Shown here: positions 1 to 64,000 of the stretch, piece by piece
Numbering within the stretch: the first letter of the stretch is position 1
Layout of the letters: each line of letters opens with the position of its first letter
Assembly (NCBI GenBank): GCA_031285845.1
Contig: JAITVK010000018.1
Location: 1 to 64,000, forward strand
Length of the DNA stretch: 64,000 nt
From: Propionibacteriaceae bacterium
GTDB lineage: Bacteria; Actinomycetota; Actinomycetes; Propionibacteriales; Propionibacteriaceae
Direction: 5' to 3'
Notes under the pieces: generated by a model
Seen by the model: only the letters and a program-made list of their open reading frames with translations
Databases searched by the model: none
What the model was told of the DNA's origin: nothing
Made by a program: the position numbers and the translations under genes

Positions 1-96
1 CGCCCCCCCCCGCCGGCCCGCCCGGCCCGCCCCGTCCCCGCCCGGGGTCCGACCGGGCTTCCAGGTCGGCGCGGCCCGCGTCTGGCCGGAGAGTCC

Positions 97-648
97 GTGG
101 CGGATTCTCCCGTCGACGAGCCTGCGGCGCAGCCGGTCGACGACACTCCTGAGTCGCATGCGAGCGCTCGCAGTCGGGCGATCTCGACGCTGGCTTTGGG
201 TGTCACTCATCGAATCATCGCTTTGGCGGTCACGGTGGCTGTGCTCGCCATCTCCTTCGTCTCCAGTTTCTCGGTCTATTTGGGCCAGCAGAAACAGATC
301 GCCGAAGTCAAAGCCGAGATCGCTGACCATGACCGTCAGATCGATCGGCTCCAAGACGAGTTGAAACGCTGGCAAGATCCGGCGTACGTGCGAGCCCAGG
401 CTCGCGACCGACTGGGCTGGGTGTTGCCCGGCGAAGTCGGCTACCGGGTCATCGGCGTCGATGGCCAGGTCATCGGTGGGACGGTCCCGGCCGAGACCTC
501 TTCTCAGAAGGAAGACGATCGGGTGTGGTACGAACGTCTGTGGTCTTCGGTGACGAGCGCCGATCAACCGGCACCAGTCGAACCGACAGCCACAGCGCCG
601 ACTGGCCCTGACATCGTCGGACCAGACACCGAAGCAACGCCTCGATGA
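97..648 (+). CDS. DivIC/FtsB-type septum formation initiator
   Basis: A 183-aa bitopic membrane protein of the FtsB/DivIC family, which in other bacteria forms a complex with FtsL and FtsQ/DivIB at the septum. After about 35 polar residues there is one membrane segment (about residues 39-61). A short coiled coil follows (QKQIAEVKAEIADHD and on), then the family's conserved DPAYVRAQARDRLGWVLPGE stretch at about residues 93-112. The tail is disordered and rich in Pro, Thr and Ala. The start is GTG at 97 with an SD-like GGAGAG at 88-93. It overlaps the DUF501 gene by 4 nt. In related actinobacteria eno lies directly upstream, which would be off the left edge. Confidence 0.9.
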   Translation: MADSPVDEPAAQPVDDTPESHASARSRAISTLALGVTHRIIALAVTVAVLAISFVSSFSVYLGQQKQIAEVKAEIADHDRQIDRLQDELKRWQDPAYVRAQARDRLGWVLPGEVGYRVIGVDGQVIGGTVPAETSSQKEDDRVWYERLWSSVTSADQPAPVEPTATAPTGPDIVGPDTEATPR

Positions 649-1265
649 CGGCGCAGCAGTCCAGTGCCGGCTCGACCGGGTTGAGTCACATGGCGCAAGG
701 TTCAACTGATCTGACGCTTGGCACGTCCTCGACAGGGTTGAGTCGCGAAGACGAGGTGGCAGTGACCCGGCAGTTGGGGCGTGAGCCGCGCGGCGCGCAA
801 AAGGTGGCTTGGCGTTGTCCCTGCGGCAAGCCCGGTGTGGTCATGACCTCTCCTCGTTTGCCCAATGGCGTCCCATTCCCCACGACGTACTATCTGACCT
901 GCCCGAACGCCGTCAAAGCGATCTCGACGTTGGAAGGCAGCGGGTTGATGGCCCAGATGGCCGCTCGGTTGGGTGAGGATCCAGCGTTGGCAGGGCAGTA
1001 CGCGCAGGCTCATCAGTCGTACCTGGAGGATCGCGCGGATCTGGCCAGTCGTCTTGGACTCGAGGTTCCCGAGATCGACGGCGTCTCGGCGGGTGGGATG
1101 CCCCATCGGGTGAAGTGCCTGCACGCGTTGGCCGCCCAGTCGTTGGCGAAAGGCCCCGGTGTCAATCCGTTCGGTGACGAGGCGCTGGCGTTGATCGGGC
1201 CGTTTTGGGATCATCCCTGCGGCGGTGGGGCCGTCGTGCCAGAAGACTCGGGGGCAGGCCAATGA
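645..1265 (+). CDS. DUF501 family protein
   Basis: A 206-aa soluble protein of unknown function, from a family found between divIC and ppx across Actinobacteria. The conserved block RCPCGKPGVVMTSPRLPNG is at about residues 57-75 and is followed by PFPTTYYLTCP. With the third cysteine in the latter block it may form a metal- or redox-sensitive site; that is inference. The start ATG at 645 overlaps the divIC stop (ATGA), and the stop overlaps the ppx start in the same way. The three genes are therefore probably translated as a coupled operon. The first 45 residues are variable and low in complexity. No catalytic motif is recognised. Confidence 0.88.
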   Translation: MTAQQSSAGSTGLSHMAQGSTDLTLGTSSTGLSREDEVAVTRQLGREPRGAQKVAWRCPCGKPGVVMTSPRLPNGVPFPTTYYLTCPNAVKAISTLEGSGLMAQMAARLGEDPALAGQYAQAHQSYLEDRADLASRLGLEVPEIDGVSAGGMPHRVKCLHALAAQSLAKGPGVNPFGDEALALIGPFWDHPCGGGAVVPEDSGAGQ

Positions 1266-2188
1266 GAGTAGCGGTGATCGATTGCGGCACCAACACCGTG
1301 CGCCTGTATGTCGCACAGACTGGCGCCACCGGTCAGCTTGAGGATCGGGTCCGCGACCTGCGTTTCGTTCGACTGGGCGAGGGCGTGGACGCGACCGGTC
1401 GGTTCGCGCCTGAGGCCTTGGAGCGGTTGTGGGTGGCGTTGGATGAGTTCGCCGACGTGATCCACCGCGAACAGGTGGACAAGGTTCGGTTCGTGGCGAC
1501 TTCAGCGGCTCGTGACGTGTCGAATCGCGACGAGTTTTTCGCGGGCGTCGAAGCCCGGCTGGGGGTTCCGGCGGAGGTCATCAGCGGTGATGAGGAAGCG
1601 GAGTTGAGTTTCTTGGGGGCGCTGTCCGGTGGGGAGTTGGGCCCCGACGCCGGTGACCACGTGTTGGTGACGGACATCGGCGGCGGCTCGACTGAGTTGA
1701 TTCTCGGGAACGCCGCGGGGGTTGTCTTGGCTAGGGTCAGTGTGAACATCGGTTCGGTACGGTTGCGTGAACGGTATTTGCATGACGATCCACCGCGACC
1801 GGATCAGGTCGATCAGGCTCGCCACTTCGTCGGGCAGACGTTGGATGGCTGTGGGGTGCCGCTGACGCGGGTCTCCACGTGGATCGGCGTGGCCGGAACC
1901 TGCACCTCGCTGGCGGGGATGAGTCTGGGCTTGTCGGCTTATGATCGCGACCTCGTCCATGGCTCGGTGATCACCGCTGATCGACTGCGCGCGATGTCGG
2001 ATCGTCTGTTGACATTGTCGGTGAGTCAGACGGTGGCGGCTTATCCGAGTTTGCCGCCGATGCGGGCCGAAGTGATCTGCGCCGGGGCGCTGATCGTCGA
2101 ACAGATCGCCGCTCGGGTCGGAAGTGACCTGCAGGTCAGAGACACCGACATCCTCGATGGTGCGGCCCGTCGACTTGTGGGATCATGA
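1262..2188 (+). CDS. ppx: Exopolyphosphatase / GppA-type phosphatase
   Basis: A 308-aa member of the actin-like Ppx/GppA family, which hydrolyses inorganic polyphosphate or pppGpp. The ASKHA phosphate-binding motifs are clear: VIDCGTNTVRLYV at the N-terminus, TSAARDVSNR at about 80, DIGGGSTELILG at about 136, and GVAGTCTSLA at about 210. At about 310 aa it is the short single-unit form common in Actinobacteria, without the C-terminal HD-like region of E. coli Ppx. I chose ATG 1262 because it overlaps the DUF501 stop (ATGA) and begins exactly at the first motif. The substrate (polyP or pppGpp) cannot be decided from sequence. Confidence 0.92.
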   Translation: MRVAVIDCGTNTVRLYVAQTGATGQLEDRVRDLRFVRLGEGVDATGRFAPEALERLWVALDEFADVIHREQVDKVRFVATSAARDVSNRDEFFAGVEARLGVPAEVISGDEEAELSFLGALSGGELGPDAGDHVLVTDIGGGSTELILGNAAGVVLARVSVNIGSVRLRERYLHDDPPRPDQVDQARHFVGQTLDGCGVPLTRVSTWIGVAGTCTSLAGMSLGLSAYDRDLVHGSVITADRLRAMSDRLLTLSVSQTVAAYPSLPPMRAEVICAGALIVEQIAARVGSDLQVRDTDILDGAARRLVGS

Positions 2189-2228
2189 GGGGCGTGACCG
2201 TTGCCTGAGCAGCGACGATGACGGCCGG

Positions 2229-2301
2229 GCCCCCATAGCCCAACGGCAGAGGCAGTCGACTTAAAATCGACCGAGTGTCGGTTCGAATCCGACTGGGGGC
2301 A
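2229..2301 (+). tRNA. tRNA-Leu (anticodon UAA), short variable loop
   Basis: The cloverleaf folds cleanly. Acceptor GCCCCCA (2229-2235) pairs with TGGGGGC (2294-2300). The D stem is GCC/GGC (2238-2240/2251-2253), the anticodon stem GTCGA/TCGAC (2255-2259/2267-2271), and the T arm GTCGG-TTCGAAT-CCGAC (2277-2293). The anticodon is TAA (2262-2264), reading the rare Leu codon UUA. The discriminator base is A2301 and CCA is not encoded. The variable region is only 5 nt (CGAGT, 2272-2276), so the molecule is class I in shape, whereas bacterial tRNA-Leu is normally class II with a long variable arm. Its position after ppx is conserved in Actinobacteria. Confidence 0.92.
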
Positions 2302-2319
2302 CAGACGATTGAGCCGAGA

Positions 2320-2343
2320 GAACTGGAAGTTCACTTCCAGTTC
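2320..2343 (+). terminator. Hairpin downstream of tRNA-Leu
   Basis: Perfect inverted repeat: GAACTGGAAG (2320-2329) and CTTCCAGTTC (2334-2343) around a TTCA loop, 18 nt after the tRNA 3' end. There is no U-tract, so it may be a weak terminator or a tRNA 3'-processing structure. Confidence 0.5.
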
Positions 2344-2546
2344 CGAGGCGATTGAAGTCTGTTGGGTGTGGAGCATCACGACGCAGCGATCGGCAATGGA
2401 AGTTCAACGAAGAAGCCGGCTGGCGGGCTCATCATGGTTTCAGTGCGGTGGCTCGCCCGAATGAAACGCGATTTCAACGTCACTAAGTCATGAACTCAAT
2501 TATATATCGTATAGCACAGTAGTATTGCTGGCTCTTTATATTCACA

Positions 2547-2575
2547 TTGACTCTATTAAGAGGTCCAGATATGAT
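2547..2575 (+). promoter_or_regulatory. Strong sigma-70-type promoter
   Basis: TTGACT (2547-2552), a 17-nt spacer, and TATGAT (2570-2575). This is one mismatch from consensus in each box and the best promoter I see in the window. The predicted transcription start is near 2582, giving a leader of about 85 nt before the GTG at 2667. Confidence 0.75.
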
Positions 2576-2666
2576 CGTAGTGATGGCTGAACGGGGTGGT
2601 TCGGGCTCCGGGGTCATGTGGACAAAAGGCTTGTTCACTAGCAGTGATTTCGAAAGAGGGTTTGAG

Positions 2667-3011
2667 GTGAAGAAGAAGATCATCAGCGCGCTCATGGCAG
2701 TGGGGATGACACTGACGGGTGTTGCCGTCGGTTCGGCCCCGCAGGCAGTGGCCGACAATGGGCGGTGTGGGTCGTATGGCGACGGATTCGCAGTCAATGA
2801 CTACTGTGGCGGGCGGAAGGTCACCATCGCCGCCACCAAGGCGACCTGGTATTACAGCGCTGGCCAGGGTGGCATTGGCACCCGCGCGGGTAACTACGTC
2901 CACATTGGGCACACTTCTTATATTGGCGCGGACCCTGGCGACACCGGGGCCTACGGATGCCGATATCGCGAGGAGGTTGGCTTCCAGTATCGGGACTCGA
3001 GCTGTGCCTGA
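2667..3011 (+). CDS. Small secreted four-cysteine protein (unknown family)
   Basis: Predicted 114-aa precursor. The start is GTG 2667 with AAAGAGGG at 2653-2660 as ribosome binding site. A Sec signal peptide is clear: N-terminal KKK, a hydrophobic core IISALMAVGMTLTGVAV, and a likely cleavage after AVA in APQAVADNG. The mature part of about 83 aa is rich in Gly and Tyr and holds four cysteines (GRCGS, DYCGG, YGCRY, SSCA), so two disulfides are possible. I do not recognise the family. The size, signal peptide and neighbouring ABC system recall bacteriocin or secreted effector precursors, but the lactococcin-972 pattern is not evident. The strong promoter at 2547-2575 suggests high expression. 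Confidence 0.72.
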   Translation: MKKKIISALMAVGMTLTGVAVGSAPQAVADNGRCGSYGDGFAVNDYCGGRKVTIAATKATWYYSAGQGGIGTRAGNYVHIGHTSYIGADPGDTGAYGCRYREEVGFQYRDSSCA

Positions 3012-3039
3012 GGTCTGAGGGTCGAGAGAGGAAACGAAC

Positions 3040-3690
3040 ATGCGATCACATACTTCGTGGAGGCCTGGTTGGGGTGTGACTGTGCTGGCGGGCGTTGTTG
3101 TCGTTGTAATCATCAGCGTCCTGGTTCTCACAGGTGTGCCGGTGCCGGTTTCGGGCGGTGAACCCGAGTTCGCGGGCCCTTATGCCGCTGACCTGCGTGA
3201 AGTGTATGAGGATGAAAATGCTCCACAGATCGTGAAAACCGTTCTTGCTGATGGTGTCATCACTGAGGATGAGCTGGCCGAGGTTCGCTCGGCTCAGGTT
3301 GCATGTCTTGAGGCCGTTGGGGTGAGCGTCCTTCAGTTGGACGCTTCAGGGGAGTCGTATTTGGTTCTTCGCGACCCCGGTGAGCTGTCGCTGGAAGCTG
3401 GTGAGGCTCGGACCAACGAGTTGGCTGGCGAATGCTCGCGTCAAACTGGCTGGGTTGCCCTGGCGTGGCTATACACCGACATGACTCGAAACCCGGACAA
3501 CCTCAGCGGTGATGAACTGATGAGCGCCTGCATGGTGAGAGTGGGTTTGCGTCCCGAAGGTTACACGCCCGAGCGGTATATGGATGAGCTTCATGCTGGG
3601 GTGTTCATGCCATGGCTGGAGGATCAGACGACGCCTGAAGCCCAACTCTTCAGGGCATGTAACGACGATCCGCTTCACGCTAAACCGTGA
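3040..3690 (+). CDS. Membrane-anchored extracytoplasmic protein (unknown)
   Basis: Predicted 216-aa protein with a single N-terminal hydrophobic segment (about residues 11-32, VLAGVVVVVIISVLVLTGVP) and an acidic extracytoplasmic domain. No lipobox is visible, so it is an uncleaved anchor or a signal peptide. The domain carries cysteines at VACLEA, GECSRQ, SACMVR and RACNDD. The ATG at 3040 has GAGAGAGGAAA just upstream. It lies 28 nt after the secreted four-cysteine protein and is followed by a terminator-like hairpin (3702-3732), so the two form one short transcription unit. An immunity or partner role for the small secreted protein is possible but only inferred from position. Confidence 0.7.
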   Translation: MRSHTSWRPGWGVTVLAGVVVVVIISVLVLTGVPVPVSGGEPEFAGPYAADLREVYEDENAPQIVKTVLADGVITEDELAEVRSAQVACLEAVGVSVLQLDASGESYLVLRDPGELSLEAGEARTNELAGECSRQTGWVALAWLYTDMTRNPDNLSGDELMSACMVRVGLRPEGYTPERYMDELHAGVFMPWLEDQTTPEAQLFRACNDDPLHAKP

Positions 3691-3701
3691 ATCAGACCCC
3701 G

Positions 3702-3732
3702 CTGGTGGGGCGAGGGGCAGTCGCCCCACCAG
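3702..3732 (+). terminator. Hairpin between secreted-protein genes and ABC cassette
   Basis: CTGGTGGGGCGA (3702-3713) pairs with TCGCCCCACCAG (3721-3732) around a 7-nt loop, with GTCTCATTGGTTTCT after it. It is a 12-bp GC-rich stem 26 nt before the adaptor start. No promoter is evident between the hairpin and that start, so it may attenuate rather than end transcription. Confidence 0.65.
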
Positions 3733-3758
3733 GTCTCATTGGTTTCTGAGATGGGAGG

Positions 3759-4817
3759 ATGATGACATCCGCAAATGGGTCGCGTCTCAGTCGGATGATG
3801 GTGGCGGTCTTAGCCGGGGTGTGTCTGGTCGCGGTCGGGGCGGTGGCGAGTTGGGCGATCCTGGTCGACGATCCTCCGAGTTTGTTGGTCAAGACGGCTG
3901 TCGCCGGCTCGGCTCCGGTCGTTCAGCGTGAGTTCGATGACTCACAGTTGGTCAGTGTCGCCGTCACCCAAGGTTCGGCCCAAGCTCTAGTCGCCCCGGC
4001 CGGGGGCGTGGTGACCGCTTTCACCTGTGGAGTTGGCCAACCGGTGAGTTCTGGGCAGTCCGTGATGTCCATCGGTCCGATTCCGATCATCTCGTTGGCC
4101 ACCGGTGTTCCGCTGTGGCGTGACATCAAGTCGGGGGATCGCGGCGGCGACGTGACCGCGTTGGCCGCCGAGTTGACCCGGTTGGGCCGATTCGACGGTG
4201 ACGTCGAGGGGTCGGCCGGTCGCGGTCTTCTGGCCGCCGTACGTCAACTGCAGAAAGACCTCGGAACCCCTGAAGCCGACCTGGTCGACCAGGTGATCCC
4301 GATGTCGCAGCTCGCCTGGTTGCCCACCGATCAAGCCGTCGCGGCCAGTTGCGATGTGTCGGTCGGGTCGACGGTGACTCCGGGAACCACAGTGATCGGT
4401 TTCGACGCGCCGATCGTGGCCGCCACCGTCAGCGCTGACACTACGCGTTTCGCCCCTGGCGACCGTACGCTGATCGTCGACGGCCACCGGCTGGCTGTCG
4501 GCCCCGATGGGGCGATCACCGATCCCGACGCTCTGACTCAATTGTCCGCTTCGCCGTCGGTGACGAACGCTCGCCGAGCGGGAGTCTTGAACTCGTTGCA
4601 CGCCCATTACCCGCTGGCCACCCCGATGACAGTGTCGGTGATTCCACCGGTCTCGATCCGTCCGATCGCGAAAGGGCGTGGTTGCGTTGTGGCTGCCGAC
4701 CAGGCGTTGCCCGTCACGATCGTCGCCTCGGAGTTGGGCCAATCCTTCGTCACCTTCGACGGGCCCGCGCCCCAATCCGTACGCCTGGACCCACCATCGG
4801 ATCTGACATGTTCATGA
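3759..4817 (+). CDS. Adaptor-like protein with peptidoglycan-binding domain (ABC efflux partner)
   Basis: A 352-aa envelope protein with one N-terminal membrane segment (about residues 14-35). A short lipoyl/biotinyl-like hairpin (APAGGVVTAFTCGVGQPVSS, about 78-97) resembles that of HlyD/MacA adaptors. It is followed by a PG_binding_1-type repeat (SGDRGGDVTALAAELTRLGRF and on, about 126-170). Further beta-rich sequence leads to the C-terminus. The next two genes encode a MacB-like ATPase and permease, so this is most likely the periplasm-facing adaptor of that system, tethered to the wall by the PG-binding domain. Start: ATG 3759 or the in-frame ATG 3762, since GGAGG abuts 3759. Its 3' end overlaps the ATPase gene. 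Confidence 0.8.
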   Translation: MMTSANGSRLSRMMVAVLAGVCLVAVGAVASWAILVDDPPSLLVKTAVAGSAPVVQREFDDSQLVSVAVTQGSAQALVAPAGGVVTAFTCGVGQPVSSGQSVMSIGPIPIISLATGVPLWRDIKSGDRGGDVTALAAELTRLGRFDGDVEGSAGRGLLAAVRQLQKDLGTPEADLVDQVIPMSQLAWLPTDQAVAASCDVSVGSTVTPGTTVIGFDAPIVAATVSADTTRFAPGDRTLIVDGHRLAVGPDGAITDPDALTQLSASPSVTNARRAGVLNSLHAHYPLATPMTVSVIPPVSIRPIAKGRGCVVAADQALPVTIVASELGQSFVTFDGPAPQSVRLDPPSDLTCS

Positions 4818-5680
4818 ACCTTCGAGATCGCGAGCCTGGCCGCGACGCCGCGGTCCGCGGTGGCGGCCCAGTGGAGGTCAAGCTCGCCCACGAGCGCCTC
4901 GCCATGCATGGAGAAAGCGACCCGGGCCTGGCTCCGATCCCGGTTGGGCCGACGGTCGAAGCGATTGATCTAGGCCACGAGTTCGTGGCCGGGCATCGGC
5001 TATTCGACCATCGATCGTTCATCTTGAGAACCAACGCGTTGTACGCTGTGACCGGGCCATCGGGATCGGGCAAATCGACCCTGCTGTCGATTCTCGCCGG
5101 ATGGCTGACACCCACCTTGGGCCGTGTTATTCGACGCGGGGTGGATCCTGTGCGCTGGGTGTTCCAAAACCCTCACGGGGTTCCTCGACGTTCGACGCTG
5201 GATCATGTGGCTGTCGGCTTCATCGCCCAGGGCTATCGTCGCGCCGAAGCCGATCGGGCGGCCCGTGACCTGTTGGAGCGGTTCAGCTTGGGGCAGGCGG
5301 CCGATTCGCCCTTCGCCGCGTTGTCTGGAGGCGAAGCGCAGCGAGTGATGCTGGCCAGAGGTTTGGCGTCGAATCCGGGGCTGCTGTTGGTCGACGAGCC
5401 AACCGCTCAACTGGATCGGTCGGCCGCCGACGAAGTCAATCGGACGCTGGTGTCCCTGATCGGGTCAAACATCATCGTGGTGGTCGCCACCCACGACCTC
5501 CAAACTCGACAAGCTTGCACCCACGTGATCGACCTGGCCGAGCCGTCGACCCCGTCGCCGGACTCCGACCGCCCTCGCCACGGCTACCCCAATGAGTTCG
5601 AAGAACTGGGGTCGTCCGCCGAGGCGGTCCCGCCGAGCCACAGTGACCCGAAGCCGACGCCACCCCAAGGCCGATCATGA
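4808..5680 (+). CDS. ABC transporter ATP-binding protein (LolD/MacB type)
   Basis: About 290-aa ATPase. Walker A is GPSGSGKST, the signature LSGGEAQRVMLARGLA, and Walker B LLLVDEPTAQLD followed by the H-loop VVVATHD. The order and spacing fit the LolD/MacB subfamily, which drives mechanotransmission rather than substrate translocation through the membrane. It has extra polar extensions at both ends, about 50 aa N-terminal and 55 aa C-terminal and proline-rich. The start is uncertain: ATG 4808 or ATG 4814 (the latter overlaps the adaptor stop as ATGA), and neither has a clear SD. The 3' end overlaps the permease start by 4 nt. Confidence 0.88.
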   Translation: MFMNLRDREPGRDAAVRGGGPVEVKLAHERLAMHGESDPGLAPIPVGPTVEAIDLGHEFVAGHRLFDHRSFILRTNALYAVTGPSGSGKSTLLSILAGWLTPTLGRVIRRGVDPVRWVFQNPHGVPRRSTLDHVAVGFIAQGYRRAEADRAARDLLERFSLGQAADSPFAALSGGEAQRVMLARGLASNPGLLLVDEPTAQLDRSAADEVNRTLVSLIGSNIIVVVATHDLQTRQACTHVIDLAEPSTPSPDSDRPRHGYPNEFEELGSSAEAVPPSHSDPKPTPPQGRS

Positions 5681-6747
5681 ACCCCCGCTGGCGTGAAGCC
5701 CTGCGTGAAGCGGGTCGAAATCTGGTCAGCGGGACTACCCATGTCTGGCGCTGGACGCTCGTGTTGGCGCTGATCTTGGGTGGGCTGGCCTGGTTGGAGA
5801 CCTCCACCATTCGTACGGTGGTGAACAACGCGGCCGATCATGTGTCGCGTGGCGGCGCGACCTGGGTGCTGCAGGCGACTGGCGGAATCTGGGGGACTTC
5901 CTGCGATCAGTTGGCGAAAGCCGATGGTGTTTTGGCCTCGGGGGCGCTGCGGGTCGAAGACGAGAGCCTGACCGCGATCGTGCTGCCGCGCGGCCCGGTG
6001 CCGGTGAAGTCGGTGACACCTGGTTTCCTCTCTTTGATCGGTGCCAGCGATGCGACGGGTTTGGTGGTCTCCGACCTGGTGGCGAACCGGCTGTCCATGA
6101 CAACTCCCGCGCAGTTGTCCACCACCACTGGCGTGATCGAGGTGACCGGCCACTATCCGTACCCGGAGGATGGCCGTCGTCCCGGTCTGGGTTTCGCCGC
6201 GCTGGCCCCCGTCCCTGGTGACCAGGCGTTCGATGAGTGTTGGCTGACGGTGTGGCCGAGCGATGACCAGATCACCGGATTGGCCTATCTGGCGCTGATC
6301 GGTGGCGGGTCGTCGGCCGCGTCGGAGGCGAAACTGGCGCAGATGAATCCGCGTTTCTCCACCAGCCTCGACACCACCAGCCAGTACGAGTCCCGCTTGA
6401 CCAGGTGGTCGGGTGTGGCCGCGGCCTCGGCTGGAATCCTGCTCGGATTCGCCGCCTGTTGGCAGCGACGATTGGAGGTCGCCAGTTCGATCCACGTCGG
6501 GTTGCCGCGCAGTTTCCTTCTGATCCGTCTCGAAGCCGAGGCCGCGGTGTGGGCGCTGGCCGCCGGTCTGCTGGCCGCTCCCATGATCGTGGTCGGATCA
6601 TGGTCGGCGGCCTCGGATCTGCGGGCGGTGCAGTGGGCCGGAGCACGGGTGTTGCTGGCCGGTGTGGCCGGTCCGCTGCTGGGGACTTTGGTCGCGTGGA
6701 CCGGGATTCGCCAGAGGCAGTTGTTCGCATTGTTCAAGACTCGCTGA
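5677..6747 (+). CDS. MacB/FtsX-like permease subunit
   Basis: A 356-aa membrane protein with the FtsX/MacB layout. There is one membrane segment near residues 24-45 and a large extracytoplasmic domain (about 46-240). Three closely spaced membrane segments follow (about 247-265, 287-307 and 317-340). The start ATG 5677 overlaps the ATPase stop (ATGA). Together with the adaptor and ATPase it makes a complete tripartite-like cassette. Substrate is unknown; the upstream secreted protein makes peptide export or self-protection plausible. No motif beyond topology supports the family call, hence the moderate confidence on function. Confidence 0.8.
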   Translation: MNPRWREALREAGRNLVSGTTHVWRWTLVLALILGGLAWLETSTIRTVVNNAADHVSRGGATWVLQATGGIWGTSCDQLAKADGVLASGALRVEDESLTAIVLPRGPVPVKSVTPGFLSLIGASDATGLVVSDLVANRLSMTTPAQLSTTTGVIEVTGHYPYPEDGRRPGLGFAALAPVPGDQAFDECWLTVWPSDDQITGLAYLALIGGGSSAASEAKLAQMNPRFSTSLDTTSQYESRLTRWSGVAAASAGILLGFAACWQRRLEVASSIHVGLPRSFLLIRLEAEAAVWALAAGLLAAPMIVVGSWSAASDLRAVQWAGARVLLAGVAGPLLGTLVAWTGIRQRQLFALFKTR

Positions 6748-6823
6748 GTCAGACGGCGCCCGCGATGGACAGGGCGGCGTACGGCATCCTGCTTGGTGAA
6801 CTGGACGTGCACGATCGGTTCTA

Positions 6824-6829
6824 TACAAT
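6824..6829 (+). promoter_or_regulatory. Leaderless -10 element
   Basis: TACAAT, 6 nt before ATG 6836; transcription is expected to start at the start codon. Confidence 0.6.
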
Positions 6830-6835
6830 GAAGCC

Positions 6836-7357
6836 ATGCCTGAGCAACTCGTCGTCGGCTTCAATCCGATGTCCGCCGCCAACAAGGTGGCGTACTTCGT
6901 GCGCCAGATTCGCTCACGGCTGGTGTGGCTGATCATCGCGGCGGTCATCTGTGTGTGGATCTGGCTGTGGCAGCGCCAGACGATGAGCGCTCAGAACGTG
7001 GGTTTCCTGTTCGGTGTGGGGATGGCCTATTCGCTGGTGTGGCTGGTGATCGCCGTGGTGAATTGGCGTCGGGCGAAGAAGACGTTGGCGTCGATCACCC
7101 CCGATGTGGCGATGGCGGTGAGTCGATGGGGACTGTGGATTCAGGGCGCGTCGGTGCCGTGGTCGGATGTCTCGCGAGTGGCGATCGCTCCTGGGCGGTT
7201 CGGTGGGTCGCCGACGCTGACGGTGGCGCGGGTCTCGGGGCCGGTGTCGAGCATCTCGTTGGCCGTATTGGACATGATGCCTGGCTCGATCGACGCCGCG
7301 ATCCGAGCCTATTCCGGCGGCCAGCAGTGGATCGACACCTCGAAACTGGGCAACTGA
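6836..7357 (+). CDS. Two-TM membrane protein with PH-like C-terminal region
   Basis: A 173-aa protein of unknown function. Two membrane segments (about residues 31-47 and 58-76) are followed by a cytoplasmic domain. Its pattern (SRWGLWIQGASVPWSDVSRV, then a hydrophobic strand and LTVAR) resembles YcxB/bPH-type domains, in which a short beta hairpin contains W-S-D-V. No SD precedes the ATG. Instead TACAAT lies exactly 6 nt upstream, matching other leaderless genes here. It follows the ABC cassette by 88 nt but probably has its own promoter. Confidence 0.72.
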   Translation: MPEQLVVGFNPMSAANKVAYFVRQIRSRLVWLIIAAVICVWIWLWQRQTMSAQNVGFLFGVGMAYSLVWLVIAVVNWRRAKKTLASITPDVAMAVSRWGLWIQGASVPWSDVSRVAIAPGRFGGSPTLTVARVSGPVSSISLAVLDMMPGSIDAAIRAYSGGQQWIDTSKLGN

Positions 7358-7664
7358 ACCTGACTCAATCAGATGATCGACCGGCCCTGCTCCCGCGATT
7401 GGACCTCACTGGAACGGCTCGTCGATCGAGTCCCCTCCTGCGACCGAACCGGTCGGATTCGGATGGGGCTGACCAAGTTGCTGACTGGACTCACTGGGGG
7501 CGACCAACTCCATGGATTCGACCAGATCGCCTGACCTGTCGGCCCCAATCACGCCGCGTCCACCGATATTGTTCTGGTTGCGACACTCGCCGGTGGTGAC
7601 AGGGGAAGCAGGCTAAAATGGAGCCAAGGTCGACCGACCAGGTTCATCGAATTCAGGAGAGAAA
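7358..7664. other. Intergenic region before fba
   Basis: 307 nt with no supportable gene. At its right end are a -10-like TAAAAT (7614-7619) and the AGGAGA ribosome binding site of fba (7655-7660). I saw no good -35 box and no structured RNA. Confidence 0.5.
7614..7619 (+). promoter_or_regulatory. -10 element of fba
   Basis: TAAAAT, predicting a transcript start near 7627 and a leader of about 38 nt that contains an SD. Confidence 0.5.
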
Positions 7665-8693
7665 ATGCCCATTGCAAACCCAGAGGTTTACGCTGAAATG
7701 ATCAAGCGGGCCAAGGATGGTGTTTACGCCTATCCGGCCATCAACGTCACCTCGTCACAGACGCTCAACGCCGCGCTGGCCGGCTTCGCCGAAGCCGGAT
7801 CCGATGGCATCGTGCAGGTGTCCACCGGTGGCGCCGAGTACGCCTCTGGTCCCACGATCAAGAACATGGTCACCGGTGCGGTCGCCCTGGCCGAGTACGC
7901 CCACGTCGTGGCGAAGAACTACCCGGTCAACATCGCTTTGCATACCGATCATTGCCCCAAGGACAAGCTGGCGGGCTACGTTCGTCCGCTGCTCGCCATC
8001 TCGGCTGAGCGCGTCAAGGCTGGCAAAGATCCTCTGTTCGGTTCCCACATGTGGGACGGTTCGGCTCTGGACAACACCACCGAGAACCTCGCCATCGCTG
8101 AGGAGTTGCTGAAGCTCACCAAGGCCAACCACCAGATCCTCGAGATCGAGATCGGCGCCGTCGGCGGCGAAGAAGATGGTGTGGTCGGCGAGATCAACGA
8201 GAAGCTCTACTCCACCGTCGCCATGGGCATGCAGACCGTCGAGACCTTGGGCCTCGGCGAGCAAGGCCTCTACATGACCGCGCTGACCTTCGGCAACGTC
8301 CACGGTGTCTACAAGCCCGGTCACGTCAAGCTGCGCCCCGAGGTTCTCAAGCAGATCCAGGACGCGGTCGGCCAGAAGTACGGTGTCGACAAGCCGTTCT
8401 CGCTGGTCTTCCATGGTGGCTCCGGTTCGAGCGCTCAGGAGATCTCGGACGCGGTCGATTACGGCGTCATCAAGATGAACATCGACACTGACACCCAGTA
8501 CGCCTTCACCCGCCCGGTGGTGGACTTCATGTTCAAGGGCTACGACGGGGTGTTGAAGATCGATGGCGAGGTCGGCAACAAGAAGCAGTACGACCCGCGT
8601 GCGTGGGGCAAGGTCGCCGAGGCCGGCCTGGCTGCCCGCGTGGTCGAAGCCGCCAAGGAACTGCGTTCGGCTGGCAAGCATTTCGACGCCTGA
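7665..8693 (+). CDS. fba: Class II fructose-bisphosphate aldolase
   Basis: A 342-aa cytosolic zinc enzyme of glycolysis and gluconeogenesis, cleaving fructose 1,6-bisphosphate to DHAP and glyceraldehyde 3-phosphate. Class IIA signatures include the zinc-ligand region HTDHCPKDKL (about 87-96), the EIGAVGGEEDGV stretch (about 162-173), NVHGVYKPGHVKL (about 210-222) and the phosphate-binding VFHGGSGSSAQEI (about 248-260). Length is typical. AGGAGA lies 4 nt before the ATG. It is a single-gene unit closed by a UUCG hairpin (8752-8787). Codon use is strongly biased (AAG, CTG, GTC), as expected for a highly expressed gene. Confidence 0.97.
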   Translation: MPIANPEVYAEMIKRAKDGVYAYPAINVTSSQTLNAALAGFAEAGSDGIVQVSTGGAEYASGPTIKNMVTGAVALAEYAHVVAKNYPVNIALHTDHCPKDKLAGYVRPLLAISAERVKAGKDPLFGSHMWDGSALDNTTENLAIAEELLKLTKANHQILEIEIGAVGGEEDGVVGEINEKLYSTVAMGMQTVETLGLGEQGLYMTALTFGNVHGVYKPGHVKLRPEVLKQIQDAVGQKYGVDKPFSLVFHGGSGSSAQEISDAVDYGVIKMNIDTDTQYAFTRPVVDFMFKGYDGVLKIDGEVGNKKQYDPRAWGKVAEAGLAARVVEAAKELRSAGKHFDA

Positions 8694-8751
8694 GCCGGTC
8701 GGCGCGGTGATCAGGGGTAGTGACACACTCTGATCACCGAAGAACGGCCAC

Positions 8752-8787
8752 GAGGGGGCAGGTCAGGTTCGCCTGATCTGCCCCCTC
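8752..8787 (+). terminator. UUCG-capped terminator after fba
   Basis: GAGGGGGCAGGTCAGG (8752-8767) pairs with CCTGATCTGCCCCCTC (8772-8787), one G-T wobble, around a TTCG tetraloop. No strong U-tract follows. Confidence 0.75.
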
Positions 8788-8845
8788 ACGGCTTTGCCGG
8801 GGAGTTTCGGGGGTTCCCCGGATGGGCTGAGCCTTCGCCAACGCC

Positions 8846-8851
8846 TAAGCT
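8846..8851 (+). promoter_or_regulatory. Leaderless -10 element of folC
   Basis: TAAGCT, 6 nt before ATG 8858. Confidence 0.6.
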
Positions 8852-8857
8852 TGAGCC

Positions 8858-10204
8858 ATGACCTCCACCCACGCCCACATCCTTGAGCAGCTGAACCGAC
8901 GCTGGCCGGAGAACAAAGTCGGTCCGTCGTTGGAACGGATCTCCGCGCTGATGGGCTTGCTGGGTGAGCCCCAGCGTAGCGCGCCAGTGATTCAGATCAC
9001 CGGGACGAACGGCAAAGGGTCGACCGCGATCATCATCGACGCGCTGTTGCGGGCCCAAGGGTTGCGCACAGGCCGCTACACCTCGCCGCATCTGGTCGAC
9101 CCGTGCGAGCGGATCAGCGTCGACGGTCAACCGATCAGCGCCGATGACTTCGACGCGGTGTGGGAAGACATCGCGCCGTACGTGGCGATGGTCGACGAGC
9201 GCGCCATCGATGGGATCGCGATGACCGGGTTCGAAGTGATGACGGCGATGGCTTTCGCCGCTTTCGCCGACGCACCTGTCGATGTCATGGTGCTGGAAGT
9301 CGGCATGGGCGGCGCGTGGGACGCCACCAACGTGGCCGACGCCCAGGTGGCGGTGTTCACTCCGATCAGCCTGGACCACATGGATTATCTTGGGGACACG
9401 ATCGACCAGATCGCGGCTGAGAAGGCGGGCATCATCAGCCCCGATTCTCACGTGGTCATCGCCGGACAGAACATCGAGGCGGCGCGGGTGATCCTGACCC
9501 GGGCGGCGCAGATGGGCGTGCCCGTCAGCCGCGAAGGTGTGGACTTCGCCCTGCTGGATCGCCAGTTGGCCGTCGGCGGCCAAGTGATCCGGTTGGAGTC
9601 GGCTGGCGGTCCGATCGGTGACCTGTTCTTGCCTCTCTATGGCGAGGCCATGGCCCGCAACGCGGTCACGGCGGTGGCGGCGGTCGAAGCGCTTGGCGGC
9701 GGTCGCGGTGTCGATCCGGCGGTCATGCTCGAAGGCTTCGCCGAGGTGGTCGCCCCGGCCAGGACCGAGTTGGTTCACGCCTCCCCGCCGATCGTGATCG
9801 ACACCTGTCACAATCCCGAGGGCGTCGCGTCAACCTTGGACACGGTCGACGAGGCGTACGCCTTCGCCCCTCAGATCGGGGTGTGGGCGATGATGGCTGA
9901 CAAGCAGATCGACGAGGTTCTCACTCTGGTCGAGCCCAGGGTGTCCACCCTGGTGGCCACTCAAGCGGTCAGTACCCGGGCGATGCCGGCGGTCGAACTG
10001 GGGCGTCGGGCGGTCCAGATCTTCGGACCTGAGCGGGTCGTCGTGGTCGAGGATTTGCCCGACGCGATCGAGCAGGCGGTCCGTTTGGCCGACGACGCCG
10101 GCCCTGGGGCTGGCATCTTGCTGGCCGGATCGGTGGCGTTGGCCGGTCAGGCGCGGCAGCTATTGATCCACCCGTCTCCAACGGACGAGGAGCGACCGGC
10201 CTGA
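8858..10204 (+). CDS. folC: Folylpolyglutamate synthase / dihydrofolate synthase
   Basis: A 448-aa Mur-ligase-family enzyme that adds glutamate to dihydropteroate and folates. The ATP-binding loop is GTNGKGSTA (about residues 49-57), followed by YTSPHLVDPCERISVDGQPI, the family's folate-binding region, and LEVGMGGAWDATNV (about 146-159). Later motifs are DHMDYLGDTIDQIA, EKAGI and DTCHNPEG (about 314-321). All hallmarks of a functional FolC are present, in contrast to the divergent paralogue at 30,034. Predicted leaderless transcript. In many actinobacteria folC follows valS; here its neighbours are fba and a YdcF-like gene. Confidence 0.93.
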   Translation: MTSTHAHILEQLNRRWPENKVGPSLERISALMGLLGEPQRSAPVIQITGTNGKGSTAIIIDALLRAQGLRTGRYTSPHLVDPCERISVDGQPISADDFDAVWEDIAPYVAMVDERAIDGIAMTGFEVMTAMAFAAFADAPVDVMVLEVGMGGAWDATNVADAQVAVFTPISLDHMDYLGDTIDQIAAEKAGIISPDSHVVIAGQNIEAARVILTRAAQMGVPVSREGVDFALLDRQLAVGGQVIRLESAGGPIGDLFLPLYGEAMARNAVTAVAAVEALGGGRGVDPAVMLEGFAEVVAPARTELVHASPPIVIDTCHNPEGVASTLDTVDEAYAFAPQIGVWAMMADKQIDEVLTLVEPRVSTLVATQAVSTRAMPAVELGRRAVQIFGPERVVVVEDLPDAIEQAVRLADDAGPGAGILLAGSVALAGQARQLLIHPSPTDEERPA

Positions 10205-10364
10205 GTGGTCGGTGATGGGGCCGCACACCTGAGGTCGAGCAGATCACCTCGACCGGGCTGCGGATCCCAGCCAACCGAAGAGACGCTTGGCCTGACTATA
10301 TGATGTCGTGATGTGGTAGGTCTGGTGGATGTTCACCGAGTGTCGACGAGATGAGGAGGAGACC

Positions 10365-11390
10365 ATGCTCTGGGCGGCAGCGTTCTTTTTCGTGTTGTTC
10401 ATCGTCAGAGTGCTGATCGACCCGCGAGTGATGCGAGCGGGAGTGTATCTGATGGTGGCGCTGACTTTCCTCGCCGGGGAAGCCTTCCTGCAGGTGTTGA
10501 CGGTCTTCAGCGCGCGTGACTCCGGAGCGTACGCTTTGGTGGCGGGTTTGGGACTGGGCGTGGTGTTCGTCCTGGTCTTAGTGGTCATGCTCATTCTCAA
10601 CGGTGTCACGATGTTGCGCCGCGAGGGCCGACGCCTGCCGAACATGTTGTCTTTGGGGGTCGGGATCCTCTTCGGCGCGGAGATCATCTGGGCGGTCGCC
10701 ACCTTGTTCGTCGGGTCGTACGTCATGTTGTTCTGGACGATGACGATATTCGTGCCCACCGCCTATGTCAGCTTCGGATTCTTGTCCTACGTGGTCTATT
10801 CGGGGCTGTATCAGTGGGGGACCCGGTTATTGGGCGGCCCGGTGGGCACTGTGGTGGTCCTCGGGTCGGGTCTGATCGACGGCCAGGTGCCACCTCTGTT
10901 GGCCAGCCGTCTGAACAGGGGACGGGCCGTGATGGCCTCCTCACAAGCCAAAGGCAAGTCGCCGGTGATCGTGGTGTCGGGGGGCAAAGGCAGCGACGAG
11001 ACTCGGCCCGAAGCCGCCGCGATGGCGGAGTATCTGGTCAAATCAGGGGTCGAGCCGAGTCGGATCATCGAAGAGGACCGCTCGCGCAACACCGAGGAGA
11101 ACCTCGCCAACACGGAACTGGTCTTGTCATCGCGTGGGATCTCGGGTCGCGTGGCGGTGGTCACCAACAACTTCCACGCCTTCCGTTCGGCCTTGCTGAT
11201 GCGTCAGGCGAAGATGAAGGGGTACGTCATCGGCGCGCCGACCGCGCGGTACTATTGGCCGTCGGCGTCGATTCGCGAGTTCGTCGCCATCATCCGCGAT
11301 CATCCGTGGTTCACGATCGTGACACTGGGCGTCACCTGGCTGCCGTTGGTGGCTATGACGCTCTACGTCACCCTCAACCCGCCGACCTAG
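10365..11390 (+). CDS. YdcF-like DUF218 membrane protein
   Basis: A 341-aa protein. Four N-terminal membrane segments within the first 150 residues are followed by a DUF218/YdcF domain: VVVLGSGLIDGQVPPLLASR, VIVVSGGKGSDETRPEA, EDRSRNTEENLANT and VVTNNFHAFR. A final membrane segment lies near the C-terminus. DUF218 proteins of this layout (SanA/ElyC-like) are linked to envelope integrity; the reaction is not known to me. ATG 10365 was chosen because GAGGAGGA sits at 10353-10360. A promoter-like TATGAT lies shortly upstream near 10,300. Confidence 0.87.
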   Translation: MLWAAAFFFVLFIVRVLIDPRVMRAGVYLMVALTFLAGEAFLQVLTVFSARDSGAYALVAGLGLGVVFVLVLVVMLILNGVTMLRREGRRLPNMLSLGVGILFGAEIIWAVATLFVGSYVMLFWTMTIFVPTAYVSFGFLSYVVYSGLYQWGTRLLGGPVGTVVVLGSGLIDGQVPPLLASRLNRGRAVMASSQAKGKSPVIVVSGGKGSDETRPEAAAMAEYLVKSGVEPSRIIEEDRSRNTEENLANTELVLSSRGISGRVAVVTNNFHAFRSALLMRQAKMKGYVIGAPTARYYWPSASIREFVAIIRDHPWFTIVTLGVTWLPLVAMTLYVTLNPPT

Positions 11391-11526
11391 GCGGTTGGCT
11401 GAGGGAAGACACGGCCCACTATGGCTTCGGGGCGACATCGCCGCTTGACCTCCGGCGCTCACTCTTCGGCGGTCCGGTCCCCGCTGGGCCGTACGTGGGT
11501 AGGCGAGGCGATCCTGCTTTCGCGGC
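11391..11526. other. Intergenic region before the rplU promoter
   Basis: No gene or structured element that I can support. The rplU promoter lies directly to the right. Confidence 0.4.
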
Positions 11527-11556
11527 TTGATCGGGGGCGGAACAATCGACTAGGAT
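11527..11556 (+). promoter_or_regulatory. rplU-rpmA promoter
   Basis: TTGATC (11527-11532), an 18-nt spacer and TAGGAT (11551-11556). The transcript would start near 11563, leaving a leader of about 67 nt before the GTG of L21. Confidence 0.6.
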
Positions 11557-11629
11557 GGACCGTCGGTGTCTTAGGGACTCCTGGTACGTCCCCGTGCGGG
11601 AAATGATTCGAGACGAGAGTAGGCGAGCG

Positions 11630-11935
11630 GTGTACGCGATTGTGCGTGGTGGCAGCAGGCAGCACAAGGTCACGACTGGTGACGTGCTAGAAATTGACTT
11701 GGTGGAGGCCAAGGTTGGCGACACGATCGACCTGCCCGCAGTGCTTCTGGTCGACGGCGACACAGTGACCAGTGACGGCAAAGCCCTGGCTGGAGTCAAG
11801 GTGACCGCGGAGGTCCTCGATGAGACCAAGGGGCCCAAGATCAGGATTGTGAAGTTCAAGAACAAGAGCGGGTATAAGAAGCGTCAAGGCCATCGCCAGC
11901 GCTACACCCAAGTGAAGATCACCGGGATCAAGTGA
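11630..11935 (+). CDS. rplU: 50S ribosomal protein L21
   Basis: A 101-aa ribosomal protein that binds 23S rRNA in the large subunit. The N-terminal [17 protein letters not shown] and the C-terminal [18 protein letters not shown] are diagnostic. The start is GTG 11630, which gives the family's usual N-terminus; GAGAGTAGG at 11614-11622 is the likely SD. It is followed 9 nt later by rpmA in the conserved rplU-rpmA-obgE order. The 67-nt leader may carry autoregulation, but I could not identify a known L21 leader fold. Confidence 0.96.
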
Positions 11936-11944
11936 GGTAGAGAC

Positions 11945-12193
11945 ATGGCACACAAAAAGGGAGCATCCTCGTCACGCAACGGTCGTGACTCGAAGGCGCA
12001 ATTCTTGGGAGTGAAGCGCTACGGCGGTCAGCTCGTCAACGCCGGTGAGATCATCGTTCGCCAGCATGGAACCCACTTCCACCCCGGTGACAACGTCGGT
12101 CGCGGTGGCGACGACACGTTGTTCGCTTTGGCGCAGGGCAAGGTCCAGTTCGGTGAGCGTCGCGGTCGACGGATCGTGTCAATCGCGATCTGA
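11945..12193 (+). CDS. rpmA: 50S ribosomal protein L27
   Basis: An 82-aa ribosomal protein whose N-terminus reaches the peptidyl-transferase centre. [19 protein letters not shown] is the classic start, with no N-terminal extension of the Firmicutes type. [20 protein letters not shown] and [16 protein letters not shown] complete the family pattern. GAGGTAG precedes the ATG. It is co-transcribed with rplU. Confidence 0.97.
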
Positions 12194-12207
12194 GGTCTTT
12201 TCGCGTC

Positions 12208-12216
12208 TGGTAACAT
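12208..12216 (+). promoter_or_regulatory. Extended -10 promoter before obgE
   Basis: TGG followed by TAACAT (12211-12216) is an extended -10 element just after rpmA. A transcript starting near 12223 would carry both hairpins of the obgE leader. Confidence 0.45.
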
Positions 12217-12262
12217 CCTGAATCGTCGGGCAAATCCGACGCAGGTGTGCCACAGCGCAGCG

Positions 12263-12296
12263 ATGGGCGGTCATTGTGACCGCCCATTGTCTTTTT
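12263..12296 (+). terminator. Intrinsic terminator/attenuator directly before obgE
   Basis: ATGGGCGGTCA (12263-12273) pairs perfectly with TGACCGCCCAT (12277-12287) around TTG. TGTCTTTTT follows, ending at 12296, only 3 nt before the AGGAGG ribosome binding site of obgE (12300-12305). A smaller hairpin, CGTCGG/CCGACG (12224-12229/12236-12241), lies upstream. Confidence 0.75.
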
Positions 12297-12310
12297 CGCA
12301 GGAGGTTTCG

Positions 12311-13810
12311 ATGGCTATTCCCTCATTCGTCGATGTGGCTCGGCTCCAGGTGGTCGCCGGGCGTGGCGGGCACGGATGCGCGTCGATCCATCGTGAGAAG
12401 TTCAAACCGCTGGGCGGGCCCGACGGTGGCAACGGCGGTCACGGCGGTTCGGTCATCTTGCGGGTGAATCCCCAAGTCACCACGTTGATCGACTACCACA
12501 GGCACTCGGTGCGCCAGGCCAGCAACGGCGAGCCTGGGCGTGGCGGGCATCAAAACGGCGCCAACGGCAAAGACCAGATCCTGTCGCTGCCTGAAGGCAC
12601 GGTGGTTCGTGACGCCGCCAGCGGCGAGGTTTTGGCTGATCTGGTTGGACCCACAGCCGAAGTGGTCATCGCTCAGGGTGGACGAGGCGGCTTGGGCAAT
12701 GAAGCGCTGGCGACCAAGGCCCGCAAAGCCCCGGGTTTCGCGCTACTGGGTGAAGACGGCGACTCACGGGAAATTGTGCTCGAGTTGAAGGTGTTGGCCG
12801 ACATCGGCTTGGTCGGTTTCCCCAGCGCGGGCAAGTCGTCTCTCGTGGCGGCCATCTCGAAGGCCAAGCCTGAGATCGCCGACTATCCGTTCACCACCTT
12901 GGTGCCCCACCTCGGCGTGGTGGTCGCCGGCGATGTGACGTACACGGTGGCCGACGTGCCAGGCCTGATCCCCGGGGCCGCTCAAGGCAAGGGGTTGGGT
13001 CTGGATTTCTTGCGCCACATCGAGCGCTGCCAAGGCCTGGTCCACGTCATCGATTGCGCGACGTACGAGTCAGGGCGCGACCCCGTGTCGGATTTGGACG
13101 CGATCGAAGCGGAGCTGACCGCGTACGGCGGTCTGGAAGATCGGCCGCGACTGGTGGTGCTGAACAAGGTCGACGTGCCCGATGGCGCCGAACTCGCCCA
13201 GATGGTGGCTCCCGAGATTGCCGAGCGCGGCTTGGAGGTGTTCGAGGTCTCCACCAAGACAGGTCAGGGGTTGAATCAGTTGGTGTACGCCATGGCCCGC
13301 GTCGTGGCCGCTCGGCGGGCTGAGCTGCCCGCCCCGGTGGCGGTTCCCGTGGTCAAGGTGAGCAAGGCCGAGTCCGGTCCGCAGTTCACAATCACCCGTG
13401 TCAGCGACGATCATGGCGGTCTGGTGTGGCGGGTTCGTGGCGACAAGCCCGAGCGCTGGGTGATGCAGACCGACTTCCGCAACGCGGAGGCGGTGGGATA
13501 TCTGGCCGATCGTCTGAACAAGATCGGCATCGAGGATGAGTTGATCGCGCTGGGAGCCGAGCCTGGCGACGCGGTGGCGATCGGCGGAGAGGACCCGGTG
13601 GTGTTCGATTTCGCCCCGCAGGTCGACATCGGCGCGGAACTGTTGGCTCGTCGCGGTGAGGACAACCGACTGGAGTCTCTGCGCCCGGCTGTCCAACGCC
13701 GCCGAGTCAAAGACGCTCAGTATCACGCCGCCAAGCAGGCCCAACGCGCGGTCTCAGCCGCGTTGCACGGCCTTGACGATGACGAGGATGACGACAGAGA
13801 GGATCAGTGA
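12311..13810 (+). CDS. obgE: Obg family GTPase
   Basis: A 499-aa GTPase acting in 50S subunit maturation and stress response. Domain order: glycine-rich Obg fold (about 1-158; [14 protein letters not shown]), G domain ([10 protein letters not shown] as P-loop, [14 protein letters not shown] as switch [10 protein letters not shown] as G3, NKVD as G4), then the OCT domain (about 345-425) typical of Actinobacteria and Firmicutes. An acidic tail ([11 protein letters not shown]) ends the protein. ATG 12311 follows AGGAGG by 5 nt. The stop overlaps the next gene's start by 1 nt (TGATG). Its leader holds a terminator hairpin, so expression may be attenuated. Confidence 0.96.
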
Positions 13811-14223
13811 TGGCGTCGACCACAGGAACAACCGACCAGTTCAGTGACCACATCGTGGTTTACGGAGCCGACTGGTGCCCGGATTGCCGGGCGACGAAGG
13901 CGATTCTGGAGGCCGCCTTGGTGGAATTCGAGTACGTCGATCTGATGGCGGACGAGGACGCTCCAGCCAAGGCCGAGGCGATCTCAGGACAGAAGCACAT
14001 CCCGGTGGTGGTCTTCCCCGACGGCGTGTTTTACGTTGAGCCGACCAAGATCGAGCTGGGACTGAAGCTGCGCGCCCTGCAGGCCGACCACGCCGCCGAT
14101 GAGTTGACAGTCGATGAGGCCGCCTCTGACGAGTCCGCAGCGGTCGAGGCTGGGCCGGGCGACGACCAGCCAGCCACCGACGCCGATGAGGCTCGTGCGG
14201 CTGAGGCGGAAACGACGGACTGA
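13810..14223 (+). CDS. Glutaredoxin/mycoredoxin-like protein
   Basis: A 137-aa thiol-disulfide oxidoreductase. A thioredoxin-fold domain fills the first 80 residues, with the redox motif WCPDC in GADWCPDCRATKAILE (about residues 16-31) and the cis-proline region HIPVVVFPDG. CPDC at this place resembles NrdH/mycoredoxin proteins. The C-terminal 50 residues are acidic and disordered (repeated Asp, Glu, Ala), an unusual addition. ATG 13810 overlaps the obgE stop; GTG 13807 is an alternative. Partner unknown. Confidence 0.85.
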   Translation: MASTTGTTDQFSDHIVVYGADWCPDCRATKAILEAALVEFEYVDLMADEDAPAKAEAISGQKHIPVVVFPDGVFYVEPTKIELGLKLRALQADHAADELTVDEAASDESAAVEAGPGDDQPATDADEARAAEAETTD

Positions 14224-14237
14224 TCAGGCCCGACGCG

Positions 14238-14243
14238 TACAAT
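14238..14243 (+). promoter_or_regulatory. Leaderless -10 element of nadD
   Basis: TACAAT, 7 nt before ATG 14251. This favours 14251 over the ATG at 14242, which lies inside the hexamer. Confidence 0.6.
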
Positions 14244-14250
14244 GACTGTC

Positions 14251-14913
14251 ATGGCTACGGTAGTTGGGACTGAAGCAGGACTGCTTCACGAGCCCGGTGT
14301 CACACGGTTGAGACTGGGGGTGATGGGTGGCACCTTCGATCCGATCCACCACGGGCACTTGGTGGCCGCCTCGGAAGTCGCGGCCCAGTTTGGATTGCAT
14401 GAAGTCGTGTTCGTTCCGACTGGCCGCTCCTGGCAGAAGGCCGGCCAGCAGGTCTCCTCGGCTGAAGATCGCTACCTCATGACCGTGATCGCCACGGCGT
14501 CGAATCCGGCGTTCTCGGTCTCTCGGGTCGACATCGACCGCGGTGGCGACACCTACACCGTCGACACGCTGGTCGACCTGCGCGCTTGTCGCGGTCCCGA
14601 TGTCGATCTGTTCTTCATTACCGGCGCCGACGCGTTGTCCAACATCTTGACCTGGCGCGGGGCAGAGGGCCTGTTCGACCTGGCCAGTTTCGTCGGAGTG
14701 TCGCGGCCCGGCTCGCCGCTGAAGATGGAGACCATCTCTCATCTGCCGAAAGACAAGGTGGCGTTGATGGAGGTTCCGGCGTTGGCGATCTCCTCGACGA
14801 CGTGTCGTCAGCGCGTACGAGCCGGGTTGCCGATCTGGTATCTTGTGCCCGACGGGATTGTGCAGTATATCCAGAAGCGCGGTTTGTATCGTGACGTTCA
14901 GGCGGGGTCATGA
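14251..14913 (+). CDS. nadD: Nicotinate-nucleotide adenylyltransferase
   Basis: A 220-aa enzyme of NAD synthesis, converting nicotinate mononucleotide and ATP to deamido-NAD. The nucleotidyltransferase motif [18 protein letters not shown] lies at about residues 27-44. The C-terminal [13 protein letters not shown] and [16 protein letters not shown] are typical of NadD. About 20 residues precede the usual start. I place the start at ATG 14251 because a -10 hexamer ends 7 nt before it. The 3' end overlaps rsfS (ATGA). Confidence 0.93.
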
Positions 14914-15293
14914 CGGCCAGCGACCAGGCGCTTCGGATCGCCCGGGCCGCAGTGACCGGGGCCAATGACAAACTCGGTCAAGACATCGTGGTGTTGGATG
15001 TGTCACAGAAGCTGGGCATCGCCGACGTGTTCGTGATCGTATCCGGGGGCAACGAACGTCAGGTGTCGGCCATCGTCGACGAGGTTGAACGTCGGTGTCT
15101 GGAATCCGGTTTCGCCCCGGCGCGACGTGAAGGCGATCGGGAAGACCCCTGGGTTCTGCTCGACTATTTCGACACCATCGTCCATGTCCAGCACACCGAG
15201 GCTCGGCAGATGTACGGACTGGATCGGCTGTGGAAGGACTGTCCTGAGGTCGCGATGGGCTCAGTAGCTGGCGTAGGTGGTGGGACGACGTGA
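14910..15293 (+). CDS. rsfS: Ribosome silencing factor RsfS
   Basis: A 127-aa protein that binds L14 and blocks subunit joining in nutrient limitation. The RsfS/Iojap pattern is clear: [66 protein letters not shown]-like [12 protein letters not shown]. It begins within the nadD stop and its own stop overlaps the next GTG start (GTGA), so translation is coupled along nadD-rsfS and the gene after it. Confidence 0.95.
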
Positions 15294-15769
15294 GTTGGGA
15301 TGAGATCTTCGCTCCAGGGCTGCGCCACTGGAAGCGGTTCAAAGACGAGCAGGAGGATCTCATCACTGTGGCGAAAGCCCCTGGTTCCGGACCGACCCCA
15401 GTGACTGTGGATTTGGACCGGGGCGTGGTCTATGTCGTCGACGAGTCGTTGGCGGACTCATCCGGCCAAGCTGGCCAGGATGTTGACCAGAGCGGCGACG
15501 AAGCCGGTGCCGAACAGATAGGCCAGCAGCGAGTGGCCGAGCGCGATGCGTCGGATCGCGGCGGCTGTGATGTCGGGGTCGGAGACGGCGAAACTCATCC
15601 CGACGGTGAAAGCGATGTAGGCGAAGTCGATGTACGTCGGTGGTTCGCTGCCATGGAAGTCGATTCCCCCGCCAGCGGAATAGTACGCCCGGGCGTACCG
15701 CAAAGCGTGGAGGGTGTGGACGGTGAACCACGAGGCGAAGATGACCACCAAGGTGACGACGGCCGCTAA
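15290..15769 (+). CDS. Small protein with a C-terminal extension antisense to DUF1345
   Basis: The first 50-55 residues ([20 protein letters not shown], then TPVTVDLDRGVVYVVD) look like a genuine small protein coupled to rsfS (GTGA overlap). They weakly recall DUF6191 proteins, with an FxPG motif followed by a DL-x-x-G-x-V strand. From about residue 57 the frame runs on without a stop for another 100 residues, wholly antisense to the DUF1345 gene. That part is low in complexity (Asp, Gly, Glu, Val). I infer a lost stop codon in a short gene rather than a real 159-aa protein; the N-terminal part is the supported portion. Confidence 0.5.
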   Translation: MSWDEIFAPGLRHWKRFKDEQEDLITVAKAPGSGPTPVTVDLDRGVVYVVDESLADSSGQAGQDVDQSGDEAGAEQIGQQRVAERDASDRGGCDVGVGDGETHPDGESDVGEVDVRRWFAAMEVDSPASGIVRPGVPQSVEGVDGEPRGEDDHQGDDGR

Positions 15770-16093
15770 CCTGGGCGATGGCGGTTTCATGACCAAGATG
15801 ACGATTCCGGCCAGTGAGGCCAAAGAGGCGCAGACCAGCAGCAGGTGGACGCTCCACCCGCCGGGGATCTCTCGGGTGGCGTGCGCGGCGGTTTGGGCGG
15901 CCGTCATTGAGCCAACCGAGGCCCACGTGATTCCGCAATACACCAGACCGGTCGCGGTCCAGCCGAGCAGGGTGGAATAGGCCGGGTCGAGAACGAGCGC
16001 GACCACCACGGCAGTGGCGATGCCGACCATCACGGCGATCACCAGGCGCCAGCGCGCGTCATGATGCCAGCGGCGGTGCGATGTCGTGGCCAT
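15458..16093 (-). CDS. DUF1345 family membrane protein
   Basis: A 211-aa integral membrane protein with about five hydrophobic segments. The DUF1345 hallmarks are HALRYARAYY (about 126-135), IDFAYIAFTVGMSFAVSDPDI (in two halves at about 150-170) and the C-terminal GHSLLAYLFGTGFVAALVNI. Function is unknown. It is read from ATG 16093, with TAGAGT 6 nt upstream indicating a leaderless transcript. That hexamer overlaps the stop codon of the preceding PH-domain gene. The 3' 300 nt overlap an opposite-strand reading frame. Confidence 0.88.
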   Translation of the reverse strand: MATTSHRRWHHDARWRLVIAVMVGIATAVVVALVLDPAYSTLLGWTATGLVYCGITWASVGSMTAAQTAAHATREIPGGWSVHLLLVCASLASLAGIVILVMKPPSPRLAAVVTLVVIFASWFTVHTLHALRYARAYYSAGGGIDFHGSEPPTYIDFAYIAFTVGMSFAVSDPDITAAAIRRIALGHSLLAYLFGTGFVAALVNILASLAG

Positions 16094-16099
16094 GGGACG

Positions 16100-16105
16100 A
16101 CTCTA
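16100..16105 (-). promoter_or_regulatory. Leaderless -10 element of the DUF1345 gene
   Basis: TAGAGT on the minus strand, 6 nt before ATG 16093. Its first three bases are the stop codon of the upstream PH-domain gene. Confidence 0.55.
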
Positions 16106-17866
16106 GCGCCCAGGATGGTCGATCAGCGGGGTCTGCGCTGCGATGAATTGGGCCGCGTCGTCGCGATCCAGGTCGGCGATGCGGGGCGCGATCGGTCCGG
16201 CGGTGGAGTGTAGGACGATTTCGACCAAGCGTTGGCGGCGGTCCCACCAGCCAGTGTTGGTGGTGATCGCCTGGATCCGATCATGAGGGACGATCGTGAC
16301 TTTACGGGTCCACCAACCGGAGCGGATGACGATGGCGCTGGGCGTACGGGCGTAGCCCTGGCGGGCCCACACTAGTGGGCTGAACCAACGCGCCCGGCGC
16401 GGAGTGGTGACGAATCCAGCGTCCGCGTCGGCGTCGGCCTGTTTCGGCCCGGGGTAGGTCATCGCTTCCTCGATCAGCGGCCAGACCGACGCGCTGGTCA
16501 CCTCGGGCATGACCGCCCCGATGGCCCGGGCGGCCATCGCCGGATCGGCCACCGGAACCAGCAGGGTACGATCAGCCGATCGGGCAGTCATGCCGTAGCC
16601 GGCGATGTTGCAGGTGATCCGCCACCAGTTCGGTCCGCGCCACCACAGGCGCTGGCTCAGACGAATCGCTTGGATGCGTCGGGCCGGGATGGATTGGTTG
16701 ATCTGGGTGGTCAGCCCGTGGGTCAACCGGATGCCGTCGGGTGTGGTGCGAGCGGTGAAACCCATCTCGGTCACCAGATGGTTCCACAGCGCACGGCCGA
16801 ATCCGGCCAGGATCGGCAGGTACGCCAGCAGGCTGCCCCATTGGCGCGTGCCCAGCGTCACGACGCTGACGGCGATGGTCGCAGCGAGCGTGAACCACGG
16901 CTCCCAGGTTCGCAGGTACGAGGTGACCGTCCAGGTGGTGGGCACGGTGAACAGGGTCGGGAGTGAACTCGGATCAAGCGCGAGCTGCCCGGCGGTCGGG
17001 TTGGTCGATGGATCGGGTAGGGGTGTGGTGTCAGGCGGATCGGGCTGGAGCGTGGCGCCAGGCGGATCCGTCAGTCTTCCGGCGGTGCTTGGATCGGGGC
17101 CGGTCGTGCCACCTGTCAGATCCCCCCACCCTCCGACGCTGGTCGGACCGGACAGGCCGTTGAGGGTCGGGCTGACAAGCGGTGGGACGGCGAGCGCGGG
17201 TGCCGTGTGCTGCGCTGATGTCGACTCGGTGGAGTGCTGGCCCGGACGAACCATCTGCCACACGTCGTTCATCGCCTGCCGACTGGTCTGCGCCACCGAT
17301 TGATGGCCGGTCGAGACTGGCGCGCTGGGACGGCGAGCGGCGATGTCCGCCCGTACTGTCGCCGCCTGGCTCGCCGTCAGATAAGCCAGGGACAGATGGG
17401 AGTCGTCCCCACCGGCGGTCTCCACCTTCACTTCGGCCAGACCGAAAAGCCGTGGCACCAGCGGATGGACGACGTCGATCGCTTCCAGATGATCCAGTCT
17501 CAGACGGCGATGCTGACGATAGACGATGCCACTGATCAGCTCGATCGACTCGGCTCCGATCCGAAAACGGGCTCGACGCCACCAGATCAGGTTGTAGCAG
17601 ACCATCGCTGACACCAAGACGAGCGCGATGATCACGAGCCGCCAGACCCCGGCCGCCTGCCCGACCTCAATCAGTTCGGTCAGATTGTTGCGGGCAGAGT
17701 TGATGACGAATCCGACCAGGACAAGCAGTCCGGCCCAGTTGCGCAGCCACGGAGTCAGCGGGTGCAGGCGCTGCCACGGCGCGGAGTCCTCAGCCAGGTC
17801 AGGCGTGGCCGCAGGTCGCGGGTCGACCGGCTCGGCGGTCATGGCTGAACCCGGGCCGGTGGCCAA
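16103..17866 (-). CDS. YdbT-like membrane protein with bPH2 (DUF304) domains
   Basis: A 587-aa membrane protein. Two membrane segments near residues 40-85 are followed by a bPH2 domain (ISGIVYRQHRRLRLDHLEAI, about 110-130). A proline/threonine-rich linker of about 100 residues follows (about 215-320). A second membrane pair, a second bPH2 domain (PARRIQAIRLSQRLWWRGPN) and a third (TIVPHDRIQAITTNTGWWDRR) complete it. This matches YdbT of Bacillus, made of repeated DUF304 units, whose exact role is unresolved. It overlaps the smaller PH protein upstream by 28 nt, the YdbS-YdbT pairing. Confidence 0.85.
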   Translation of the reverse strand: MATGPGSAMTAEPVDPRPAATPDLAEDSAPWQRLHPLTPWLRNWAGLLVLVGFVINSARNNLTELIEVGQAAGVWRLVIIALVLVSAMVCYNLIWWRRARFRIGAESIELISGIVYRQHRRLRLDHLEAIDVVHPLVPRLFGLAEVKVETAGGDDSHLSLAYLTASQAATVRADIAARRPSAPVSTGHQSVAQTSRQAMNDVWQMVRPGQHSTESTSAQHTAPALAVPPLVSPTLNGLSGPTSVGGWGDLTGGTTGPDPSTAGRLTDPPGATLQPDPPDTTPLPDPSTNPTAGQLALDPSSLPTLFTVPTTWTVTSYLRTWEPWFTLAATIAVSVVTLGTRQWGSLLAYLPILAGFGRALWNHLVTEMGFTARTTPDGIRLTHGLTTQINQSIPARRIQAIRLSQRLWWRGPNWWRITCNIAGYGMTARSADRTLLVPVADPAMAARAIGAVMPEVTSASVWPLIEEAMTYPGPKQADADADAGFVTTPRRARWFSPLVWARQGYARTPSAIVIRSGWWTRKVTIVPHDRIQAITTNTGWWDRRQRLVEIVLHSTAGPIAPRIADLDRDDAAQFIAAQTPLIDHPGR

Positions 17867-18501
17867 GAGGTCTCAGCGTCACCGAGGCGATCAACGTCAC
17901 CGAGGTCGTTCGGAGTCGATGGGGTGGAGGTCGCGCTCGGCGACAGACCAGCGTCTTCCGTCAGACCCTCAGACTCCACCGGAGCTCCGGTCAGCCTGGC
18001 CCTGTCGGTCAGGATGTCGCGCAGGTGGGCGGCCGCGTCCGGGGTGATGCCGGACATGGTCGCGGAGAGCGTGACCGAGGCAGTGGCGATCGAGATCGAC
18101 GCCAGTCCGAAGATTTTCTCCAGTGGACTGATATTGATGTCGACGTACTGGATGCGAACGTAGGGAACGATCGTCAGATGTCGATAGAGCAGGCCGCGCC
18201 GAAGGAAGAAGTCGCGGTCGCGGATCGCATAAGCCATCGCATGGACACGTGCTGGAGTCCGGATGGCCTGCCAGGTGAAGATCACGGCCACCACCGCCGT
18301 CAGGGTGATCAGCCACCATGACGGCGCGAAGATGGCGATGATGGCTCCGGTCGCGACCAGCGGCACACCAGCCAGCGCCAATCCCAGCAGGCGCACGATG
18401 ATGAGCTTCGGGTCCATCGGTTGCCAGTCGAGGCCTGCGGGGATGAGCGGGTCGAGCGACACCCCGATCGGTGTCGTGGGTTCGGCTGGGGCGAAAGACA
18501 T
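17839..18501 (-). CDS. YdbS-like bPH2-domain membrane protein
   Basis: A 220-aa protein with two adjacent membrane segments (about residues 37-80) and one bPH2/DUF304 domain: DRDFFLRRGLLYRHLTIVPY, then VRIQYVDINISPLEKIFGLA. The C-terminal 50 residues are polar and low in complexity. The start ATG 18501 has GACAAT 6 nt upstream, so a leaderless start is likely. It leads the two-gene operon with the YdbT-like gene. Confidence 0.87.
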   Translation of the reverse strand: MSFAPAEPTTPIGVSLDPLIPAGLDWQPMDPKLIIVRLLGLALAGVPLVATGAIIAIFAPSWWLITLTAVVAVIFTWQAIRTPARVHAMAYAIRDRDFFLRRGLLYRHLTIVPYVRIQYVDINISPLEKIFGLASISIATASVTLSATMSGITPDAAAHLRDILTDRARLTGAPVESEGLTEDAGLSPSATSTPSTPNDLGDVDRLGDAETSWPPARVQP

Positions 18502-18507
18502 GAATCC

Positions 18508-18513
18508 ATTGTC
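18508..18513 (-). promoter_or_regulatory. Leaderless -10 element of the PH-domain operon
   Basis: GACAAT on the minus strand, 6 nt before ATG 18501. Confidence 0.55.
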
Positions 18514-18696
18514 GCAGGTCTGGTTGGGCCATCGCCTGGATCTGGCCGCTGTCAGTGGTCTGTGCCAGACTGTACGCGAGTCATCCGACTGGGCACGGCC
18601 GCTGGTGAGCGGCGTCGACCAATTCCGGGCACGCTTCGTCGGATCGGGTGGGCTTGGCCGTGCCGCGGCTCACGGTGTGATCAGTGAGGAGAAGTG

Positions 18697-19821
18697 ATGA
18701 GTGTGTGGGACGCCCTGGTTGGCCAGGGGCCGGTGGTCGACACGTTGCAGCGCGCGATCAGCGGTCAGGCTCATGCCATGACTCATGCCTGGCTGTTCAC
18801 TGGTCCGGCGGGATCGGGTCGATCGGTGGCGGCCTCGGCTTTCGCCGCCGGACTGCAATGCGCCCAGGGTGGTTGCGGGGTCTGTCAAGCCTGCTTGACG
18901 GCTCGGGCGGGCACACACCCCGATGTCACTGTCGTACGAACCGAGCAGCTCAGCATCGGGGTCGACGAGGTGCGTGACCTGGTGCGTCGAGCCGCGATGT
19001 CGCCGACCTTGGGGCGGTGGCAGACGCTCATCATCGAGGACGCTGATCGCATGACAGAGCGGGGGGCCGACGCGTTGTTGAAAGCGATCGAGGAGCCCGC
19101 GGATCGCACGGTGTGGATGCTCTGCGCGCCGACTGCCGACGACGTGGTGGTGACTGTGCGTTCCCGCAGCCGTCACGTCGGTTTGGTCACCCCGAGTCAG
19201 GCCGCGGTCGTCCAGTTGCTGACCGGCGAAGGGGTGGCGCCGGATCAGGCGGAGTTCGCCGCGCGGGTGTCCCAAGGACACATCGGGCGGGCCAGGGCGT
19301 TGGCGACGAAGCCCGAAGCAGCCCAGCGCCGCCGCGACATTCTCGCGCTTCCAGCCCAGTTGACCGGGTTGGGCCCGTGTTTGAAAGCCGCGGCTTGGGC
19401 GGTGACGACCGCGCAAGCCGAAGCCCAAGCGGCCACCGCGCCGTTGGACGCCGCCGAGCAAGACAAGCTGGCCGCGGTGCTGGCCACCTCCTCGGGCAAG
19501 GCGGCCCGAGGAATGGCCGGTCAGATGAAGGATCTGGAGGAGCAGCAGGCGTTGCGGCTCAAACGGTTCGTCCGCGACCGATTGGATTCGGTCCTCGGGG
19601 AGCTGACCTCGTACTATCGCGACGTCTTGGTGGTTCAGATGTCGGCCCAGGCTGGCCTGGTCAATCAGGATTGTGGTCCGTCGATTCGCGAGGTGGCCCA
19701 GACGACGACGGCCGAGGCGACCATCGGGCGAATCGACGCCATCGTGGAGTGTCGCCGAGCGATGATGAGCAATGTCGCGCCCCAGCTGGCCTTCGAAGCG
19801 CTGATGGTTTCTCTGGCTTGA
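18697..19821 (+). CDS. holB: DNA polymerase III subunit delta'
   Basis: A 374-aa clamp-loader subunit of the AAA+ superfamily. The P-loop is altered to GPAGSGRS (Arg for Lys), as is normal for the non-hydrolysing delta'. A zinc-binding cluster CAQGGCGVCQACLTA follows (about residues 49-63). The central stretch IIEDADRMTERGADALLKAI and EEPADRTVW is the family signature. ATG 18697 was preferred over GTG 18694 because GAGGAG lies at 18686-18691. Many actinobacteria have tmk directly upstream; it is absent here. Confidence 0.93.
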   Translation: MSVWDALVGQGPVVDTLQRAISGQAHAMTHAWLFTGPAGSGRSVAASAFAAGLQCAQGGCGVCQACLTARAGTHPDVTVVRTEQLSIGVDEVRDLVRRAAMSPTLGRWQTLIIEDADRMTERGADALLKAIEEPADRTVWMLCAPTADDVVVTVRSRSRHVGLVTPSQAAVVQLLTGEGVAPDQAEFAARVSQGHIGRARALATKPEAAQRRRDILALPAQLTGLGPCLKAAAWAVTTAQAEAQAATAPLDAAEQDKLAAVLATSSGKAARGMAGQMKDLEEQQALRLKRFVRDRLDSVLGELTSYYRDVLVVQMSAQAGLVNQDCGPSIREVAQTTTAEATIGRIDAIVECRRAMMSNVAPQLAFEALMVSLA

Positions 19822-20029
19822 CTGGTGGCTCGTTGGCGTGTCGTAGCCAAGACATACGTGGCGACATGGCACGATGTAGGTACTGAGGATTGTGTATACG
19901 ATCAAGATATCCACACGATCAGGGCGTCAAACCCACGCGTCGGCCATCGCTGATGTGGGCGCAGATCGTCCCGATCATGGGGTGAGACCCAGGTCACAAC
20001 CTTTTCATCCGGCGAGCGGAGGGACGACC

Positions 20030-21310
20030 ATGAGCGACGAGACATCGAGCCGCGGTTTTGACATCGGACTGAGTGGCGGTGACCAGCCAGAGGGCGTCAA
20101 GCCCGGCACCGACCATTTGGAGGAGCTGATCAGTCGCAGCTCAGGGTCGACCACCGAGCGGGTCGACCTTCAGACATCGCCGACCGAAGAGGAACCCGCT
20201 TTCTCAACGCCATCGAGCGATCCGGTCGATTCTGGCGCGTCCACTGGCGTCGAACCGGTTACGACGGATTCACCGGTTGAGGACGCCTCCGACATTGACG
20301 AATTTCGCAGCTTCGCACAGTCCCAGCCGCGGCCGACCCCTGCCGCGAACACGGAGGCGGTTCAGCCGCGCTGGCCGTTCGGCGGCGACGAATCGGTGAC
20401 CGTGGCCGCCACCGCGTCTCCTGAACCTGCGCCAGCGGACCTGGTCGACCAGGCCGTCGCCCCCGCGCCCGCGCCGCCAGTCCAGTCACCCCAGGTGATT
20501 GCGGCGACGCCGGATCCTGAACCCGAACCGGCCCCGGTCGACCGCGAATTCCCGCAAGGCACCGTCGACTTGACTGAAGAAGCCGCCTCGAAACCCGCTT
20601 TCGCTTTGGCTGGTCCGGGCGACAACCATGCACGTGCCCTTGACGACTCGTTGTACCGTCAGGGTCAAGAACCCGTCCCAGGAACCGTGGAGGTGGACCA
20701 ACCCGTGACACAACCCAACGCGACCGTCATCATGCCGATGGAGTCCCAGTTGACCGATCATCAGGCGGCCAGGGCGCGCGCGCTCGGCGTGGTCGACCGT
20801 GGAGCCGATGTCATCACCGCTCCCCAGCTGTTCCTCCCGCCGTCGATGTACAAGCGGTGGCCCAGTTTCGCCCTGTTCATGTTCCGCTTGGTCGTCGTGG
20901 CTATCCTCGGGATTCGTGCGACCCAGGAGTGGATGAACTTCTCCCATCTCAAAGAGCGCTGGTCCGCGTCGATTTTCCCCAGCCCTGAGATCTTCGCCAC
21001 CGGCCAGATCATCGTGGAGTACGCCATCGCGTTGATGTTGCTGCTCGGTCTGGCGTCGAGGGTCGCCGGCGTGGTGATGTTGGCGTTGTACGCGACAGTG
21101 TTGAGCTTCGTCGTGTGGGGCGCGACCAACCCGTTCAGCCGGGGTGTGGTCGGCTTCGACGGTCAGTACGAGGTCACGATGGCCGCGATCGGCCTGCTTT
21201 TCGCTGGGCTGGGTGGTGGTGGCGCCGCCGTCGACGCGGCGATTCATCGCGCGCGGCTCGAACGCAAGAACGCCAAGTTGGGCGTGACGGGGACCTCGGC
21301 CGAGTTCTGA
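20030..21310 (+). CDS. DoxX-family membrane protein with long acidic N-terminus
   Basis: A 426-aa protein. The first 270 residues are disordered, acidic and rich in Pro, Ala and Ser. The C-terminal 140 residues form a four-helix DoxX domain (MYKRWPSFALFMFRLVVVAI, then PEIFATGQIIVEYAIALMLL). DoxX-type proteins act in membrane redox or quinone-linked processes, but most are uncharacterised. ATG 20030 follows GGAGGG (20018-20023). The 210 nt upstream hold no gene. The unusual length of the disordered region suggests a cytoplasmic interaction arm. Confidence 0.83.
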   Translation: MSDETSSRGFDIGLSGGDQPEGVKPGTDHLEELISRSSGSTTERVDLQTSPTEEEPAFSTPSSDPVDSGASTGVEPVTTDSPVEDASDIDEFRSFAQSQPRPTPAANTEAVQPRWPFGGDESVTVAATASPEPAPADLVDQAVAPAPAPPVQSPQVIAATPDPEPEPAPVDREFPQGTVDLTEEAASKPAFALAGPGDNHARALDDSLYRQGQEPVPGTVEVDQPVTQPNATVIMPMESQLTDHQAARARALGVVDRGADVITAPQLFLPPSMYKRWPSFALFMFRLVVVAILGIRATQEWMNFSHLKERWSASIFPSPEIFATGQIIVEYAIALMLLLGLASRVAGVVMLALYATVLSFVVWGATNPFSRGVVGFDGQYEVTMAAIGLLFAGLGGGGAAVDAAIHRARLERKNAKLGVTGTSAEF

Positions 21311-21321
21311 CGATCGTTGAC

Positions 21322-21339
21322 CCGCCTTGTTCGAGGCGG
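21322..21339 (+). terminator. Weak hairpin after the DoxX gene
   Basis: CCGCCT and AGGCGG around TGTTCG, with a T-richer stretch after it (TTAGGTTCTTGT). A six-bp stem; modest support. Confidence 0.4.
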
Positions 21340-21427
21340 TGGCCTTAGGTTCTTGTCACGCCTTGTGTCGAGTGTGGCTTGAGGGGCCGCGGGACCGAAA
21401 CTATCGTGCAGTGTTGTGTTTTGCGGG

Positions 21428-21433
21428 TAGTCT
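21428..21433 (+). promoter_or_regulatory. Leaderless -10 element of the hemC-hemD gene
   Basis: TAGTCT, 6 nt before GTG 21440. Confidence 0.55.
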
Positions 21434-21439
21434 GGAATC

Positions 21440-23182
21440 GTGACCCAGTTCATTGAGCTCGACCCTGTGTTGCGGATCGGCACGAGAGGATCCGCCATCG
21501 CGTTGCGCCAGGCGAGTGGGGTGGCGCAGGCGTTGGTCCGCAAAGGATTGTCTTGTGGCTACACCATCGTGCCGGTCGGGCAACAAAGCGCTGGCGGCGA
21601 TCCGTCGGCGTTCGCCGGGGGATCGCTCCAAACCGCCGCGTTGAGAAGCGCCTTGGCGCAAGGGCGCTGTGATGTGGCGGTCCATTTCGCCAAAGACCTT
21701 CCCGTGGACATCGAGCCGGCCATCGGCGCGGTCATGGCCCGCCACGACCCCCGTGAGGCCCTGGTCAGCGCGGGCTGTCTCAGTTTGGCGGAGTTGCCCT
21801 ACGGCGCGCGAGTCGGGGTTCCCGAAGGGGTCCGTCGGCTGCAATTGCTCGGGCTGCGGGAGGATTTGACCATCGTCACAGTTCGGGGTTCGGTGTCTGA
21901 CCGGCTGGCGCTGATCGATGATGGACGCCTTGACGCGATCGTGCTGTCCCACGCGGTGGTCGTGGCCTCGGGGGTCGAAGACCGTATCGGCGAACTGTTC
22001 TCCCTGGCAGCGATGATCCCGACTGCGGCCCAGGGCATCACTGTGGTGGAGGTCGGCGCTGGCGTCGACCCGTCGGTGATGGACCTGCTACGGGCTGTCA
22101 CCGATCCGGACACCGCGCTGCGCTGGAGTGTGGAACGCGCCGTCCAGGTCGGACTGAGCCGACAGACCACCGACGCCGTGGGAGTGGTGTCAGATCTGGC
22201 CACCGTCGATCAGACCCGACGCCTGAGGGTTCGTGTCGTCGTCTGTGGGTCATCCGAAATGATTCGCGATGAGCAGTCTATCCAGCTGAGCGGCGACGCC
22301 GACCAGGATCACCGGGCCAGTTCGCAGTTGGCCGAGCGTCTGGTCAGTGAGGTCGGTCCACGCAGTCCCGCGCCGGCCCCGACTGTCCCGTCGCGCGGCC
22401 CAGGGTTGCGCGTGATGTACGACGCCAGCGCAGTGGGCGCGGGCGAGTACTTCGATCAGATCCAGGCGCGTGGCGCGACGGCGGTTCCGGTGGAGTTGAC
22501 GCAGACCCAGTACGCCGATCAGGAACAGTTGGACACGGTGTTCGAGCAGATGGCCCGAGCCGACTGTGTCGGGATCGCGTCGCCCTTGGTCGTCGAGGTT
22601 TTAGCCGAGCATGCGGAACTGCGTGGTGTGACGCTGGACAGCGTGCTCGAACCGGTCCGGGTCGGCGCGATCGGCTCGGCGACGGCCGCAGCCCTGGCCA
22701 GGCAGTACGTCAGCTTCGAGGTGGTTCCCGCCACTGCGGTCTCGATCACGACCTTGGAACCGGTCTGGCCGCGGTTCGACGGTGACGGACCCCGACCTGT
22801 CACAGTCATTCCCAGTTCGAGCAACTCATCACCGGCTCTGTCGCGGATGTTGGGCGATTTGGGTTGGCAGGTCGAGGCTCCGGTGGTCTACACCCGGGTC
22901 CCGGCTGAATGCGGTCCGCAGCAACAGCAGGCGATGGCCGACGGGTGGCCTGACGTGATTATCTTGTCGACCCGCAGTTCCGTCCAGGCGTTGGAGGCGC
23001 TCTACGGTCTGCCGCCGGATGGAGTCAAAGTCGTGGTCGTCGGCAAGTACGCGGTCCAGGACGCGATCGACCTGGGGATGCGGGTGGATTTGGCGCCGAT
23101 GACCTCCAGGGCTCCCGATGTCGTACGGCTGAGTTTGGCCGATCGTGCCGCCGATTCAGACACTGGCACTGTCGCGGTCTAG
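21440..23182 (+). CDS. HemC-HemD fusion with a degenerate hydroxymethylbilane synthase domain
   Basis: 580 aa. Residues 10-320 align with hydroxymethylbilane synthase: RIGTRGSAIALRQ, RCDVAVHFAKDLPV, VRRLQLL, VRGSVSDRLALIDDGRLDAI and PTAAQGI. Residues 325-570 resemble uroporphyrinogen-III synthase (IPSSSNSSPAL, VIILSTRSSVQAL). Substrate arginines and the catalytic Asp (KDLP) are kept. The cysteine that carries the dipyrromethane cofactor (E. coli C242, LEGGCQVPIG) is replaced: the aligned segment reads LSRQTTDAVG, with Thr243. The lysines of GGKGLFVKE are also missing. The HemC half is therefore probably not a normal enzyme, while HemD could still work. No other heme genes are nearby. Confidence 0.85.
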   Translation: MTQFIELDPVLRIGTRGSAIALRQASGVAQALVRKGLSCGYTIVPVGQQSAGGDPSAFAGGSLQTAALRSALAQGRCDVAVHFAKDLPVDIEPAIGAVMARHDPREALVSAGCLSLAELPYGARVGVPEGVRRLQLLGLREDLTIVTVRGSVSDRLALIDDGRLDAIVLSHAVVVASGVEDRIGELFSLAAMIPTAAQGITVVEVGAGVDPSVMDLLRAVTDPDTALRWSVERAVQVGLSRQTTDAVGVVSDLATVDQTRRLRVRVVVCGSSEMIRDEQSIQLSGDADQDHRASSQLAERLVSEVGPRSPAPAPTVPSRGPGLRVMYDASAVGAGEYFDQIQARGATAVPVELTQTQYADQEQLDTVFEQMARADCVGIASPLVVEVLAEHAELRGVTLDSVLEPVRVGAIGSATAAALARQYVSFEVVPATAVSITTLEPVWPRFDGDGPRPVTVIPSSSNSSPALSRMLGDLGWQVEAPVVYTRVPAECGPQQQQAMADGWPDVIILSTRSSVQALEALYGLPPDGVKVVVVGKYAVQDAIDLGMRVDLAPMTSRAPDVVRLSLADRAADSDTGTVAV

Positions 23183-23225
23183 GCCACTTGCCGAATCGAA
23201 GCCCCGTTGCAACGTCGCGATCCGG

Positions 23226-23280
23226 CCGACTCGGATGGCTCTGCCCGATCAGATGGCTCGGCCAACTCGAATGGCTGCGG
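23226..23280 (+). repeat. Three imperfect 18-19 nt tandem repeats
   Basis: Units at 23226-23243, 23244-23261 and 23262-23280 share the core C-GAT/AACTC-GATGGCT. They lie between the convergent hemC-hemD and DedA genes. No function is evident. Confidence 0.5.
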
Positions 23281-23323
23281 CGTCAGCGCCGAGGTGGCAC
23301 CGAGTCAGTGTTGGCCCACGATG

Positions 23324-24001
23324 TCAGTGAGTGCTGGCCTCGGACCGCTGGCGACGGGCTTTGACCCATTCGTAGACCATCGGCAGCAGTGAGATCACCA
23401 CGATGATGACGCAGGCCAACTCGAAGTTGGCTTTGATGGCGGGGATGCCGCCGAGGAAATACCCTGCAGTGGTCACGATCAGGACCCAAGCCAGACCGCC
23501 GATCGCAGTGTAGGTGATGAAGGTGCGGAAACTCATCTTGGAGATGCCGGCGATCAAGGTGACGAACGTTCTCACCAGGGGCACGAAGCGGGCCAAGATG
23601 AGCGCGCGGGAGCCGTACCTCTCGAAGAACACGTGGGTCTTGTCGATGTGCGTCGGGTTGAAGATTTTGCCCGCCAAACCGCTACGGGGCTTGAACAGCG
23701 GTGGACCGATCAGGCGACCGACCCAGTAGCCGGCGACGTTGCCTGCCACAGCGGCGATCATAAGGACGATGTAGACCACCGCGACTGTCGTCCATGTTCC
23801 GCCGTACGCGATGGTGCCCATGGCGGTGAACATGCCCACCGCGAACAGCAGGGAATCACCCGGCAGGACCGGAAAGATGGCGCATTCGATGAAAATGATC
23901 AGGGCCACGCCCCACAGCGCCCAGTTGCCCAGGGAAGTGATGATGACCTCCGGATCGAGCCAACTGGGAAGAAGCAAAGGTGTCAGGGCAAGCAAAGTCA
24001 C
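23324..24001 (-). CDS. DedA family (SNARE-associated) membrane protein
   Basis: A 225-aa integral membrane protein. DedA motifs are present: FIECAIFPVLPGDSLLFAVG (about residues 38-57), GNVAGYWVGRLIGPPLF (about 87-103) and ARFVPLVRTFVTLIAGISKM (about 137-156, containing the essential-type arginines). Family members are implicated in lipid-carrier flipping, including undecaprenyl phosphate, which would fit the nearby envelope genes. The start is GTG 24001 with TAATCT 6 nt upstream. Confidence 0.9.
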   Translation of the reverse strand: MTLLALTPLLLPSWLDPEVIITSLGNWALWGVALIIFIECAIFPVLPGDSLLFAVGMFTAMGTIAYGGTWTTVAVVYIVLMIAAVAGNVAGYWVGRLIGPPLFKPRSGLAGKIFNPTHIDKTHVFFERYGSRALILARFVPLVRTFVTLIAGISKMSFRTFITYTAIGGLAWVLIVTTAGYFLGGIPAIKANFELACVIIVVISLLPMVYEWVKARRQRSEASTH

Positions 24002-24007
24002 AAAAGT

Positions 24008-24013
24008 AGATTA
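24008..24013 (-). promoter_or_regulatory. Leaderless -10 element of the DedA gene
   Basis: TAATCT on the minus strand, 6 nt before GTG 24001. Confidence 0.55.
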
Positions 24014-24061
24014 CCCTACCGGCCGAAGCGGGGCCCAGTAGACCGGCCGAAGCGGGACCTG

Positions 24062-25294
24062 TCAGCCCACCTTGTCCGGCGCGACGGTGTAGGTCTCACA
24101 GACTCCGACCGTGCTGGATGTCAGACCGGTGGTCACCCAGGCGGCTCGGTTGGAGCCGGTGCCGTGGTCGTCGGCGTAGGGGATGTCTCCGCCCAAGGAT
24201 CGGAACAGAGCCACGATGTTCTGTTGGTCGGCGGGACCCAATCCGGCCGACTGTGACACCGAGTTGAGGAACAGTCCGGCGAAGCAATCGGCTTGCATCT
24301 CCAAGCGGCGGCTGGTGTCTTCTTTGTCGGCGTCCGAGCTGGCGTTCTCTTCCAGAACGGACTCGGAGATGAGGATCATCGTCCGATACTGGATCGTGTG
24401 TCCGAACTCGTGGGCGATGACCGATTCGGCGAGAAAACGCATCGTCTGCAAGTTGGCGGGGAAGGCTTCGATCAGGTCGGCTGCGTAATAGATCTGTTGG
24501 TCGGCTGAGCAGTAAACCGCGTTAGACAAGGGCAGTTCACCGCAAGCCGAGGTGACTTTCGAGGTGTAGACGGTCACTGACGGGTGGGGCAGTTCGAATC
24601 CGGAGTCGACCACCGGCGGGAACCAGGCCGCCATCAGACAGTCGACGAACCCGTTCATGTGGGCTTCGATGGCTGAGATCGGCGCGTTGCGCAGGTCGAT
24701 GTCGGTGATCGTGCAAGCGGTGGCCGTGAGGCCTTGGGCGTAGATCGGGTTTTGGGTCAGCATCTTCACCACTTCGGCCTCAGTCTTCGGCAGTGGCGGG
24801 GCCTTGGGGTTACGATCCGGCGGTCCTGGAGTGTAGCGGTTGGATCCGCCCGGGTTGACCCCAGTGTTCGACGAGGTCGTGTTCGTCGCCGTGCTGGTCG
24901 CCGCGGTCGCTTGCCCCTGAGGGTCGACTGGCGTCGGGTAGGTCGGTTGGTTGACTTGGTTGAGGTAAGAGCTGAGCGCAGGGGCGACGATGAGGAAGAA
25001 AACGACCAGTCCGATGATTCGCGGCAGCCACGAGGGTTTTCTGGTCGGGGGACGCGCGGCGGCTCCTGTCGCCGGCAGGGTCCATGGCCCAGTTTGGTAG
25101 CCGGGCGAGCCGAGGTTGGACCATGGCGTCGAGGTCTGGTTCCACGGGGGAACCCCGCCGGACCAGGCCGTCGAGGGGGGTTGGTTCCAGGAGGGTGCGG
25201 TGTTGGCCCACGGCGCACTGACCGGTGTCTGGCCAGGTTGTGGCGGGGGGAAACTTGCGCGGTTTTGTCCCTGAAAGGGCCCTGTGGGACTCAT
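24062..25294 (-). CDS. YpfJ-type neutral zinc metallopeptidase
   Basis: A 410-aa membrane-anchored protein. The N-terminal 90 residues are proline, glycine and tryptophan rich and presumably cytoplasmic. One membrane segment follows (WLPRIIGLVVFFLIVAPALS, about residues 100-119), then a threonine/asparagine-rich linker. The catalytic domain has HEFGH (about 293-297) and the downstream glutamate in LEMQADCFAGL. Family function is unclear. ATG 25294 was chosen because TATCCT lies 6 nt before it; longer starts upstream lack such support. It is divergent from the DUF2207 gene. Confidence 0.87.
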   Translation of the reverse strand: MSPTGPFQGQNRASFPPPQPGQTPVSAPWANTAPSWNQPPSTAWSGGVPPWNQTSTPWSNLGSPGYQTGPWTLPATGAAARPPTRKPSWLPRIIGLVVFFLIVAPALSSYLNQVNQPTYPTPVDPQGQATAATSTATNTTSSNTGVNPGGSNRYTPGPPDRNPKAPPLPKTEAEVVKMLTQNPIYAQGLTATACTITDIDLRNAPISAIEAHMNGFVDCLMAAWFPPVVDSGFELPHPSVTVYTSKVTSACGELPLSNAVYCSADQQIYYAADLIEAFPANLQTMRFLAESVIAHEFGHTIQYRTMILISESVLEENASSDADKEDTSRRLEMQADCFAGLFLNSVSQSAGLGPADQQNIVALFRSLGGDIPYADDHGTGSNRAAWVTTGLTSSTVGVCETYTVAPDKVG

Positions 25295-25300
25295 GGCACC

Positions 25301-25306
25301 AGGATA
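25301..25306 (-). promoter_or_regulatory. Leaderless -10 element of the metallopeptidase gene
   Basis: TATCCT on the minus strand, 6 nt before ATG 25294. Confidence 0.6.
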
Positions 25307-25330
25307 CATCGGAATGTGCGGCGATGCCGC

Positions 25331-25336
25331 TATCAT
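25331..25336 (+). promoter_or_regulatory. -10 element of the DUF2207 gene
   Basis: TATCAT; the transcript would start near 25343 and include the GGAAGG SD at 25350-25355. Confidence 0.5.
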
Positions 25337-25360
25337 GGAACCCGACGACGGAAGGCCCAC

Positions 25361-27028
25361 ATGAGTACTGCCACCACAACCTGGACCAAGCGGCTCCTAG
25401 CGGGCCTGGCGATCTGCGTCGGATTCTGCGTGGCCACGGCTGCGCCAGCCCAAGCCGCCACCGCCGACTCGGTCGATGTCCAGGCGGCGCTGACCAGCGA
25501 TGGTCGGTTGAAAGTCGAGCAAACGATCACCTTGGGTCCCGACTCCGGAGTGGCGACGTGGTCCCAGGACCTGGCCACGCGAATGGACCGGGACGGTCAG
25601 CGCTACACCTACACGGTGGCCGATCTGCGGGTCGAAGCCGATGGCGCGGACGTGGGAGTCACCTCGACACCGAAGGCTGAATCCGAGACTGTGTCGTTCT
25701 CGGTCGGGCAGTCGCGGCAGCTGGTGTTGAGCTATACCGTGACAGGGACGACGATCACCACCGTTGACAACAAGATTCGTTTCGTATGGGGGCTGTTGGA
25801 TCACGTCAACACCCCGGTGACTGCCGTCAGTGGCCGAGTTGAGGTTCCAGCAGGCGCGGTCAACTATGACTGCTTGGCCGGTGTGGTCGGCGCGTTGGGA
25901 TCGTGCAGCACGTACGGCGCAGGCACTCACGGCGACCTGGCGATGAGCTTCACCCAAAACTCGTTGAGCTCCGACCAGGTGGTCCAAGCAGACATCCTGT
26001 TCGACGAAGGCACAGTCGCGGTGACCGAGCAGGTCTCCACGATCTGGTCGCTCGGCAAAGCGATGAGTCTGACCGGCACGCCTTTGGGAATTCTGATCGG
26101 TGTGGTGGTGTGCGGCGGACTGCTGTTGTTCGCGTGGTCTCGGCGGATCGCGTCGGCCGGCTATGACGGCACGCCACAACCGATCGCCCAGTTGACCACC
26201 ACGGGTGGGAGGTGGCAGTTCACCACCGAGTCCACGGCTCGTCCGGGCATGATCGGAACATTGGTCGACGCCAAGGTCGACCCCGCCGACATCGTCGCCA
26301 CCATCCTCGACTTGGCCGTACGGGGCCACCTACTCATCACTGAGGTCGCCACGCCGCGCTATCAGAGCCCCGACTGGGTTTTCACCCGACTCGACGGTCC
26401 CGACAAGCTGCGCGAGTACGAGTCACACCTGATCGAGGCGTTGACGCGCGGCGGCTCAGTGTCCCAGTTGAGCACTGAGTTGGATCGCGACATGGCGTCG
26501 ATCCAAGACCAGCTGTACGCCGAACTGCGTGGCGTCGGCTGGTTCTCCAGGTGTCCGAACGCGAAATCGCCGCTGGTGACCTGGGCGTGGGCGGCGGTGG
26601 CCGTGGCCAGCGCGGTGACCGTGTTCCTGGTGGCGTTCACCAGCTTTGGACTGACCGGGTTGGCCCTGGTCGGATTGGCCATCGTGGCGCTGTTGTTGGC
26701 CTTTCAGGCCCGCGCGGTGACCCCGAGGGGCGCGGCGGTCTACGCCGGGTTGCAGCAGTTGTCGGCCGCACTGCACGATGAGTCGGTGGCCTCCACCCAG
26801 ACGGGCCAGACCTTGGGCGAGATCTCACGAGTGCTGCCGTACGCGGTGGTGTTGGGTGGTTGGGATCGCTGGCTCAAGGCCATAGTCGACTTGGACACCG
26901 ATGAGGAAGAAGACTCCACCGATCTGAGTTGGTATCATGCTCCGACTGGATGGCACATGGCCGACCTTCCAGCCAGCCTGGACGCCTTCATCACCGTGGT
27001 GACCGGTCGCCTGTTCTCGCGCAGTTGA
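25361..27028 (+). CDS. DUF2207 family membrane protein
   Basis: A 555-aa protein. A signal peptide (GLAICVGFCVATAAPAQAA) leads into an extracytoplasmic beta-rich domain of about 210 residues. A membrane segment follows (GILIGVVVCGGLLLFAWS), then the conserved DUF2207 cytoplasmic block (ARPGMIGTLVDAKVDPADIV, ATILDLAVRGHLLI). A second membrane pair (about 412-450) and a C-terminal tail complete it. The family is common in Actinobacteria and Firmicutes, and its role is unknown. ATG 25361 follows GGAAGG by 5 nt; longer upstream reading frames are antisense to the metallopeptidase gene. Confidence 0.88.
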   Translation: MSTATTTWTKRLLAGLAICVGFCVATAAPAQAATADSVDVQAALTSDGRLKVEQTITLGPDSGVATWSQDLATRMDRDGQRYTYTVADLRVEADGADVGVTSTPKAESETVSFSVGQSRQLVLSYTVTGTTITTVDNKIRFVWGLLDHVNTPVTAVSGRVEVPAGAVNYDCLAGVVGALGSCSTYGAGTHGDLAMSFTQNSLSSDQVVQADILFDEGTVAVTEQVSTIWSLGKAMSLTGTPLGILIGVVVCGGLLLFAWSRRIASAGYDGTPQPIAQLTTTGGRWQFTTESTARPGMIGTLVDAKVDPADIVATILDLAVRGHLLITEVATPRYQSPDWVFTRLDGPDKLREYESHLIEALTRGGSVSQLSTELDRDMASIQDQLYAELRGVGWFSRCPNAKSPLVTWAWAAVAVASAVTVFLVAFTSFGLTGLALVGLAIVALLLAFQARAVTPRGAAVYAGLQQLSAALHDESVASTQTGQTLGEISRVLPYAVVLGGWDRWLKAIVDLDTDEEEDSTDLSWYHAPTGWHMADLPASLDAFITVVTGRLFSRS

Positions 27029-27069
27029 GCCGAACCAGGCCAGCGGCCAAGTCGGCGACGCGACATCGG

Positions 27070-27101
27070 GCAGGAGCCCTCTCGGTCGCCTGTGCTCCTG
27101 C
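27070..27101. terminator. Bidirectional hairpin between convergent genes
   Basis: GCAGGAGC (27070-27077) pairs with GCTCCTGC (27094-27101) across a 16-nt loop. It is centred between the DUF2207 and cyclo-ligase stop codons. No U-tract. Confidence 0.4.
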
Positions 27102-27115
27102 AGTCGCTCTAGCGT

Positions 27116-27706
27116 TCAGACGCAGTCGATCCAGCGTCGCTCCGTCACGATCGCGGTCATCGGCTGGTCCCATTCGTCGGTGGGCAACTCGTCCACCACT
27201 TCGGCGTCGTTCAGTAGAAGCCATCGCGCGATGCCGGGGCCGGCCGACGTCAGCGCCCGGTCGTACCACCCGCCGCCTCGACCCAATCGCGCCCCGGCCT
27301 TGGTTCCTGCCAGTCCCGCAACGATGATCACCTCCGCCTCGGCCAGAACTGAGCCGGGCAAGGCCACAGCGTCGGGCTGGGCGATTCCCGTTGTTGAGGC
27401 GACCAAGGGCTCGCCTTGCCACCAAGCCCAGCCCGGGGTGTCCAACGCAGTGAACCGGGGCAGCAGAACTGGGATGGAGCGCGCGGCCAGTTCGACCAGC
27501 AGATCCAGCGTCCCCGGTTCTGACTCGCAAGAGGCGTAGCAGGCCACGGTCGCGAAACCGTGCTGGTCGATCCGATTCAGCAGTCGGCTCGTACGCGCGG
27601 CGTCGAACATCGCCTGACGTGAAGGGTCCAGACGGGCGCGGGCCGCGCTGATCTGGGATCTGACCTCGCGTTTGGCCGAGTGTCCCGCCGTCAAAACATC
27701 CGCCAT
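27116..27706 (-). CDS. 5-formyltetrahydrofolate cyclo-ligase
   Basis: A 196-aa cytosolic enzyme that converts 5-formyl-THF and ATP to 5,10-methenyl-THF. The C-terminal LGRGGGWYDRAL (about residues 149-160) is the family's ATP/substrate signature. The N-terminal KREVRSQISAARARLDP and the central ELAARSIPVLLPRF fit the family. Its start codon lies 17 nt from that of the divergent MoeA-like gene. TACGAT 6 nt upstream indicates a leaderless transcript. Confidence 0.9.
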   Translation of the reverse strand: MADVLTAGHSAKREVRSQISAARARLDPSRQAMFDAARTSRLLNRIDQHGFATVACYASCESEPGTLDLLVELAARSIPVLLPRFTALDTPGWAWWQGEPLVASTTGIAQPDAVALPGSVLAEAEVIIVAGLAGTKAGARLGRGGGWYDRALTSAGPGIARWLLLNDAEVVDELPTDEWDQPMTAIVTERRWIDCV

Positions 27707-27723
27707 GGCCTTATCGTAAACCT
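27707..27723. promoter_or_regulatory. 17-bp bidirectional leaderless promoter
   Basis: Between two divergent start codons. Plus strand: TATCGT (27712-27717) then 6 nt to ATG 27724. Minus strand: TACGAT (27718-27713) then 6 nt to ATG 27706. The two -10 hexamers overlap by 5 bp within TATCGTA. Confidence 0.7.
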
Positions 27724-28695
27724 ATGGCGCTGTTCAAACGTACGAAGTCAGATCCCCCGGTCGAAACCCCCGTCGTGGAAGTGGAGACCTTGCCGATGGA
27801 CCCGCCCGCCACAGTCGGCGGGCTGCGTGACTTCTGGCAGCACTGGGATTATCTGCTGGGCATGGTCGACCCGCTGACTGAGTTCGGAGTTCCCGTGCTC
27901 GACGCGGTCGGTTTGACCCTGAATGAGTCGATTCTGGCTCCCACCGATGTGGACGCCGAGACTCGGCGCGGCGATGTTGTGATCAGTGAGGGAACCCGGG
28001 TCACTCCACGCATGCTCGCCCTGCTCATCGGTTTGGGGATCGACAAGGTGATGGCTCGGCCAAGCCCGCGCGTGGTGATCATGCCTTTGACACAGGCCAG
28101 CGCGCCGGCGTCGTACCTGGTGGCGGCGCAAGCCAAGGACGCCGGGGCCCAGGCACATCACGTCGTGACCGCCTTGGACCCCACCGTGTCGGTGGTCGCC
28201 GCCATCAAAGAGCAACTGGTCCGGGCCGATCTGATCGTCACGTTGGGCGGGCTGGGCGAGGCGGAACTCGACCTGAGGTCGGTGGCCGACCAACTCGGCC
28301 CTAACGATTTCACACCGGTGGCGATCAGTCCCGGGAAGGATCACGGCTTCATTTTGGCTGAGGGGCAGATTCCTCTGCTGGCGCTGCCCGGTGACACGTA
28401 CTCTGCGTTCGTGCTGACCAAGCTGATCATCGAGCCGATGGTCGCCAAGCTGATGGGTGCCAACACCGATCCTGAACTGTTCAGCGCCTATCTGGCCCAA
28501 CCGCTGCGGGTCACTCCTCGCATGTTGACCTGCGTTCCCGCCACGGTGAAAGACGCGCGCATGTCGGTCACAGGACGTCCCACTGGCCTGGTCGGGTTGA
28601 AGACGATTTATGAGGCCAACGCTCTGGCCGTGCTGGCCACCGACGACGGGTTGGTCGATTCGGACGGCGAAGCCTTCTATCTGCCGCTGCGCTGA
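27724..28695 (+). CDS. MoeA/gephyrin-like protein (Glp candidate)
   Basis: A 323-aa protein of the MoeA fold, short against the usual 400. It retains the molybdopterin-binding-like core (DLIVTLGGLGEAELDLRSVA, about 176-195) and the C-terminal lid domain. Catalytic motifs are changed: TGGVSxG reads LGGLGEA, LPGNPVSA reads LPGDTYSA, and the N-terminal AMDGYA loop is absent. No other molybdenum-cofactor gene is nearby. It sits before a RimJ-like gene, the place of the actinobacterial gephyrin-like protein Glp, which in Corynebacterium acts with FtsZ and SepF in cell division. A Glp role is therefore more likely than Mo insertion, by inference. Confidence 0.82.
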   Translation: MALFKRTKSDPPVETPVVEVETLPMDPPATVGGLRDFWQHWDYLLGMVDPLTEFGVPVLDAVGLTLNESILAPTDVDAETRRGDVVISEGTRVTPRMLALLIGLGIDKVMARPSPRVVIMPLTQASAPASYLVAAQAKDAGAQAHHVVTALDPTVSVVAAIKEQLVRADLIVTLGGLGEAELDLRSVADQLGPNDFTPVAISPGKDHGFILAEGQIPLLALPGDTYSAFVLTKLIIEPMVAKLMGANTDPELFSAYLAQPLRVTPRMLTCVPATVKDARMSVTGRPTGLVGLKTIYEANALAVLATDDGLVDSDGEAFYLPLR

Positions 28696-28706
28696 GACTT
28701 GACCTC

Positions 28707-29348
28707 GTGGGTTCGCAGGTTTTCGCTCCCCACTATCCAGCGGTCCATCGCTGGCCGGTCGCTGTGTCATACGGCTGGCTGGAGTTGTCGCCGTATCGTC
28801 GCTGTGACGTCGACCAGGTGGCTCGGCTGCGTGAACACAATGCGAGTTGGCTGAGGCCGTGGGACGCCACCCCGCCGAATCTAGGGGTCATGCCTCGTTC
28901 GATCTCGCCCGCCCGGCAGATTTGGCGTCAGGCGCGCCAAGGGAACAATTTGCCGTGGCTGATTCGCTGGCATGAGTCTGGTCGCTCGGTGGTCATCGGG
29001 CAGTGCACGGTGTCGAACCTGGTCTACGGCTCGGTGAGATCCGCTTCGATCGGCTACTGGATCGATGCGGCCTACGCTGGACGCTCGATCACACCAGCCG
29101 CGGTCGGTCTGGCGATCGATTACTGTCTGGCCACGGTCAAGCTGCATCGGATTGAGATCTGCATCCGGCCGGAGAATCATCCCAGTCTGCGCGTCGTCGC
29201 CAAACTCGGCCTGCGTCATGAAGGGTTTCGTCCCCAATTCATCCACATCGCCGGTGATTGGCGTGACCATGAGGTCTTCGTCGTGACACCGCCGGAGGCT
29301 CCACACGGGGTGCTAGAACGAGTCGACCCGGCCGTGGTCGGGTTGTGA
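28707..29348 (+). CDS. GNAT N-acetyltransferase (RimJ/RimL type)
   Basis: A 213-aa acetyl-CoA-dependent N-acetyltransferase. The RimJ-like layout is visible: SYGWLELSPYRRCDVDQVA near the N-terminus, IGQCTVSNLVYGSVRSASIG (about 97-116), IGYWIDAAYAGRSITPAAV, and HRIEICIRPENHPSLRVVAK with LGLRHEG. The acetyl-CoA loop is divergent but in the right place. The start is GTG 28707, 11 nt after the MoeA-like gene, with which it is probably co-transcribed. Substrate unknown; RimJ-like enzymes acetylate protein N-termini. Confidence 0.88.
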   Translation: MGSQVFAPHYPAVHRWPVAVSYGWLELSPYRRCDVDQVARLREHNASWLRPWDATPPNLGVMPRSISPARQIWRQARQGNNLPWLIRWHESGRSVVIGQCTVSNLVYGSVRSASIGYWIDAAYAGRSITPAAVGLAIDYCLATVKLHRIEICIRPENHPSLRVVAKLGLRHEGFRPQFIHIAGDWRDHEVFVVTPPEAPHGVLERVDPAVVGL

Positions 29349-29443
29349 GCCAGAAAACCCGCCGAGCGGTCGTACGATGTGATTGGCACCACGACACGGT
29401 GCGATGGTGGTGGTCGTCGCCTTAGTCGGCAGGGATGAGCCGA

Positions 29444-29449
29444 TACAGT
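29444..29449 (+). promoter_or_regulatory. Leaderless -10 element of the histidine phosphatase gene
   Basis: TACAGT, 6 nt before ATG 29456; this decides the start over the upstream ATG 29435. Confidence 0.6.
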
Positions 29450-29455
29450 GGGGTG

Positions 29456-30037
29456 ATGCGCATCATCTTCATCCGCCACGGCCAGACTGACTCGAACACC
29501 GGCCATCTGCTCGACACGGGGTTTCCGGGGGCTCCGCTGAATGACATCGGGCTGGCCCAGGCCGCCGGTCTGCCTGCGCGTCTGGCCAATGAACCGATCC
29601 AGGCCGTGATGACCTCCGACATCACCAGGGCTCGTCAAACCGGCCAACCGTTGGCTGACAGTCGCGGTCTGGACATGGTGACCGATCCAGGGGTACGCGA
29701 GATCTACGCCGGGGATTGGGATATGAGGCCCGACTGGGGCGACTACATCAACGTCATCACCAGTTGGCACACCGATCTGAGCCGATCGATGCCTCATGGC
29801 GATTCCGGGACCGGATTCTTCGAGCGGTTCGACGCCGCTGTGGCCAGTCTGGTTCAGTACGATTGCGCCGCGGTCGTCAGCCATGGCGGGGCTTTGCGAA
29901 CCTGGCTGGCCGTACGAGGCGGCCTTCAACTGGATGACGATCCGAGGTGGATGTTGTCCAACACCGACACTGTGGTGGTCGACGGCGCTCCCGGTCGATG
30001 GAAGGTTTTGCGCTGGGCGGATCAGGTCATGGCGTGA
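29456..30037 (+). CDS. Histidine phosphatase (phosphoglycerate mutase-like)
   Basis: A 193-aa cytosolic phosphatase of the PGM superfamily. The catalytic RHGQTDSNTG (about residues 7-16, phospho-His) and the late SHGGALRTW (second catalytic His) are present, with the conserved Glu in VREIYAGDWD. It is too short for a metabolic mutase; members of this size dephosphorylate small molecules such as alpha-ribazole phosphate or pteridine phosphates. Its stop overlaps the start of the FolC-like ligase (GTGA), suggesting a shared pathway. Confidence 0.9.
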   Translation: MRIIFIRHGQTDSNTGHLLDTGFPGAPLNDIGLAQAAGLPARLANEPIQAVMTSDITRARQTGQPLADSRGLDMVTDPGVREIYAGDWDMRPDWGDYINVITSWHTDLSRSMPHGDSGTGFFERFDAAVASLVQYDCAAVVSHGGALRTWLAVRGGLQLDDDPRWMLSNTDTVVVDGAPGRWKVLRWADQVMA

Positions 30038-31284
30038 TCTCCACGCTGGACGACGCCTTGGCGGCGCTGCTCGACTTCGCGGTCAGGCGTGGTCCAGACC
30101 ACGACTCGGTGGCCGTCGAGCGCCAGGCTTTGAGCCTGCTCGGCGACCCGCAGCGTCGGCTGCGCGTCATCCATGTGACGGGGACTTCGGGCAAAACCTC
30201 CACCTGCCACTTCCTTCAAGGGCTGCTTCAGGCCTGCGGGCGACGGACGGGAATGACGGTGTCACCCCATATCAGCGCGATCAACGAGCGGGTGCAGATC
30301 GACGGACGTCCGCTGGAGCCGCGTCAGTTCTGCGCCGACGTGGAGCATGTGTTGGATCGTTTGACGCCGTTGCGCGGCGTCATGACCTATTTCGAAGTCG
30401 TGATCGCGCTGGCCTGGTGGGTGTTCGCCCGCGAGCAGGTTGACGACGCCATCGTCGAGGTCGGGATCGGCGGACTCCATGATGCCACCAACGTGGTCGA
30501 CCGACTGGACAAAGTGGCCGTGATCGGACCGATCGGATTGGATCACACTGAGGTGCTGGGCGACACCGTCACGCAGGTCGCCGCCCAGAAGGCGGGCATC
30601 ATCGGGCCGGGCAATCACAGTTTCGTGCTGAATCAGGATGAGTCGGTCCTCGAGGTCGTACGGCGTCGGGCCGAGCAGGTGCAGGCTACCGTGACCGTCG
30701 TGGAGCCCGACCCTGCTCGGGACCTGTCGCTGCCGGTGTTTCAGCGGACGAATTGGGCGATGGCCCGTCACGTCGTCGCCTACCTGGCCCGTCGCGACGG
30801 TTTCTTGGAACCGACCCCCGATCAAGTCGAGGTCGCCAAGACGATGGCTCCACCGGCTCGGTTCGAACGCTTCGACGTCGCCGGCCACGAGGTCGTGCTC
30901 GACGGGGCCCACAATCCGCAAAAGATGGACGGTCTGGCGCGGACGCTGCGTGGGGCGGGCTATCCGCCGATGCCGACACTGGCCACCTTGTCCCGTGGCG
31001 ACGTGACCAAGGTGGAAGCCACGGTCGCCGCGCTGAAACCCCTGGTCACAACGCTAATCATTCCCGAGTTCGTCCTCGGGCGGGCCGACCTGGTGAAAGA
31101 GTCGATCCCGGCGTCGGTGATGGCTGACCAGGCGAGGCGTCTGGGCGTGTCGGCGAGGATCGTGTCCGATCTCGACGCTGGGTTGGACGCGCTGCTGGCG
31201 CAGTCCTCACGAAGGCTCCTGATCACCGGTTCTCTCTATCTGGCCGGTCTGGTCCGCCCGCGACTGATACATTGGGAGCGATGA
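30034..31284 (+). CDS. Divergent FolC-like Mur ligase (second FolC paralogue)
   Basis: A 416-aa Mur-ligase-family protein related to Fol[21 protein letters not shown] (about residues 74-93), [33 protein letters not shown] and [11 protein letters not shown]. The ATP loop is GTSGKTSTC rather than the GTNGKGS of the paralogue at 8,858, nearer to MurE-type loops. The N-terminal folate-binding region is otherwise retained. The start is GTG 30034, overlapping the phosphatase stop. It could be a second folyl-polyglutamate synthase or ligate another substrate made by the coupled phosphatase. I cannot decide between these. Confidence 0.82.
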
Positions 31285-31360
31285 TTCCCACCTGGATGCG
31301 GTGAAGCAGTCACCGCCGGCGGGTCATCGTGACGACAACCTGAACGGAAGGTGGGAACCC

Positions 31361-32572
31361 GTGATCACAGTCACCGGGCGGATAGCGGAACTCGACGGCG
31401 ATGAGATGACACGAGTCATCTGGGCGAAGATCAAGCAGAAGCTGCTGAATCCGTACCTCAAGATGAAGCTGGACTATTTCGACCTGTCGATCACGAACCG
31501 GGACGACACCGACGACCAGGTCACACTCGACGCGGCCCGCGCGATCTTGGCTGACGGTGTCGGCGTCAAGTGTGCCACGATCACCCCCGACGAGGCCCGC
31601 GTGGTGGAGTTCGGGCTGAAAAAGATGTGGCGGTCGCCCAACGGCACGATTCGCAATGTGTTGGGTGGCGTCGTTTTCCGTGAGCCGATCGTCATCGCTT
31701 CGGTCCCGCGGCTGGTGCCCGGGTGGACCAAGCCGATCGTCATCGCCCGTCACGCCCACGCCGACCAATACAAGGCGCAGGACTTCGTGGTTCCTGGTGC
31801 TGGCCGTCTCACCTTGACGTTCACTCCTGACGGTGGCGGCGAGCCGATCACCGCCACGGTGGCCGAGTTCGACCCCGACGGGGGAGTGGCCTTGGGGATG
31901 TTCAACACCACCGCTTCGATCACCGCTTTCGCACAGGCTTGCTTCTCGTACGCCCTCTCCCGCGGGTTGCCGGTGTATCTGTCGACCAAGAACACGGTCC
32001 TGAAAGCCTACGACGGCGCGTTCAAGGACATTTTCGCGGCTGTGTACGCCAGTCAGTATCAGTCGAGGTTCGAGCAGGCCGGACTGACCTACGAGCATCG
32101 GCTGATCGACGACATGGTCGCTTCCGCGCTGAAATGGCCTGGCGGCTACCTGTGGGCCTGCAAGAACTACGACGGTGACGTCCAATCGGACGTGGTCGCC
32201 CAAGGCTTCGGCTCGTTGGGGTTGATGACTTCGGTGCTGATGACTCCCGACGGACGCACCGCGTTGGCGGAGGCCGCCCACGGCACCGTCACTCGGCACT
32301 GGCGTCAACATCAGCAAGGTTTGGCGACATCGACCAACCCGATCGCATCGATTTTCGCCTGGACCGGTGGACTGAAACATCGCGGGCGGTTGGACGACCA
32401 GCCTGAGGTGGTGCAGTTCGCCACCACCTTGGAGCAGGTCTGTGTCGACACGGTCGATCATGGCATGATGACCAAGGATCTCGCCTTGCTGGTCGGACCG
32501 GAGCAGCCATGGCTCGCCACTGACGAGTTCATGGACGCTCTGGCCGACAACCTGGCGATCGCATTGGGGTGA
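31361..32572 (+). CDS. icd: NADP-dependent isocitrate dehydrogenase (homodimeric type)
   Basis: A 403-aa TCA-cycle enzyme producing 2-oxoglutarate and NADPH. It is of the eukaryote-like homodimer type, not the monomeric form of corynebacteria: [20 protein letters not shown] near the start, [12 protein letters not shown], the metal-binding [20 protein letters not shown] and [15 protein letters not shown] with [16 protein letters not shown] 31361 was chosen because AAGGTGGG lies at 31348-31355 and the protein then begins at the usual point. A -10-like TACATT lies at 31268-31273 within the end of the preceding gene. Confidence 0.95.
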
Positions 32573-32605
32573 CAACTCGGTAGGAGAACTTCGGCCCCGA
32601 TTCGC

Positions 32606-32611
32606 TAAGCT
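32606..32611 (+). promoter_or_regulatory. -10 element before the CNNM gene
   Basis: TAAGCT, predicting a start near 32618 and a leader of about 30 nt with GTGAGG as SD. Confidence 0.45.
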
Positions 32612-32646
32612 TGGGGTCACCTGTTGTCCAACGTGAGGTTGTCATC

Positions 32647-33960
32647 GTGTCGAGCATCTGGGCGAATATCGCCCTCATCGCGTTGTTCATCCTCATCGGC
32701 GGGGTCTTTTCTAGCGCTGAGATGGCCTTGGTGTCGCTACGGGAGTCGCAGGTGCGACAACTGGCGACCAAAGGGGCCAGGGGCAAGAAAGTCGCCTCCC
32801 TGGCGGCCAATCCGAATCGGTTCTTGTCGGCGATCCAGATCTGCATCACCTTCTCCGGCTTCTTGTCGGCCTCTTTCGGTGCGGCCACGCTGGCCGACGA
32901 TTTGACGCCAGTTTTGGCGTCCACCGGCATGCCAGGCTCGGTCGCGTCGGTGTTGTCACTGATCATCGTCACGATCGTCATCTCGTACTTCTCGGTCGTC
33001 TTCGGTGAGCTGGTCGCCAAACGGTTGGCGATGCAGTCCGCCGAGGCGTTCGCCTTGGCTTTGGCCGGGTTCATCGACGTCGTGGCGAAGTTGGCCAAAC
33101 CGTTGGTCTGGTTCTTGGGCGTGTCGACCAACCTGGTGGTCCGCATGCTGGGCGGGGATCCGACTGCGGCGCGTGAGGAGGTCACCGAGGAAGAGTTACG
33201 CCAGATGGTGACCACGTCGACCACCTTGTCCGACGAGGAGCGTGAGATCGTCGACGAGGTCTTCGCTGCCGGTGAGCGCAGTCTGCGCGAGGTGATGGTG
33301 CCTCGAACCGAGACCGAGTTCCTCGATGGCGACATGCCGGCCTACAAGGCCGTACGGATGTTGGAGTCGGCCACCCATTCCCGGTTCCCGGTCACAGACA
33401 GATCGGTCGACGACATCGTCGGCTTCTTGCACATCCGTGATCTGATGTATCTGGACCCCACCGATCGGTCGACCCCGATCCGGCAGTTGGCACGCCCTGT
33501 CATGTCGCTGCCCGACACGGTGAAGGTCCTCCACGCGCTGACCTCGATGCGGCGCGAAGGTTCCCACATGGCGATCGTCCGCGACGAATACGGCGGCACG
33601 GCTGGCATCGTCACCCTCGAAGATCTGGTCGAGGAGCTGGTCGGGGAGATCCACGACGAGTACGACCAAGAGTCCCCGTCGGTGATGATCGAAGCCGGCC
33701 AGATCGAAGTCGAAGGTCTCACCACCTTGGAGCAGTTCGAAGACGTGACCGGACTGGTCCTGCCCGAGGGGCCGTACGACACCGTGGCTGGCTTCTGGCT
33801 GGCGATGCGCGGCGAACTGCCGACCGAGGGTGACTCGGTCGTGGCCGACGTGGTCCGTCGACATGGCGAACAGGCCGGGGAGCCGGTCAGGATTCGGTTG
33901 ACGGTGACCCAGATGGATGGTCGTCGGGCTGCTCGGATCCGGGTGGGTCGAAGCGACTGA
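32647..33960 (+). CDS. CNNM/CorC (HlyC-like) membrane protein
   Basis: A 437-aa protein with a CNNM (DUF21) transmembrane domain (FSSAEMALVSLRESQVRQLA and FGELVAKRLAMQ), two CBS domains (MVPRTETEFLDGDM; SHMAIVRDEYGGTAGIVTLED) and a C-terminal CorC/HlyC domain (about 345-430). Family members are linked to Mg2+ or Na+ transport and were once annotated as hemolysins; transport by this protein is inferred. GTG 32647 starts just before the first hydrophobic segment. It is convergent with the ABC exporter genes. Confidence 0.93.
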   Translation: MSSIWANIALIALFILIGGVFSSAEMALVSLRESQVRQLATKGARGKKVASLAANPNRFLSAIQICITFSGFLSASFGAATLADDLTPVLASTGMPGSVASVLSLIIVTIVISYFSVVFGELVAKRLAMQSAEAFALALAGFIDVVAKLAKPLVWFLGVSTNLVVRMLGGDPTAAREEVTEEELRQMVTTSTTLSDEEREIVDEVFAAGERSLREVMVPRTETEFLDGDMPAYKAVRMLESATHSRFPVTDRSVDDIVGFLHIRDLMYLDPTDRSTPIRQLARPVMSLPDTVKVLHALTSMRREGSHMAIVRDEYGGTAGIVTLEDLVEELVGEIHDEYDQESPSVMIEAGQIEVEGLTTLEQFEDVTGLVLPEGPYDTVAGFWLAMRGELPTEGDSVVADVVRRHGEQAGEPVRIRLTVTQMDGRRAARIRVGRSD

Positions 33961-34042
33961 GCCCAGTCGAGCCGAGTCGGACTCGCCTCACCCGTGACGG
34001 CGGCGCTGACGATCATGTGGCCGGAGCGGCTGACCGTCAGCC

Positions 34043-34070
34043 CAGCTCGGCCGGCTCTCCGACCGAGCTG
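34043..34070. terminator. Hairpin between convergent genes
   Basis: CAGCTCGG (34043-34050) pairs with CCGAGCTG (34063-34070) across a 12-nt loop; TCGTTGTC follows on the plus strand. Confidence 0.45.
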
Positions 34071-34101
34071 TCGTTGTCGCCCAGGCCAGACTCAGTGGCC
34101 C

Positions 34102-34872
34102 TCAGCCTCGCCTGGTGTCGCGGCTGAACGCCCAGGCCGCCAGCAGGAAGAACACCACCGTCCAACCGATCGTGTTGGTCCACACCGTCCAGTCAGTCGT
34201 GGCCACCTGAGATCCGAACATCGACTCGCTCCAACGCACCGGCCCGCCCATTGGGATGATCTGGCGGATGATCTGCCAAACGCGGCCTTCGAACGGGATC
34301 TGGAAGACACCCGACAAGAAGGAGCACACCAAGATGACTGGGACGATGACCGCCGACGGATCGCCTTTGTTTATCATCAAGCCGATGAACAGCCCCAGCG
34401 CCGCCCAGCCGATCGAACTCAACCAGGCGATGCCCAAGGTGGCGAACCACGACGAGATCGGCATCTGGGCTTGGTGGACGATCAATCCGACCGCGTAGAG
34501 CACGATCAGCGACACCAGGGCGGCGATCATGGCGGCCAAGACTTTGCCTAAGACGTACGCCCATGGCCGAAGTGGGGTCAGGCGCAACTCGCGGTTCCAC
34601 CCGCTGGCGCGTTCCACGGGCAGGGAATAGGCGCACGATGTCGCCGTCATCGCGGCCCCGTAGATTCCCATGCTGGACAGGATCACGGCGTTCATGTTGC
34701 CGTTGCCTGCGGGGTACTTGCCGAAGGTGGCGCCGAACAACAGATACAACGCGATCGGCATGGCGATGCAGAACACGAGGGCGACCACCGAGGTCAAGGC
34801 CAGTTTCGTCTCTAAAGCCAGGTAGTACCCCGACAGGGATCGACGCCGGGCAGCAGTAGTGGTCAGACTCAT
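34102..34872 (-). CDS. ABC-2 type transporter permease
   Basis: A 256-aa integral membrane protein with six predicted segments, starting in the conserved YYLALETKLALTSVVALVFC region. It carries the ABC-2 motif region SSMGIYGAAMTATSCAYSLP. Its start overlaps the stop of the ATPase gene (ATGA). With that ATPase it forms a half-type exporter of the DrrAB/YadGH kind. Substrate unknown; the neighbourhood of PspC and histidine-kinase genes hints at envelope stress or antibiotic efflux. Confidence 0.88.
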   Translation of the reverse strand: MSLTTTAARRRSLSGYYLALETKLALTSVVALVFCIAMPIALYLLFGATFGKYPAGNGNMNAVILSSMGIYGAAMTATSCAYSLPVERASGWNRELRLTPLRPWAYVLGKVLAAMIAALVSLIVLYAVGLIVHQAQMPISSWFATLGIAWLSSIGWAALGLFIGLMINKGDPSAVIVPVILVCSFLSGVFQIPFEGRVWQIIRQIIPMGGPVRWSESMFGSQVATTDWTVWTNTIGWTVVFFLLAAWAFSRDTRRG

Positions 34873-35873
34873 GATCGTCTCGATTCAGTCAGGGAAATGA
34901 ACACTTCTTCGATGCCCTGGTCTTTGACCCGCAGATCGTGAGGATTCGATCGGCCGCGGATCATCGTGGCGATGACGTCGTCCGAGCGATGGGTGGCGAT
35001 GGTGAGCTGTGTTCCTTGAACGGTGACGGTGTCAGCCAAGCCACGAATCGCGTCGGCGGCTGTCGTGGCGGCCTCGGCCGAGTCGAAACGGCAACTCACG
35101 GTGACTCCGGAGACCATTTGGCGGATCTGTTCGGTCGATCCGTCGGCGACGACTCGTCCATGGACGAGGATGATCACCCGGTCGGAGAATTGGTCGGCCT
35201 CTTCGAGATAGTGGGTGGCGAAGATGATCGTACGTCCCTGCTCGGCCTGCTGGTGGACCAGGCTCCAGAACTCGCGTCTGGCTGTCACGTCCATCCCGGA
35301 GGTCGGCTCGTCCAAGATCAGCAGGTCAGGATCGGACACCAGCGACATGGCGAACTTGACCTTTTGGCGTTCCCCACCCGAACACACACCGAGCCTGCGC
35401 TTCGACAGGGACTCAAGCCCGGTCTGTTCAAGGATGGCCGAGGCCCGTTGTTTGGGGTAGCCGAATAGGTCGGCCATCAGCCTGACGTGCTCGTAGACGG
35501 TCATGCGGTTCTGGATGCCGCCGGTTTGGGTCACAGCGGTGACCCGGCCCTGGTCGACGACACTGCGTGGTGGCGACCCGAAGAGGAGAACCTGGCCCGA
35601 TGTGGGTTTGGCCAGGGCGAGGACCATGTCCAAGGTGGTGGTTTTCCCGGCGCCGTTGGGTCCGAGCAAGGCGACCACTTGACCGGTCGGTATGGTCACA
35701 CTGATGTTGTCCACGGCTTTGACCGGTCCAAAAGACTTGGTCAGATCGGTCAGATCGACTGCGGGCGGCGTGGCCAGGTGTCGGGCGTCTTCGATCACGG
35801 TCTCAGTGTTCGAGCGGGGTTGGGTGGGGGTCTTCATCGCGGGCGAGTGCCCGACTGACTCGTGCGAGACCAT
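34869..35873 (-). CDS. ABC transporter ATP-binding protein (DrrA/CcmA type)
   Basis: A 334-aa ATPase. Walker A is GPNGAGKTT, the signature CSGGERQKVKFAMSLV (Cys for the usual Leu before SGG), and Walker B LLILDEPTSGMD with a VVL-type H-loop IIFATHYLEEAD. The C-terminal 85 residues form the DrrA-type regulatory extension. About 40 disordered residues precede the domain. ATG 35873 was chosen because GAGGAGG lies just upstream on this strand. Partner is the overlapping permease. Confidence 0.92.
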   Translation of the reverse strand: MVSHESVGHSPAMKTPTQPRSNTETVIEDARHLATPPAVDLTDLTKSFGPVKAVDNISVTIPTGQVVALLGPNGAGKTTTLDMVLALAKPTSGQVLLFGSPPRSVVDQGRVTAVTQTGGIQNRMTVYEHVRLMADLFGYPKQRASAILEQTGLESLSKRRLGVCSGGERQKVKFAMSLVSDPDLLILDEPTSGMDVTARREFWSLVHQQAEQGRTIIFATHYLEEADQFSDRVIILVHGRVVADGSTEQIRQMVSGVTVSCRFDSAEAATTAADAIRGLADTVTVQGTQLTIATHRSDDVIATMIRGRSNPHDLRVKDQGIEEVFISLTESRRS

Positions 35874-36040
35874 CACAATCCTCCTCAGGTGTGGCGATTC
35901 GCCGCCGGACGCGTCGGATCAGGGTTTGATTGTTTCGTTCGCTTTGTTCAGCTTAACGCGCGACAGCGTCGGTGGCGGAAAACTGTCCGACATGGCTGGA
36001 TCGTTGGATCTCAACGGGGGCGATTCGCGCCGAAACAAGA

Positions 36041-36075
36041 CACGAGGGGCGGCGCCATTGGCGCCGCCCCTCGTG
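36041..36075 (-). terminator. Terminator of the PspC operon
   Basis: A perfect 16-bp inverted repeat (36041-36056 and 36060-36075) with a 3-nt loop, 13 nt after the PspC stop. The minus-strand sequence after the stem is T-rich (TCTTGTTTC). Confidence 0.75.
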
Positions 36076-36087
36076 CTCCTGTCTCAC

Positions 36088-36366
36088 TCAGCGATAGTCG
36101 TCTGGATGAGGATTGCTGTCAGGAGTGGTCGAATTGCCTCGGAAGGCAGAGATGATGGAGGTCAATCCCGAGGAAGAGGATCCTTCTTCAGGTAGGAGGA
36201 TCCACGCCAGGATGTAGCCCACTAGGCCAACACCGGTGAACAGCACGATGGCGGCGGTGATGAGGCGAACCAGGCCGGAGTCCAGACCGGTGAATTCGGC
36301 GATACCCCCGGCGACACCTCCCAGGACCCGGTTGGTCTTCGAACGGGCGAGTTGACGAGTGGACAT
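36088..36366 (-). CDS. PspC domain protein (short)
   Basis: A 92-aa membrane protein made almost only of a PspC domain: LARSKTNRVLGGVAGGIAEF, TGLDSGLVRLI, then a membrane segment VGYILAWILLPEE. The C-terminus is a short polar tail. PspC proteins sense or transmit envelope stress. The SD AAAGGT precedes the ATG. It lies 17 nt after the larger PspC gene on the same strand and probably in one operon, closed by the hairpin at 36,041. Confidence 0.9.
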   Translation of the reverse strand: MSTRQLARSKTNRVLGGVAGGIAEFTGLDSGLVRLITAAIVLFTGVGLVGYILAWILLPEEGSSSSGLTSIISAFRGNSTTPDSNPHPDDYR

Positions 36367-36383
36367 GATTTACCTTTCGTGAG

Positions 36384-37004
36384 TTATTGAGTCTGGAAGC
36401 CAGAGCCAAGGTTGTTGTCAGGATCAGAGTCGACCTGAGGTGGGGGATTGTGGTGGCCGCGAGGCCCGCCAGGCCCGGCATAGCCGCCGGGGTAGTCCGG
36501 TGTCGCTGGATAGAAGGAGTTGATTTGGAAGGGGTCGCCACCCAGATAGGTCGGTGAGGCCGACTGGGCGCGCTGCTCGTCGAGCCGACGCTGCCAGGCC
36601 AACCGGGCCTTGTCGAACTCTTTGCGTGTTCGCCACGAACCGCGTCGGCGACTCCTGCGCCAGATCGCCAAACCGATCAGACAGATGACGCCGGCGCCGA
36701 TCACGTTGCGGGGCTCGTCGATCAGCGAGAAACCCGCGATGATCAGGGCGGCCACCGCCAAGACCCAGATGATGCCGTGGCGTGGCGCGACCGGGACAGT
36801 GACGCCGTACTGAGCGCCTTTCGGAATGATCGCCCAGCCGATCAGGTAGAGGAACAGCGCCGTGCCACCAGAGAACACAATCCCCAGCACGAACAGCAGC
36901 CGGATCAGATTGACGTCGATTCCGAAATAGTCCGACAAACCCGAGGCCACGCCGCCGAGCCAGCGGCGGGCGAGGTTGCGCCTCAATTGGGTTGTAGGTC
37001 TCAT
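36384..37004 (-). CDS. PspC domain protein (long)
   Basis: A 206-aa membrane protein. The N-terminal PspC domain (RRWLGGVASGLSDYFGIDVN, then RLLFVLGIVFSGGTALFLYL) is followed by two more hydrophobic segments (about 80-115). A basic stretch (WRRSRRRGSWRTRKEFDKAR) and a Pro/Gly/Tyr-rich tail of about 60 residues complete it. The start ATG 37004 has CATTCT 6 nt upstream. It is divergent from the PspC-containing histidine kinase at 37,137, so the three PspC proteins form one regulatory block. Confidence 0.9.
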   Translation of the reverse strand: MRPTTQLRRNLARRWLGGVASGLSDYFGIDVNLIRLLFVLGIVFSGGTALFLYLIGWAIIPKGAQYGVTVPVAPRHGIIWVLAVAALIIAGFSLIDEPRNVIGAGVICLIGLAIWRRSRRRGSWRTRKEFDKARLAWQRRLDEQRAQSASPTYLGGDPFQINSFYPATPDYPGGYAGPGGPRGHHNPPPQVDSDPDNNLGSGFQTQ

Positions 37005-37010
37005 ACATCT

Positions 37011-37016
37011 AGAATG
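37011..37016 (-). promoter_or_regulatory. Possible leaderless -10 element of the PspC operon
   Basis: CATTCT on the minus strand, 6 nt before ATG 37004. Weak hexamer. Confidence 0.35.
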
Positions 37017-37124
37017 CCGCGCTCACCAGGGTTCTTGCCATAAGGTTCCCCCCTGGTTCGCCCCTGAGGCCATCTGCCAGTCAGATCCTGACCCGGCGCG
37101 GTGGTGGAAATGGGCTCGACCTGC

Positions 37125-37130
37125 CATGCT
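37125..37130 (+). promoter_or_regulatory. Possible leaderless -10 element of the sensor kinase gene
   Basis: CATGCT, 6 nt before GTG 37137. Weak hexamer. Confidence 0.35.
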
Positions 37131-37136
37131 GGGTGG

Positions 37137-38402
37137 GTGAGCACTCACCAGATCGTCCATCCCCCGTCGGCTTATCGTGGGGTCGACGGCGCCTTGGTGG
37201 CCGGGGTCTGCGTTGGCCTGGCGGCCCAGTTCCGAATCCCGGTGTGGGTGATCCGAGTCGTGTTCATCGTGGCCTGCACGTGGAAGTTCTCCGGGGCGGT
37301 GGCGTACGCGCTGGTGTGGCTGATTCTGCCTAGTGAGCGCCAGCCGGTCCCGATCGGATTGGTGGCCGCCGCCCGTCAGGGGTTGCGAACGGTGGCGCGG
37401 CCATGGAATTGGCGGTTGCTGATCGGTTGGGTCGCCTCGTTCGCGGTCGGGATGGGGATCGCGGTCGCCATGAGATGGTACGACCACTCGGTTATCGGGC
37501 AATGCGCGGTGGTGATCTGTCTGTTGGGGCTGGGCGTCGGTCTGGTCTGGCGGGTGAGAGAATCCCGTTGGCGGGCTTGGGCCAAGGTCGCAGTGATGGT
37601 GGTCGCGGTGGCGTTGATCTGGGTGACCGGCGCTTTTCTGGCCACGCGCCTGTTGCTGTGGCCCCAGCTCGACGAGAACTTCGGTATGCCCGGTTTCGCT
37701 CCCGACCGTCACGTCGCGATCTACACCATCGCCGGTATCACCGCAGGATTGACGATCATCGCCGGGGCGGTGGTCGTGTTGCCGTGGATCATCCACCCGG
37801 TGGTCTCCGAGGAGGCCAAGCAGGCCGAACTGATCGCCCAGACGAGGGCGGACATCGCCGCCCATCTGCACGACTCGGTTCTTCAAACCCTGGCCGTGAT
37901 CCAAAAGCAGGCCGGTGATCCGAAGAAGGTCACCCAGTTGGCGCGCAGCCAAGAACGCGAGCTGCGCGAATGGCTCTACGGCGACCAGGTCGAGGACGAG
38001 TCGGCCACGACTGCTCTGAAAGAGGTGGTCGCCGAATTGGAGAAGACCTACCCGGTGGCGGTGGAATTGGTCACCGTCGGTGACCATGAGATGACTGTCG
38101 AGGTCGATGCGATCGTACGCGCTGCTCGTGAGGCGATCCTGAACGCGGCCAAGCATTCTGGGGCTGACAAGGTGGACGTGTACGCTGAAGTCAATGAGGA
38201 CGCTGCCCAGATCTATGTCCGTGACCGCGGAGCCGGATTCGTGACCGACGATATCGGCGAGGATCGGATGGGCATCCGCGGCTCAATCATCGATCGGATG
38301 ACCCGGTACGGGGGTAAGGTCGAGATTCGGTCGACGGTGGGCGAGGGCACCGAGATCCAACTGTTGATGCCGTTGAGCGAGAAAGGAGCCAACAATGGCT
38401 GA
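37137..38402 (+). CDS. Sensor histidine kinase with N-terminal PspC domain
   Basis: A 421-aa membrane kinase. A PspC domain (YRGVDGALVAGVCVGLAAQF) opens the protein, followed by about five membrane segments. The HisKA_3 dimerisation helix carries the phospho-acceptor in DIAAHLHDSVLQTL (His245), and a HATPase domain follows (REAILNAAKHSG, DRGAGF, GIRGSIIDRM, GGKVEIRSTVGEGTEI). NarL/LiaS-type kinases share this H box. Its 3' end overlaps the response-regulator gene by 8 nt. By analogy with LiaS or PspC-kinase fusions in Actinobacteria it likely senses envelope stress; the signal is unknown. Confidence 0.93.
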   Translation: MSTHQIVHPPSAYRGVDGALVAGVCVGLAAQFRIPVWVIRVVFIVACTWKFSGAVAYALVWLILPSERQPVPIGLVAAARQGLRTVARPWNWRLLIGWVASFAVGMGIAVAMRWYDHSVIGQCAVVICLLGLGVGLVWRVRESRWRAWAKVAVMVVAVALIWVTGAFLATRLLLWPQLDENFGMPGFAPDRHVAIYTIAGITAGLTIIAGAVVVLPWIIHPVVSEEAKQAELIAQTRADIAAHLHDSVLQTLAVIQKQAGDPKKVTQLARSQERELREWLYGDQVEDESATTALKEVVAELEKTYPVAVELVTVGDHEMTVEVDAIVRAAREAILNAAKHSGADKVDVYAEVNEDAAQIYVRDRGAGFVTDDIGEDRMGIRGSIIDRMTRYGGKVEIRSTVGEGTEIQLLMPLSEKGANNG

Positions 38403-39039
38403 GGGACGTCGTTACACAGTGGTGATCGTGGATGATCACACCATGTTCCGAGCTGGCGTGCGCCATGAGATCTCCGGGCACGTCGATGTCGTCGGTGAGG
38501 GCGAGGACGTCGCCTCCGGTGTGGCTGCGATCCAGGCTCATCATCCCGATGTGGTGTTGCTGGATGTCCACCTACCCGGCGGCGGCGGAGCCCAAGTGAT
38601 GCGTCAAGCTGGACTGCCCGAGGTGAAGTACCTCGCCCTGTCGGTGTCCGACGCGGCCGAAGATGTGATCGGGACGATCCGGGCTGGAGCCAGGGGGTAC
38701 GTCACGAAGTCCATCAGTGGTGCTGATCTGGTTGACGCGATCGGGCGGGTGGCCGAAGGCGACGCTGTTTTCTCTCCGCGTCTGGCTGGTTTCGTGTTGG
38801 ATGCTTTCTCTGGTTCGATCGAAGTCGCGGCCGTCGATGAGGATCTGGATCGGCTGTCGGCCAGAGAGCAGGAGGTGCTGCGCTTGATCGCGCGCGGCTA
38901 TTCGTACCGTGAGGTGGCTCGCGAACTGTTCATCTCCGTCAAGACCGTCGAGACTCACGTCTCGTCGGTCCTGCGGAAGCTTCAATTGTCGAACCGCCAC
39001 CAATTGACGCGCTGGGCGACCGATCGCAAACTGATCTGA
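38395..39039 (+). CDS. NarL/LuxR-family response regulator
   Basis: A 214-aa transcription factor. Receiver domain: DDHTMFRAG at the start, phospho-acceptor Asp57 in VVLLDVHLPGG, the conserved Ser/Lys region ALSVSDAAED and YVTKSI. The LuxR-type HTH is at about 147-205: LSAREQEVLRLIARGYSYRE and SVKTVETHVSSVLRKLQL. It is translated from within the kinase gene, so the two form a two-component system. Likely targets are the adjacent PspC operon and perhaps its own promoter region; this is inferred from position. Confidence 0.94.
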   Translation: MAEGRRYTVVIVDDHTMFRAGVRHEISGHVDVVGEGEDVASGVAAIQAHHPDVVLLDVHLPGGGGAQVMRQAGLPEVKYLALSVSDAAEDVIGTIRAGARGYVTKSISGADLVDAIGRVAEGDAVFSPRLAGFVLDAFSGSIEVAAVDEDLDRLSAREQEVLRLIARGYSYREVARELFISVKTVETHVSSVLRKLQLSNRHQLTRWATDRKLI

Positions 39040-39061
39040 TCGACGCTAGGCGCGACAATCG

Positions 39062-39080
39062 CGATCAGATGATCTGATCG
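39062..39080. repeat. Palindrome with repeated GATCAG motifs
   Basis: CGATCAGAT-G-ATCTGATCG forms 9-bp arms. The string TGATCTGATCGACGC also occurs twice (39032-39046 and 39070-39084). It lies between convergent genes and could be a terminator or an operator. Confidence 0.5.
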
Positions 39081-39101
39081 ACGCGGCAATTGACGATCAG
39101 A

Positions 39102-39362
39102 TCACTTGTTCTTGCCGGTGACTAGGCCCCAGACGAACAGCACCAGAGCCGATCCGGCGATGGCGATGATCCAGGTGCGCAGGTCCCAGAAGCGGCCCAG
39201 GGAGACGTGGAAGATCGCTGAAGACAGCCAACCTCCGACTAGCGCGCCAGCGACGCCACAGATCAGAGCCGACAACAGACCATGGCCGATGCGGCCGGGG
39301 ACGAGCGCTCTGGCGATGAAGCCAGCGACGACGCCCAGGATGAGAAATGCGATAATACTCAT
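39102..39362 (-). CDS. GlsB/YeaQ/YmgE-type membrane protein
   Basis: An 86-aa membrane protein of the transglycosylase-associated family, all three hydrophobic helices present: SIIAFLILGVVAGFIARALV, the glycine-rich LICGVAGALVGGWLSSAIF, and WIIAIAGSALVLFVWGLVTG. Such proteins are induced in general stress. The start ATG 39362 is fixed by TACAAT 6 nt upstream; longer starts would lack the family's N-terminus. Confidence 0.9.
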   Translation of the reverse strand: MSIIAFLILGVVAGFIARALVPGRIGHGLLSALICGVAGALVGGWLSSAIFHVSLGRFWDLRTWIIAIAGSALVLFVWGLVTGKNK

Positions 39363-39368
39363 ATCTCT

Positions 39369-39374
39369 ATTGTA
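39369..39374 (-). promoter_or_regulatory. Leaderless -10 element of the GlsB-like gene
   Basis: TACAAT on the minus strand, 6 nt before ATG 39362. Confidence 0.6.
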
Positions 39375-39532
39375 GGCGTACGGCCGGTCCTCGCGGTGGT
39401 GACTGGACCCTGGACTGCCCCTGAAGCACATCTGGGTCCGCGTGGGTGGCAAGGCAGGGTTGTCCAGGTCAGGCGACACCGGCCGGTGGTGTTCCACACC
39501 TGTCGTACCCAGGCCGTAGAGTAGTGGGCCTC

Positions 39533-42202
39533 ATGGATGATCTGTTCAGCAACGCCCTGTTTCCCGACGACATTGAGTCGTTGTTCACCCCGTCCTCGGT
39601 TGGAGCTGCCCCGGATCGGCGCGACCGACCCCCTGAAGACGACCAGTCGGCTCCCCCAGGCGTGGACGATCCGGGGGCGTCCACGCTGTTGGCAGGCCTG
39701 AACCCACCCCAGTTGGCCGCCGTCACCCACGCGGGCACTCCGCTGCTGGTGGTCGCCGGGGCCGGCTCGGGCAAGACACGGGTGCTGACGCGGCGCATCG
39801 CGTACCTGATCACGGCCCGCGCGGTCCATCCCGGATCAATTCTGGCGATCACGTTCACGAACAAGGCGGCCGCTGAGATGCGAGAACGGGTCGACGACCT
39901 GGTCGGCGGTCGTGCCCGGTTCATGTGGGTGTCGACCTTCCACTCGGCCTGCGTGCGGATTCTGCGGGCAGACATTGATCGCTTCGATCTGCCGAAGTCG
40001 TTCTCGATCTACGACGACACCGACTCCAAACGCCTGGTGTCGACCATCATGCGGGAGCGAAACATGGATCCGAAACGGTTCCCGACTCGTGCTGTGCGGT
40101 CATGGATCTCCGACCAGAAAAACGCTTTGGTCGATCCGGGCACGGCCATGCTCAACACTGTGGGCAAGTTCCCCCAAGAAGAGTACGCCGAAGTCTACGC
40201 CGACTATCAGACCCGGCTGACCAGGGCGGCGGCGCTAGATTTCGACGATCTGCTGATGCGCACCGTCCAACTGTTCACCCAGTTTCCTGACGTGTTGGAG
40301 CGCTATCGCCGGCGTTTTCGCCACGTGCTGGTCGACGAGTATCAAGACACCAATCACGCGCAGTACACCCTGATCCATCTGCTCTGCGGCCCGGCGACCA
40401 GCCCGGAGTCGATCCCGCCGGGGGAGCTGATGGTGGTCGGCGACTCTGATCAGTCGATCTACGCCTTCCGGGGCGCGTCGATCCAGAACATCCTCAATTT
40501 CGAGCAGGACTTTCCTGACGCTCAGGTCATCCAACTGGAGCAGAACTACCGTTCGACTCAAAACATCCTGTCAGCGGCGAACGCCTTGATCGGCCACAAC
40601 AAGAATCGGCCAGACAAGAACCTGTGGACCGACACCGGTGAAGGCCCGCTCATCGTCGGCTATGTGGCCGACACCGAGCACGATGAGGCCCGTTTCATCG
40701 CCGACGAGGTTCATCGTCTGGTCGACATCGAGCACGAGACGTACTCCTCAATGGCCATCTTCTATCGGACGAACGCGCAGTCGCGCGCGGTCGAAGAAGT
40801 GTTCATCCGGCTGTCGGTTCCTTACCGAGTCGTCGGCGGGGTCAAATTCTATGAGCGCAAGGAGATTCGCGACGCCATCGCCTACCTGCGGGCCGTGGCC
40901 AATCCAGCCGACGACGTGTCGATCGAACGGGTGATGAACGTTCCGAAGCGGGGGATCGGGGCCACCAGCGAGGAGGCACTGCGCTCGTACGCTCGCAACA
41001 ACGCGCTGACGTTGACCGATGTGCTCAGCCGCATCGACGAGGTGCCCGGGCTGACTGCGCGGGTTCGGGCAGCGCTGAGCGGGTTCGGTGAGCTGATGGC
41101 CGAGCATCGTCATATGGTCGCCGAGGGGGTCCCGGCGGACGAGGTGTTGCGCTCGATTCTGGACCGAAGCGGCTATCTGGCGATGCTGAAGGACTCGACC
41201 GATCCTCAGGACGAGACGCGAATGGAGAATCTGGCCGAGCTGATCGCGGTCGCCACCGAGTTCGTCTCCTCCGCCCATGAGGTCGATGTCACGGACGCCG
41301 TCACCCACGACGACGATCCGCGCCTGTCGGAGGCTGCCGACTGGTTGAGTTCCGACGAATCTGCCCAACGCGCCGACGCCGTGGCCCAGGGCGCGTCGGC
41401 CGCCGGGGCTGGTTCGAGCGCGCCCTGGGCCCGCGCCGACCAATCTGCGGCCGCCAGGGGACGGGTCGGCGACGTTGAGCGTACGGTTCTGCTGGGCGCG
41501 TCTGGGGCTCGCCCGACCGAAACGGGGACAGGATCTTTGCCCGGAGCGCCAGAGCCGGATGACTCCTTGGCCGCCTTCTTGGAGCGTATCGCCTTGTCGT
41601 CGGATTCTGACGACATCCCCGACGAGTCGGGGCGCGGCGTGGTCACCTTGATGACCTTGCACACTGCCAAAGGACTGGAGTTCGACACCGTGTTCGTCAC
41701 CGGATTCGAAGAAGGGCTGTTCCCCCACGAACGAGCCCAAGCTGATCCGAGCGAGTTGGAGGAGGAGCGGCGTTTGGCGTACGTCGGGGTGACTCGTGCC
41801 CGGCGGCGACTCTACGTCACTCGGGCCACCGTTCGTACCATGTGGGGCTCACCGCAATATAGTCCGCCCAGTCGGTTCCTCGATGAGATTCCTGAATCAC
41901 TGATGGAATGGCGACGCACTGATCGAGTCAGCGGTTGGCGAACCACCAACCCCGAGGTGAGGGGACGTCGGACCGAAACCGGGGGTGGCTCGGCTCAATC
42001 CTTCGTCAGCCGCGTCACCACGGCCAAAGCCAAACCCCGGTTGAGTCTCGCGCCGGGCGACAAGGTGTTGCATTCGACGTTCGGCCTGGGCACGGTCCGT
42101 GCGGTGTCAGGGGTCGACGATCAGGCTCGCGCCGAAGTCGACTTCGGATCGTGCGGCGTCAAACTGCTCTCAGTCCGGCATGCGCCGCTGGAAAAACTGT
42201 AA
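39533..42202 (+). CDS. pcrA: UvrD/PcrA-type ATP-dependent DNA helicase
   Basis: An 889-aa superfamily 1A helicase for DNA repair and replication-conflict resolution. Motifs in order: AGAGSGKTRVLTRRIAYL (Walker A), FTNKAAAEMRERV (Ia), LVDEYQDTNHAQY (II), VGDSDQSIYAFRGA (III), LEQNYRST (IV), TLHTAKGLEFDTVFVTGFEE (V), and AYVGVTRARRRLYV (VI). A low-complexity insertion of about 110 residues (about 583-692) splits domain 2B before motif V. The C-terminal Tudor-like RNAP-binding region (KVLHSTFGLGTV) is present. The ATG 39533 has no strong SD; TAGAGT at 39517-39522 may be the -10. Confidence 0.95.
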   Translation: MDDLFSNALFPDDIESLFTPSSVGAAPDRRDRPPEDDQSAPPGVDDPGASTLLAGLNPPQLAAVTHAGTPLLVVAGAGSGKTRVLTRRIAYLITARAVHPGSILAITFTNKAAAEMRERVDDLVGGRARFMWVSTFHSACVRILRADIDRFDLPKSFSIYDDTDSKRLVSTIMRERNMDPKRFPTRAVRSWISDQKNALVDPGTAMLNTVGKFPQEEYAEVYADYQTRLTRAAALDFDDLLMRTVQLFTQFPDVLERYRRRFRHVLVDEYQDTNHAQYTLIHLLCGPATSPESIPPGELMVVGDSDQSIYAFRGASIQNILNFEQDFPDAQVIQLEQNYRSTQNILSAANALIGHNKNRPDKNLWTDTGEGPLIVGYVADTEHDEARFIADEVHRLVDIEHETYSSMAIFYRTNAQSRAVEEVFIRLSVPYRVVGGVKFYERKEIRDAIAYLRAVANPADDVSIERVMNVPKRGIGATSEEALRSYARNNALTLTDVLSRIDEVPGLTARVRAALSGFGELMAEHRHMVAEGVPADEVLRSILDRSGYLAMLKDSTDPQDETRMENLAELIAVATEFVSSAHEVDVTDAVTHDDDPRLSEAADWLSSDESAQRADAVAQGASAAGAGSSAPWARADQSAAARGRVGDVERTVLLGASGARPTETGTGSLPGAPEPDDSLAAFLERIALSSDSDDIPDESGRGVVTLMTLHTAKGLEFDTVFVTGFEEGLFPHERAQADPSELEEERRLAYVGVTRARRRLYVTRATVRTMWGSPQYSPPSRFLDEIPESLMEWRRTDRVSGWRTTNPEVRGRRTETGGGSAQSFVSRVTTAKAKPRLSLAPGDKVLHSTFGLGTVRAVSGVDDQARAEVDFGSCGVKLLSVRHAPLEKL

Positions 42203-42430
42203 GGTCGCAGGGTGTCCGGTCATCGCGGCGGTTCGCCTGCCTGAGCGTGGCCGTTGGTTGGGCGGAGTGGTTTCGGGGCGGGCGGGGGCTCGCCTCGCCG
42301 CGACCGGGCTGGATCTGGTTCGGGCGGCCGCATCGCCGACAACCACCATGGACTGTTTTCTTTGATGGATTGGGGCGGTCTGCGCGTGGGAATCGGCCCA
42401 GCCGGAGGCCGGGCCTGCGAAGATGGTAGG

Positions 42431-43918
42431 GTGGCGCGCGACAAGACAACCAAGAACCGGCTGACGGTGGAAACCCTTCATGACAAGAAGGAGCCGCCGC
42501 GTGCCGCCACGATGCCGTGGTGGCTGGCCGCCATAGGTGGCGCCGTGGTCGCCGCAGTCTGCGGATGGGCTCTGGTGGCCGCGCTCGTCTTGGTCGCCCA
42601 GCTGGCCGGTGTGGGGTCGGTCAGCGCCGAAGGTTTGATCCTGTCGACGAAGGTGTGGCTGCTCGCCCACGGCGGCCAGTTGACCGTCGGCGGAACCCAC
42701 GTCACCCTGATCCCGCTGGGCTTGACCGTCATCATCGCAGTGATCCTTCACGGGGTGGCCGGTTACGCCGGAAAACAGGACCTTCTCGCTCATGGCGAGG
42801 TCCATCAGGCTTCAGCGACCTGGAAGGTGGCCGGTGTCGTCGCAGGTGTGTACGCCGTGGTGGTTCAGACTGCGGATTTCCTCGTCAGCGACGGGGCTCC
42901 CCAACCCCGGGTCGGGCTCGCGGCGGCAGTCTTGGCTGTCGTCCTGGCCTTTTTCGGAGCTCGCAAGGCGATTCATTGGGATCTGTGGGGTAGGTGGCCG
43001 GTCTGGGCGCGGGTAGTTCCTCGGGCCATCGGGGTGGGAGTTCTGGTGGCGTTCATTGGCGGCACAATCGCGTTGGTGGCCGGATTGGTGTCGAAGCGGG
43101 CCGAGTTCGTCACGCTGACCGAGCAACTGAACCCGGGATGGGCCGGTGGTGTCGTGCTGACCCTGGTCCAACTGTTGTTTGTTGTGACCTTGGCGATTTG
43201 GTGCATGACGTGGACCTTCGGTCCCGGTTTCACCGTCGGGGATGGATCGGTGATCTCGTTGGCGGGCAGCCAGGTGGGCTTGCTTCCGGCCTTCCCGATC
43301 ACCGCCGCGATCCCCACTGAGACATCCAGTGCGAACCTGTTGTGGCTGGCCGTGCCGGTGTTGGCCGGGGCCGCCTCGGCCGTGATGGTGCTGCGAGCCA
43401 GACCGCGGGCGCGCTTCGACGAGACCGCGCTGGTCGGTGGACTGGTCGGCGTCGGGGCCGGTCTAGGAGTGGTCGGTGTCTCACTGGCCTCGATCGGCAG
43501 CTTGGGTACTGATCGTCTGGCTCACGTGGGACCATTCTGGATGCCGCTGCTGGTCATCGCGCCCTGCATCATGGGTTTGGGGGCCATGATCACCGGCTTC
43601 GTGGTCGGATTGATCCGTCGCCCGGCTGCTGCGACCGGTCACCGATGGTGGGCACGATGGTCGAGCGGCGACGAATCCGATGTACCGTCGGTGGAACAGA
43701 CCGACGGTGGCTCCGAGCATGCGAACCCCAAACCGAGCGAGGAGTCGACCAGAGTCGGAGATGCGACCGCGGCCACGGCGACTGGGACGACCGCATCGAC
43801 AGCGCCCGCGTCAACCCCAACCGTACTCGATCCGACTCAACCGCTGGATCTGGCTGATCGACCCGCCCCACCCCAAGACGTCCAGTTGCCGTTAGATTTC
43901 CATCCTGGCGAGCGTTGA
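42431..43918 (+). CDS. DUF6350 family multi-pass membrane protein
   Basis: A 495-aa integral membrane protein with about nine hydrophobic segments. The first is AAIGGAVVAAVCGWALVAAL. A conserved-looking loop LSTKVWLLAHGGQLTVGGTH-type sequence (about 75-95) and WTFGPGFTVGDGS match the actinobacterial family placed between the helicase or sucD region and purN. The C-terminal 90 residues are polar and low in complexity. The GTG at 42431 has GAAGAT 6 nt before it. Role unknown; some annotation links the family to cell division, which I could not confirm from sequence. Confidence 0.82.
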   Translation: MARDKTTKNRLTVETLHDKKEPPRAATMPWWLAAIGGAVVAAVCGWALVAALVLVAQLAGVGSVSAEGLILSTKVWLLAHGGQLTVGGTHVTLIPLGLTVIIAVILHGVAGYAGKQDLLAHGEVHQASATWKVAGVVAGVYAVVVQTADFLVSDGAPQPRVGLAAAVLAVVLAFFGARKAIHWDLWGRWPVWARVVPRAIGVGVLVAFIGGTIALVAGLVSKRAEFVTLTEQLNPGWAGGVVLTLVQLLFVVTLAIWCMTWTFGPGFTVGDGSVISLAGSQVGLLPAFPITAAIPTETSSANLLWLAVPVLAGAASAVMVLRARPRARFDETALVGGLVGVGAGLGVVGVSLASIGSLGTDRLAHVGPFWMPLLVIAPCIMGLGAMITGFVVGLIRRPAAATGHRWWARWSSGDESDVPSVEQTDGGSEHANPKPSEESTRVGDATAATATGTTASTAPASTPTVLDPTQPLDLADRPAPPQDVQLPLDFHPGER

Positions 43919-43962
43919 CCGGCCGTTGTGAGACGACCCCGGGTCGGATCGAACCCATCCGC

Positions 43963-43968
43963 TAGGGT
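43963..43968 (+). promoter_or_regulatory. Leaderless -10 element of purN-purH
   Basis: TAGGGT, 6 nt before GTG 43975. Confidence 0.6.
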
Positions 43969-43974
43969 TGGGGG

Positions 43975-44553
43975 GTGACCGTTCCTCTGCGTTGTGTCGT
44001 CTTGATTTCGGGAACTGGCACACTCTTGAACGCTCTATTGGAGGCGATCGACGCCGGTAAAGTCGACGCTCAGGTGGTGGCGGTCGGAGCCGACCGGGCA
44101 GCGCCTGGTCTTCAGTTCGCGACCGACCGTGGCATCGACACCTTCATCGTCAAGCTTGACCGAGGCGGGGACCGGGCGGAATGGGATCGAGCGTTGACCG
44201 AAGCCACTGCATCCTTCCACCCCGATCTGGTCATCTCCGCCGGGTTCATGAAACTGGTGGGGCGCTGGTTCCTCGAACGCTTCGGCGGGCGTTTCATCAA
44301 CACTCATCCGGCGCTGTTGCCGAGTTTTCCTGGCGCTCACGCCGTACGTGACGCGTTGGCGGCCTCGGTGGAAGTCACAGGGTGTACGATCTTCGCCGTC
44401 GACGAGGGTGTCGACACCGGACCGATCATCGCTCAGACCGCCGTCGCGGTTCTTCCGGGCGACGATGAGGCGAGTCTGCATGAACGAATCAAAGTGGAGG
44501 AGAGGCGGCTGTTGATCAAGGTCGTCAAAGAATGGAGGAGGAATCATGAGTGA
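43975..44553 (+). CDS. purN: Phosphoribosylglycinamide formyltransferase
   Basis: A 192-aa purine-pathway enzyme that transfers a formyl group from 10-formyl-THF to [22 protein letters not shown] at the N-terminus is the phosphate-binding loop. The catalytic triad region is [20 protein letters not shown] (Asn and His), and the Asp lies in [10 protein letters not shown]. It is read from GTG 43975 with no SD, as a leaderless transcript, and its 3' end overlaps purH by 8 nt. Confidence 0.95.
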
Positions 44554-46099
44554 TGTGGTGGCGATTCGTCGGGCTTTGGTGAGTGTCTACGACAAGACTG
44601 GATTGGTTGAGCTGGGTCAAGCCCTGGCTCAAGCCGGGGTGGAGATCGTGTCCACCGGGTCGACGGCCGCGACGTTGAGCGCGGCTGGGATCGCGGTGAC
44701 CCCGGTCGAACAGGTGACGGGATTCCCTGAGTGTCTGGATGGCCGGGTCAAAACCCTGCATCCGAAGATCCACGCCGGCATCCTGGCCGACCGGCGCTTG
44801 GCGTCCCACGTCGAGCAACTGGAACACTTGGGTGTGGCCGCCTTCGACCTGGTGGTGTCCAACCTCTACCCCTTCGCCGCCACGGTCGCCAGTGGAGCCA
44901 GCGTCGATCAGTGCGTCGAACAGATCGACATCGGCGGGCCGAGCATGGTCCGGGCGGCCGCCAAGAATCATCCGAGCGTGGCCATCATCACCTCGCCGGA
45001 TCAGTACCCCCAGGTCGTCGACGCCCTCGCCAAAGGCGGGTTCACCTTGGCGCAGCGGGCTCAACTGGCCAAGCGGGCGTTCATTCACACGGCGAACTAC
45101 GATGTGGCCGTCGCCACGTGGATGACCGAAGTCTTCCCCGACGACCAGCCCAGTCAGATCCCGTCATGGGTGGGGATGGTCTTCGATGAGGATCAGGTGC
45201 TGCGCTATGGCGAGAACTCCCACCAACCGGCTGCACTGTTCACCAGCGCCACCGGCCACGGTCTGGCCCAGGCCGAACAACTGGGTGGCAAGGCGATGAG
45301 CTACAACAACTACACCGACACCGAGGCGGCGTACCGGGCCTGTTATGACTTCTCAGCCCCAGCCGTCGCGATCATCAAACATGCCAATCCGTGTGGGATC
45401 GCCCTCGGCGCGGACATCGCCGAGGCCCATCGCAAAGCTCACGCTTGTGATCCGCTGTCCGCTTACGGCGGGGTGGTGGCCGCCAACGGTCCGGTCAGTG
45501 TGGAGATGGCCACAACGCTGAAGGAGATCTTCACCGAGGTGATCATCGCGCCGTCGTACGATCCCGAGGCGTTGGCCCTGCTCCAAACAAAGAAGAACCT
45601 GCGCATTTTGCGGGCTGCGCCCTATCCGAGCGAGGCGTTCGAACTTCGTCACATCTCCGGAGGTCTGCTCGTCCAGCGCCCTGACCGAATCGACGGTCCC
45701 GGCGACGACCCATCCCAGTGGCAGTTGATGGCCGGTGAAGTGGCCGATGAGGCGACTTTGCGGGACCTTGTTTTCGCCTGGCGGGCGGTCAGGTCAGTGA
45801 AGTCCAACGCCATCCTGCTGGCTCAGGATCAGGCGTCGGTCGGCGTCGGCATGGGTCAGGTCAACCGCGTGGACTCCTGCCGATTGGCGGTGAGCCGAGC
45901 CTCTGACCGCGCGACCGGATCCGTGGCAGCCTCCGACGCGTTCTTCCCGTTCGCCGACGGTCCTCAGATTCTGCTGGACGCCGGTGTGCGAGCCATCGTG
46001 GAGCCGGGTGGTTCGATCCGCGACGATGACACGGTGGCGGCCTGTCAGGCGGCCGGGGTGACCCTCTATTTCACTGGCACCCGCCACTTCTTCCATTAG
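44546..46099 (+). CDS. purH: Bifunctional AICAR transformylase / IMP cyclohydrolase
   Basis: A 517-aa enzyme catalysing the last two steps to IMP. The N-terminal IMP cyclohydrolase domain (about 1-190) has [29 protein letters not shown] and [15 protein letters not shown]. The transformylase domain has [13 protein letters not shown], the catalytic KHANPCG (Lys-His) and [16 protein letters not shown] precedes the ATG within the purN end. Length and motifs are complete. Confidence 0.97.
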
Positions 46100-46209
46100 A
46101 GCGCGTTGCTTGAGCCACCACGGACTTAACCAACACGCCCTAGATCGACTGCTGACCGGGGACAGACAGCGGGCGTACCTCGTTCGCGTTTCGGCGGCCC
46201 GTACGGCGG

Positions 46210-46488
46210 TCACGGTTCGCGGCGATAGGTGACGGTCGCGCCGGTGGCGACGGAGGCTCCCATGATTCCGTACGCCGTGACATCGGTGAAGCCGAGGGTC
46301 TTCATTCGGGTGGCGGCGCGGGAGGCCCGCCCGCCGGCGTTGCAGTAGACGACGTACTCCACGTCTTTGGGAAACTCGCTGATCCGTCGGGCGAAGTCCG
46401 GATCGTGGAAGTTGAGGTTGATCGCGCCGTCCACGTGGCGGGCGGCGTACTCTTCCGGGGTTCGTACGTCAAGAATGATCCTGCTCAT
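46210..46488 (-). CDS. Single-domain rhodanese-like protein
   Basis: A 92-aa rhodanese-fold protein: ILDVRTPEEYAARHVDGAIN and the active-site loop VVYCNAGGRASRAATRM (Cys about residue 56). Small rhodaneses act as sulfurtransferases or periplasmic thiol carriers; no signal peptide is present, so it is cytosolic. The start ATG 46488 has CACAAT 6 nt upstream. The C-terminal GIMGASVATGATVTY carries the typical final helix remnant. Confidence 0.88.
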   Translation of the reverse strand: MSRIILDVRTPEEYAARHVDGAINLNFHDPDFARRISEFPKDVEYVVYCNAGGRASRAATRMKTLGFTDVTAYGIMGASVATGATVTYRREP

Positions 46489-46494
46489 GAAGTC

Positions 46495-46500
46495 ATTGTG
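46495..46500 (-). promoter_or_regulatory. Leaderless -10 element of the rhodanese gene
   Basis: CACAAT on the minus strand, 6 nt before ATG 46488. Confidence 0.5.
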
Positions 46501-46717
46501 ACACAGTCCCTGATCGGGGCGATGGCATGAACTGACGGTCGTGGACCTCGCCCAGCGGCAGGCGCCGACCCGGGGAGGCCCGACAATCCTGGGGCGGCTC
46601 ACCCCTCGACAGGCGGTGACACGGGGAAGGTTTGGACCCGACGATCGCGGTACGAGCGTGTCGAATAGTGCGACCGCCCTGTGGCGGCCTGGACGTCCGG
46701 TCGACTCGCGCGAAAGT

Positions 46718-46762
46718 GATAAAGCCGGGGGCGGTTCCTTGCGGGCCGCCCCCGGCTTTATC
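46718..46762 (-). terminator. Long-stem terminator of uppS
   Basis: A perfect 17-bp stem, 46718-46734 with 46746-46762, around an 11-nt loop. The outer GATAAAG/CTTTATC gives A/T tracts on both sides, so it could act in either direction. Its position after uppS suggests termination on the minus strand. Confidence 0.75.
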
Positions 46763-46831
46763 TTGGGGGATACACTGAGAAAGCTACCTCATGCACCCAA
46801 ATGTCGTGATATCTATACGAGTCTGCCCATT

Positions 46832-47605
46832 CTAGGCTCCGCCGAAGCGCCGCTGTCGTTGGTTGTAGGTGACGATCGCGTCCCACAGGTCTCGCCGGTC
46901 GACGTCGGGCCACAGGTGGTCGAGGAAGACCATCTCGGCGTACGCGGCCTGCCAGATCAGGAAGTTCGAGGTGCGTTGCTCGCCGGAGGTACGGATGAAC
47001 AAGTCGACGTCGGGAATGTCAGGACAGTAGAGGAATTTGTGGAACCGGTCTTCGGTCAACCGGTCCGGATCCAAGTGGCCCTGGACTGCTTGGCGAGCGA
47101 TCTCGCGTGCGGCGTCGACCACCTCGGAGCGTCCGCCGTAGTTGACGCAGAATTGCAGAGTCAAGGTCGTGTTGTTCCGTGTGATCTGCTCGGCGACTTC
47201 GAGCTCTTTGATGACCGAAGCCCACAGTCTCGGTCGGCGTCCGGCCCAGCGGATCCGTACTCCCAGCGCGTCCAGATCGGCGCGTCGACGGTGGATGGTG
47301 TCGCGGTTGAAGCCCATCAGCCAACGCACTTCGGCCGGCGACCGCTTCCAGTTCTCGGTCGAGAACGCGTAGACGGTCAGATAGTTGACGCCGACTTCGA
47401 TCGCGCCCTCGATGACGTCGAACAGGGACTGCTCGCCGCGCTCATGGCCGGCTGTGCGAGGCAGGCCGCGCTGCTTGGCCCAGCGCCCGTTTCCATCCAT
47501 CACGATCGCCACATGGTTGGGCACCTGGGCCACCTGCGGCGGGATCGCGCCGTCGTGATGCGGGCTGGGCGCTCGATGGGGAGGATGGACGTAACCTGGG
47601 ACCAT
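46832..47605 (-). CDS. uppS: Isoprenyl transferase (undecaprenyl diphosphate synthase type)
   Basis: A 257-aa cis-prenyltransferase making polyprenyl diphosphate, the lipid carrier for wall synthesis. The catalytic [20 protein letters not shown] (about residues 26-45) includes the essential Asp. [29 protein letters not shown] and the C-terminal [19 protein letters not shown] and PDVDRRDL follow. ATG 47605 was chosen because TATGAT lies 6 nt upstream. Whether the product is C50 or C55 cannot be told. Confidence 0.94.
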
Positions 47606-47611
47606 GTGACG

Positions 47612-47617
47612 ATCATA
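47612..47617 (-). promoter_or_regulatory. Leaderless -10 element of uppS
   Basis: TATGAT on the minus strand, 6 nt before ATG 47605. Confidence 0.65.
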
Positions 47618-47801
47618 GAGGACTCGCACGACGCCGGGGCGGTCGCCGCCGGACGCGTCGGATCGGTGTGTGACTTCAGGACCATCGAAGATGTCCGGCA
47701 CCAGCGGTACGATTTGTCCATTATTACCGGACAGGCGCAAAGAGCTGCGGGCTGGATCGCGCCGCTGGTCAGGACGCCGACCGCGTGAGGAGGAGGTGGT
47801 G

Positions 47802-48563
47802 ATGGGGGTCTACAACGATCAGGGCGTCGTGCTGCGGACTCATCGCTTGGGCGAAGCCGACCGAATCATCACCATTTTGACCCGTCAGCATGGCAAGCTG
47901 CGCGGCGTGGCCAAAGGGGTGCGGCGCACGTCCTCCAAATTTGGCGCCCGCTTGGAGCCGTTCGCCCGCGTCGACTTGCAGGTGACGGAAGGACGCACCC
48001 TGGACATCTTCACCTCGGTGGTGTCGATCGATCTGTTCGGCAAAGGGTTCATGGGCGACTATCAGCTCTACACCGCCGCCGAAGTCATGGTCGAGGTCGC
48101 CGACATCTTGGTGGCCGAGGAACAAACTCCTGCGCTACGCCACTACCTGCTGTTGACGGGGGCGCTGCGAGCGTTGAGCGAGGGGACGAGCGACGGCCCG
48201 CGCCCAGCGCTGATGATCCTCGACTCCTACCTGCTGCGTGCGACCGCCTTGGCCGGCTACGCCGCCCAGTTGACCGACTGCGCGATCTGTGGCGCGCCTG
48301 GTCTGCAGGGATTCTTCCACCCAGCCTCCGGCGGTATGGTGTGCGCGCGTTGTCGTCCTCCCGGGTCGGTGGCGGTGTCACCGGCCACGGTGGCGTACCT
48401 TTGGGCCCTGTCCGATGGTGATTGGCCGTCCACCCGTGAGGTGGGCGGCGCTCGGGTTCGGGAAGCCTCGGGCCTGATCCATGCCTTCCTCAATTGGCAT
48501 CTTGGCCGTGCTATACGCTCGCTGTCGTACTTCGAGCGTGATGATTCTCCTACGATGGAGTAG
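47802..48563 (+). CDS. recO: DNA repair protein RecO
   Basis: A 253-aa recombination mediator that loads RecA with RecR. The N-terminal OB fold ([38 protein letters not shown]) and the zinc cluster [15 protein letters not shown] with CARC (about residues 162-186) are both present. ATG 47802 follows the GAGGAGGAGG at 47787-47796. It is divergent from uppS, the usual actinobacterial pairing. Confidence 0.95.
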
Positions 48564-48800
48564 TCTACAAAGTACGGGGTTAGGGTGCGTTTCGTACCTG
48601 TCACTGTCGAGTGACCACGCATCGGGTTCTTGATGGTGTTGTGTATTGTCGGTGCGTCGCGACGGCCACGGCTGTCGTGATTCATGTCCGCGCCATGCGC
48701 GCGGAGTTTCGCATGTCCCCTGGGCACACTCATTTTGGGACACTGTCGGCACACATCCGGGGTCATGCGCTTGCGAAGCACACCATAATCAGGAGCAGTG
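48564..48800. other. Intergenic region before the Fpg-like gene
   Basis: 237 nt. A short hairpin GTCACT/AGTGAC (48600-48605/48610-48615) may end recO transcription. I saw no good promoter or structured RNA. Confidence 0.4.
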
Positions 48801-49628
48801 ATGATAGAAATCCCCGAAGCGCAAGTGCTGTCTCGGCAGTTGCGCGAAACCCTCGACGGCAAGACCATCGTACGTGCCGTGGCGGCAGCGTCTCCCCACG
48901 GTTACACCTGGTATTTCGGCGAGCCCAGCAGCTATCCTGAGCGGCTGGAAGGCCGCCAGATCACCGGTTCGGCCGCTCACGGCGGTCAGGCCGAGCTGTG
49001 GGCCGAGGACACCCGGGTGGTGTTCTCCGACGGAGTCAACCTGCGCTATTACGCGCCAGGGGAGAAGCGTCCGGCCCGCCACCAATTGCTGGTCGTCTTC
49101 GATGACGAGTCGGCGATTTGCTGCACAGTGCAGATGTACGGCGGACTGCTCGCCTTCGAGGCGGGCACCAACTCGAATCCGTTGTATGTCGGGGCTCTGG
49201 TCAAGCCGTCGCCACTGAGCAATGATTTCACGAAAGAGTATTTCGAGTCTTTGGTCGACGACAGAGCCGCTCGGCTGCCCGCCAAACTGTTTCTCGCCAC
49301 CCAACAGCGGATTCCGGGGTTGGGTAACGGGGTGTTGCAGGACATCCTGTGGCAAGCCAAGATCCATCCCAAACGGACGATGTTCACTCTGAGCGAAGCC
49401 GAGATGGACGCCCTCCACGCCGCCATACGATCGGTGCTGACTCAGATGACCGCCGAAGGCGGGCGTTCGGTGGAGCGTGACCTGTTCGGGAAAGCCGGTG
49501 GCTATCAGACGGTGATGTGTCGTCTGACCTTCGACACGGCTTGCCCACGCTGCGGCGCTCCGATTCAGCGTCTGGAATACCGCGGTGGCACAGTTTACGT
49601 CTGTTCGAATTGTCAGAAGCTGCATTGA
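48801..49628 (+). CDS. Fpg/Nei-like DNA glycosylase lacking the N-terminal proline
   Basis: A 275-aa protein of the formamidopyrimidine-DNA glycosylase fold. The helix-two-turn-helix region (ATQQRIPGLGNGVLQDILWQ, about 169-188) and the C-terminal zinc finger (CPRCGAPIQRLEY and CSNCQKLH) are intact. The N-terminus is MIEIPEAQ rather than MPELPE, so Pro2, the catalytic nucleophile of Fpg and Nei, is missing. As I recall, this IEIPE variant is widespread in Firmicutes, which suggests lateral origin; its reaction is not established to my knowledge. AGGAG lies before ATG 48801. It is a single-gene unit. Confidence 0.9.
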   Translation: MIEIPEAQVLSRQLRETLDGKTIVRAVAAASPHGYTWYFGEPSSYPERLEGRQITGSAAHGGQAELWAEDTRVVFSDGVNLRYYAPGEKRPARHQLLVVFDDESAICCTVQMYGGLLAFEAGTNSNPLYVGALVKPSPLSNDFTKEYFESLVDDRAARLPAKLFLATQQRIPGLGNGVLQDILWQAKIHPKRTMFTLSEAEMDALHAAIRSVLTQMTAEGGRSVERDLFGKAGGYQTVMCRLTFDTACPRCGAPIQRLEYRGGTVYVCSNCQKLH

Positions 49629-49728
49629 TCGAGGATCGCAGCGTCTGCCAACAGGGACGGGCCGATGTCGCACTCGGCGATGGTCGAACGATCCGGCTCG
49701 TCCCACAATGACAGGTCTGGTTGTTTGA

Positions 49729-51129
<1,401 letters not shown>

Positions 51130-51242
51130 ACTCTGCGGTCACTCGGCCTGTGGAAGATCGCAGCGGGCTCGGCTCAGGTGGCGATCAGCCGCGAGGCGTC
51201 CGAGCGGCGCGGACCGGCGAGGACGAGCCTTGGGCTCCACGA

Positions 51243-51248
51243 TAGGCT
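51243..51248 (+). promoter_or_regulatory. Leaderless -10 element of purD
   Basis: TAGGCT, 6 nt before GTG 51255. Confidence 0.55.
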
Positions 51249-51254
51249 GGTGCG

Positions 51255-52643
51255 GTGAAGTTGAATGTGCTGGTGGTCGGCTCGGGGGGCCGTGAACATG
51301 CTCTGGCGTTGGCCCTGACTCGTGATCCTCAAGTGGTCGGCGTCCATGTTGGGCCAGGCAACCCGGGGACCTGGGCGTTGTGTCAGTCGTTCAACGCGGC
51401 GACCAAGCCCGATCTGGAACGCAGGATCCGTCAGCTCGACATCCTCGACGGTGTCGCCGTGGCCGATCTGGCCCGTCGATTGGGTTCCAATCTGGTCGTG
51501 ATCGGCCCCGAAGCGCCCCTGGTGGCCGATGTCGCCAGCCAAGTCCGCGCCGCCGGCATCGCCTGCTTCGGCCCTAGTGCGGCCGCCGCCCAGTTGGAAG
51601 GATCCAAGCAGTTCGCCAAACAGGTGATGGCCGACGCCGGTGTGCCCACCGCCGCGTCGCGCCTGTGTCGTACGGGAGCTGAGATCAACGCCGCTTTGGA
51701 CGAGTTCGGCGCGCCGTACGTCGTCAAAAATGACGGGTTGGCCGCCGGCAAAGGCGTGGTGGTGACGAAAGACCGGTCGGAGGCCTTGGCTCACGGTCTG
51801 GCCTGCGGGGTTTGCGTCATCGAGGAGTACCTCGACGGCCCAGAAGTGTCTCTGTTCGCCATCTGTGACGGTCATGACGCGGTCGGGCTGATTCCGGCTC
51901 AGGATTTCAAGCGGGTCGGTGACTTGGACACCGGCAACAACACCGGGGGCATGGGGGCGTACGCTCCGACTGGCTGGGCCCCGAAAGATCTTGGCTCGTG
52001 GACCTTGTCGCGGGTGGTCGCTCCGACCTTGGACCATATGGCCGCCCGGGGGATCGAGTTTCGCGGGCTGCTCTACGTCGGATTGGCGCTGACCAGCACG
52101 GGGCCGAAAGTCGTCGAGTTCAACGCCCGGTTCGGAGATCCGGAGACCGAGGCGATTCTTCCGCTGCTGATCACAGGCCTGGGCTCGGTGCTCTACGGCG
52201 CTGCGGTCGGTGATTTGGTGTCCGGGCTCGTGTCAGGGCCAGTCGAGGCGGGCCAGGGTGTCGAGCAGACCGATGTGACCTCGCTGACCAGTGAAGAGCC
52301 CCCGACACCGCCACGACTAGAGTGGCGCGACCAAGCCTCGGTCACCGTGGTGATGGCTGCCCGAGGCTACCCGGGATCGCCGGTGACCGGTGGCCGGATT
52401 CGCTTGCCCGATCCCATGGAGGGGGTCGACATCATCCACTGCGGCACTGGGTTGGATCGCGACGGGGAGTTGGTCAGCAAAGGCGGACGGGTTTTGGCCG
52501 TCACGGCGGTCGGCGACGATGTGGCCACAGCCCGACGCCTGGCGTACGACTGTGTCGATCGGATCGATTTTCCCGACGGCTTCTGTCGTCGTGACATCGC
52601 GCAGCGGGCGGCCGCTGGCGAGATCGCCACGCCCACCTGGTGA
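51255..52643 (+). CDS. purD: Phosphoribosylamine-glycine ligase (GARS)
   Basis: A 462-aa ATP-grasp enzyme joining glycine to phosphoribosylamine. VVGSGGREHALALALTRDPQ opens the protein. The ATP-grasp core has GSKQFAKQVMADAGVPTA, VVKNDGLAAGKGVVVTKD, EEYLDGPEVSLFAICDG and the metal-binding FNARFGDPETEAILP. About 30 residues in the C-terminal half (about 335-365; TDVTSLTSEEPPTPP) look inserted. It is read from GTG 51255 without an SD. Confidence 0.96.
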   Translation: MKLNVLVVGSGGREHALALALTRDPQVVGVHVGPGNPGTWALCQSFNAATKPDLERRIRQLDILDGVAVADLARRLGSNLVVIGPEAPLVADVASQVRAAGIACFGPSAAAAQLEGSKQFAKQVMADAGVPTAASRLCRTGAEINAALDEFGAPYVVKNDGLAAGKGVVVTKDRSEALAHGLACGVCVIEEYLDGPEVSLFAICDGHDAVGLIPAQDFKRVGDLDTGNNTGGMGAYAPTGWAPKDLGSWTLSRVVAPTLDHMAARGIEFRGLLYVGLALTSTGPKVVEFNARFGDPETEAILPLLITGLGSVLYGAAVGDLVSGLVSGPVEAGQGVEQTDVTSLTSEEPPTPPRLEWRDQASVTVVMAARGYPGSPVTGGRIRLPDPMEGVDIIHCGTGLDRDGELVSKGGRVLAVTAVGDDVATARRLAYDCVDRIDFPDGFCRRDIAQRAAAGEIATPTW

Positions 52644-52702
52644 CGGTGGGCCAACCTGGGTCGACCCGGTGTGGGCGGCCCGACGCTCAAGAAAGGCATC
52701 AG

Positions 52703-54133
52703 ATGACTGTTTCCGATGTGTTGGCCACCCGGTACGCCTCGCAGGAGATGCGAGACCTCTGGGCACCTCAAGCGAAGATCGTCGCGGAGCGGCGGCTGTG
52801 GATCGCCGTCATGTCGGCCCAGGCCGATCTGGTGGTGAGCTTCGGGTCGGATGATCCCGACACCGTCATCGAGGCCTACCGTCAGCGGGTTGACGACATC
52901 GACCTGGCGTCGATCGACGCCCGCGAGCGGGTCACCCGTCACGACGTCAAAGCCCGGATCGAAGAGTTCAACGCCTTGGCTGGCTATGAGCACATCCATA
53001 AGGGCATGACCAGCCGCGACTTGACCGAGAACGTCGAGCAGGCCCAGATCCTGCGCTCGCTGAAGCTGATTCGATTCAAGGTGGTGGCGACGTTGGCGCG
53101 GTTGGGCGAAGCCGCGGTTCAGTACGATCATCTGCCGGTGGTGGGCAGGACTCACAATGTCGCGGCCCAAGTCACGACCTTGGGCAAGCGGTTCGCCACG
53201 GTGGCCGATGAGCTGCTGCAAGCGCTGGCCCGGTTGGATGACCTGATCGCGCGGTACCCGATGCGCGGGATCAAAGGTCCGGTGGGAACCAGTCAAGATC
53301 AACTGGATCTGCTGGGCGGGGATCTGGAGCATTTGACGCTGTTGGAGGATCGGGTCGCCTCGGCACTGGGCTTCGACCATCGACTCGATTCGACTGGTCA
53401 GGTGTATCCGCGCAGTCTCGACTTCGACGTCGTGACCTGTTTGGCGCAGATCGCCGCTCCGGCGTCCAACCTGGCGACCTCGATCCGGCTGATGGCTGGC
53501 AACGAGCTGGTCACCGAGGGGTTCAAGCCGGGCCAGGTCGGCAGCTCGGCCATGCCGCACAAAATGAACACTCGGTCCTGTGAGCGGGTCAACGGGTTGT
53601 CCGTGGTTGTGCGCGGCTATGTCTCGATGGTCGGTGAATTGGCCGGAGACCAGTGGAATGAGGGGGACGTGTCCTGCTCGGTCGTGCGTCGGGTGGCGCT
53701 TCCCGGCGCGTTCTACGCTTTGGATGGCCTGTTTGAGACCTTCTTGACGGTCTTGGGTGACTTCGGCGCTTTCCCGGCGGTCATCGCAGCCGAATTGAAC
53801 CGCTATCTGCCGTTCTTGACGACCACCAAGATTCTGATGGCCGCTGTTCGTCGCGGAGTCGGCCGCGAGCAGGCGCATGAAGCTATCAAGGAACACGCCG
53901 TCGCCGCTGCGCTCACGATGCGTGACACGGGTCGGGCGAACATGCTGTTGGACGATCTGGCGGGGGACCCTCGGCTCGGTTTGACTGCGGCCGATCTGGC
54001 CGGTTTGGTCAGCGAGCCGATGGACCTGACCGGGGCGGCCAGCCACCAGGTGTCGGCCGTCGTCGGTCGGATCGCACTGGTTGTGGCCGACGAGCCGCGA
54101 GCCAGCGCTTACCAACCCGCGCCCGTGCTGTGA
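52703..54133 (+). CDS. purB: Adenylosuccinate lyase
   Basis: A 476-aa enzyme acting twice in purine synthesis (SAICAR to AICAR, adenylosuccinate to AMP). Fumarase/aspartase superfamily regions: HKGMTSRDLTENVEQAQILR (about residues 100-119), the catalytic-loop GRTHNVAAQVTTLGKR, and the signature GSSAMPHKMNTRSCERVNGL. Length typical. ATG 52703 follows GAAAGG. It is 59 nt after purD and probably co-transcribed. Confidence 0.96.
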   Translation: MTVSDVLATRYASQEMRDLWAPQAKIVAERRLWIAVMSAQADLVVSFGSDDPDTVIEAYRQRVDDIDLASIDARERVTRHDVKARIEEFNALAGYEHIHKGMTSRDLTENVEQAQILRSLKLIRFKVVATLARLGEAAVQYDHLPVVGRTHNVAAQVTTLGKRFATVADELLQALARLDDLIARYPMRGIKGPVGTSQDQLDLLGGDLEHLTLLEDRVASALGFDHRLDSTGQVYPRSLDFDVVTCLAQIAAPASNLATSIRLMAGNELVTEGFKPGQVGSSAMPHKMNTRSCERVNGLSVVVRGYVSMVGELAGDQWNEGDVSCSVVRRVALPGAFYALDGLFETFLTVLGDFGAFPAVIAAELNRYLPFLTTTKILMAAVRRGVGREQAHEAIKEHAVAAALTMRDTGRANMLLDDLAGDPRLGLTAADLAGLVSEPMDLTGAASHQVSAVVGRIALVVADEPRASAYQPAPVL

Positions 54134-54173
54134 GCCCGATCGTCTAACAGCGCCCGTGCTCTGACCTCGATTG

Positions 54174-55121
54174 TCAGCTGGCGGTCTGCTTCAAGAACGC
54201 CAGCAGATCGTCGCCGGTGTTGTTGACCGTCATCGTGTAGGTCGAGTCCTTGTTGATCGCCACCAATTGGCCGTACGAGAACATCACGTCATTGACGAAC
54301 AGGGCGGGGGTGCCGAACTGGCGGGCATCGGTGATCCCGCTGCTGGCCGGTGGAATGGCGTTGGCACTCTCCATCGCGGCGACGTACGAGCTGGCCTGAC
54401 GCTGGTCGTAGCATTGCTGGAACTTGGCGAGGTCGCTGCCTGTGATCCCAGCCTTCGCAGGGAAGTCGACGCGCAGTTGCTGATCGGTGTAGCCGACCCC
54501 TTCTTGGGGTTGGTCGGCGAAAACCGCCTCATGGTAGGGCAGGAAGGCGTCGACGGTGTCGGCGCAGACTGCGGCGGTCGCGGCCCGGTTCGACGAGTCG
54601 TTGTGCAGACCGGAGTCGAGGAAGGTGCGCAAATGCACCCGTAGGATGATGTCTCCGCGCTGGGCCAACTCGGCCAGGGGAGCGCCGTAGAGTCCATTGA
54701 CGAAACCGCAGATCGGGCACTGATAGTCGACGTACTCGTCGACGGTGAGTGCGCCCGGACGCACGGTGTCGGCTCTGACTTCGATCCACCCGGCGGCTGG
54801 ATCCCCGTGCGGAGCGGTGAACGGTGTGGTCGAGGCGGCGACCGACGAGGTCGGGTTGGTCGAGTCGGGCGCCATCGCCCCACCGCGCCAGATCACCACC
54901 ACGACCAGGATCACCGCCACGAGCACGACCCCGACGACCACAAGGGCCAGGCGGGATTGGCGGGCGGACTGGCCCGAGTTTGTCGTCGCTGAACCGGTAC
55001 GCGCTGAGCCGGTCGGACTCGCGCCCGAACGGCTCGATTCTGTCCGGGTCGTGCCTGCGGAGGTCGATCTCGTACGGGCGGGGCCCTTCTTGCCGGTGGC
55101 GGCGCGCTTAGACTTGGCCAT
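54174..55121 (-). CDS. DsbA-like membrane-anchored thioredoxin-fold protein
   Basis: A 315-aa envelope protein. About 50 basic, Ser/Thr-rich residues precede a membrane anchor (about 54-77, LALVVVGVVLVAVILVVVV). A DsbA/Thioredoxin_4 domain follows with the redox motif CPIC in EYVDYQCPICGFVNGLYGAP (near residue 135) and the cis-Pro region FGTPALFVND. Such proteins form or shuffle disulfides in secreted proteins. Its start overlaps the MauE-like gene by 14 nt. It closes a three-gene minus-strand operon. Confidence 0.9.
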   Translation of the reverse strand: MAKSKRAATGKKGPARTRSTSAGTTRTESSRSGASPTGSARTGSATTNSGQSARQSRLALVVVGVVLVAVILVVVVIWRGGAMAPDSTNPTSSVAASTTPFTAPHGDPAAGWIEVRADTVRPGALTVDEYVDYQCPICGFVNGLYGAPLAELAQRGDIILRVHLRTFLDSGLHNDSSNRAATAAVCADTVDAFLPYHEAVFADQPQEGVGYTDQQLRVDFPAKAGITGSDLAKFQQCYDQRQASSYVAAMESANAIPPASSGITDARQFGTPALFVNDVMFSYGQLVAINKDSTYTMTVNNTGDDLLAFLKQTAS

Positions 55122-55680
55122 GGGACTCCTTCACAACTGGGGCGTTGAGCCAGCCGTCCAGCGACCATCGTGTGACCGGGCGGGCGACCAGCCACACCGC
55201 GCAAACCAGAAGGCCCAAGTCGCGTACGATATCTTGAACATAAGCTGTTTTCTGACTGACATCTAAGAGTACACCGCCGGGGGTGAAACATCCGCAGTCG
55301 ATGGACAGCCCTCGGGCCCAGGCCGACATGATCGCTGCGATGTAGACCACCATCGCCAACCCGCCGACCGCAGCGGTCCAGCGGGTGAGGACACCGCCCA
55401 GGATCATCAACCCCAAGACAATCTCGACGACCGGCAACCCGTAGCCGACCACAGTAGTCACCGTCGGCGGCAAGGGGAACTCGTACGCCAAAACGGCGCG
55501 GACCGACTGCTCAGGGTCGAACACTTTCATCGCTCCGGCCGCCAGCAGAGCACCACCGAGGATGAGGCGGCAGGCGAAACCGACCCAGCCTGGCCACCGC
55601 TTCGGCGGCGAGTCGACATCCACCTCCGGTTCGTCGGACGGGTCTGATGACTGGGGGAGGCTCGATGCGTCGAACCTCAT
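55108..55680 (-). CDS. MauE/DoxX-like redox membrane protein
   Basis: A 190-aa membrane protein with four hydrophobic segments. A MauE/DoxX-type core is visible: RLILGGALLAAGAMKVFDPE (about residues 35-54), VVGYGLPVVEIVLGLMILGG, and a cysteine pair SIDCGCFTPGGVLLD (about 125-139). MauE-like proteins supply or relay electrons for disulfide chemistry, so it probably works with the adjacent DsbA-like protein. Start: ATG 55680, overlapping the ATPase stop (ATGA). Confidence 0.85.
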   Translation of the reverse strand: MRFDASSLPQSSDPSDEPEVDVDSPPKRWPGWVGFACRLILGGALLAAGAMKVFDPEQSVRAVLAYEFPLPPTVTTVVGYGLPVVEIVLGLMILGGVLTRWTAAVGGLAMVVYIAAIMSAWARGLSIDCGCFTPGGVLLDVSQKTAYVQDIVRDLGLLVCAVWLVARPVTRWSLDGWLNAPVVKESHGQV

Positions 55681-57299
55681 GAGGTCGCGATGGGGTCCGG
55701 GATGTGAGCGAAGCCCTCGGCGACCGTGGCGGCTGCCATCAGCCAAGCGCGCTGCGTGGCCGGTTTCAGTCCATCATAGAGCAAGGTTCCTTCAACCATG
55801 CCTGGGTCGTACGGGATCGAGACCACGGCTCGTGACAAGGAAGAGTAGCCCTCGCGAATCCGCCGAATCGACTCCTCGGAGGCTTTGGGATCGGCTTGAG
55901 TGATGATGGTGACTGAGTTGCGGGCCAACTGGGCACTGCGCTCGTCACGCTGCATCAGCGCCTCGACCAGCAGTGCTCCAGCCTCGGCATGGTCGGCGCG
56001 GGTGGTCGTCACGGTCACCAACTGGTCAGTGTGGTCGATCATGCGTCGCCACATCGGATCGGACTCGTCGTTGCCGGAGTCCATGATGATCAAGCGGTAG
56101 TACTTGGCCGCGACCCGCCAGATCGCGTCGACGTCGGCTGGGGTGATCCGCTGCTCGTCGGCCAAGACGATCGATTTGGATCTCAGCACGTCGTAGAGGT
56201 CGCGGGTCTGATGATGGACGTACGGCGCCAGGTCGGCCCCGTGAGCCTCGGTCCCGAGCAGGTTGGGGGTTTGAGGCAACAGGTCGAGCAAGGTGGCGGT
56301 GTGGGGCCCTTGTTCGGTGCGCCACCCGAGTGTGCCACGGGTCTGATTGTTGTCCCAGGCCAGAACCCCAGCGCCTCCGTACCGGGCGAAGATCGCGGCC
56401 AGACAGATCGTCGTGGGAGTCTTCCCGGCTCCGCCTTTGCCGTTGACGACTGCGATCGTCCTGGGGCCCGACCATTGTCGAGCGACGGTGGCCCGATAAG
56501 CCCGATCAGCCAGTTCGGCTTCCGATGGGGGCAAGGTGATCCCGCGTCGGGCCAACGCCCCACGCCAACCCCGTTCAGCCGGCGCCTTGATGTCGGTCGG
56601 CTCGATGAAAGCCCGTCGGGGGGCTGGTGCGGTCTCGCGCGGGGCAGGGCTTGGCCACGACGGCGCTGGGGCTGAACGGGCGGCAAGTGGCTGCTCGATC
56701 ACAGGGGGTGGCGGTGGCGGCGCGAGACTGGTGGCTTCCTCGACCTGGGGTTGAGACCCGGATTGGTCGGACTCGCCGTCGAAGGGCGCTTCGACTGTTG
56801 GCGGCTCGGGGATTTGTGGCGACGGCTCGGATTCTACTGGCGCTGTCGCAGCCTCGGTTCCTGCCCCGGTCACGGCGGCGTACGCCGGCACGGAGATCGT
56901 GCCCACGGGGTTCGCGGGCTGGGCCGGAGGCTGCGGTTCGGGGGACGCCGTCTCAGATGGCGTCGGGTTGAGGTTGTAGCCGGCCGGGTCCGGGTTCGCC
57001 ACCACTGGCGCGACCGGGGCGGCGTACGGCGCTTCGGAGACCGTGCCATCCGGGTTGACAAGGAAACGGAACAATCCTTCGGGGTCGCTGCAGGTCACCA
57101 ACAGCGCGCTGTCATGCTCTTTGGCGGCGTCGGCCACGATCTTCATCGCCTGGGCGCGAGCCGAGACCAGGTCTGGTCCCGAGATGGTGTGAGTGTGGCG
57201 GTTGATCAGGACTTCCCCGGTCCCGTTCGAGCGAAGAAAAGCGGCGCACACTGGGGGTGGTGGAACGACCGTGGGCGGTGTGGTCGTGGTCTGTGTCAT
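55677..57299 (-). CDS. EspI-like MinD/ParA-family ATPase
   Basis: A 540-aa protein. Its N-terminal 75 residues form a small domain (GTGEVLINRHTHTISGPDLV, DPEGLFRFLVNPDGTV). A proline/alanine-rich region of about 160 residues follows. A P-loop ATPase begins at about 260 with RGWRGALARRGITLPPSEAE, much like the start of the EspI ATPase domain of ESX-1. Walker A is VNGKGGAGKTPTT (Pro for the usual Thr/Ser after GKT), and the switch region LIIMDSGNDESDP is present. No ESX gene is nearby. ATG 57299 follows GAAGAGG. The next two genes overlap it, linking it to a disulfide module. Confidence 0.85.
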   Translation of the reverse strand: MTQTTTTPPTVVPPPPVCAAFLRSNGTGEVLINRHTHTISGPDLVSARAQAMKIVADAAKEHDSALLVTCSDPEGLFRFLVNPDGTVSEAPYAAPVAPVVANPDPAGYNLNPTPSETASPEPQPPAQPANPVGTISVPAYAAVTGAGTEAATAPVESEPSPQIPEPPTVEAPFDGESDQSGSQPQVEEATSLAPPPPPPVIEQPLAARSAPAPSWPSPAPRETAPAPRRAFIEPTDIKAPAERGWRGALARRGITLPPSEAELADRAYRATVARQWSGPRTIAVVNGKGGAGKTPTTICLAAIFARYGGAGVLAWDNNQTRGTLGWRTEQGPHTATLLDLLPQTPNLLGTEAHGADLAPYVHHQTRDLYDVLRSKSIVLADEQRITPADVDAIWRVAAKYYRLIIMDSGNDESDPMWRRMIDHTDQLVTVTTTRADHAEAGALLVEALMQRDERSAQLARNSVTIITQADPKASEESIRRIREGYSSLSRAVVSIPYDPGMVEGTLLYDGLKPATQRAWLMAAATVAEGFAHIPDPIATS

Positions 57300-57426
57300 A
57301 AGCACCTCTTCCCGTGACGACGCTGACAGGAACACTCAGCAAGGCTTACAGCAATCCTGCCTATGAGGGCAAGCCTATTCTATAGCGGAAAAATGATCGA
57401 ACCGGGCCGTGGCAACCGGTGACGGT

Positions 57427-58557
57427 TCAGCGCGGATCGGGGGCGGCTCCCCCTGTCATGGCGATGGCTTCGCGGTAGTAGTCCATCAGGACGGCACAGA
57501 CCTCAGGCCAGGTCCTGGTGAGGGTGAACTCGCGGGCGGCCAGCGACATCTGCCGCCGTAATGCGGTGTCGGTGGCGAGCTTGTCGACGTCGCGCCTCAT
57601 CGACGTCAGATCGCCCGGCTGGTACAGGAACCCCCACTGGCCTGACCTGATCAGATCCACCGGGCCGCCTTTGGCCGGAGCCACCACCGGCACACCGGAA
57701 GCCAAAGCCTCTTGAATGGCCTGACCGAAGGTCTCCAACTCACCGGGGTGGACGAAGACGTCCATGCTGGCGACGGCCCTCGCCAAGTCCGGCCCGGTCA
57801 GTTTGCCGAGGAACTCGGCGAACGGCAGGGCGGCGCGCAGCGCCTTGTGTGACGGTCCGCCACCGATGATGACCACCTTCGTGTGGTCGAGATCAGCCAA
57901 GACCGACAAATCGTCGACCTGTTTTTCCGGTGCCAGCCGACCCATGTAACCGATCACCGCGCCGTCCCCGGCCCATTGGGCGTGCAGGTCCGGGTCGCGG
58001 TTGTCGGGGGAGAACCTCGTGGTGTCGACGCCGCGTCCCCACAGTTTGACCCGTGCCACGCCATGGTGGCGCAGTTGCTCGCAGGCGTACGTCGACGGCG
58101 CCAAGGTCAAGTTCGCCAGGGCATGGATGTCGCGCACCCTGGTCCAAGCCACGGATTCCATCAACGCCAAACCGTAACGCGCGGCGTATGACGGAATGTC
58201 GGTCTGGTAGATCGCCACCGACGGGATCGAGAATTGGGCGGCCGCCAGCAACGCTGTGCTGCCAATCAGGAAGGGTGCGGCCACGTGGACGACATCGGGC
58301 GCGAAATCAGTCAGGATGCGTTCGATCACGAAACTGGGCGTGAGCCCCAGGCGTACGTCTTGATACATCGGCATCGCGATCGAGGGGATGGTGTGAACCG
58401 GGAAACCGGCGTAGCTGGCGGGCACGGCGTCGTCTGACGGCGCGATGATGATCGCCTGATGTCCATGGTCGCGCAGATGCTCGGCGACCCGCATGACGGA
58501 GTTGGTGACACCGTTGATCTGGGGGAGAAAGCTCTCCGTCGCAATCGCCACGCGCAT
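57427..58557 (-). CDS. GDP-mannose-dependent alpha-mannosyltransferase (MgtA/GT4)
   Basis: A 376-aa GT-B glycosyltransferase, probably membrane-associated. MRVAIATESFLPQINGVTNS is the N-terminal donor/acceptor loop of MgtA/PimB-like enzymes. YMGRLAPEKQVDDLSVLADL, VIIGGGPSHKAL and the C-terminal HPGELETFGQAIQEALASGV (nucleotide-sugar E-x7-E region) follow. Related enzymes add mannose to glycolipids and lipoglycans. The product here is unknown. TACACT lies 7 nt before the ATG. Confidence 0.9.
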   Translation of the reverse strand: MRVAIATESFLPQINGVTNSVMRVAEHLRDHGHQAIIIAPSDDAVPASYAGFPVHTIPSIAMPMYQDVRLGLTPSFVIERILTDFAPDVVHVAAPFLIGSTALLAAAQFSIPSVAIYQTDIPSYAARYGLALMESVAWTRVRDIHALANLTLAPSTYACEQLRHHGVARVKLWGRGVDTTRFSPDNRDPDLHAQWAGDGAVIGYMGRLAPEKQVDDLSVLADLDHTKVVIIGGGPSHKALRAALPFAEFLGKLTGPDLARAVASMDVFVHPGELETFGQAIQEALASGVPVVAPAKGGPVDLIRSGQWGFLYQPGDLTSMRRDVDKLATDTALRRQMSLAAREFTLTRTWPEVCAVLMDYYREAIAMTGGAAPDPR

Positions 58558-58564
58558 GGTTGAT

Positions 58565-58570
58565 AGTGTA
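58565..58570 (-). promoter_or_regulatory. Leaderless -10 element of the mannosyltransferase gene
   Basis: TACACT on the minus strand, 7 nt before ATG 58557. Confidence 0.5.
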
Positions 58571-58633
58571 GTCGACGCCCACGACTGTTGTTTAGCTGCT
58601 TGCCGCGCGGCGGTCGGGGCCGAAACTCAGTCG

Positions 58634-58642
58634 TGGGATAAT
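58634..58642 (+). promoter_or_regulatory. Extended leaderless -10 element of an ABC operon
   Basis: TGG followed by GATAAT (58637-58642), 8 nt before ATG 58651; no SD is present. Confidence 0.55.
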
Positions 58643-58650
58643 TGTTCGTC

Positions 58651-59601
58651 ATGACGACTGATTCCTCCCTGTCTCGGGGTGCTTCGGGTGCTGAAGCGAT
58701 GAACACCACCGCTGAAACCGGTTCGGCTGGCGCGGGCGTGTCACCGCAGACGGCCTCGCCGGTCACCCCAACCTCGTTCTCGCCGATTCCGCCGACGGCC
58801 CCGACGCCGGTTGGCTCGGTCCCACCGGTCATGCCGGTCACCTCGCCGATGGTCGCTGTTCGAGGTTTGACCAAGTACTTCGGTTCGATGTGCGCGGTGG
58901 CCCAGCTGAATCTGGACATCCCCCGCGGGTCGATGTACGGCTTCGTCGGACCCAACGGCGCGGGCAAGACCACCACGTTGTCGATGGTCACCGGGCTGTT
59001 GAAGCCGGACGCCGGTCAGGTGTGGGTGTCGGACCTAGACGTGTGGGCCGAACCCCGCCTAGTCAAGGCCAAGATTGGCACCCTGCCCGACCGACTGCGC
59101 CTGTTCGATCGACTTTCGGGCCAAGAACTGTTGACCTACACCGGGCTGTTGCGCGGCATGGACCGAGCCACGATCGCCCAACGGTCGAAAGATTTGCTTG
59201 ACGCCCTCGGTCTGGCTGACGACGCTCGCAAGACGGTGGCCGACTATTCGGCCGGCATGACGAAGAAGATCGGCCTGGCCTGCGCTGTGCTTCACGCGCC
59301 GGATCTGCTGGTCCTCGACGAGCCTTTCGAAGCCATCGACCCGGTGTCGGCTCGATCGATCGCTGAGATTTTGGGCGGCTTCGTCTCCGATGGCGGAACG
59401 GTCATCTTGTCTTCCCATGTGATGGACACGGTTCAGAGGTTGTGTGATCATGTCGCGATCATCGCCCACGGACAGTTGTTAGCTGCGGGCCGAGTCGACG
59501 AGGTCGCCGCTGGGGTCGACTTGGAGACGCGCTTCATCCAGATGGTCGGCGGCGGCCAGGTTCACGAGGAGTTGACGTGGTTGCGACCCTCCTCAGTCTG
59601 A
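58651..59601 (+). CDS. ABC transporter ATP-binding protein
   Basis: A 316-aa ATPase. About 65 disordered Thr/Pro/Ser-rich residues precede the domain. Walker A is GPNGAGKTTT, the signature YSAGMTKKIGLACAVL, and Walker B LLVLDEPFEAIDPVSA. SAGM in place of SGGQ is common in ABC-2 exporters. The start ATG 58651 has no SD, but an extended -10 lies 8 nt upstream. Its 3' end overlaps the permease gene by 25 nt. Substrate unknown. Confidence 0.9.
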   Translation: MTTDSSLSRGASGAEAMNTTAETGSAGAGVSPQTASPVTPTSFSPIPPTAPTPVGSVPPVMPVTSPMVAVRGLTKYFGSMCAVAQLNLDIPRGSMYGFVGPNGAGKTTTLSMVTGLLKPDAGQVWVSDLDVWAEPRLVKAKIGTLPDRLRLFDRLSGQELLTYTGLLRGMDRATIAQRSKDLLDALGLADDARKTVADYSAGMTKKIGLACAVLHAPDLLVLDEPFEAIDPVSARSIAEILGGFVSDGGTVILSSHVMDTVQRLCDHVAIIAHGQLLAAGRVDEVAAGVDLETRFIQMVGGGQVHEELTWLRPSSV

Positions 59602-61253
59602 AACTGCGCTTGACCCTGGCGGATCTGAAGCGGTCGACCGCCCGTTTGGTGGTGTGGATCATCATGGGGTTGTACGCCTTGTCCTTGGTTGTGATGGGTG
59701 TGATCGGTTTGGCCGCGGCCTCGATGGCTGTGCCCGGCCATGAGGCCCAGGCTGCGGCCATCACGGTCGTCGCGGGCGCTGTGCTCGTGATCGGCTGGGC
59801 TTTGTTGCCGTTGGTGTTCTTCGGGTCCGACCAAACCCTCGATCCGGCGCGATTCACCCAATTCTCTTTGGGAGGCAGCCAATTGGCCCCGGGGCTGGTG
59901 CTGGCCGGTGTGGTCGGTCTGCCCGGTCTGTTCACCGCGATCTTGGCGTTGGCCTCGGCGTTGCCGTGGCTTGGTGATCCGATCGCGGTGGTCTTCGGCC
60001 TGGTGGGCGGCGTGCTTGGATGGGCGACGACCCAGGTCGGGTGCCGTGTGTTGTCCGCTGGTTTGTCGGGAATCTTGTCGTCACGCAAGGCCAAGGACAT
60101 GTCTGGCCTGATCGGGCTGATCTTGGTTCTGTTGCTTTCGACGGTCGGCTACGGCTTCTCGGTGGTGATGGCGATCTTCAGTTCGGGGCAGCAGAGCCTG
60201 AGCGCGGTGTGGGCGACGTTGACCTCGGCAGCGGACGTGCTGTCATGGACCCCACTGGGCGCGCCCTGGGCCATTGTGGGCGACGCTGGGCGTGGGCAGT
60301 GGCTGATGCTGGCCTGTCATGTCGTCTTGTCGTTCGTCTATCTCGGTGTCGGACTGTGGTTGTACGCCCGTGTGCTCGACAAGGCTCTCGTGACTCCGCC
60401 GGTCGCTGCGGGCAGCGCGACGGTGACCAAGGGGGATCTGATCGCACGGGTGGCTGGATGGTCTTGGACGCAGGGAGCCATGGCTCCGGTGGCCGCGATC
60501 ATGGCCCGGTGTTTGAAATACTGGCGGCGCGATCCCCGCTATCTGGGAACAATCCCGGCTGTGGTGTTCATGCCTTTGTTGTTCACCGCGATGAGTCGTG
60601 TCATGACGATGCCGGGGCTGAGTCAGAACGAGCCGGTGCCTGCCTTTGTCGGGGTCGGGATGACCGCGTCCGGGTTGGCCTTGATGGCGGTGATGTGCGG
60701 TTTCTCGCTCAGCGCCGATTTGGCGTACGACGCCAGCGCCTGGTGGCTCCACCTGGCCGCGGGAGTGCGCGGCTGGCAGGATCGAGCTGGACGAGTGTTC
60801 GCCTTGTGTGTGTGGGCGGTGCCGCTGATCGTGGTCGTGGGGATCGCCGTGCCGGTGGTTGTCGGCGCTTCGGCCCGCATTCCGGCCACGCTCGGGGCGA
60901 TGCTGTCGTTGTATGGCGCTGGGGTGGCGGTGTCCAGCGTCTTCTCGGCGTTGATCATCTACCCAGTGCCGCTGCCGGGCGAGTCGCCGATGAAGATGAA
61001 GACCGGCATGATGGGAACCCAGATGTTGTCTCAGTTCGGAACGATGATCGGCGGAGTCGTCCTGGGTCTGCCGGTGTGTTTGTGGGCGATCGTCGCCCAT
61101 GGCGTTCAGGGCTGGATGGTCCTGGTCGTCGGAGCGGTGTGGGGTTGCGCCTTGGCGGTGGCCGGAGTGGTCATCGGCGGTCGGGTCGTCGACAGCCGGG
61201 GGGTGACCATCTTGGCTTCTCTGATGAAGAACGACACGCGCGAGCGCGGCTGA
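59577..61253 (+). CDS. ABC-2-like transporter permease (large)
   Basis: A 558-aa integral membrane protein with about twelve hydrophobic segments in two halves, so it may act as a pseudo-dimer for the ATPase at 58,651. Recognisable stretches include WIIMGLYALSLVVMGVIGLA near the N-terminus and the RCLKYWRRDPRYLGTIPAVV loop between halves, which is typical of this permease group. It starts at GTG 59577 after GAGGAG inside the ATPase gene. No substrate clue. Confidence 0.87.
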   Translation: MVATLLSLKLRLTLADLKRSTARLVVWIIMGLYALSLVVMGVIGLAAASMAVPGHEAQAAAITVVAGAVLVIGWALLPLVFFGSDQTLDPARFTQFSLGGSQLAPGLVLAGVVGLPGLFTAILALASALPWLGDPIAVVFGLVGGVLGWATTQVGCRVLSAGLSGILSSRKAKDMSGLIGLILVLLLSTVGYGFSVVMAIFSSGQQSLSAVWATLTSAADVLSWTPLGAPWAIVGDAGRGQWLMLACHVVLSFVYLGVGLWLYARVLDKALVTPPVAAGSATVTKGDLIARVAGWSWTQGAMAPVAAIMARCLKYWRRDPRYLGTIPAVVFMPLLFTAMSRVMTMPGLSQNEPVPAFVGVGMTASGLALMAVMCGFSLSADLAYDASAWWLHLAAGVRGWQDRAGRVFALCVWAVPLIVVVGIAVPVVVGASARIPATLGAMLSLYGAGVAVSSVFSALIIYPVPLPGESPMKMKTGMMGTQMLSQFGTMIGGVVLGLPVCLWAIVAHGVQGWMVLVVGAVWGCALAVAGVVIGGRVVDSRGVTILASLMKNDTRERG

Positions 61254-61365
61254 GTCCGCGCGATCACCGATCACCGTCTGTTGCCGGTCGAATGACACGG
61301 GCAAGCACGGCCGAGGCGGTGGACAGCGGACGACCCGGTCTGCTCATGAGTCTTGTGTGTCGTGT

Positions 61366-61371
61366 TATCCT
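61366..61371 (+). promoter_or_regulatory. -10 element of the second ABC-2 cassette
   Basis: TATCCT; the leader of about 60 nt ends in GAGGAG, the SD of GTG 61440. No clear -35. Confidence 0.4.
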
Positions 61372-61439
61372 CTTTGTCGGCACTTGGGGGAGCGGCGTGA
61401 ACTGCCAGGCGAAACCAGGGCAGTGAGGAGTCAGCAATC

Positions 61440-62342
61440 GTGATCGAGGTCGACCATCTGGCCAAACGCTATGGTTCGCAAAGAGCCGTCGACGATCTGA
61501 GCTTCGTGGTGCGTCCGGGCAAAGTGACGGGTTTTCTCGGGCCGAACGGCGCGGGCAAGACCACCACGCTGCGCGCGGCCACCGACCTGATTCGAGCCGA
61601 CAAGGGGCGGGTCACTTTTGACGGGCAGGCCTATCGCGAGTTGCTCCAACCGATGAGACATGTCGGGGTCGCGTTGGAGCCGACCGCCTTCCATCCGGGG
61701 CGCACGGCTTCGGACCATCTGATGATGTTGGCGCCGTACGCCGGGGTCGATCACCGTCGGTGCGCGACCGTGCTCGGCTTGGTCGGTTTGGAGGAAGCGG
61801 CTGGCAAGCGGGTCGGTGGCTTCTCACTCGGAATGCGCGGACGGCTCAGCCTGGCCGCCGCTCTGCTGGGCAACCCCGAGTTCTTGTTGCTCGACGAACC
61901 AGTCAACGGACTGGATCCGGAGGGCATCCGTTGGATGCGTCAGTTGCTGCGCGAATTGGCTGACGAGGGACGCACGGTCCTGATCTCTTCACATCTGTTG
62001 TCCGAGGTCGAACAGACGGTCGACGAGGTGGTCATCATCGCTCAAGGACGATTGGTCTTCCAGGGTAGTCTGGCGGCGTTGGAGGCCAGCACAGCGGCCT
62101 GGGTGAGCGTGGAATCTTCGGAGCCCGAGGCCGTACGAGAAGTGGCGCGGCGTCGCGGCTGGTCGCTGCCCCCTGATGGGGCCCATCATGGGCGTACGGT
62201 GTGGATCGGCGGCGCGACGTCGACTGAGGTCGCGGTCGCCATCGTCCAGGCGGGAATCCCGTTGGAGGGGTTGTCGTCTTCCTCCTCGGATTTGGAGTCC
62301 ATTTTCTTGTCGATGACGGCCGGGCAGGGGGGCATACGATGA
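61440..62342 (+). CDS. ABC transporter ATP-binding protein (BcrA-like)
   Basis: A 300-aa ATPase. Walker A is GPNGAGKTTTLRAATDLIRA, the signature FSLGMRGRLSLAAALL (degenerate SLGM), and Walker B LLLDEPVNGLDPEGI followed by VLISSHLLSE. SLGM and the VALEPTAFHPGRTASDHL stretch are typical of bacitracin-export-like or lantibiotic-immunity ATPases. The start is GTG 61440 after GAGGAG. It overlaps the permease (ATGA). Substrate unknown. Confidence 0.92.
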   Translation: MIEVDHLAKRYGSQRAVDDLSFVVRPGKVTGFLGPNGAGKTTTLRAATDLIRADKGRVTFDGQAYRELLQPMRHVGVALEPTAFHPGRTASDHLMMLAPYAGVDHRRCATVLGLVGLEEAAGKRVGGFSLGMRGRLSLAAALLGNPEFLLLDEPVNGLDPEGIRWMRQLLRELADEGRTVLISSHLLSEVEQTVDEVVIIAQGRLVFQGSLAALEASTAAWVSVESSEPEAVREVARRRGWSLPPDGAHHGRTVWIGGATSTEVAVAIVQAGIPLEGLSSSSSDLESIFLSMTAGQGGIR

Positions 62343-63145
62343 TCGCTGCGTTGGTGTCGGAGTATCGCAAGTTCTTCACCACTCGGATGTGGTGGATTCT
62401 CATGATCTGCATGATGGCGTACTTCTTGGTCATCTCGTTGGCTATGGCGTGGGTGTTCGCCTACGCGGTGTCGGGTGACGACGGCGCGGTCAGTCAGTAC
62501 CGACCGATGATCTACGGCTTGGGAGCATCGATGGGCTACGTCTTTCCGGCGTTGGTCGGCGCGGTCGCCGTGACCGGAGAATACCGTCACCGGACGATCG
62601 TTCCGACCTATCTGGCCGAGCCCAGGCGGTGGGTGGTCATGACAGCCAAAGCGCTCGCCGCCATTCCGATGGGTTTTGTGATCGCGGTCGCTGGAACCGT
62701 GTCATGTCTTGTCGGAGGCGCCGTGGGTCTGCATCTGGGTGGAGCGGATCCGGGGCTATGGGCGTCGCAAACATGGAAGGCGGCGGGGTTGTCGATCCTG
62801 GCGCTGACCATGTGGTCGGTCATCGGCGTGGGACTGGGCATGTTGGTCATCTCGCAGGTCGGGGTCATCATCACAGTTCTCGCCTTCACTCAGCTGGTCG
62901 AACCGCTGGCCCGAGTGGGACTGTCGGCCTTCCCGTCGACGTCGGGGATCGCCAAGTTCTTTCCGGGCGCGGCTTCGGACGCGGTGTCTGGGGGAACCAG
63001 CATCTACAGTCAACTCAGCGTCAACGGCTCGATGATGCAAGCGTCGTCGCTCAGCGTTGGACAAGGTGTCTTGGTATTGGCAGCCTATGGCGTCGTCTTC
63101 GCCCTGTTGGGGTATGTGGCGCGGATTCGTCGCGACGTCGCCTGA
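62339..63145 (+). CDS. ABC-2 type permease
   Basis: A 268-aa membrane protein with six predicted helices. The N-terminal SEYRKFFTTRMWWILMICMM and the GEYRHRTIVPTYLAEPRRW loop are typical of the permease partner of BcrA-type ATPases. It is translationally coupled to the ATPase at 61,440. Such two-gene cassettes often give resistance to peptides acting on the envelope; here this is inferred. Confidence 0.9.
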   Translation: MIAALVSEYRKFFTTRMWWILMICMMAYFLVISLAMAWVFAYAVSGDDGAVSQYRPMIYGLGASMGYVFPALVGAVAVTGEYRHRTIVPTYLAEPRRWVVMTAKALAAIPMGFVIAVAGTVSCLVGGAVGLHLGGADPGLWASQTWKAAGLSILALTMWSVIGVGLGMLVISQVGVIITVLAFTQLVEPLARVGLSAFPSTSGIAKFFPGAASDAVSGGTSIYSQLSVNGSMMQASSLSVGQGVLVLAAYGVVFALLGYVARIRRDVA

Positions 63146-63224
63146 TTCGATGACCCGTGGTCGCGGTGACGTCGACCTCGTCCTCAGAAATCGGCGCGGT
63201 CCAGGGGGTTTGGGCTCGACCGAC

Positions 63225-63230
63225 TAAGAT
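63225..63230 (+). promoter_or_regulatory. -10 element of tsaE-tsaB
   Basis: TAAGAT; the leader includes GGGAAGGG as SD before ATG 63264. Confidence 0.5.
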
Positions 63231-63263
63231 GAGGGTCAATCCGAACGCAGGGAAGGGATCGTC

Positions 63264-63803
63264 ATGACAGCGCCGGTACGGCTCAGCGTGCCCACTGAGG
63301 CGGACATGCACGCCCTGGGCCATGACTTGGCCCGACTGTCGCGCAGCGGCGATCTGATCATTCTCACCGGCGAGTTGGGCGCGGGCAAGACCCAGTTGGC
63401 GCAGGGCATCGGCGAGGCGCTGAAGGTCGAAGGCGCGGTGATCTCGCCGACTTTCGTCGTTTCGCGGATCCATCCTGGTCCCGACGGCGGATTGGGCTTG
63501 GTTCACGTCGACGCCTATCGTCTGGGCGGCCCCGAGGAGATCGACGACCTCGATCTGGAGGCGTGGATGCCCGGCAATGTCACGGTGGTCGAGTGGGGGG
63601 CCGGTGTGGCCGATCATCTGAGCGGCGATCATCTCGACGTGGAGATCGAGCGTGCTGAGGATCCCATCGATGAGACCCGCCAAGTCACGGTCACTCCGGT
63701 TGGGCCCAGATGGGATCACCTGTTGGCGCAATGGGAGCAGATCGTCAATGAAGACATGGGTCGCGACGGAGCCGCCGATGCGAGAGGAGACGCCGATGAG
63801 TGA
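63264..63803 (+). CDS. tsaE: tRNA threonylcarbamoyladenosine biosynthesis ATPase TsaE
   Basis: A 179-aa P-loop protein needed for the t6A37 modification of tRNAs. Walker A is TGELGAGKTQLAQGIGEAL (about residues 36-54), followed by SPTFVVSRIHPG, VHVDAYRLGGPEEIDDLDLE and VVEWGAGV. ATG 63264 follows GGGAAGGG. It overlaps tsaB by 8 nt, the conserved actinobacterial tsaE-tsaB order. Confidence 0.95.
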   Translation: MTAPVRLSVPTEADMHALGHDLARLSRSGDLIILTGELGAGKTQLAQGIGEALKVEGAVISPTFVVSRIHPGPDGGLGLVHVDAYRLGGPEEIDDLDLEAWMPGNVTVVEWGAGVADHLSGDHLDVEIERAEDPIDETRQVTVTPVGPRWDHLLAQWEQIVNEDMGRDGAADARGDADE

Positions 63804-64000
63804 GCTTGTTCTAGGGATCGATACCTCGACCCGAGTCTGTGTGGGTTTGGCCCGAGACCAGGAGCCGGTGGCTTCGGTGTCCACCGGTGACTCGCGCAGC
63901 CACGTCGAACTGCTGATGCCGACGATCCAACAGGTGTTGGCTGGGGCAGGGGTCACGGCCGAGGATCTGACCTCAGTGGTGGTCGGCATGGGCCCCGGAC
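63796..64000 (+). CDS. tsaB: TsaB (partial, runs off the right edge)
   Basis: The first 68 codons of the TsaB pseudo-kinase of t6A synthesis. ELVLGIDTSTRVCVGLARD at the N-terminus and RSHVELLMPTIQQVL, then VVVGMGPG, match TsaB. The ATG at 63796 lies inside the end of tsaE. The 3' part is outside the window. Confidence 0.92.
   Translation, partial: MSELVLGIDTSTRVCVGLARDQEPVASVSTGDSRSHVELLMPTIQQVLAGAGVTAEDLTSVVVGMGPG

Follow-up and report, generated by a model that had tools for sequence, protein, structure and literature searches.

Lantibiotic immunity by LanI and LanFEG combines an anchored immunity protein with an ABC pump, providing two layers of self-protection. Members of the lactococcin 972 family, among them Lcn972 and streptococcin B, are Sec-secreted as precursors of about 100 residues, with immunity and ABC genes following the precursor gene; the partner in these loci is a 7-TM immunity protein (TIGR01654). 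In the accessible sections of the published accounts, lactococcin 972-type loci are small clusters of the scbABC/lcl type (PMC11796350, PMC4289311), and the B and C genes are described as experimentally unverified in function in any locus of the class (PMC11796350). Propionicin T1, a Sec-secreted Propionibacterium bacteriocin, has an ABC gene 68 nt downstream for which the accessible review text gives a proposed immunity role (PMC5756557). In Brevibacterium aurantiacum, as far as the accessible part of the report describes it, an Lcn972-related bacteriocin gene shares its operon with genes for an ABC ATPase and two transmembrane proteins, and the island carrying the operon lies at a tRNA gene (PMC5719810).

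The window, a 64,000-nucleotide stretch of a Propionibacteriaceae genome, carries a five-gene islet on its + strand (2667-6747), which is likely to belong to an actinobacteria-wide type of bacteriocin locus, in which exchangeable toxin-immunity pairs would be joined to a shared, wall-binding self-protection machine of the MacAB type. The five genes encode a small secreted protein (SEC), an anchored extracytoplasmic protein (P2), an adaptor (ADP), an ABC ATPase (ATP) and a permease (PRM), all present as a sequence-only reading of this DNA had listed them, with the overlaps it reported among the last three (adaptor/ATPase, 4808-4817; ATPase/permease, 5677-5680). No regulator gene is found among the five. 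The islet is bordered on the left by tRNA-Leu(TAA) (2229..2302, +; ARAGORN) and on the right by a conserved membrane protein gene outside the cassette (6836..7357, +), found in 16 of 19 genomes of the genus. The islet is mobile: in genome G145 (locus L214) the equivalent tRNA-Leu(TAA) lies 23 bp from the counterpart of the 6836 gene, so that the site is empty, and in G141 different genes occupy it. Searches found no attachment repeats at the tRNA and no match for plasmid carriage of PRM or ADP.

Likened by description, the propionicin T1/thoeniicin 447 locus of Propionibacterium thoenii (pctA-orf2) shares its plan with the islet, a point in favour of the bacteriocin reading, yet the accessible review text names orf2 alone, whereas four genes follow SEC in the window (PMC5756557). 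The B. aurantiacum operon, likewise compared by description, resembles it in placing a bacteriocin gene and ABC genes in a tRNA-site island, but that site is tRNA-Val rather than tRNA-Leu(TAA), and in the accessible part of the report there is no mention of a gene resembling P2 or of a peptidoglycan-binding domain (PMC5719810). Unlike the scbABC/lcl-type clusters, as described in the sections cited above, the window has P2, an adaptor that carries a peptidoglycan-binding domain, and a permease resembling MacB.

SEC (2667..3011, +; 114 aa, 4 Cys), a putative bacteriocin, starts at GTG 2667 behind AGAGGG (2655-2660), and its homologue in L089, a locus of a congeneric genome (47% identical), starts at the equivalent residue. 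Its signal peptide (2667-2753), with an n-region KKK, a hydrophobic core and AVA, was read directly from the sequence; that of the L089 homologue, found by our own script, has the same features. The mature part (2754-3008) has about 85 residues, where 83 had been noted before, and contains the four cysteines, so that the small signal-peptide protein with four cysteines is borne out. The sequence-only reading had begun the locus at 2547 and placed one strong promoter there; position 2547 stands as the start of a -35-like box but not as a gene start, and the strong promoter is not confirmed. The promoter-like sequence TTGACT-17-TATGAT (2547..2575, +) reaches a score of 10/12, but sites of this quality number two where 1.1 ± 0.9 are expected, no better than chance, and the DNA upstream of SEC shows no likeness to that of the homologous locus.

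Relatives of the locus were surveyed in 80 named actinobacterial loci selected by an ATPase motif; one scan with this motif gave 219 relatives. All 80 loci have both adaptor and permease, and 75/80 have P2. The window has the arrangement that defines the cassette, with SEC directly before P2, followed by ADP, ATP and PRM. Among the 72 loci having P2 and room upstream of it, 42 have a small Sec-secreted ORF immediately ahead of P2, as against 5 of 338 other genes and 0 of 84 antisense windows; the strict criteria were fixed after the loci had been seen, and the controls were run under the same criteria. Six of the remaining 30 loci gain such an ORF by relaxed or manual reading, and in 24 none is recognised, which counts against the bacteriocin reading. 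A first, loose chance control (79/147 versus 404/2000 random positions and 14/142 antisense) was replaced by this stricter test. The sequence-only reading had made its case depend on homologues of the small protein lying near the ABC cassette; the single close homologue of the window SEC, that of L089, adjoins P2 and not ABC genes, and it is small Sec-secreted ORFs of different sequence that precede P2 in 42 of the 72 cassette loci.

The cargo is far more diverse than the cassette: at E<=1e-3, 46 mature cargo sequences fall into 25 clusters unrelated in sequence, whereas P2, ADP and PRM each form one. One cargo cluster of 12 is lactococcin-972-like, and Lactococcin_972 models match 11 of 59 small proteins in the SEC slot (PF09683, best E 3.7e-14; TIGR01653), leaving 48 precursors outside; one of the 59 matches NCBIfam JUQZ (E 0.0021), its member not being identified among ten that were rescanned. 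In other Actinobacteria, true members of the family thus stand in the SEC position of this cassette, and on the cassette tree Lcn972 and other cargo are intermixed, with five changes, at least two of them forced. It is this shared position of lactococcin-972-family precursors, ahead of the same genes, that strengthens the bacteriocin idea most.

No Pfam, NCBIfam or PADLOC family matches the window SEC itself (Pfam and NCBIfam scanned to E<=1), and so no known non-toxin family does, a possibility that had been raised before. SEC could be a lactococcin-972 homologue diverged past recognition, with the beta-sandwich and the lipid II target retained; it has slot, size and secretion route in common with that family, a single cassette carries Lcn972 or other cargo interchangeably, and the AlphaFold model of SEC is all-beta, though at pLDDT 51.6 too poor for use. 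We nevertheless regard this as unlikely. No PF09683 or TIGR01653 match is obtained at E<=0.1, where the 11 others are found, or at E<=1; profile comparison (hhalign) with the Lcn972 group scores 9.5 against a shuffled median of 9.3; an HMM search against 13800 decoys gives no link; and SEC has four cysteines, Lcn972-type sequences 0-2. Membership of the window SEC in the family is accordingly rejected, in agreement with the earlier judgement that the precursor lies outside the lactococcin-972 pattern. Two other cargo groups, C2 (14.5) and Act (15.6), exceeded all 40 shuffles against Lcn972 in hhalign, a likeness that the HMM search against decoys did not uphold. In the same type of search (HMM, 13800 decoys), similarity of the window SEC to the other 45 mature cargo sequences was undetectable, and this isolation, from them and from the Lcn972 group, counts against the bacteriocin reading, as does its neutral, non-cationic character (pI 6.9, against a median of 9.1 among the 46 mature sequences).

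P2 (3040..3690, +), the constant partner of the small secreted protein, is the best immunity candidate and a putative cognate immunity protein. Its four cysteines are invariant or nearly so in the family, in line with the anchored extracytoplasmic protein with cysteines first described. A lipobox is present in 72 of 78 P2 proteins, which makes most of the relatives lipoproteins; in the window copy the lipobox Cys is missing, a further point against the bacteriocin reading. Its structure model is confident (pLDDT 96.7) and finds no match in the PDB (Foldseek best E 0.31; VIA best Z 4.1), a result that does not by itself establish a new fold. The parallel with LanI plus LanFEG is one of function only; neither a sequence match nor a fold match of P2 to a solved structure was found. 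P2 arrays occur in L117, L148 and L178.

SEC and P2 travel as a pair: they occur by themselves, no adaptor or permease gene accompanying them, in L089 (13 kb read) and in L208 of the window's own genome (9 kb read), are repeated in tandem in L209, have been relocated together behind the permease in L119, L121 and L141, and are replaced as a block. Between L119 and L121, dS is 0.04 for ADP, whereas P2 and mature SEC each give 1.27, and among loci of the same SEC cluster P2 is more similar than the transporters predict (0/2000 label shuffles as high). The pairs L118/L120 and L164/L174 show no block replacement. In three locus pairs no dN/dS above 1 was found as a sign of positive selection; values below 1 everywhere count against the bacteriocin reading.

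The ABC trio resembles MacAB-type efflux in its LolD-like ATPase and, more tentatively, in its adaptor with lipoyl-like halves and its MacB/FtsX-like permease, but differs in that ATPase and permease are separate proteins. MacA carries a helical hairpin, whose place in the window adaptor (ADP, 3759..4817, +) is taken by a peptidoglycan-binding domain (~4140-4271) between two lipoyl-like halves. The first description of ADP as lipoyl-like and peptidoglycan-binding agrees with hits to PG_binding_1 (E 3.3e-4) and HlyD_3 (E 0.0075), neither reaching the Pfam cut-off, and with matches of the family profile in the PDB to peptidoglycan-binding domains and, weakly but consistently, to the lipoyl regions of MacA 4dk0 (E 0.025) and ZneB 3lnn (E 0.022). 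The ATPase (ATP, 4808..5680, +; family signature WVFQNPHG) is a clear ABC_tran member (E 9.8e-24), and its best models include FtsE, LolD and L_ocin_972_ABC, all below curated cut-offs (TIGR03608: 103 bits, cut-off 254.85), which fits the LolD/MacB type proposed. PADLOC matches were limited to the generic ATPase, and an anti-phage role was rejected. For the permease (PRM, 5677..6747, +), Pfam and NCBIfam models give no convincing match; the family profile weakly matches MacB 5gko over its TM domain (E 0.04), and hydrophobicity indicates 1+3 TM, as expected of the FtsX/MacB-like permease suggested earlier. With about four TM and no NCBIfam match at E<=1, it differs from the 7-TM partner of lactococcin 972 loci.

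MacAB/LolCDE-type machines extract membrane-bound substrates, so SEC could be a bacteriocin for which ADP-ATP-PRM, instead of being an immunity pump, is dedicated to release or maturation, pulling it out of the membrane and across the wall, while P2 serves as a secretion chaperone. The wall-binding domain of the adaptor and the lipid anchor of P2 in most loci would suit such a role. The signal peptide of SEC, however, is of the normal Sec type, the pairs of L089 and L208 do without adaptor and permease, and six cassettes lack the ATPase, although in both cases the missing genes might be supplied from another place in the genome. We judge this possibility to be unlikely. The missing ATPase (6/52 cassettes) also counts against the pump view, as a self-contained pump would need one.

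It is improbable that SEC is no toxin and instead a peptide for signalling or envelope stress, with P2 and the ABC system as its sensors, or another kind of secreted factor. Some BceAB-type ABC systems do sense peptides, the pI of SEC is neutral, and its toxicity is inferred; against this stand the varied cargo, which includes Lcn972 bacteriocins in the slot of SEC, the tandem and stand-alone SEC-P2 pairs, and an islet of five genes with no regulator. An accidental neighbourhood of a generic efflux cassette and a random secreted protein, to which the 24 loci with no recognised small secreted ORF lend themselves, can practically be dismissed given the excess upstream of P2 over both controls, the near-constant presence of P2 and the joint movement of SEC and P2.

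In the bacteriocin reading, SEC would be exported through Sec, cut by signal peptidase and act outside the cell as a narrow-spectrum bacteriocin against related bacteria, small and probably disulfide-bonded, and P2, anchored at the external side of the membrane, would bind its own SEC and protect the producer, as LanI does. ADP-ATP-PRM may be a pump of the MacAB type, with the peptidoglycan-binding domain fixing its adaptor in the cell wall; its presumed transport direction would remove the bacteriocin from the membrane or from cell-wall precursors, in a LanFEG-like role. SEC-P2 would thus be the specific, exchangeable module and the ABC trio the general part. The original idea of a new Sec-secreted peptide with dedicated immunity or processing, near but outside the lactococcin-972 type, is supported.

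More broadly, we lean slightly towards a general platform shared by Actinobacteria. It would accommodate many small secreted toxins, either unrelated or diverged past recognition, with Lcn972 as one of them, each paired with an immunity protein from a new class of 4-Cys lipoproteins, and a wall-anchored MacAB-like machine would serve these pairs; the window SEC would found a new toxin family. No description of the cassette was found in the open-access literature, subscription papers lying outside that search. If the platform is real, the P2-ADP-ATP-PRM signature offers a handle for finding many unannotated actinobacterial bacteriocins, the lactococcin-972 class gains a testable immunity protein, and the question arises how one transporter guards against unrelated toxins. 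The role of P2 and the breadth of the family with its exchangeable cargo had been overlooked in the sequence-only reading; in a phylum-wide survey that scored five candidates per genome, at least 3 of 396 genomes were positive, the window's own included.

Five genes follow tRNA-Leu(TAA) (2229-2302) on the same strand and span 2667-6747. This confirms the five genes described by the sequence-only reading, whose claim of one strong promoter ahead of them is not supported. They encode SEC, a small Sec-secreted putative bacteriocin (2667-3011), P2, an anchored extracytoplasmic four-cysteine putative immunity protein (3040-3690), ADP, a MacA-like adaptor with a peptidoglycan-binding domain (3759-4817), ATP, an ABC ATPase (4808-5680), and PRM, a MacB/FtsX-like permease (5677-6747). 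The tRNA gene forms the left border of this islet and a conserved membrane-protein gene (6836-7357; 173 aa, function unassigned) the right border; the window itself is contig C21 of a 2.68-Mb draft genome. In the relative G145, ftsB-DUF501-ppx-tRNA-Leu is followed, after a gap of 23 bp (L214:3345-3367), by the counterpart of the membrane-protein gene, and in G141 the same point is filled by about 5.4 kb of other small genes (L211:826-6300). The interval between the two borders (window 2303-6835) is empty in one genome, occupied by the cassette in the window and by other genes in a third; the cassette is therefore an inserted islet at a variable site behind a tRNA gene. A search for repeats flanking the site found none. 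The membrane-protein gene adjoins that of fructose-bisphosphate aldolase and is present, by sequence, in 16/19 genus genomes.

Judged from domain matches, ADP-ATP-PRM would be arranged like a MacAB system that has a wall-binding domain in addition, in agreement with the earlier proposal. ADP carries PG_binding_1 (3.3e-4) flanked on both sides by lipoyl-like stretches; in its family profile, MacA/ZneB-type lipoyl regions precede this domain and E2 lipoyl domains follow it, all as weak alignments. The PRM family profile matches MacB weakly (E 0.04), and ATP is a LolD/FtsE-like ATPase with the family motif WVFQNPHG. In 6/52 cassettes (L063, L084, L085, L088, L094 and L095), the first of them in the window's own genome, the ATPase gene is absent between adjacent adaptor and permease; these could depend on an ATPase supplied by another cassette.

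The composition and linkage of the cassette, P2-ADP-ATP-PRM with a small secreted cargo in the slot before P2, are evident from loci of other genomes. PRM homologues occur in 30 of 197 sampled genomes of the bacterial family, four of them in the window's own genome. Scanning genome contigs for the ATPase motif yielded 219 relatives, the best 80 of which were analysed with ADP, PRM and P2 models built from family loci. ADP and PRM are present at all 80 and P2 at 75; three loci without P2 (L123, L152, L168) have fewer than 320 bases before ADP, whereas L158 and L161 have more. Hosts among these best 80 include Bifidobacterium, Cellulomonas, Oerskovia, Mycetocola, Microbacterium, Leucobacter and Actinoplanes, and the best named match to the window ATPase segment among them is L117, from a Propionibacteriaceae MAG. 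Under a strict rule set after the loci had been inspected (length of 80-130 aa, a signal peptide for Sec, a motif resembling a ribosome-binding site, mature part without TM), 42 of the 72 loci with room have a small secreted ORF immediately before a P2, against 5/338 other genes (≥150 aa, same loci) and 0/84 antisense windows. Six of the 30 misses (L122, L148, L177, L186, L188, L192) have such an ORF by relaxed or manual reading, and in the remaining 24 none was recognised.

The cargo is diverse and has been exchanged. BLAST clustering of 46 mature sequences (45 named loci and the window) gave 25 clusters at E≤1e-3 (sizes 12, 4, 4, 3, 2 and 2, plus 19 singletons, window SEC being one) and 18 at E≤0.01; P2, ADP and PRM of these loci form one cluster each. 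When 45 cassettes were concatenated and placed on a tree by a quick method without bootstrap, the distribution of Lcn972-type (lactococcin 972 family; 12) and other cargo (33) called for 5 changes, at least 2 of them forced by starred branches. The Lcn972 label is clustered (5 changes versus a shuffled mean of about 10.8), yet forms no single clade, and L194 (Lcn972) groups with L176 (other cargo) at 98*. The secreted-peptide reading is supported and widened: window SEC would represent a new family of cargo for a putative bacteriocin cassette that is shared and exchangeable. A second distinct cargo family (L177, L183, L190, L193), common to Nocardiopsis, Thermomonospora and Actinoplanes, has no NCBIfam match above cut-off.

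The islet probably works, by analogy, like lactococcin 972 and propionicin T1. In section 14 of PMC5756557, propionicin T1 is a 65-aa bacteriocin from a 96-aa Sec prepeptide, with an ABC gene 68 nt downstream for which an immunity role was proposed; the islet likewise pairs a small, Sec-secreted putative bacteriocin with downstream ABC genes. Lactococcin 972, linked to lipid II in PMC11796350, shares Sec secretion with SEC. However, of the family's defining models, which each match 11/59 collected small proteins (PF09683, best 3.7e-14; TIGR01653), neither matches window SEC, which was for this reason rejected as a member; Pfam, NCBIfam and PADLOC gave no match either. Lcn972-like precursors in Actinobacteria are already published (PMC4289311, section 12; PMC5719810, section 18), and our search of a library of open-access papers returned no description of the P2-adaptor-ATPase-permease cassette or of its non-Lcn972 cargo.

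SEC and P2 also travel as a pair. A congeneric genome (L089) has a SEC homologue and P2 together with no ADP or PRM in 13 kb, and contig C12 of the window's own genome (L208:3820-4950) has another SEC-P2 pair without them in the 9 kb read. In another family of the phylum, two additional SEC-P2 pairs and extra copies of P2 come after SEC-P2-ADP-ATP-PRM (L209:4006-12273), and in L119, L121 and L141 the pair lies behind PRM. Between L119 and L121, dS is 0.04 for ADP, 0.09 for ATP, 0.55 for PRM, 1.27 for P2, 1.27 for mature SEC and 0.47 for the SEC signal peptide, which amounts to a block replacement; dS comparison found none in L118/L120 and L164/L174. Once transporter identity is corrected for, loci that share a SEC cluster have more similar P2 proteins (mean residual +0.049 over 83 pairs), a value matched in 0/2000 label shuffles in a test of 990 pairs from 45 loci that controls relatedness in part only. 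Given the lone pairs, tandem copies, position behind PRM, dS and P2 residual, SEC-P2 pairs bear the marks of toxin-immunity modules. We infer that SEC would be exported by Sec, cleaved and folded outside to inhibit close relatives, that P2 would provide SEC-specific immunity at the outer face, and that ADP-ATP-PRM would be a general extrusion machine fixed in the wall. A lipobox is present in 72/78 P2 copies and absent from window P2; the predicted structure of P2 (pLDDT 96.7) has no PDB counterpart by profile, Foldseek or VIA. At L148, L153, L117 and L178, three to four P2 genes are arrayed beside one cassette, as expected for collected immunity genes.

Follow-up and report, generated by a model that had tools for sequence, protein, structure and literature searches.

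The window (the whole 64,000-nucleotide stretch of DNA analyzed here) carries a 580-aa open reading frame that opens with GTG at 21440, closes with a stop codon ending at 23182, and is flanked upstream by a DoxX-domain gene and downstream by a convergent DedA gene (Table 1). The encoded protein matches two Pfam profiles, Porphobil_deam (residues 11–207, 128 bits) and HEM4 (residues 339–558, about 73–75 bits). The HEM4 score is the lowest among the relatives searched, the others scoring about 82–221 bits. At the sequence level, these matches confirmed the proposal of the initial annotation that 21440–23182 encodes a fusion of hydroxymethylbilane synthase (HMBS, HemC) and uroporphyrinogen-III synthase (UROS, HemD). 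The real start of the neighboring DoxX-domain gene probably lies downstream of the listed ORF start. Farther upstream, at 18694–19821, there is a DNA polymerase III delta-prime-like gene, recognized by homology to L032:8717-9844; its position ahead of doxX is conserved in most of the congeners examined. An ORF downstream of HemCD in relatives (L032:4527-5345, L044:11612-12667) was considered as a conserved partner and rejected, since the frame runs antisense to the DedA gene. Scans for promoters and terminators gave no useful information.

Table 1. Features of the cysteine-less HemCD locus, in window coordinates
Feature	Coordinates	Strand	Basis or remark
Type-1 cysteine-less HemCD ORF, 580 aa, GTG start	21440..23182	+	HemC-HemD-like
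Porphobil_deam (PF01379), HMBS domains 1-2	21470..22060	+	profile match and alignment
Thr243 codon (acc), site of the dipyrromethane-cofactor cysteine (E. coli C242)	22166..22168	+	alignment
HemC/HemD linker, low confidence, residues 313-320 with pLDDT <50; boundaries approximate	22376..22399	+	AlphaFold2 model
HEM4 (uroporphyrinogen-III synthase) domain; invariant Tyr484 and Ser381 retained	22454..23113	+	profile match, alignment
DoxX-domain protein, upstream neighbor	19892..21310	+	syntenic in G015, G011
DedA/VTT-domain protein, convergent downstream neighbor	23324..24001	-	adjoins HemCD in genus g7 too

HMBS has been studied extensively and, to our knowledge, has been treated as invariant in one respect: every working enzyme uses a single cysteine to assemble its own primer. 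A thioether joins the dipyrromethane cofactor to Cys242, and elongation takes place at the free end of the cofactor (PMC7242693, PMC8561815). The segment of E. coli HMBS from Arg232 to Cys242 aligns with the window protein without gaps (ERAVQVGLSRQT / ERAMNTRLEGGC), and Thr243 falls on Cys242, exactly as had been claimed. This placement was given both by phmmer, aligning the protein with E. coli HMBS, and by MAFFT alignments with 51 canonical HemCs. All 139 canonical HemCs that were checked have Cys242 (the 51 aligned with the window protein, 71 readable from named genomes, and 17 further copies, with one named HemC locus left out because its matched stretch was too short), indicating that its loss in the window protein is not a chance event. 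It was absent from the whole clade to which the window protein belongs and, more broadly, from all 31 paralogs of the three types described below (0/31). No replacement cysteine was seen in the cofactor loop of the window protein. The only cysteine common to all nine type-1 sequences corresponds to E. coli position 75, and this candidate for an alternative cofactor site was dropped, as 14 of the 51 canonical HemCs carry Cys there too. The earlier suggestion that a different cofactor site might be used therefore found no support, there being no conserved replacement cysteine.

Elsewhere in the HMBS half, R11, S13, H80, K83, D84, R132, R149, R155, Q198, and G199 are retained, and D46, S81, T127, S129, R131, N151, and R176 are changed. 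The catalytic Asp84 is present, as had been noted, and so is Lys83. The accompanying statement that the substrate arginines remain held only in part: four of the five arginines R11, R131, R132, R149, and R155 are kept, but R131 is replaced by Val, and R176 is lost. Serines preceding an RR pair had also been listed as lost. Here, T127-S128-S129 has indeed changed to V-P-E, although S128-S129 persists in relatives from genus g7, and the visible RR consists of R132 and the next residue, one residue late. The reported loss of loop lysines was mistaken for this lineage. K55 occurs in 1 of 50 non-E. coli canonical HemC rows and K59 in none (0/50), so neither is conserved in the canonical HemCs of Propionibacteriaceae, and their absence from the window protein is ordinary. 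In the HEM4 domain, the conserved UROS Tyr aligns with Y168 of the human enzyme.

An AlphaFold2 model of the window protein (21 sequences, pLDDT 86.6, pTM 0.55) matched E. coli HMBS (PDB entry 1pda) with E 4e-25 and a TM score of 0.84 by target. Against UROS structures, the better entries gave TM scores of about 0.65–0.73, with 0.73 by target for 3re1. Both folds are thus predicted to be kept. The active-site loop (residues 48–60) and the linker were modeled with low confidence, and the relative placement of the two halves in the model is unreliable.

The genome that contains the window (G000; 2.68 Mb, 98% complete) was searched for a second, intact hemC, and its sole PF01379 match was the window ORF itself. 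Searches for HemA (GlutR), HemB, HemE, and ferrochelatase came up empty in this genome and likewise in the two congeners with a similar HemCD (G011 and G015). As these genes went undetected, the window organism appears to make no porphobilinogen, so the window protein is not expected to be a working HMBS there. With no primer cysteine, substrate source, or downstream steps found, the sequence data rule out a working HMBS about as firmly as such data can. The loss of porphobilinogen polymerization that had been suggested for the HemC half is accordingly well supported on sequence grounds by the lack of a second hemC and of substrate genes in this genome and by the clade-wide loss of the cysteine. 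Cytochrome bd subunit I, a heme-using protein, was found in G000, G011, and G015; heme use where synthesis genes were undetected would imply heme uptake. The single TP_methylase match in G000 is suggested to be RsmI by its size and by its copy number and ubiquity.

Further tetrapyrrole genes were observed in related genomes. In five congeners (G004, G005, G007, G012, and G017), an ~550-aa HEM4 gene overlaps a TP_methylase match, forming a methyltransferase-HemD fusion, and despite its presence HemA, HemB, and HemC were undetected. G015 has four TP_methylase matches, three of them clustered as in the cobalamin pathway (C56:13894-18078; C135:721-1365); HemA, HemB, and methyltransferase-HemD were undetected in this genome, and salvage of a late precursor is possible. 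Ferrochelatase-family genes are kept in the HemB-less congeners G003, G004, G005, G007, G012, G013, and G017, where they could serve another chelation or salvage step. In G001, G010, G016, and G018 (loci L036, L039, L037, and L038, respectively), a canonical HemC match and a URO-D (HemE) match share one 665–716-aa frame, possibly a HemC-HemE fusion.

Relatives of the window protein were collected by a profile search over 199 Propionibacteriaceae genomes. The window protein belongs to a monophyletic clade (100/99 support), here called type 1, of nine sequences with HemC-HemD architecture and without the cysteine: three from the window's genus (G000, G011, and G015) and six from genus g7 (G024, G127, G128, G129, G131, and G132). 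Position 242 is occupied by Thr in seven, Ser in one, and His in one (G011, which has an insertion), and all three residues occur within the trio from the window's genus. R11 (where the row covers it), H80, K83, D84, R132, R149, R155, Q198, and G199 are kept in all nine. Four of the g7 genomes (G128, G129, G131, and G132) also encode a canonical HemC with Cys242, which makes the cysteine-less protein of these genomes a paralog. In G024 (97% complete), the cysteine-less copy is accompanied by a methyltransferase-HemD gene, and HemA, HemB, ferrochelatase, and a further HemC went undetected. The adjacency of HemCD and DedA is common to the window and genus g7, pointing to a shared ancestry of the locus. 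The relatives in the window's genus include the MAGs TD116_bin13 and TD116_bin66; those in g7 are MAGs from fen, groundwater, and reactor. Second HemC copies in G039, G051, and G054, which belong to another family, were considered as further cysteine-less paralogs and rejected as ordinary, because they keep Cys242.

Genus g15 contributes two further sets of cysteine-less HemCD paralogs, 17 with Tyr (type 2) and 5 with Asp/Glu (type 3) at position 242, and a Cys-bearing copy was present in the same genome wherever both were fetched. Type 2 stands in the heme operon, directly after HemCD-HemB-HemL, in several genomes (with a gap to HemL of ~36 bp in L173), and in G069, G087, and G102 it follows a run of Aldedh, cytidylyltransferase-like, RsfS, and histidine-phosphatase genes. 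Types 2 and 3 cluster together (100/97) beside the canonical HemCDs of g15. The tree does not favor one origin for all three types, but the AU test does not reject it (p = 0.068).

Selection was measured as pairwise dN/dS by the Nei-Gojobori method. The ratios were 0.10–0.15 for type 1 in g7, 0.16–0.19 for type 2, and 0.07 for type 3, compared with 0.18–0.39 for canonical partners, values that uncertain starts in some canonical ORFs may inflate. Beyond the window's genus, purifying selection on the paralogs (0.07–0.19) is therefore at least as strong as that on their canonical partners, and in g7 it acts about equally on the HemC half and the HemD half. The low ratios in g7 and g15 indicate that the paralogs are functional there, and a selected function of the family in these relatives is well supported. 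In the window's genus, constraint on the gene is weaker and evolution faster than in g7; the window copy gave 0.29 against G015 and 0.40 against G011, both at saturated dS.

We favor, with a probability of roughly 0.5, the reading that the window gene encodes an HMBS/UROS pseudoenzyme that does not polymerize yet retains the ability to bind a carboxylated pyrrole or tetrapyrrole. The protein would descend from a HemC-HemD fusion, and its sequence shows that the cysteine and several cofactor contacts have been lost. Having no primer site, the HMBS half would be unable to extend a pyrrole chain, and the arginine-lined cleft, together with the UROS half, may bind a carboxylated pyrrole or porphyrin noncovalently, the protein acting in binding, regulation, or chaperoning. 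The retention of carboxylate-binding arginines and the heme-operon location point to such roles in tetrapyrrole binding, regulation, or chaperoning. In relatives with a heme pathway, the protein might modulate or partner the real HemCD or pass on an intermediate, and in the window organism its ligand could be imported heme or porphyrin. Against this reading stand the fast evolution in the window's genus (a branch length of 0.76 for the window row, besides the ratios of 0.29–0.40), the variation among Thr, Ser, and His at position 242 within the trio, and the dispensability of the gene in that genus. The last is indicated by six congeners (G001, G002, G003, G005, G006, and G012), whose doxX-dedA interval yielded no HemCD-like sequence; in G001, ~68 bp separate the matched ends of the two genes.

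The main rival for the window organism, which we consider less likely, is that the gene is a relic HemCD paralog whose job ended with the loss of the pathway and that is slowly decaying; its frame would still be open by chance or because some weak constraint lingers, and the window's genus would be in the course of losing it. The absence of the upstream and downstream pathway genes searched for would agree with such a relic, as would the six congeners with an empty doxX-dedA interval, the long branches, and the dN/dS ratios higher than those in g7. Decay is harder to reconcile with full-length frames in two diverged species and a frame running to the contig's edge in a third, at 43–50% identity. 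The first and second codon positions of the window copy also change less than the third (40/32/61% against G015 and 45/36/61% against G011). Moreover, identity within the trio is concentrated in the HMBS active site, at 14 of 21 positions hand-picked from knowledge of HMBS compared with 83 of 262 others (Fisher p = 0.0017), and the charged pocket residues tested are identical in 7 of 7 cases.

It is improbable that the HemD half alone works as a UROS enzyme, with the HemC half as a structural platform. The invariant Tyr and Ser of UROS are present in type 1, the model predicts a UROS fold, and in g7 the gene lies a few kb from a methyltransferase-HemD gene, but the window genome has no hydroxymethylbilane source, and the relatives already obtain HemD from canonical HemCD or methyltransferase-HemD. 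Such an enzyme would not need a conserved pocket in its HemC half, nor is it what the equal constraint on both halves in g7 would suggest. Least probable is an active pyrrole-condensing enzyme with a free or oxygen-linked primer in place of the cysteine-linked dipyrromethane, which the retained Asp84, Lys83, R149, and R155 and the hydroxyl residue (Thr or Ser) at position 242 in 8 of 9 type-1 rows would allow, but which is opposed by the lack of a porphobilinogen source and of a downstream step to use the product, by the insertion and His at the site in G011, and by the loss of T127, R131, and N151.

Returning to the pseudoenzyme reading, the selected cysteine-less copies, several of them in heme operons next to the intact enzyme and some outlasting the pathway, suggest a second, non-biosynthetic use of the HMBS/UROS scaffold, possibly in sensing or handling tetrapyrroles. 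A bolder version, which we offer as speculation and consider rather unlikely in full, is that losing the cofactor cysteine gave rise, once or more within Propionibacteriaceae, to a family of HMBS-UROS pseudoenzymes that serves as a heme- or porphyrin-binding sensor or chaperone and outlasts the pathway where heme is imported. For annotation, hemC and hemD calls in such genomes should not be equated with heme synthesis.

HemC-HemD fusions are already known (SEED genomes; PMC4921024, Table 3), and canonical ones are common in Propionibacteriaceae. A search of open-access papers turned up no account of HemCD paralogs that are conserved yet lack the cysteine. The canonical fusions have the same domain order as the window protein and a similar length, but those checked keep Cys242, unlike the type-1 clade that coexists with them in some genomes. 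E. coli HMBS (1pda/1ah5) shares with the window protein its fold, domain order, Asp84/Lys83, and R11/R132/R149/R155, whereas the window protein has no cofactor cysteine, differs at the seven changed positions given above, and stands in a genome in which no substrate appears to be made. With UROS, it shares the fold and the invariant Tyr and Ser, and it differs in having the lowest HEM4 score and in being fused to a non-canonical HemC. Types 2 and 3 of genus g15 resemble type 1 in their HemCD architecture, the lost cysteine, the changed N151, and strong purifying selection, but have Tyr or Asp/Glu at position 242 and have lost R149 in most copies; type 3 additionally lacks K83/D84.
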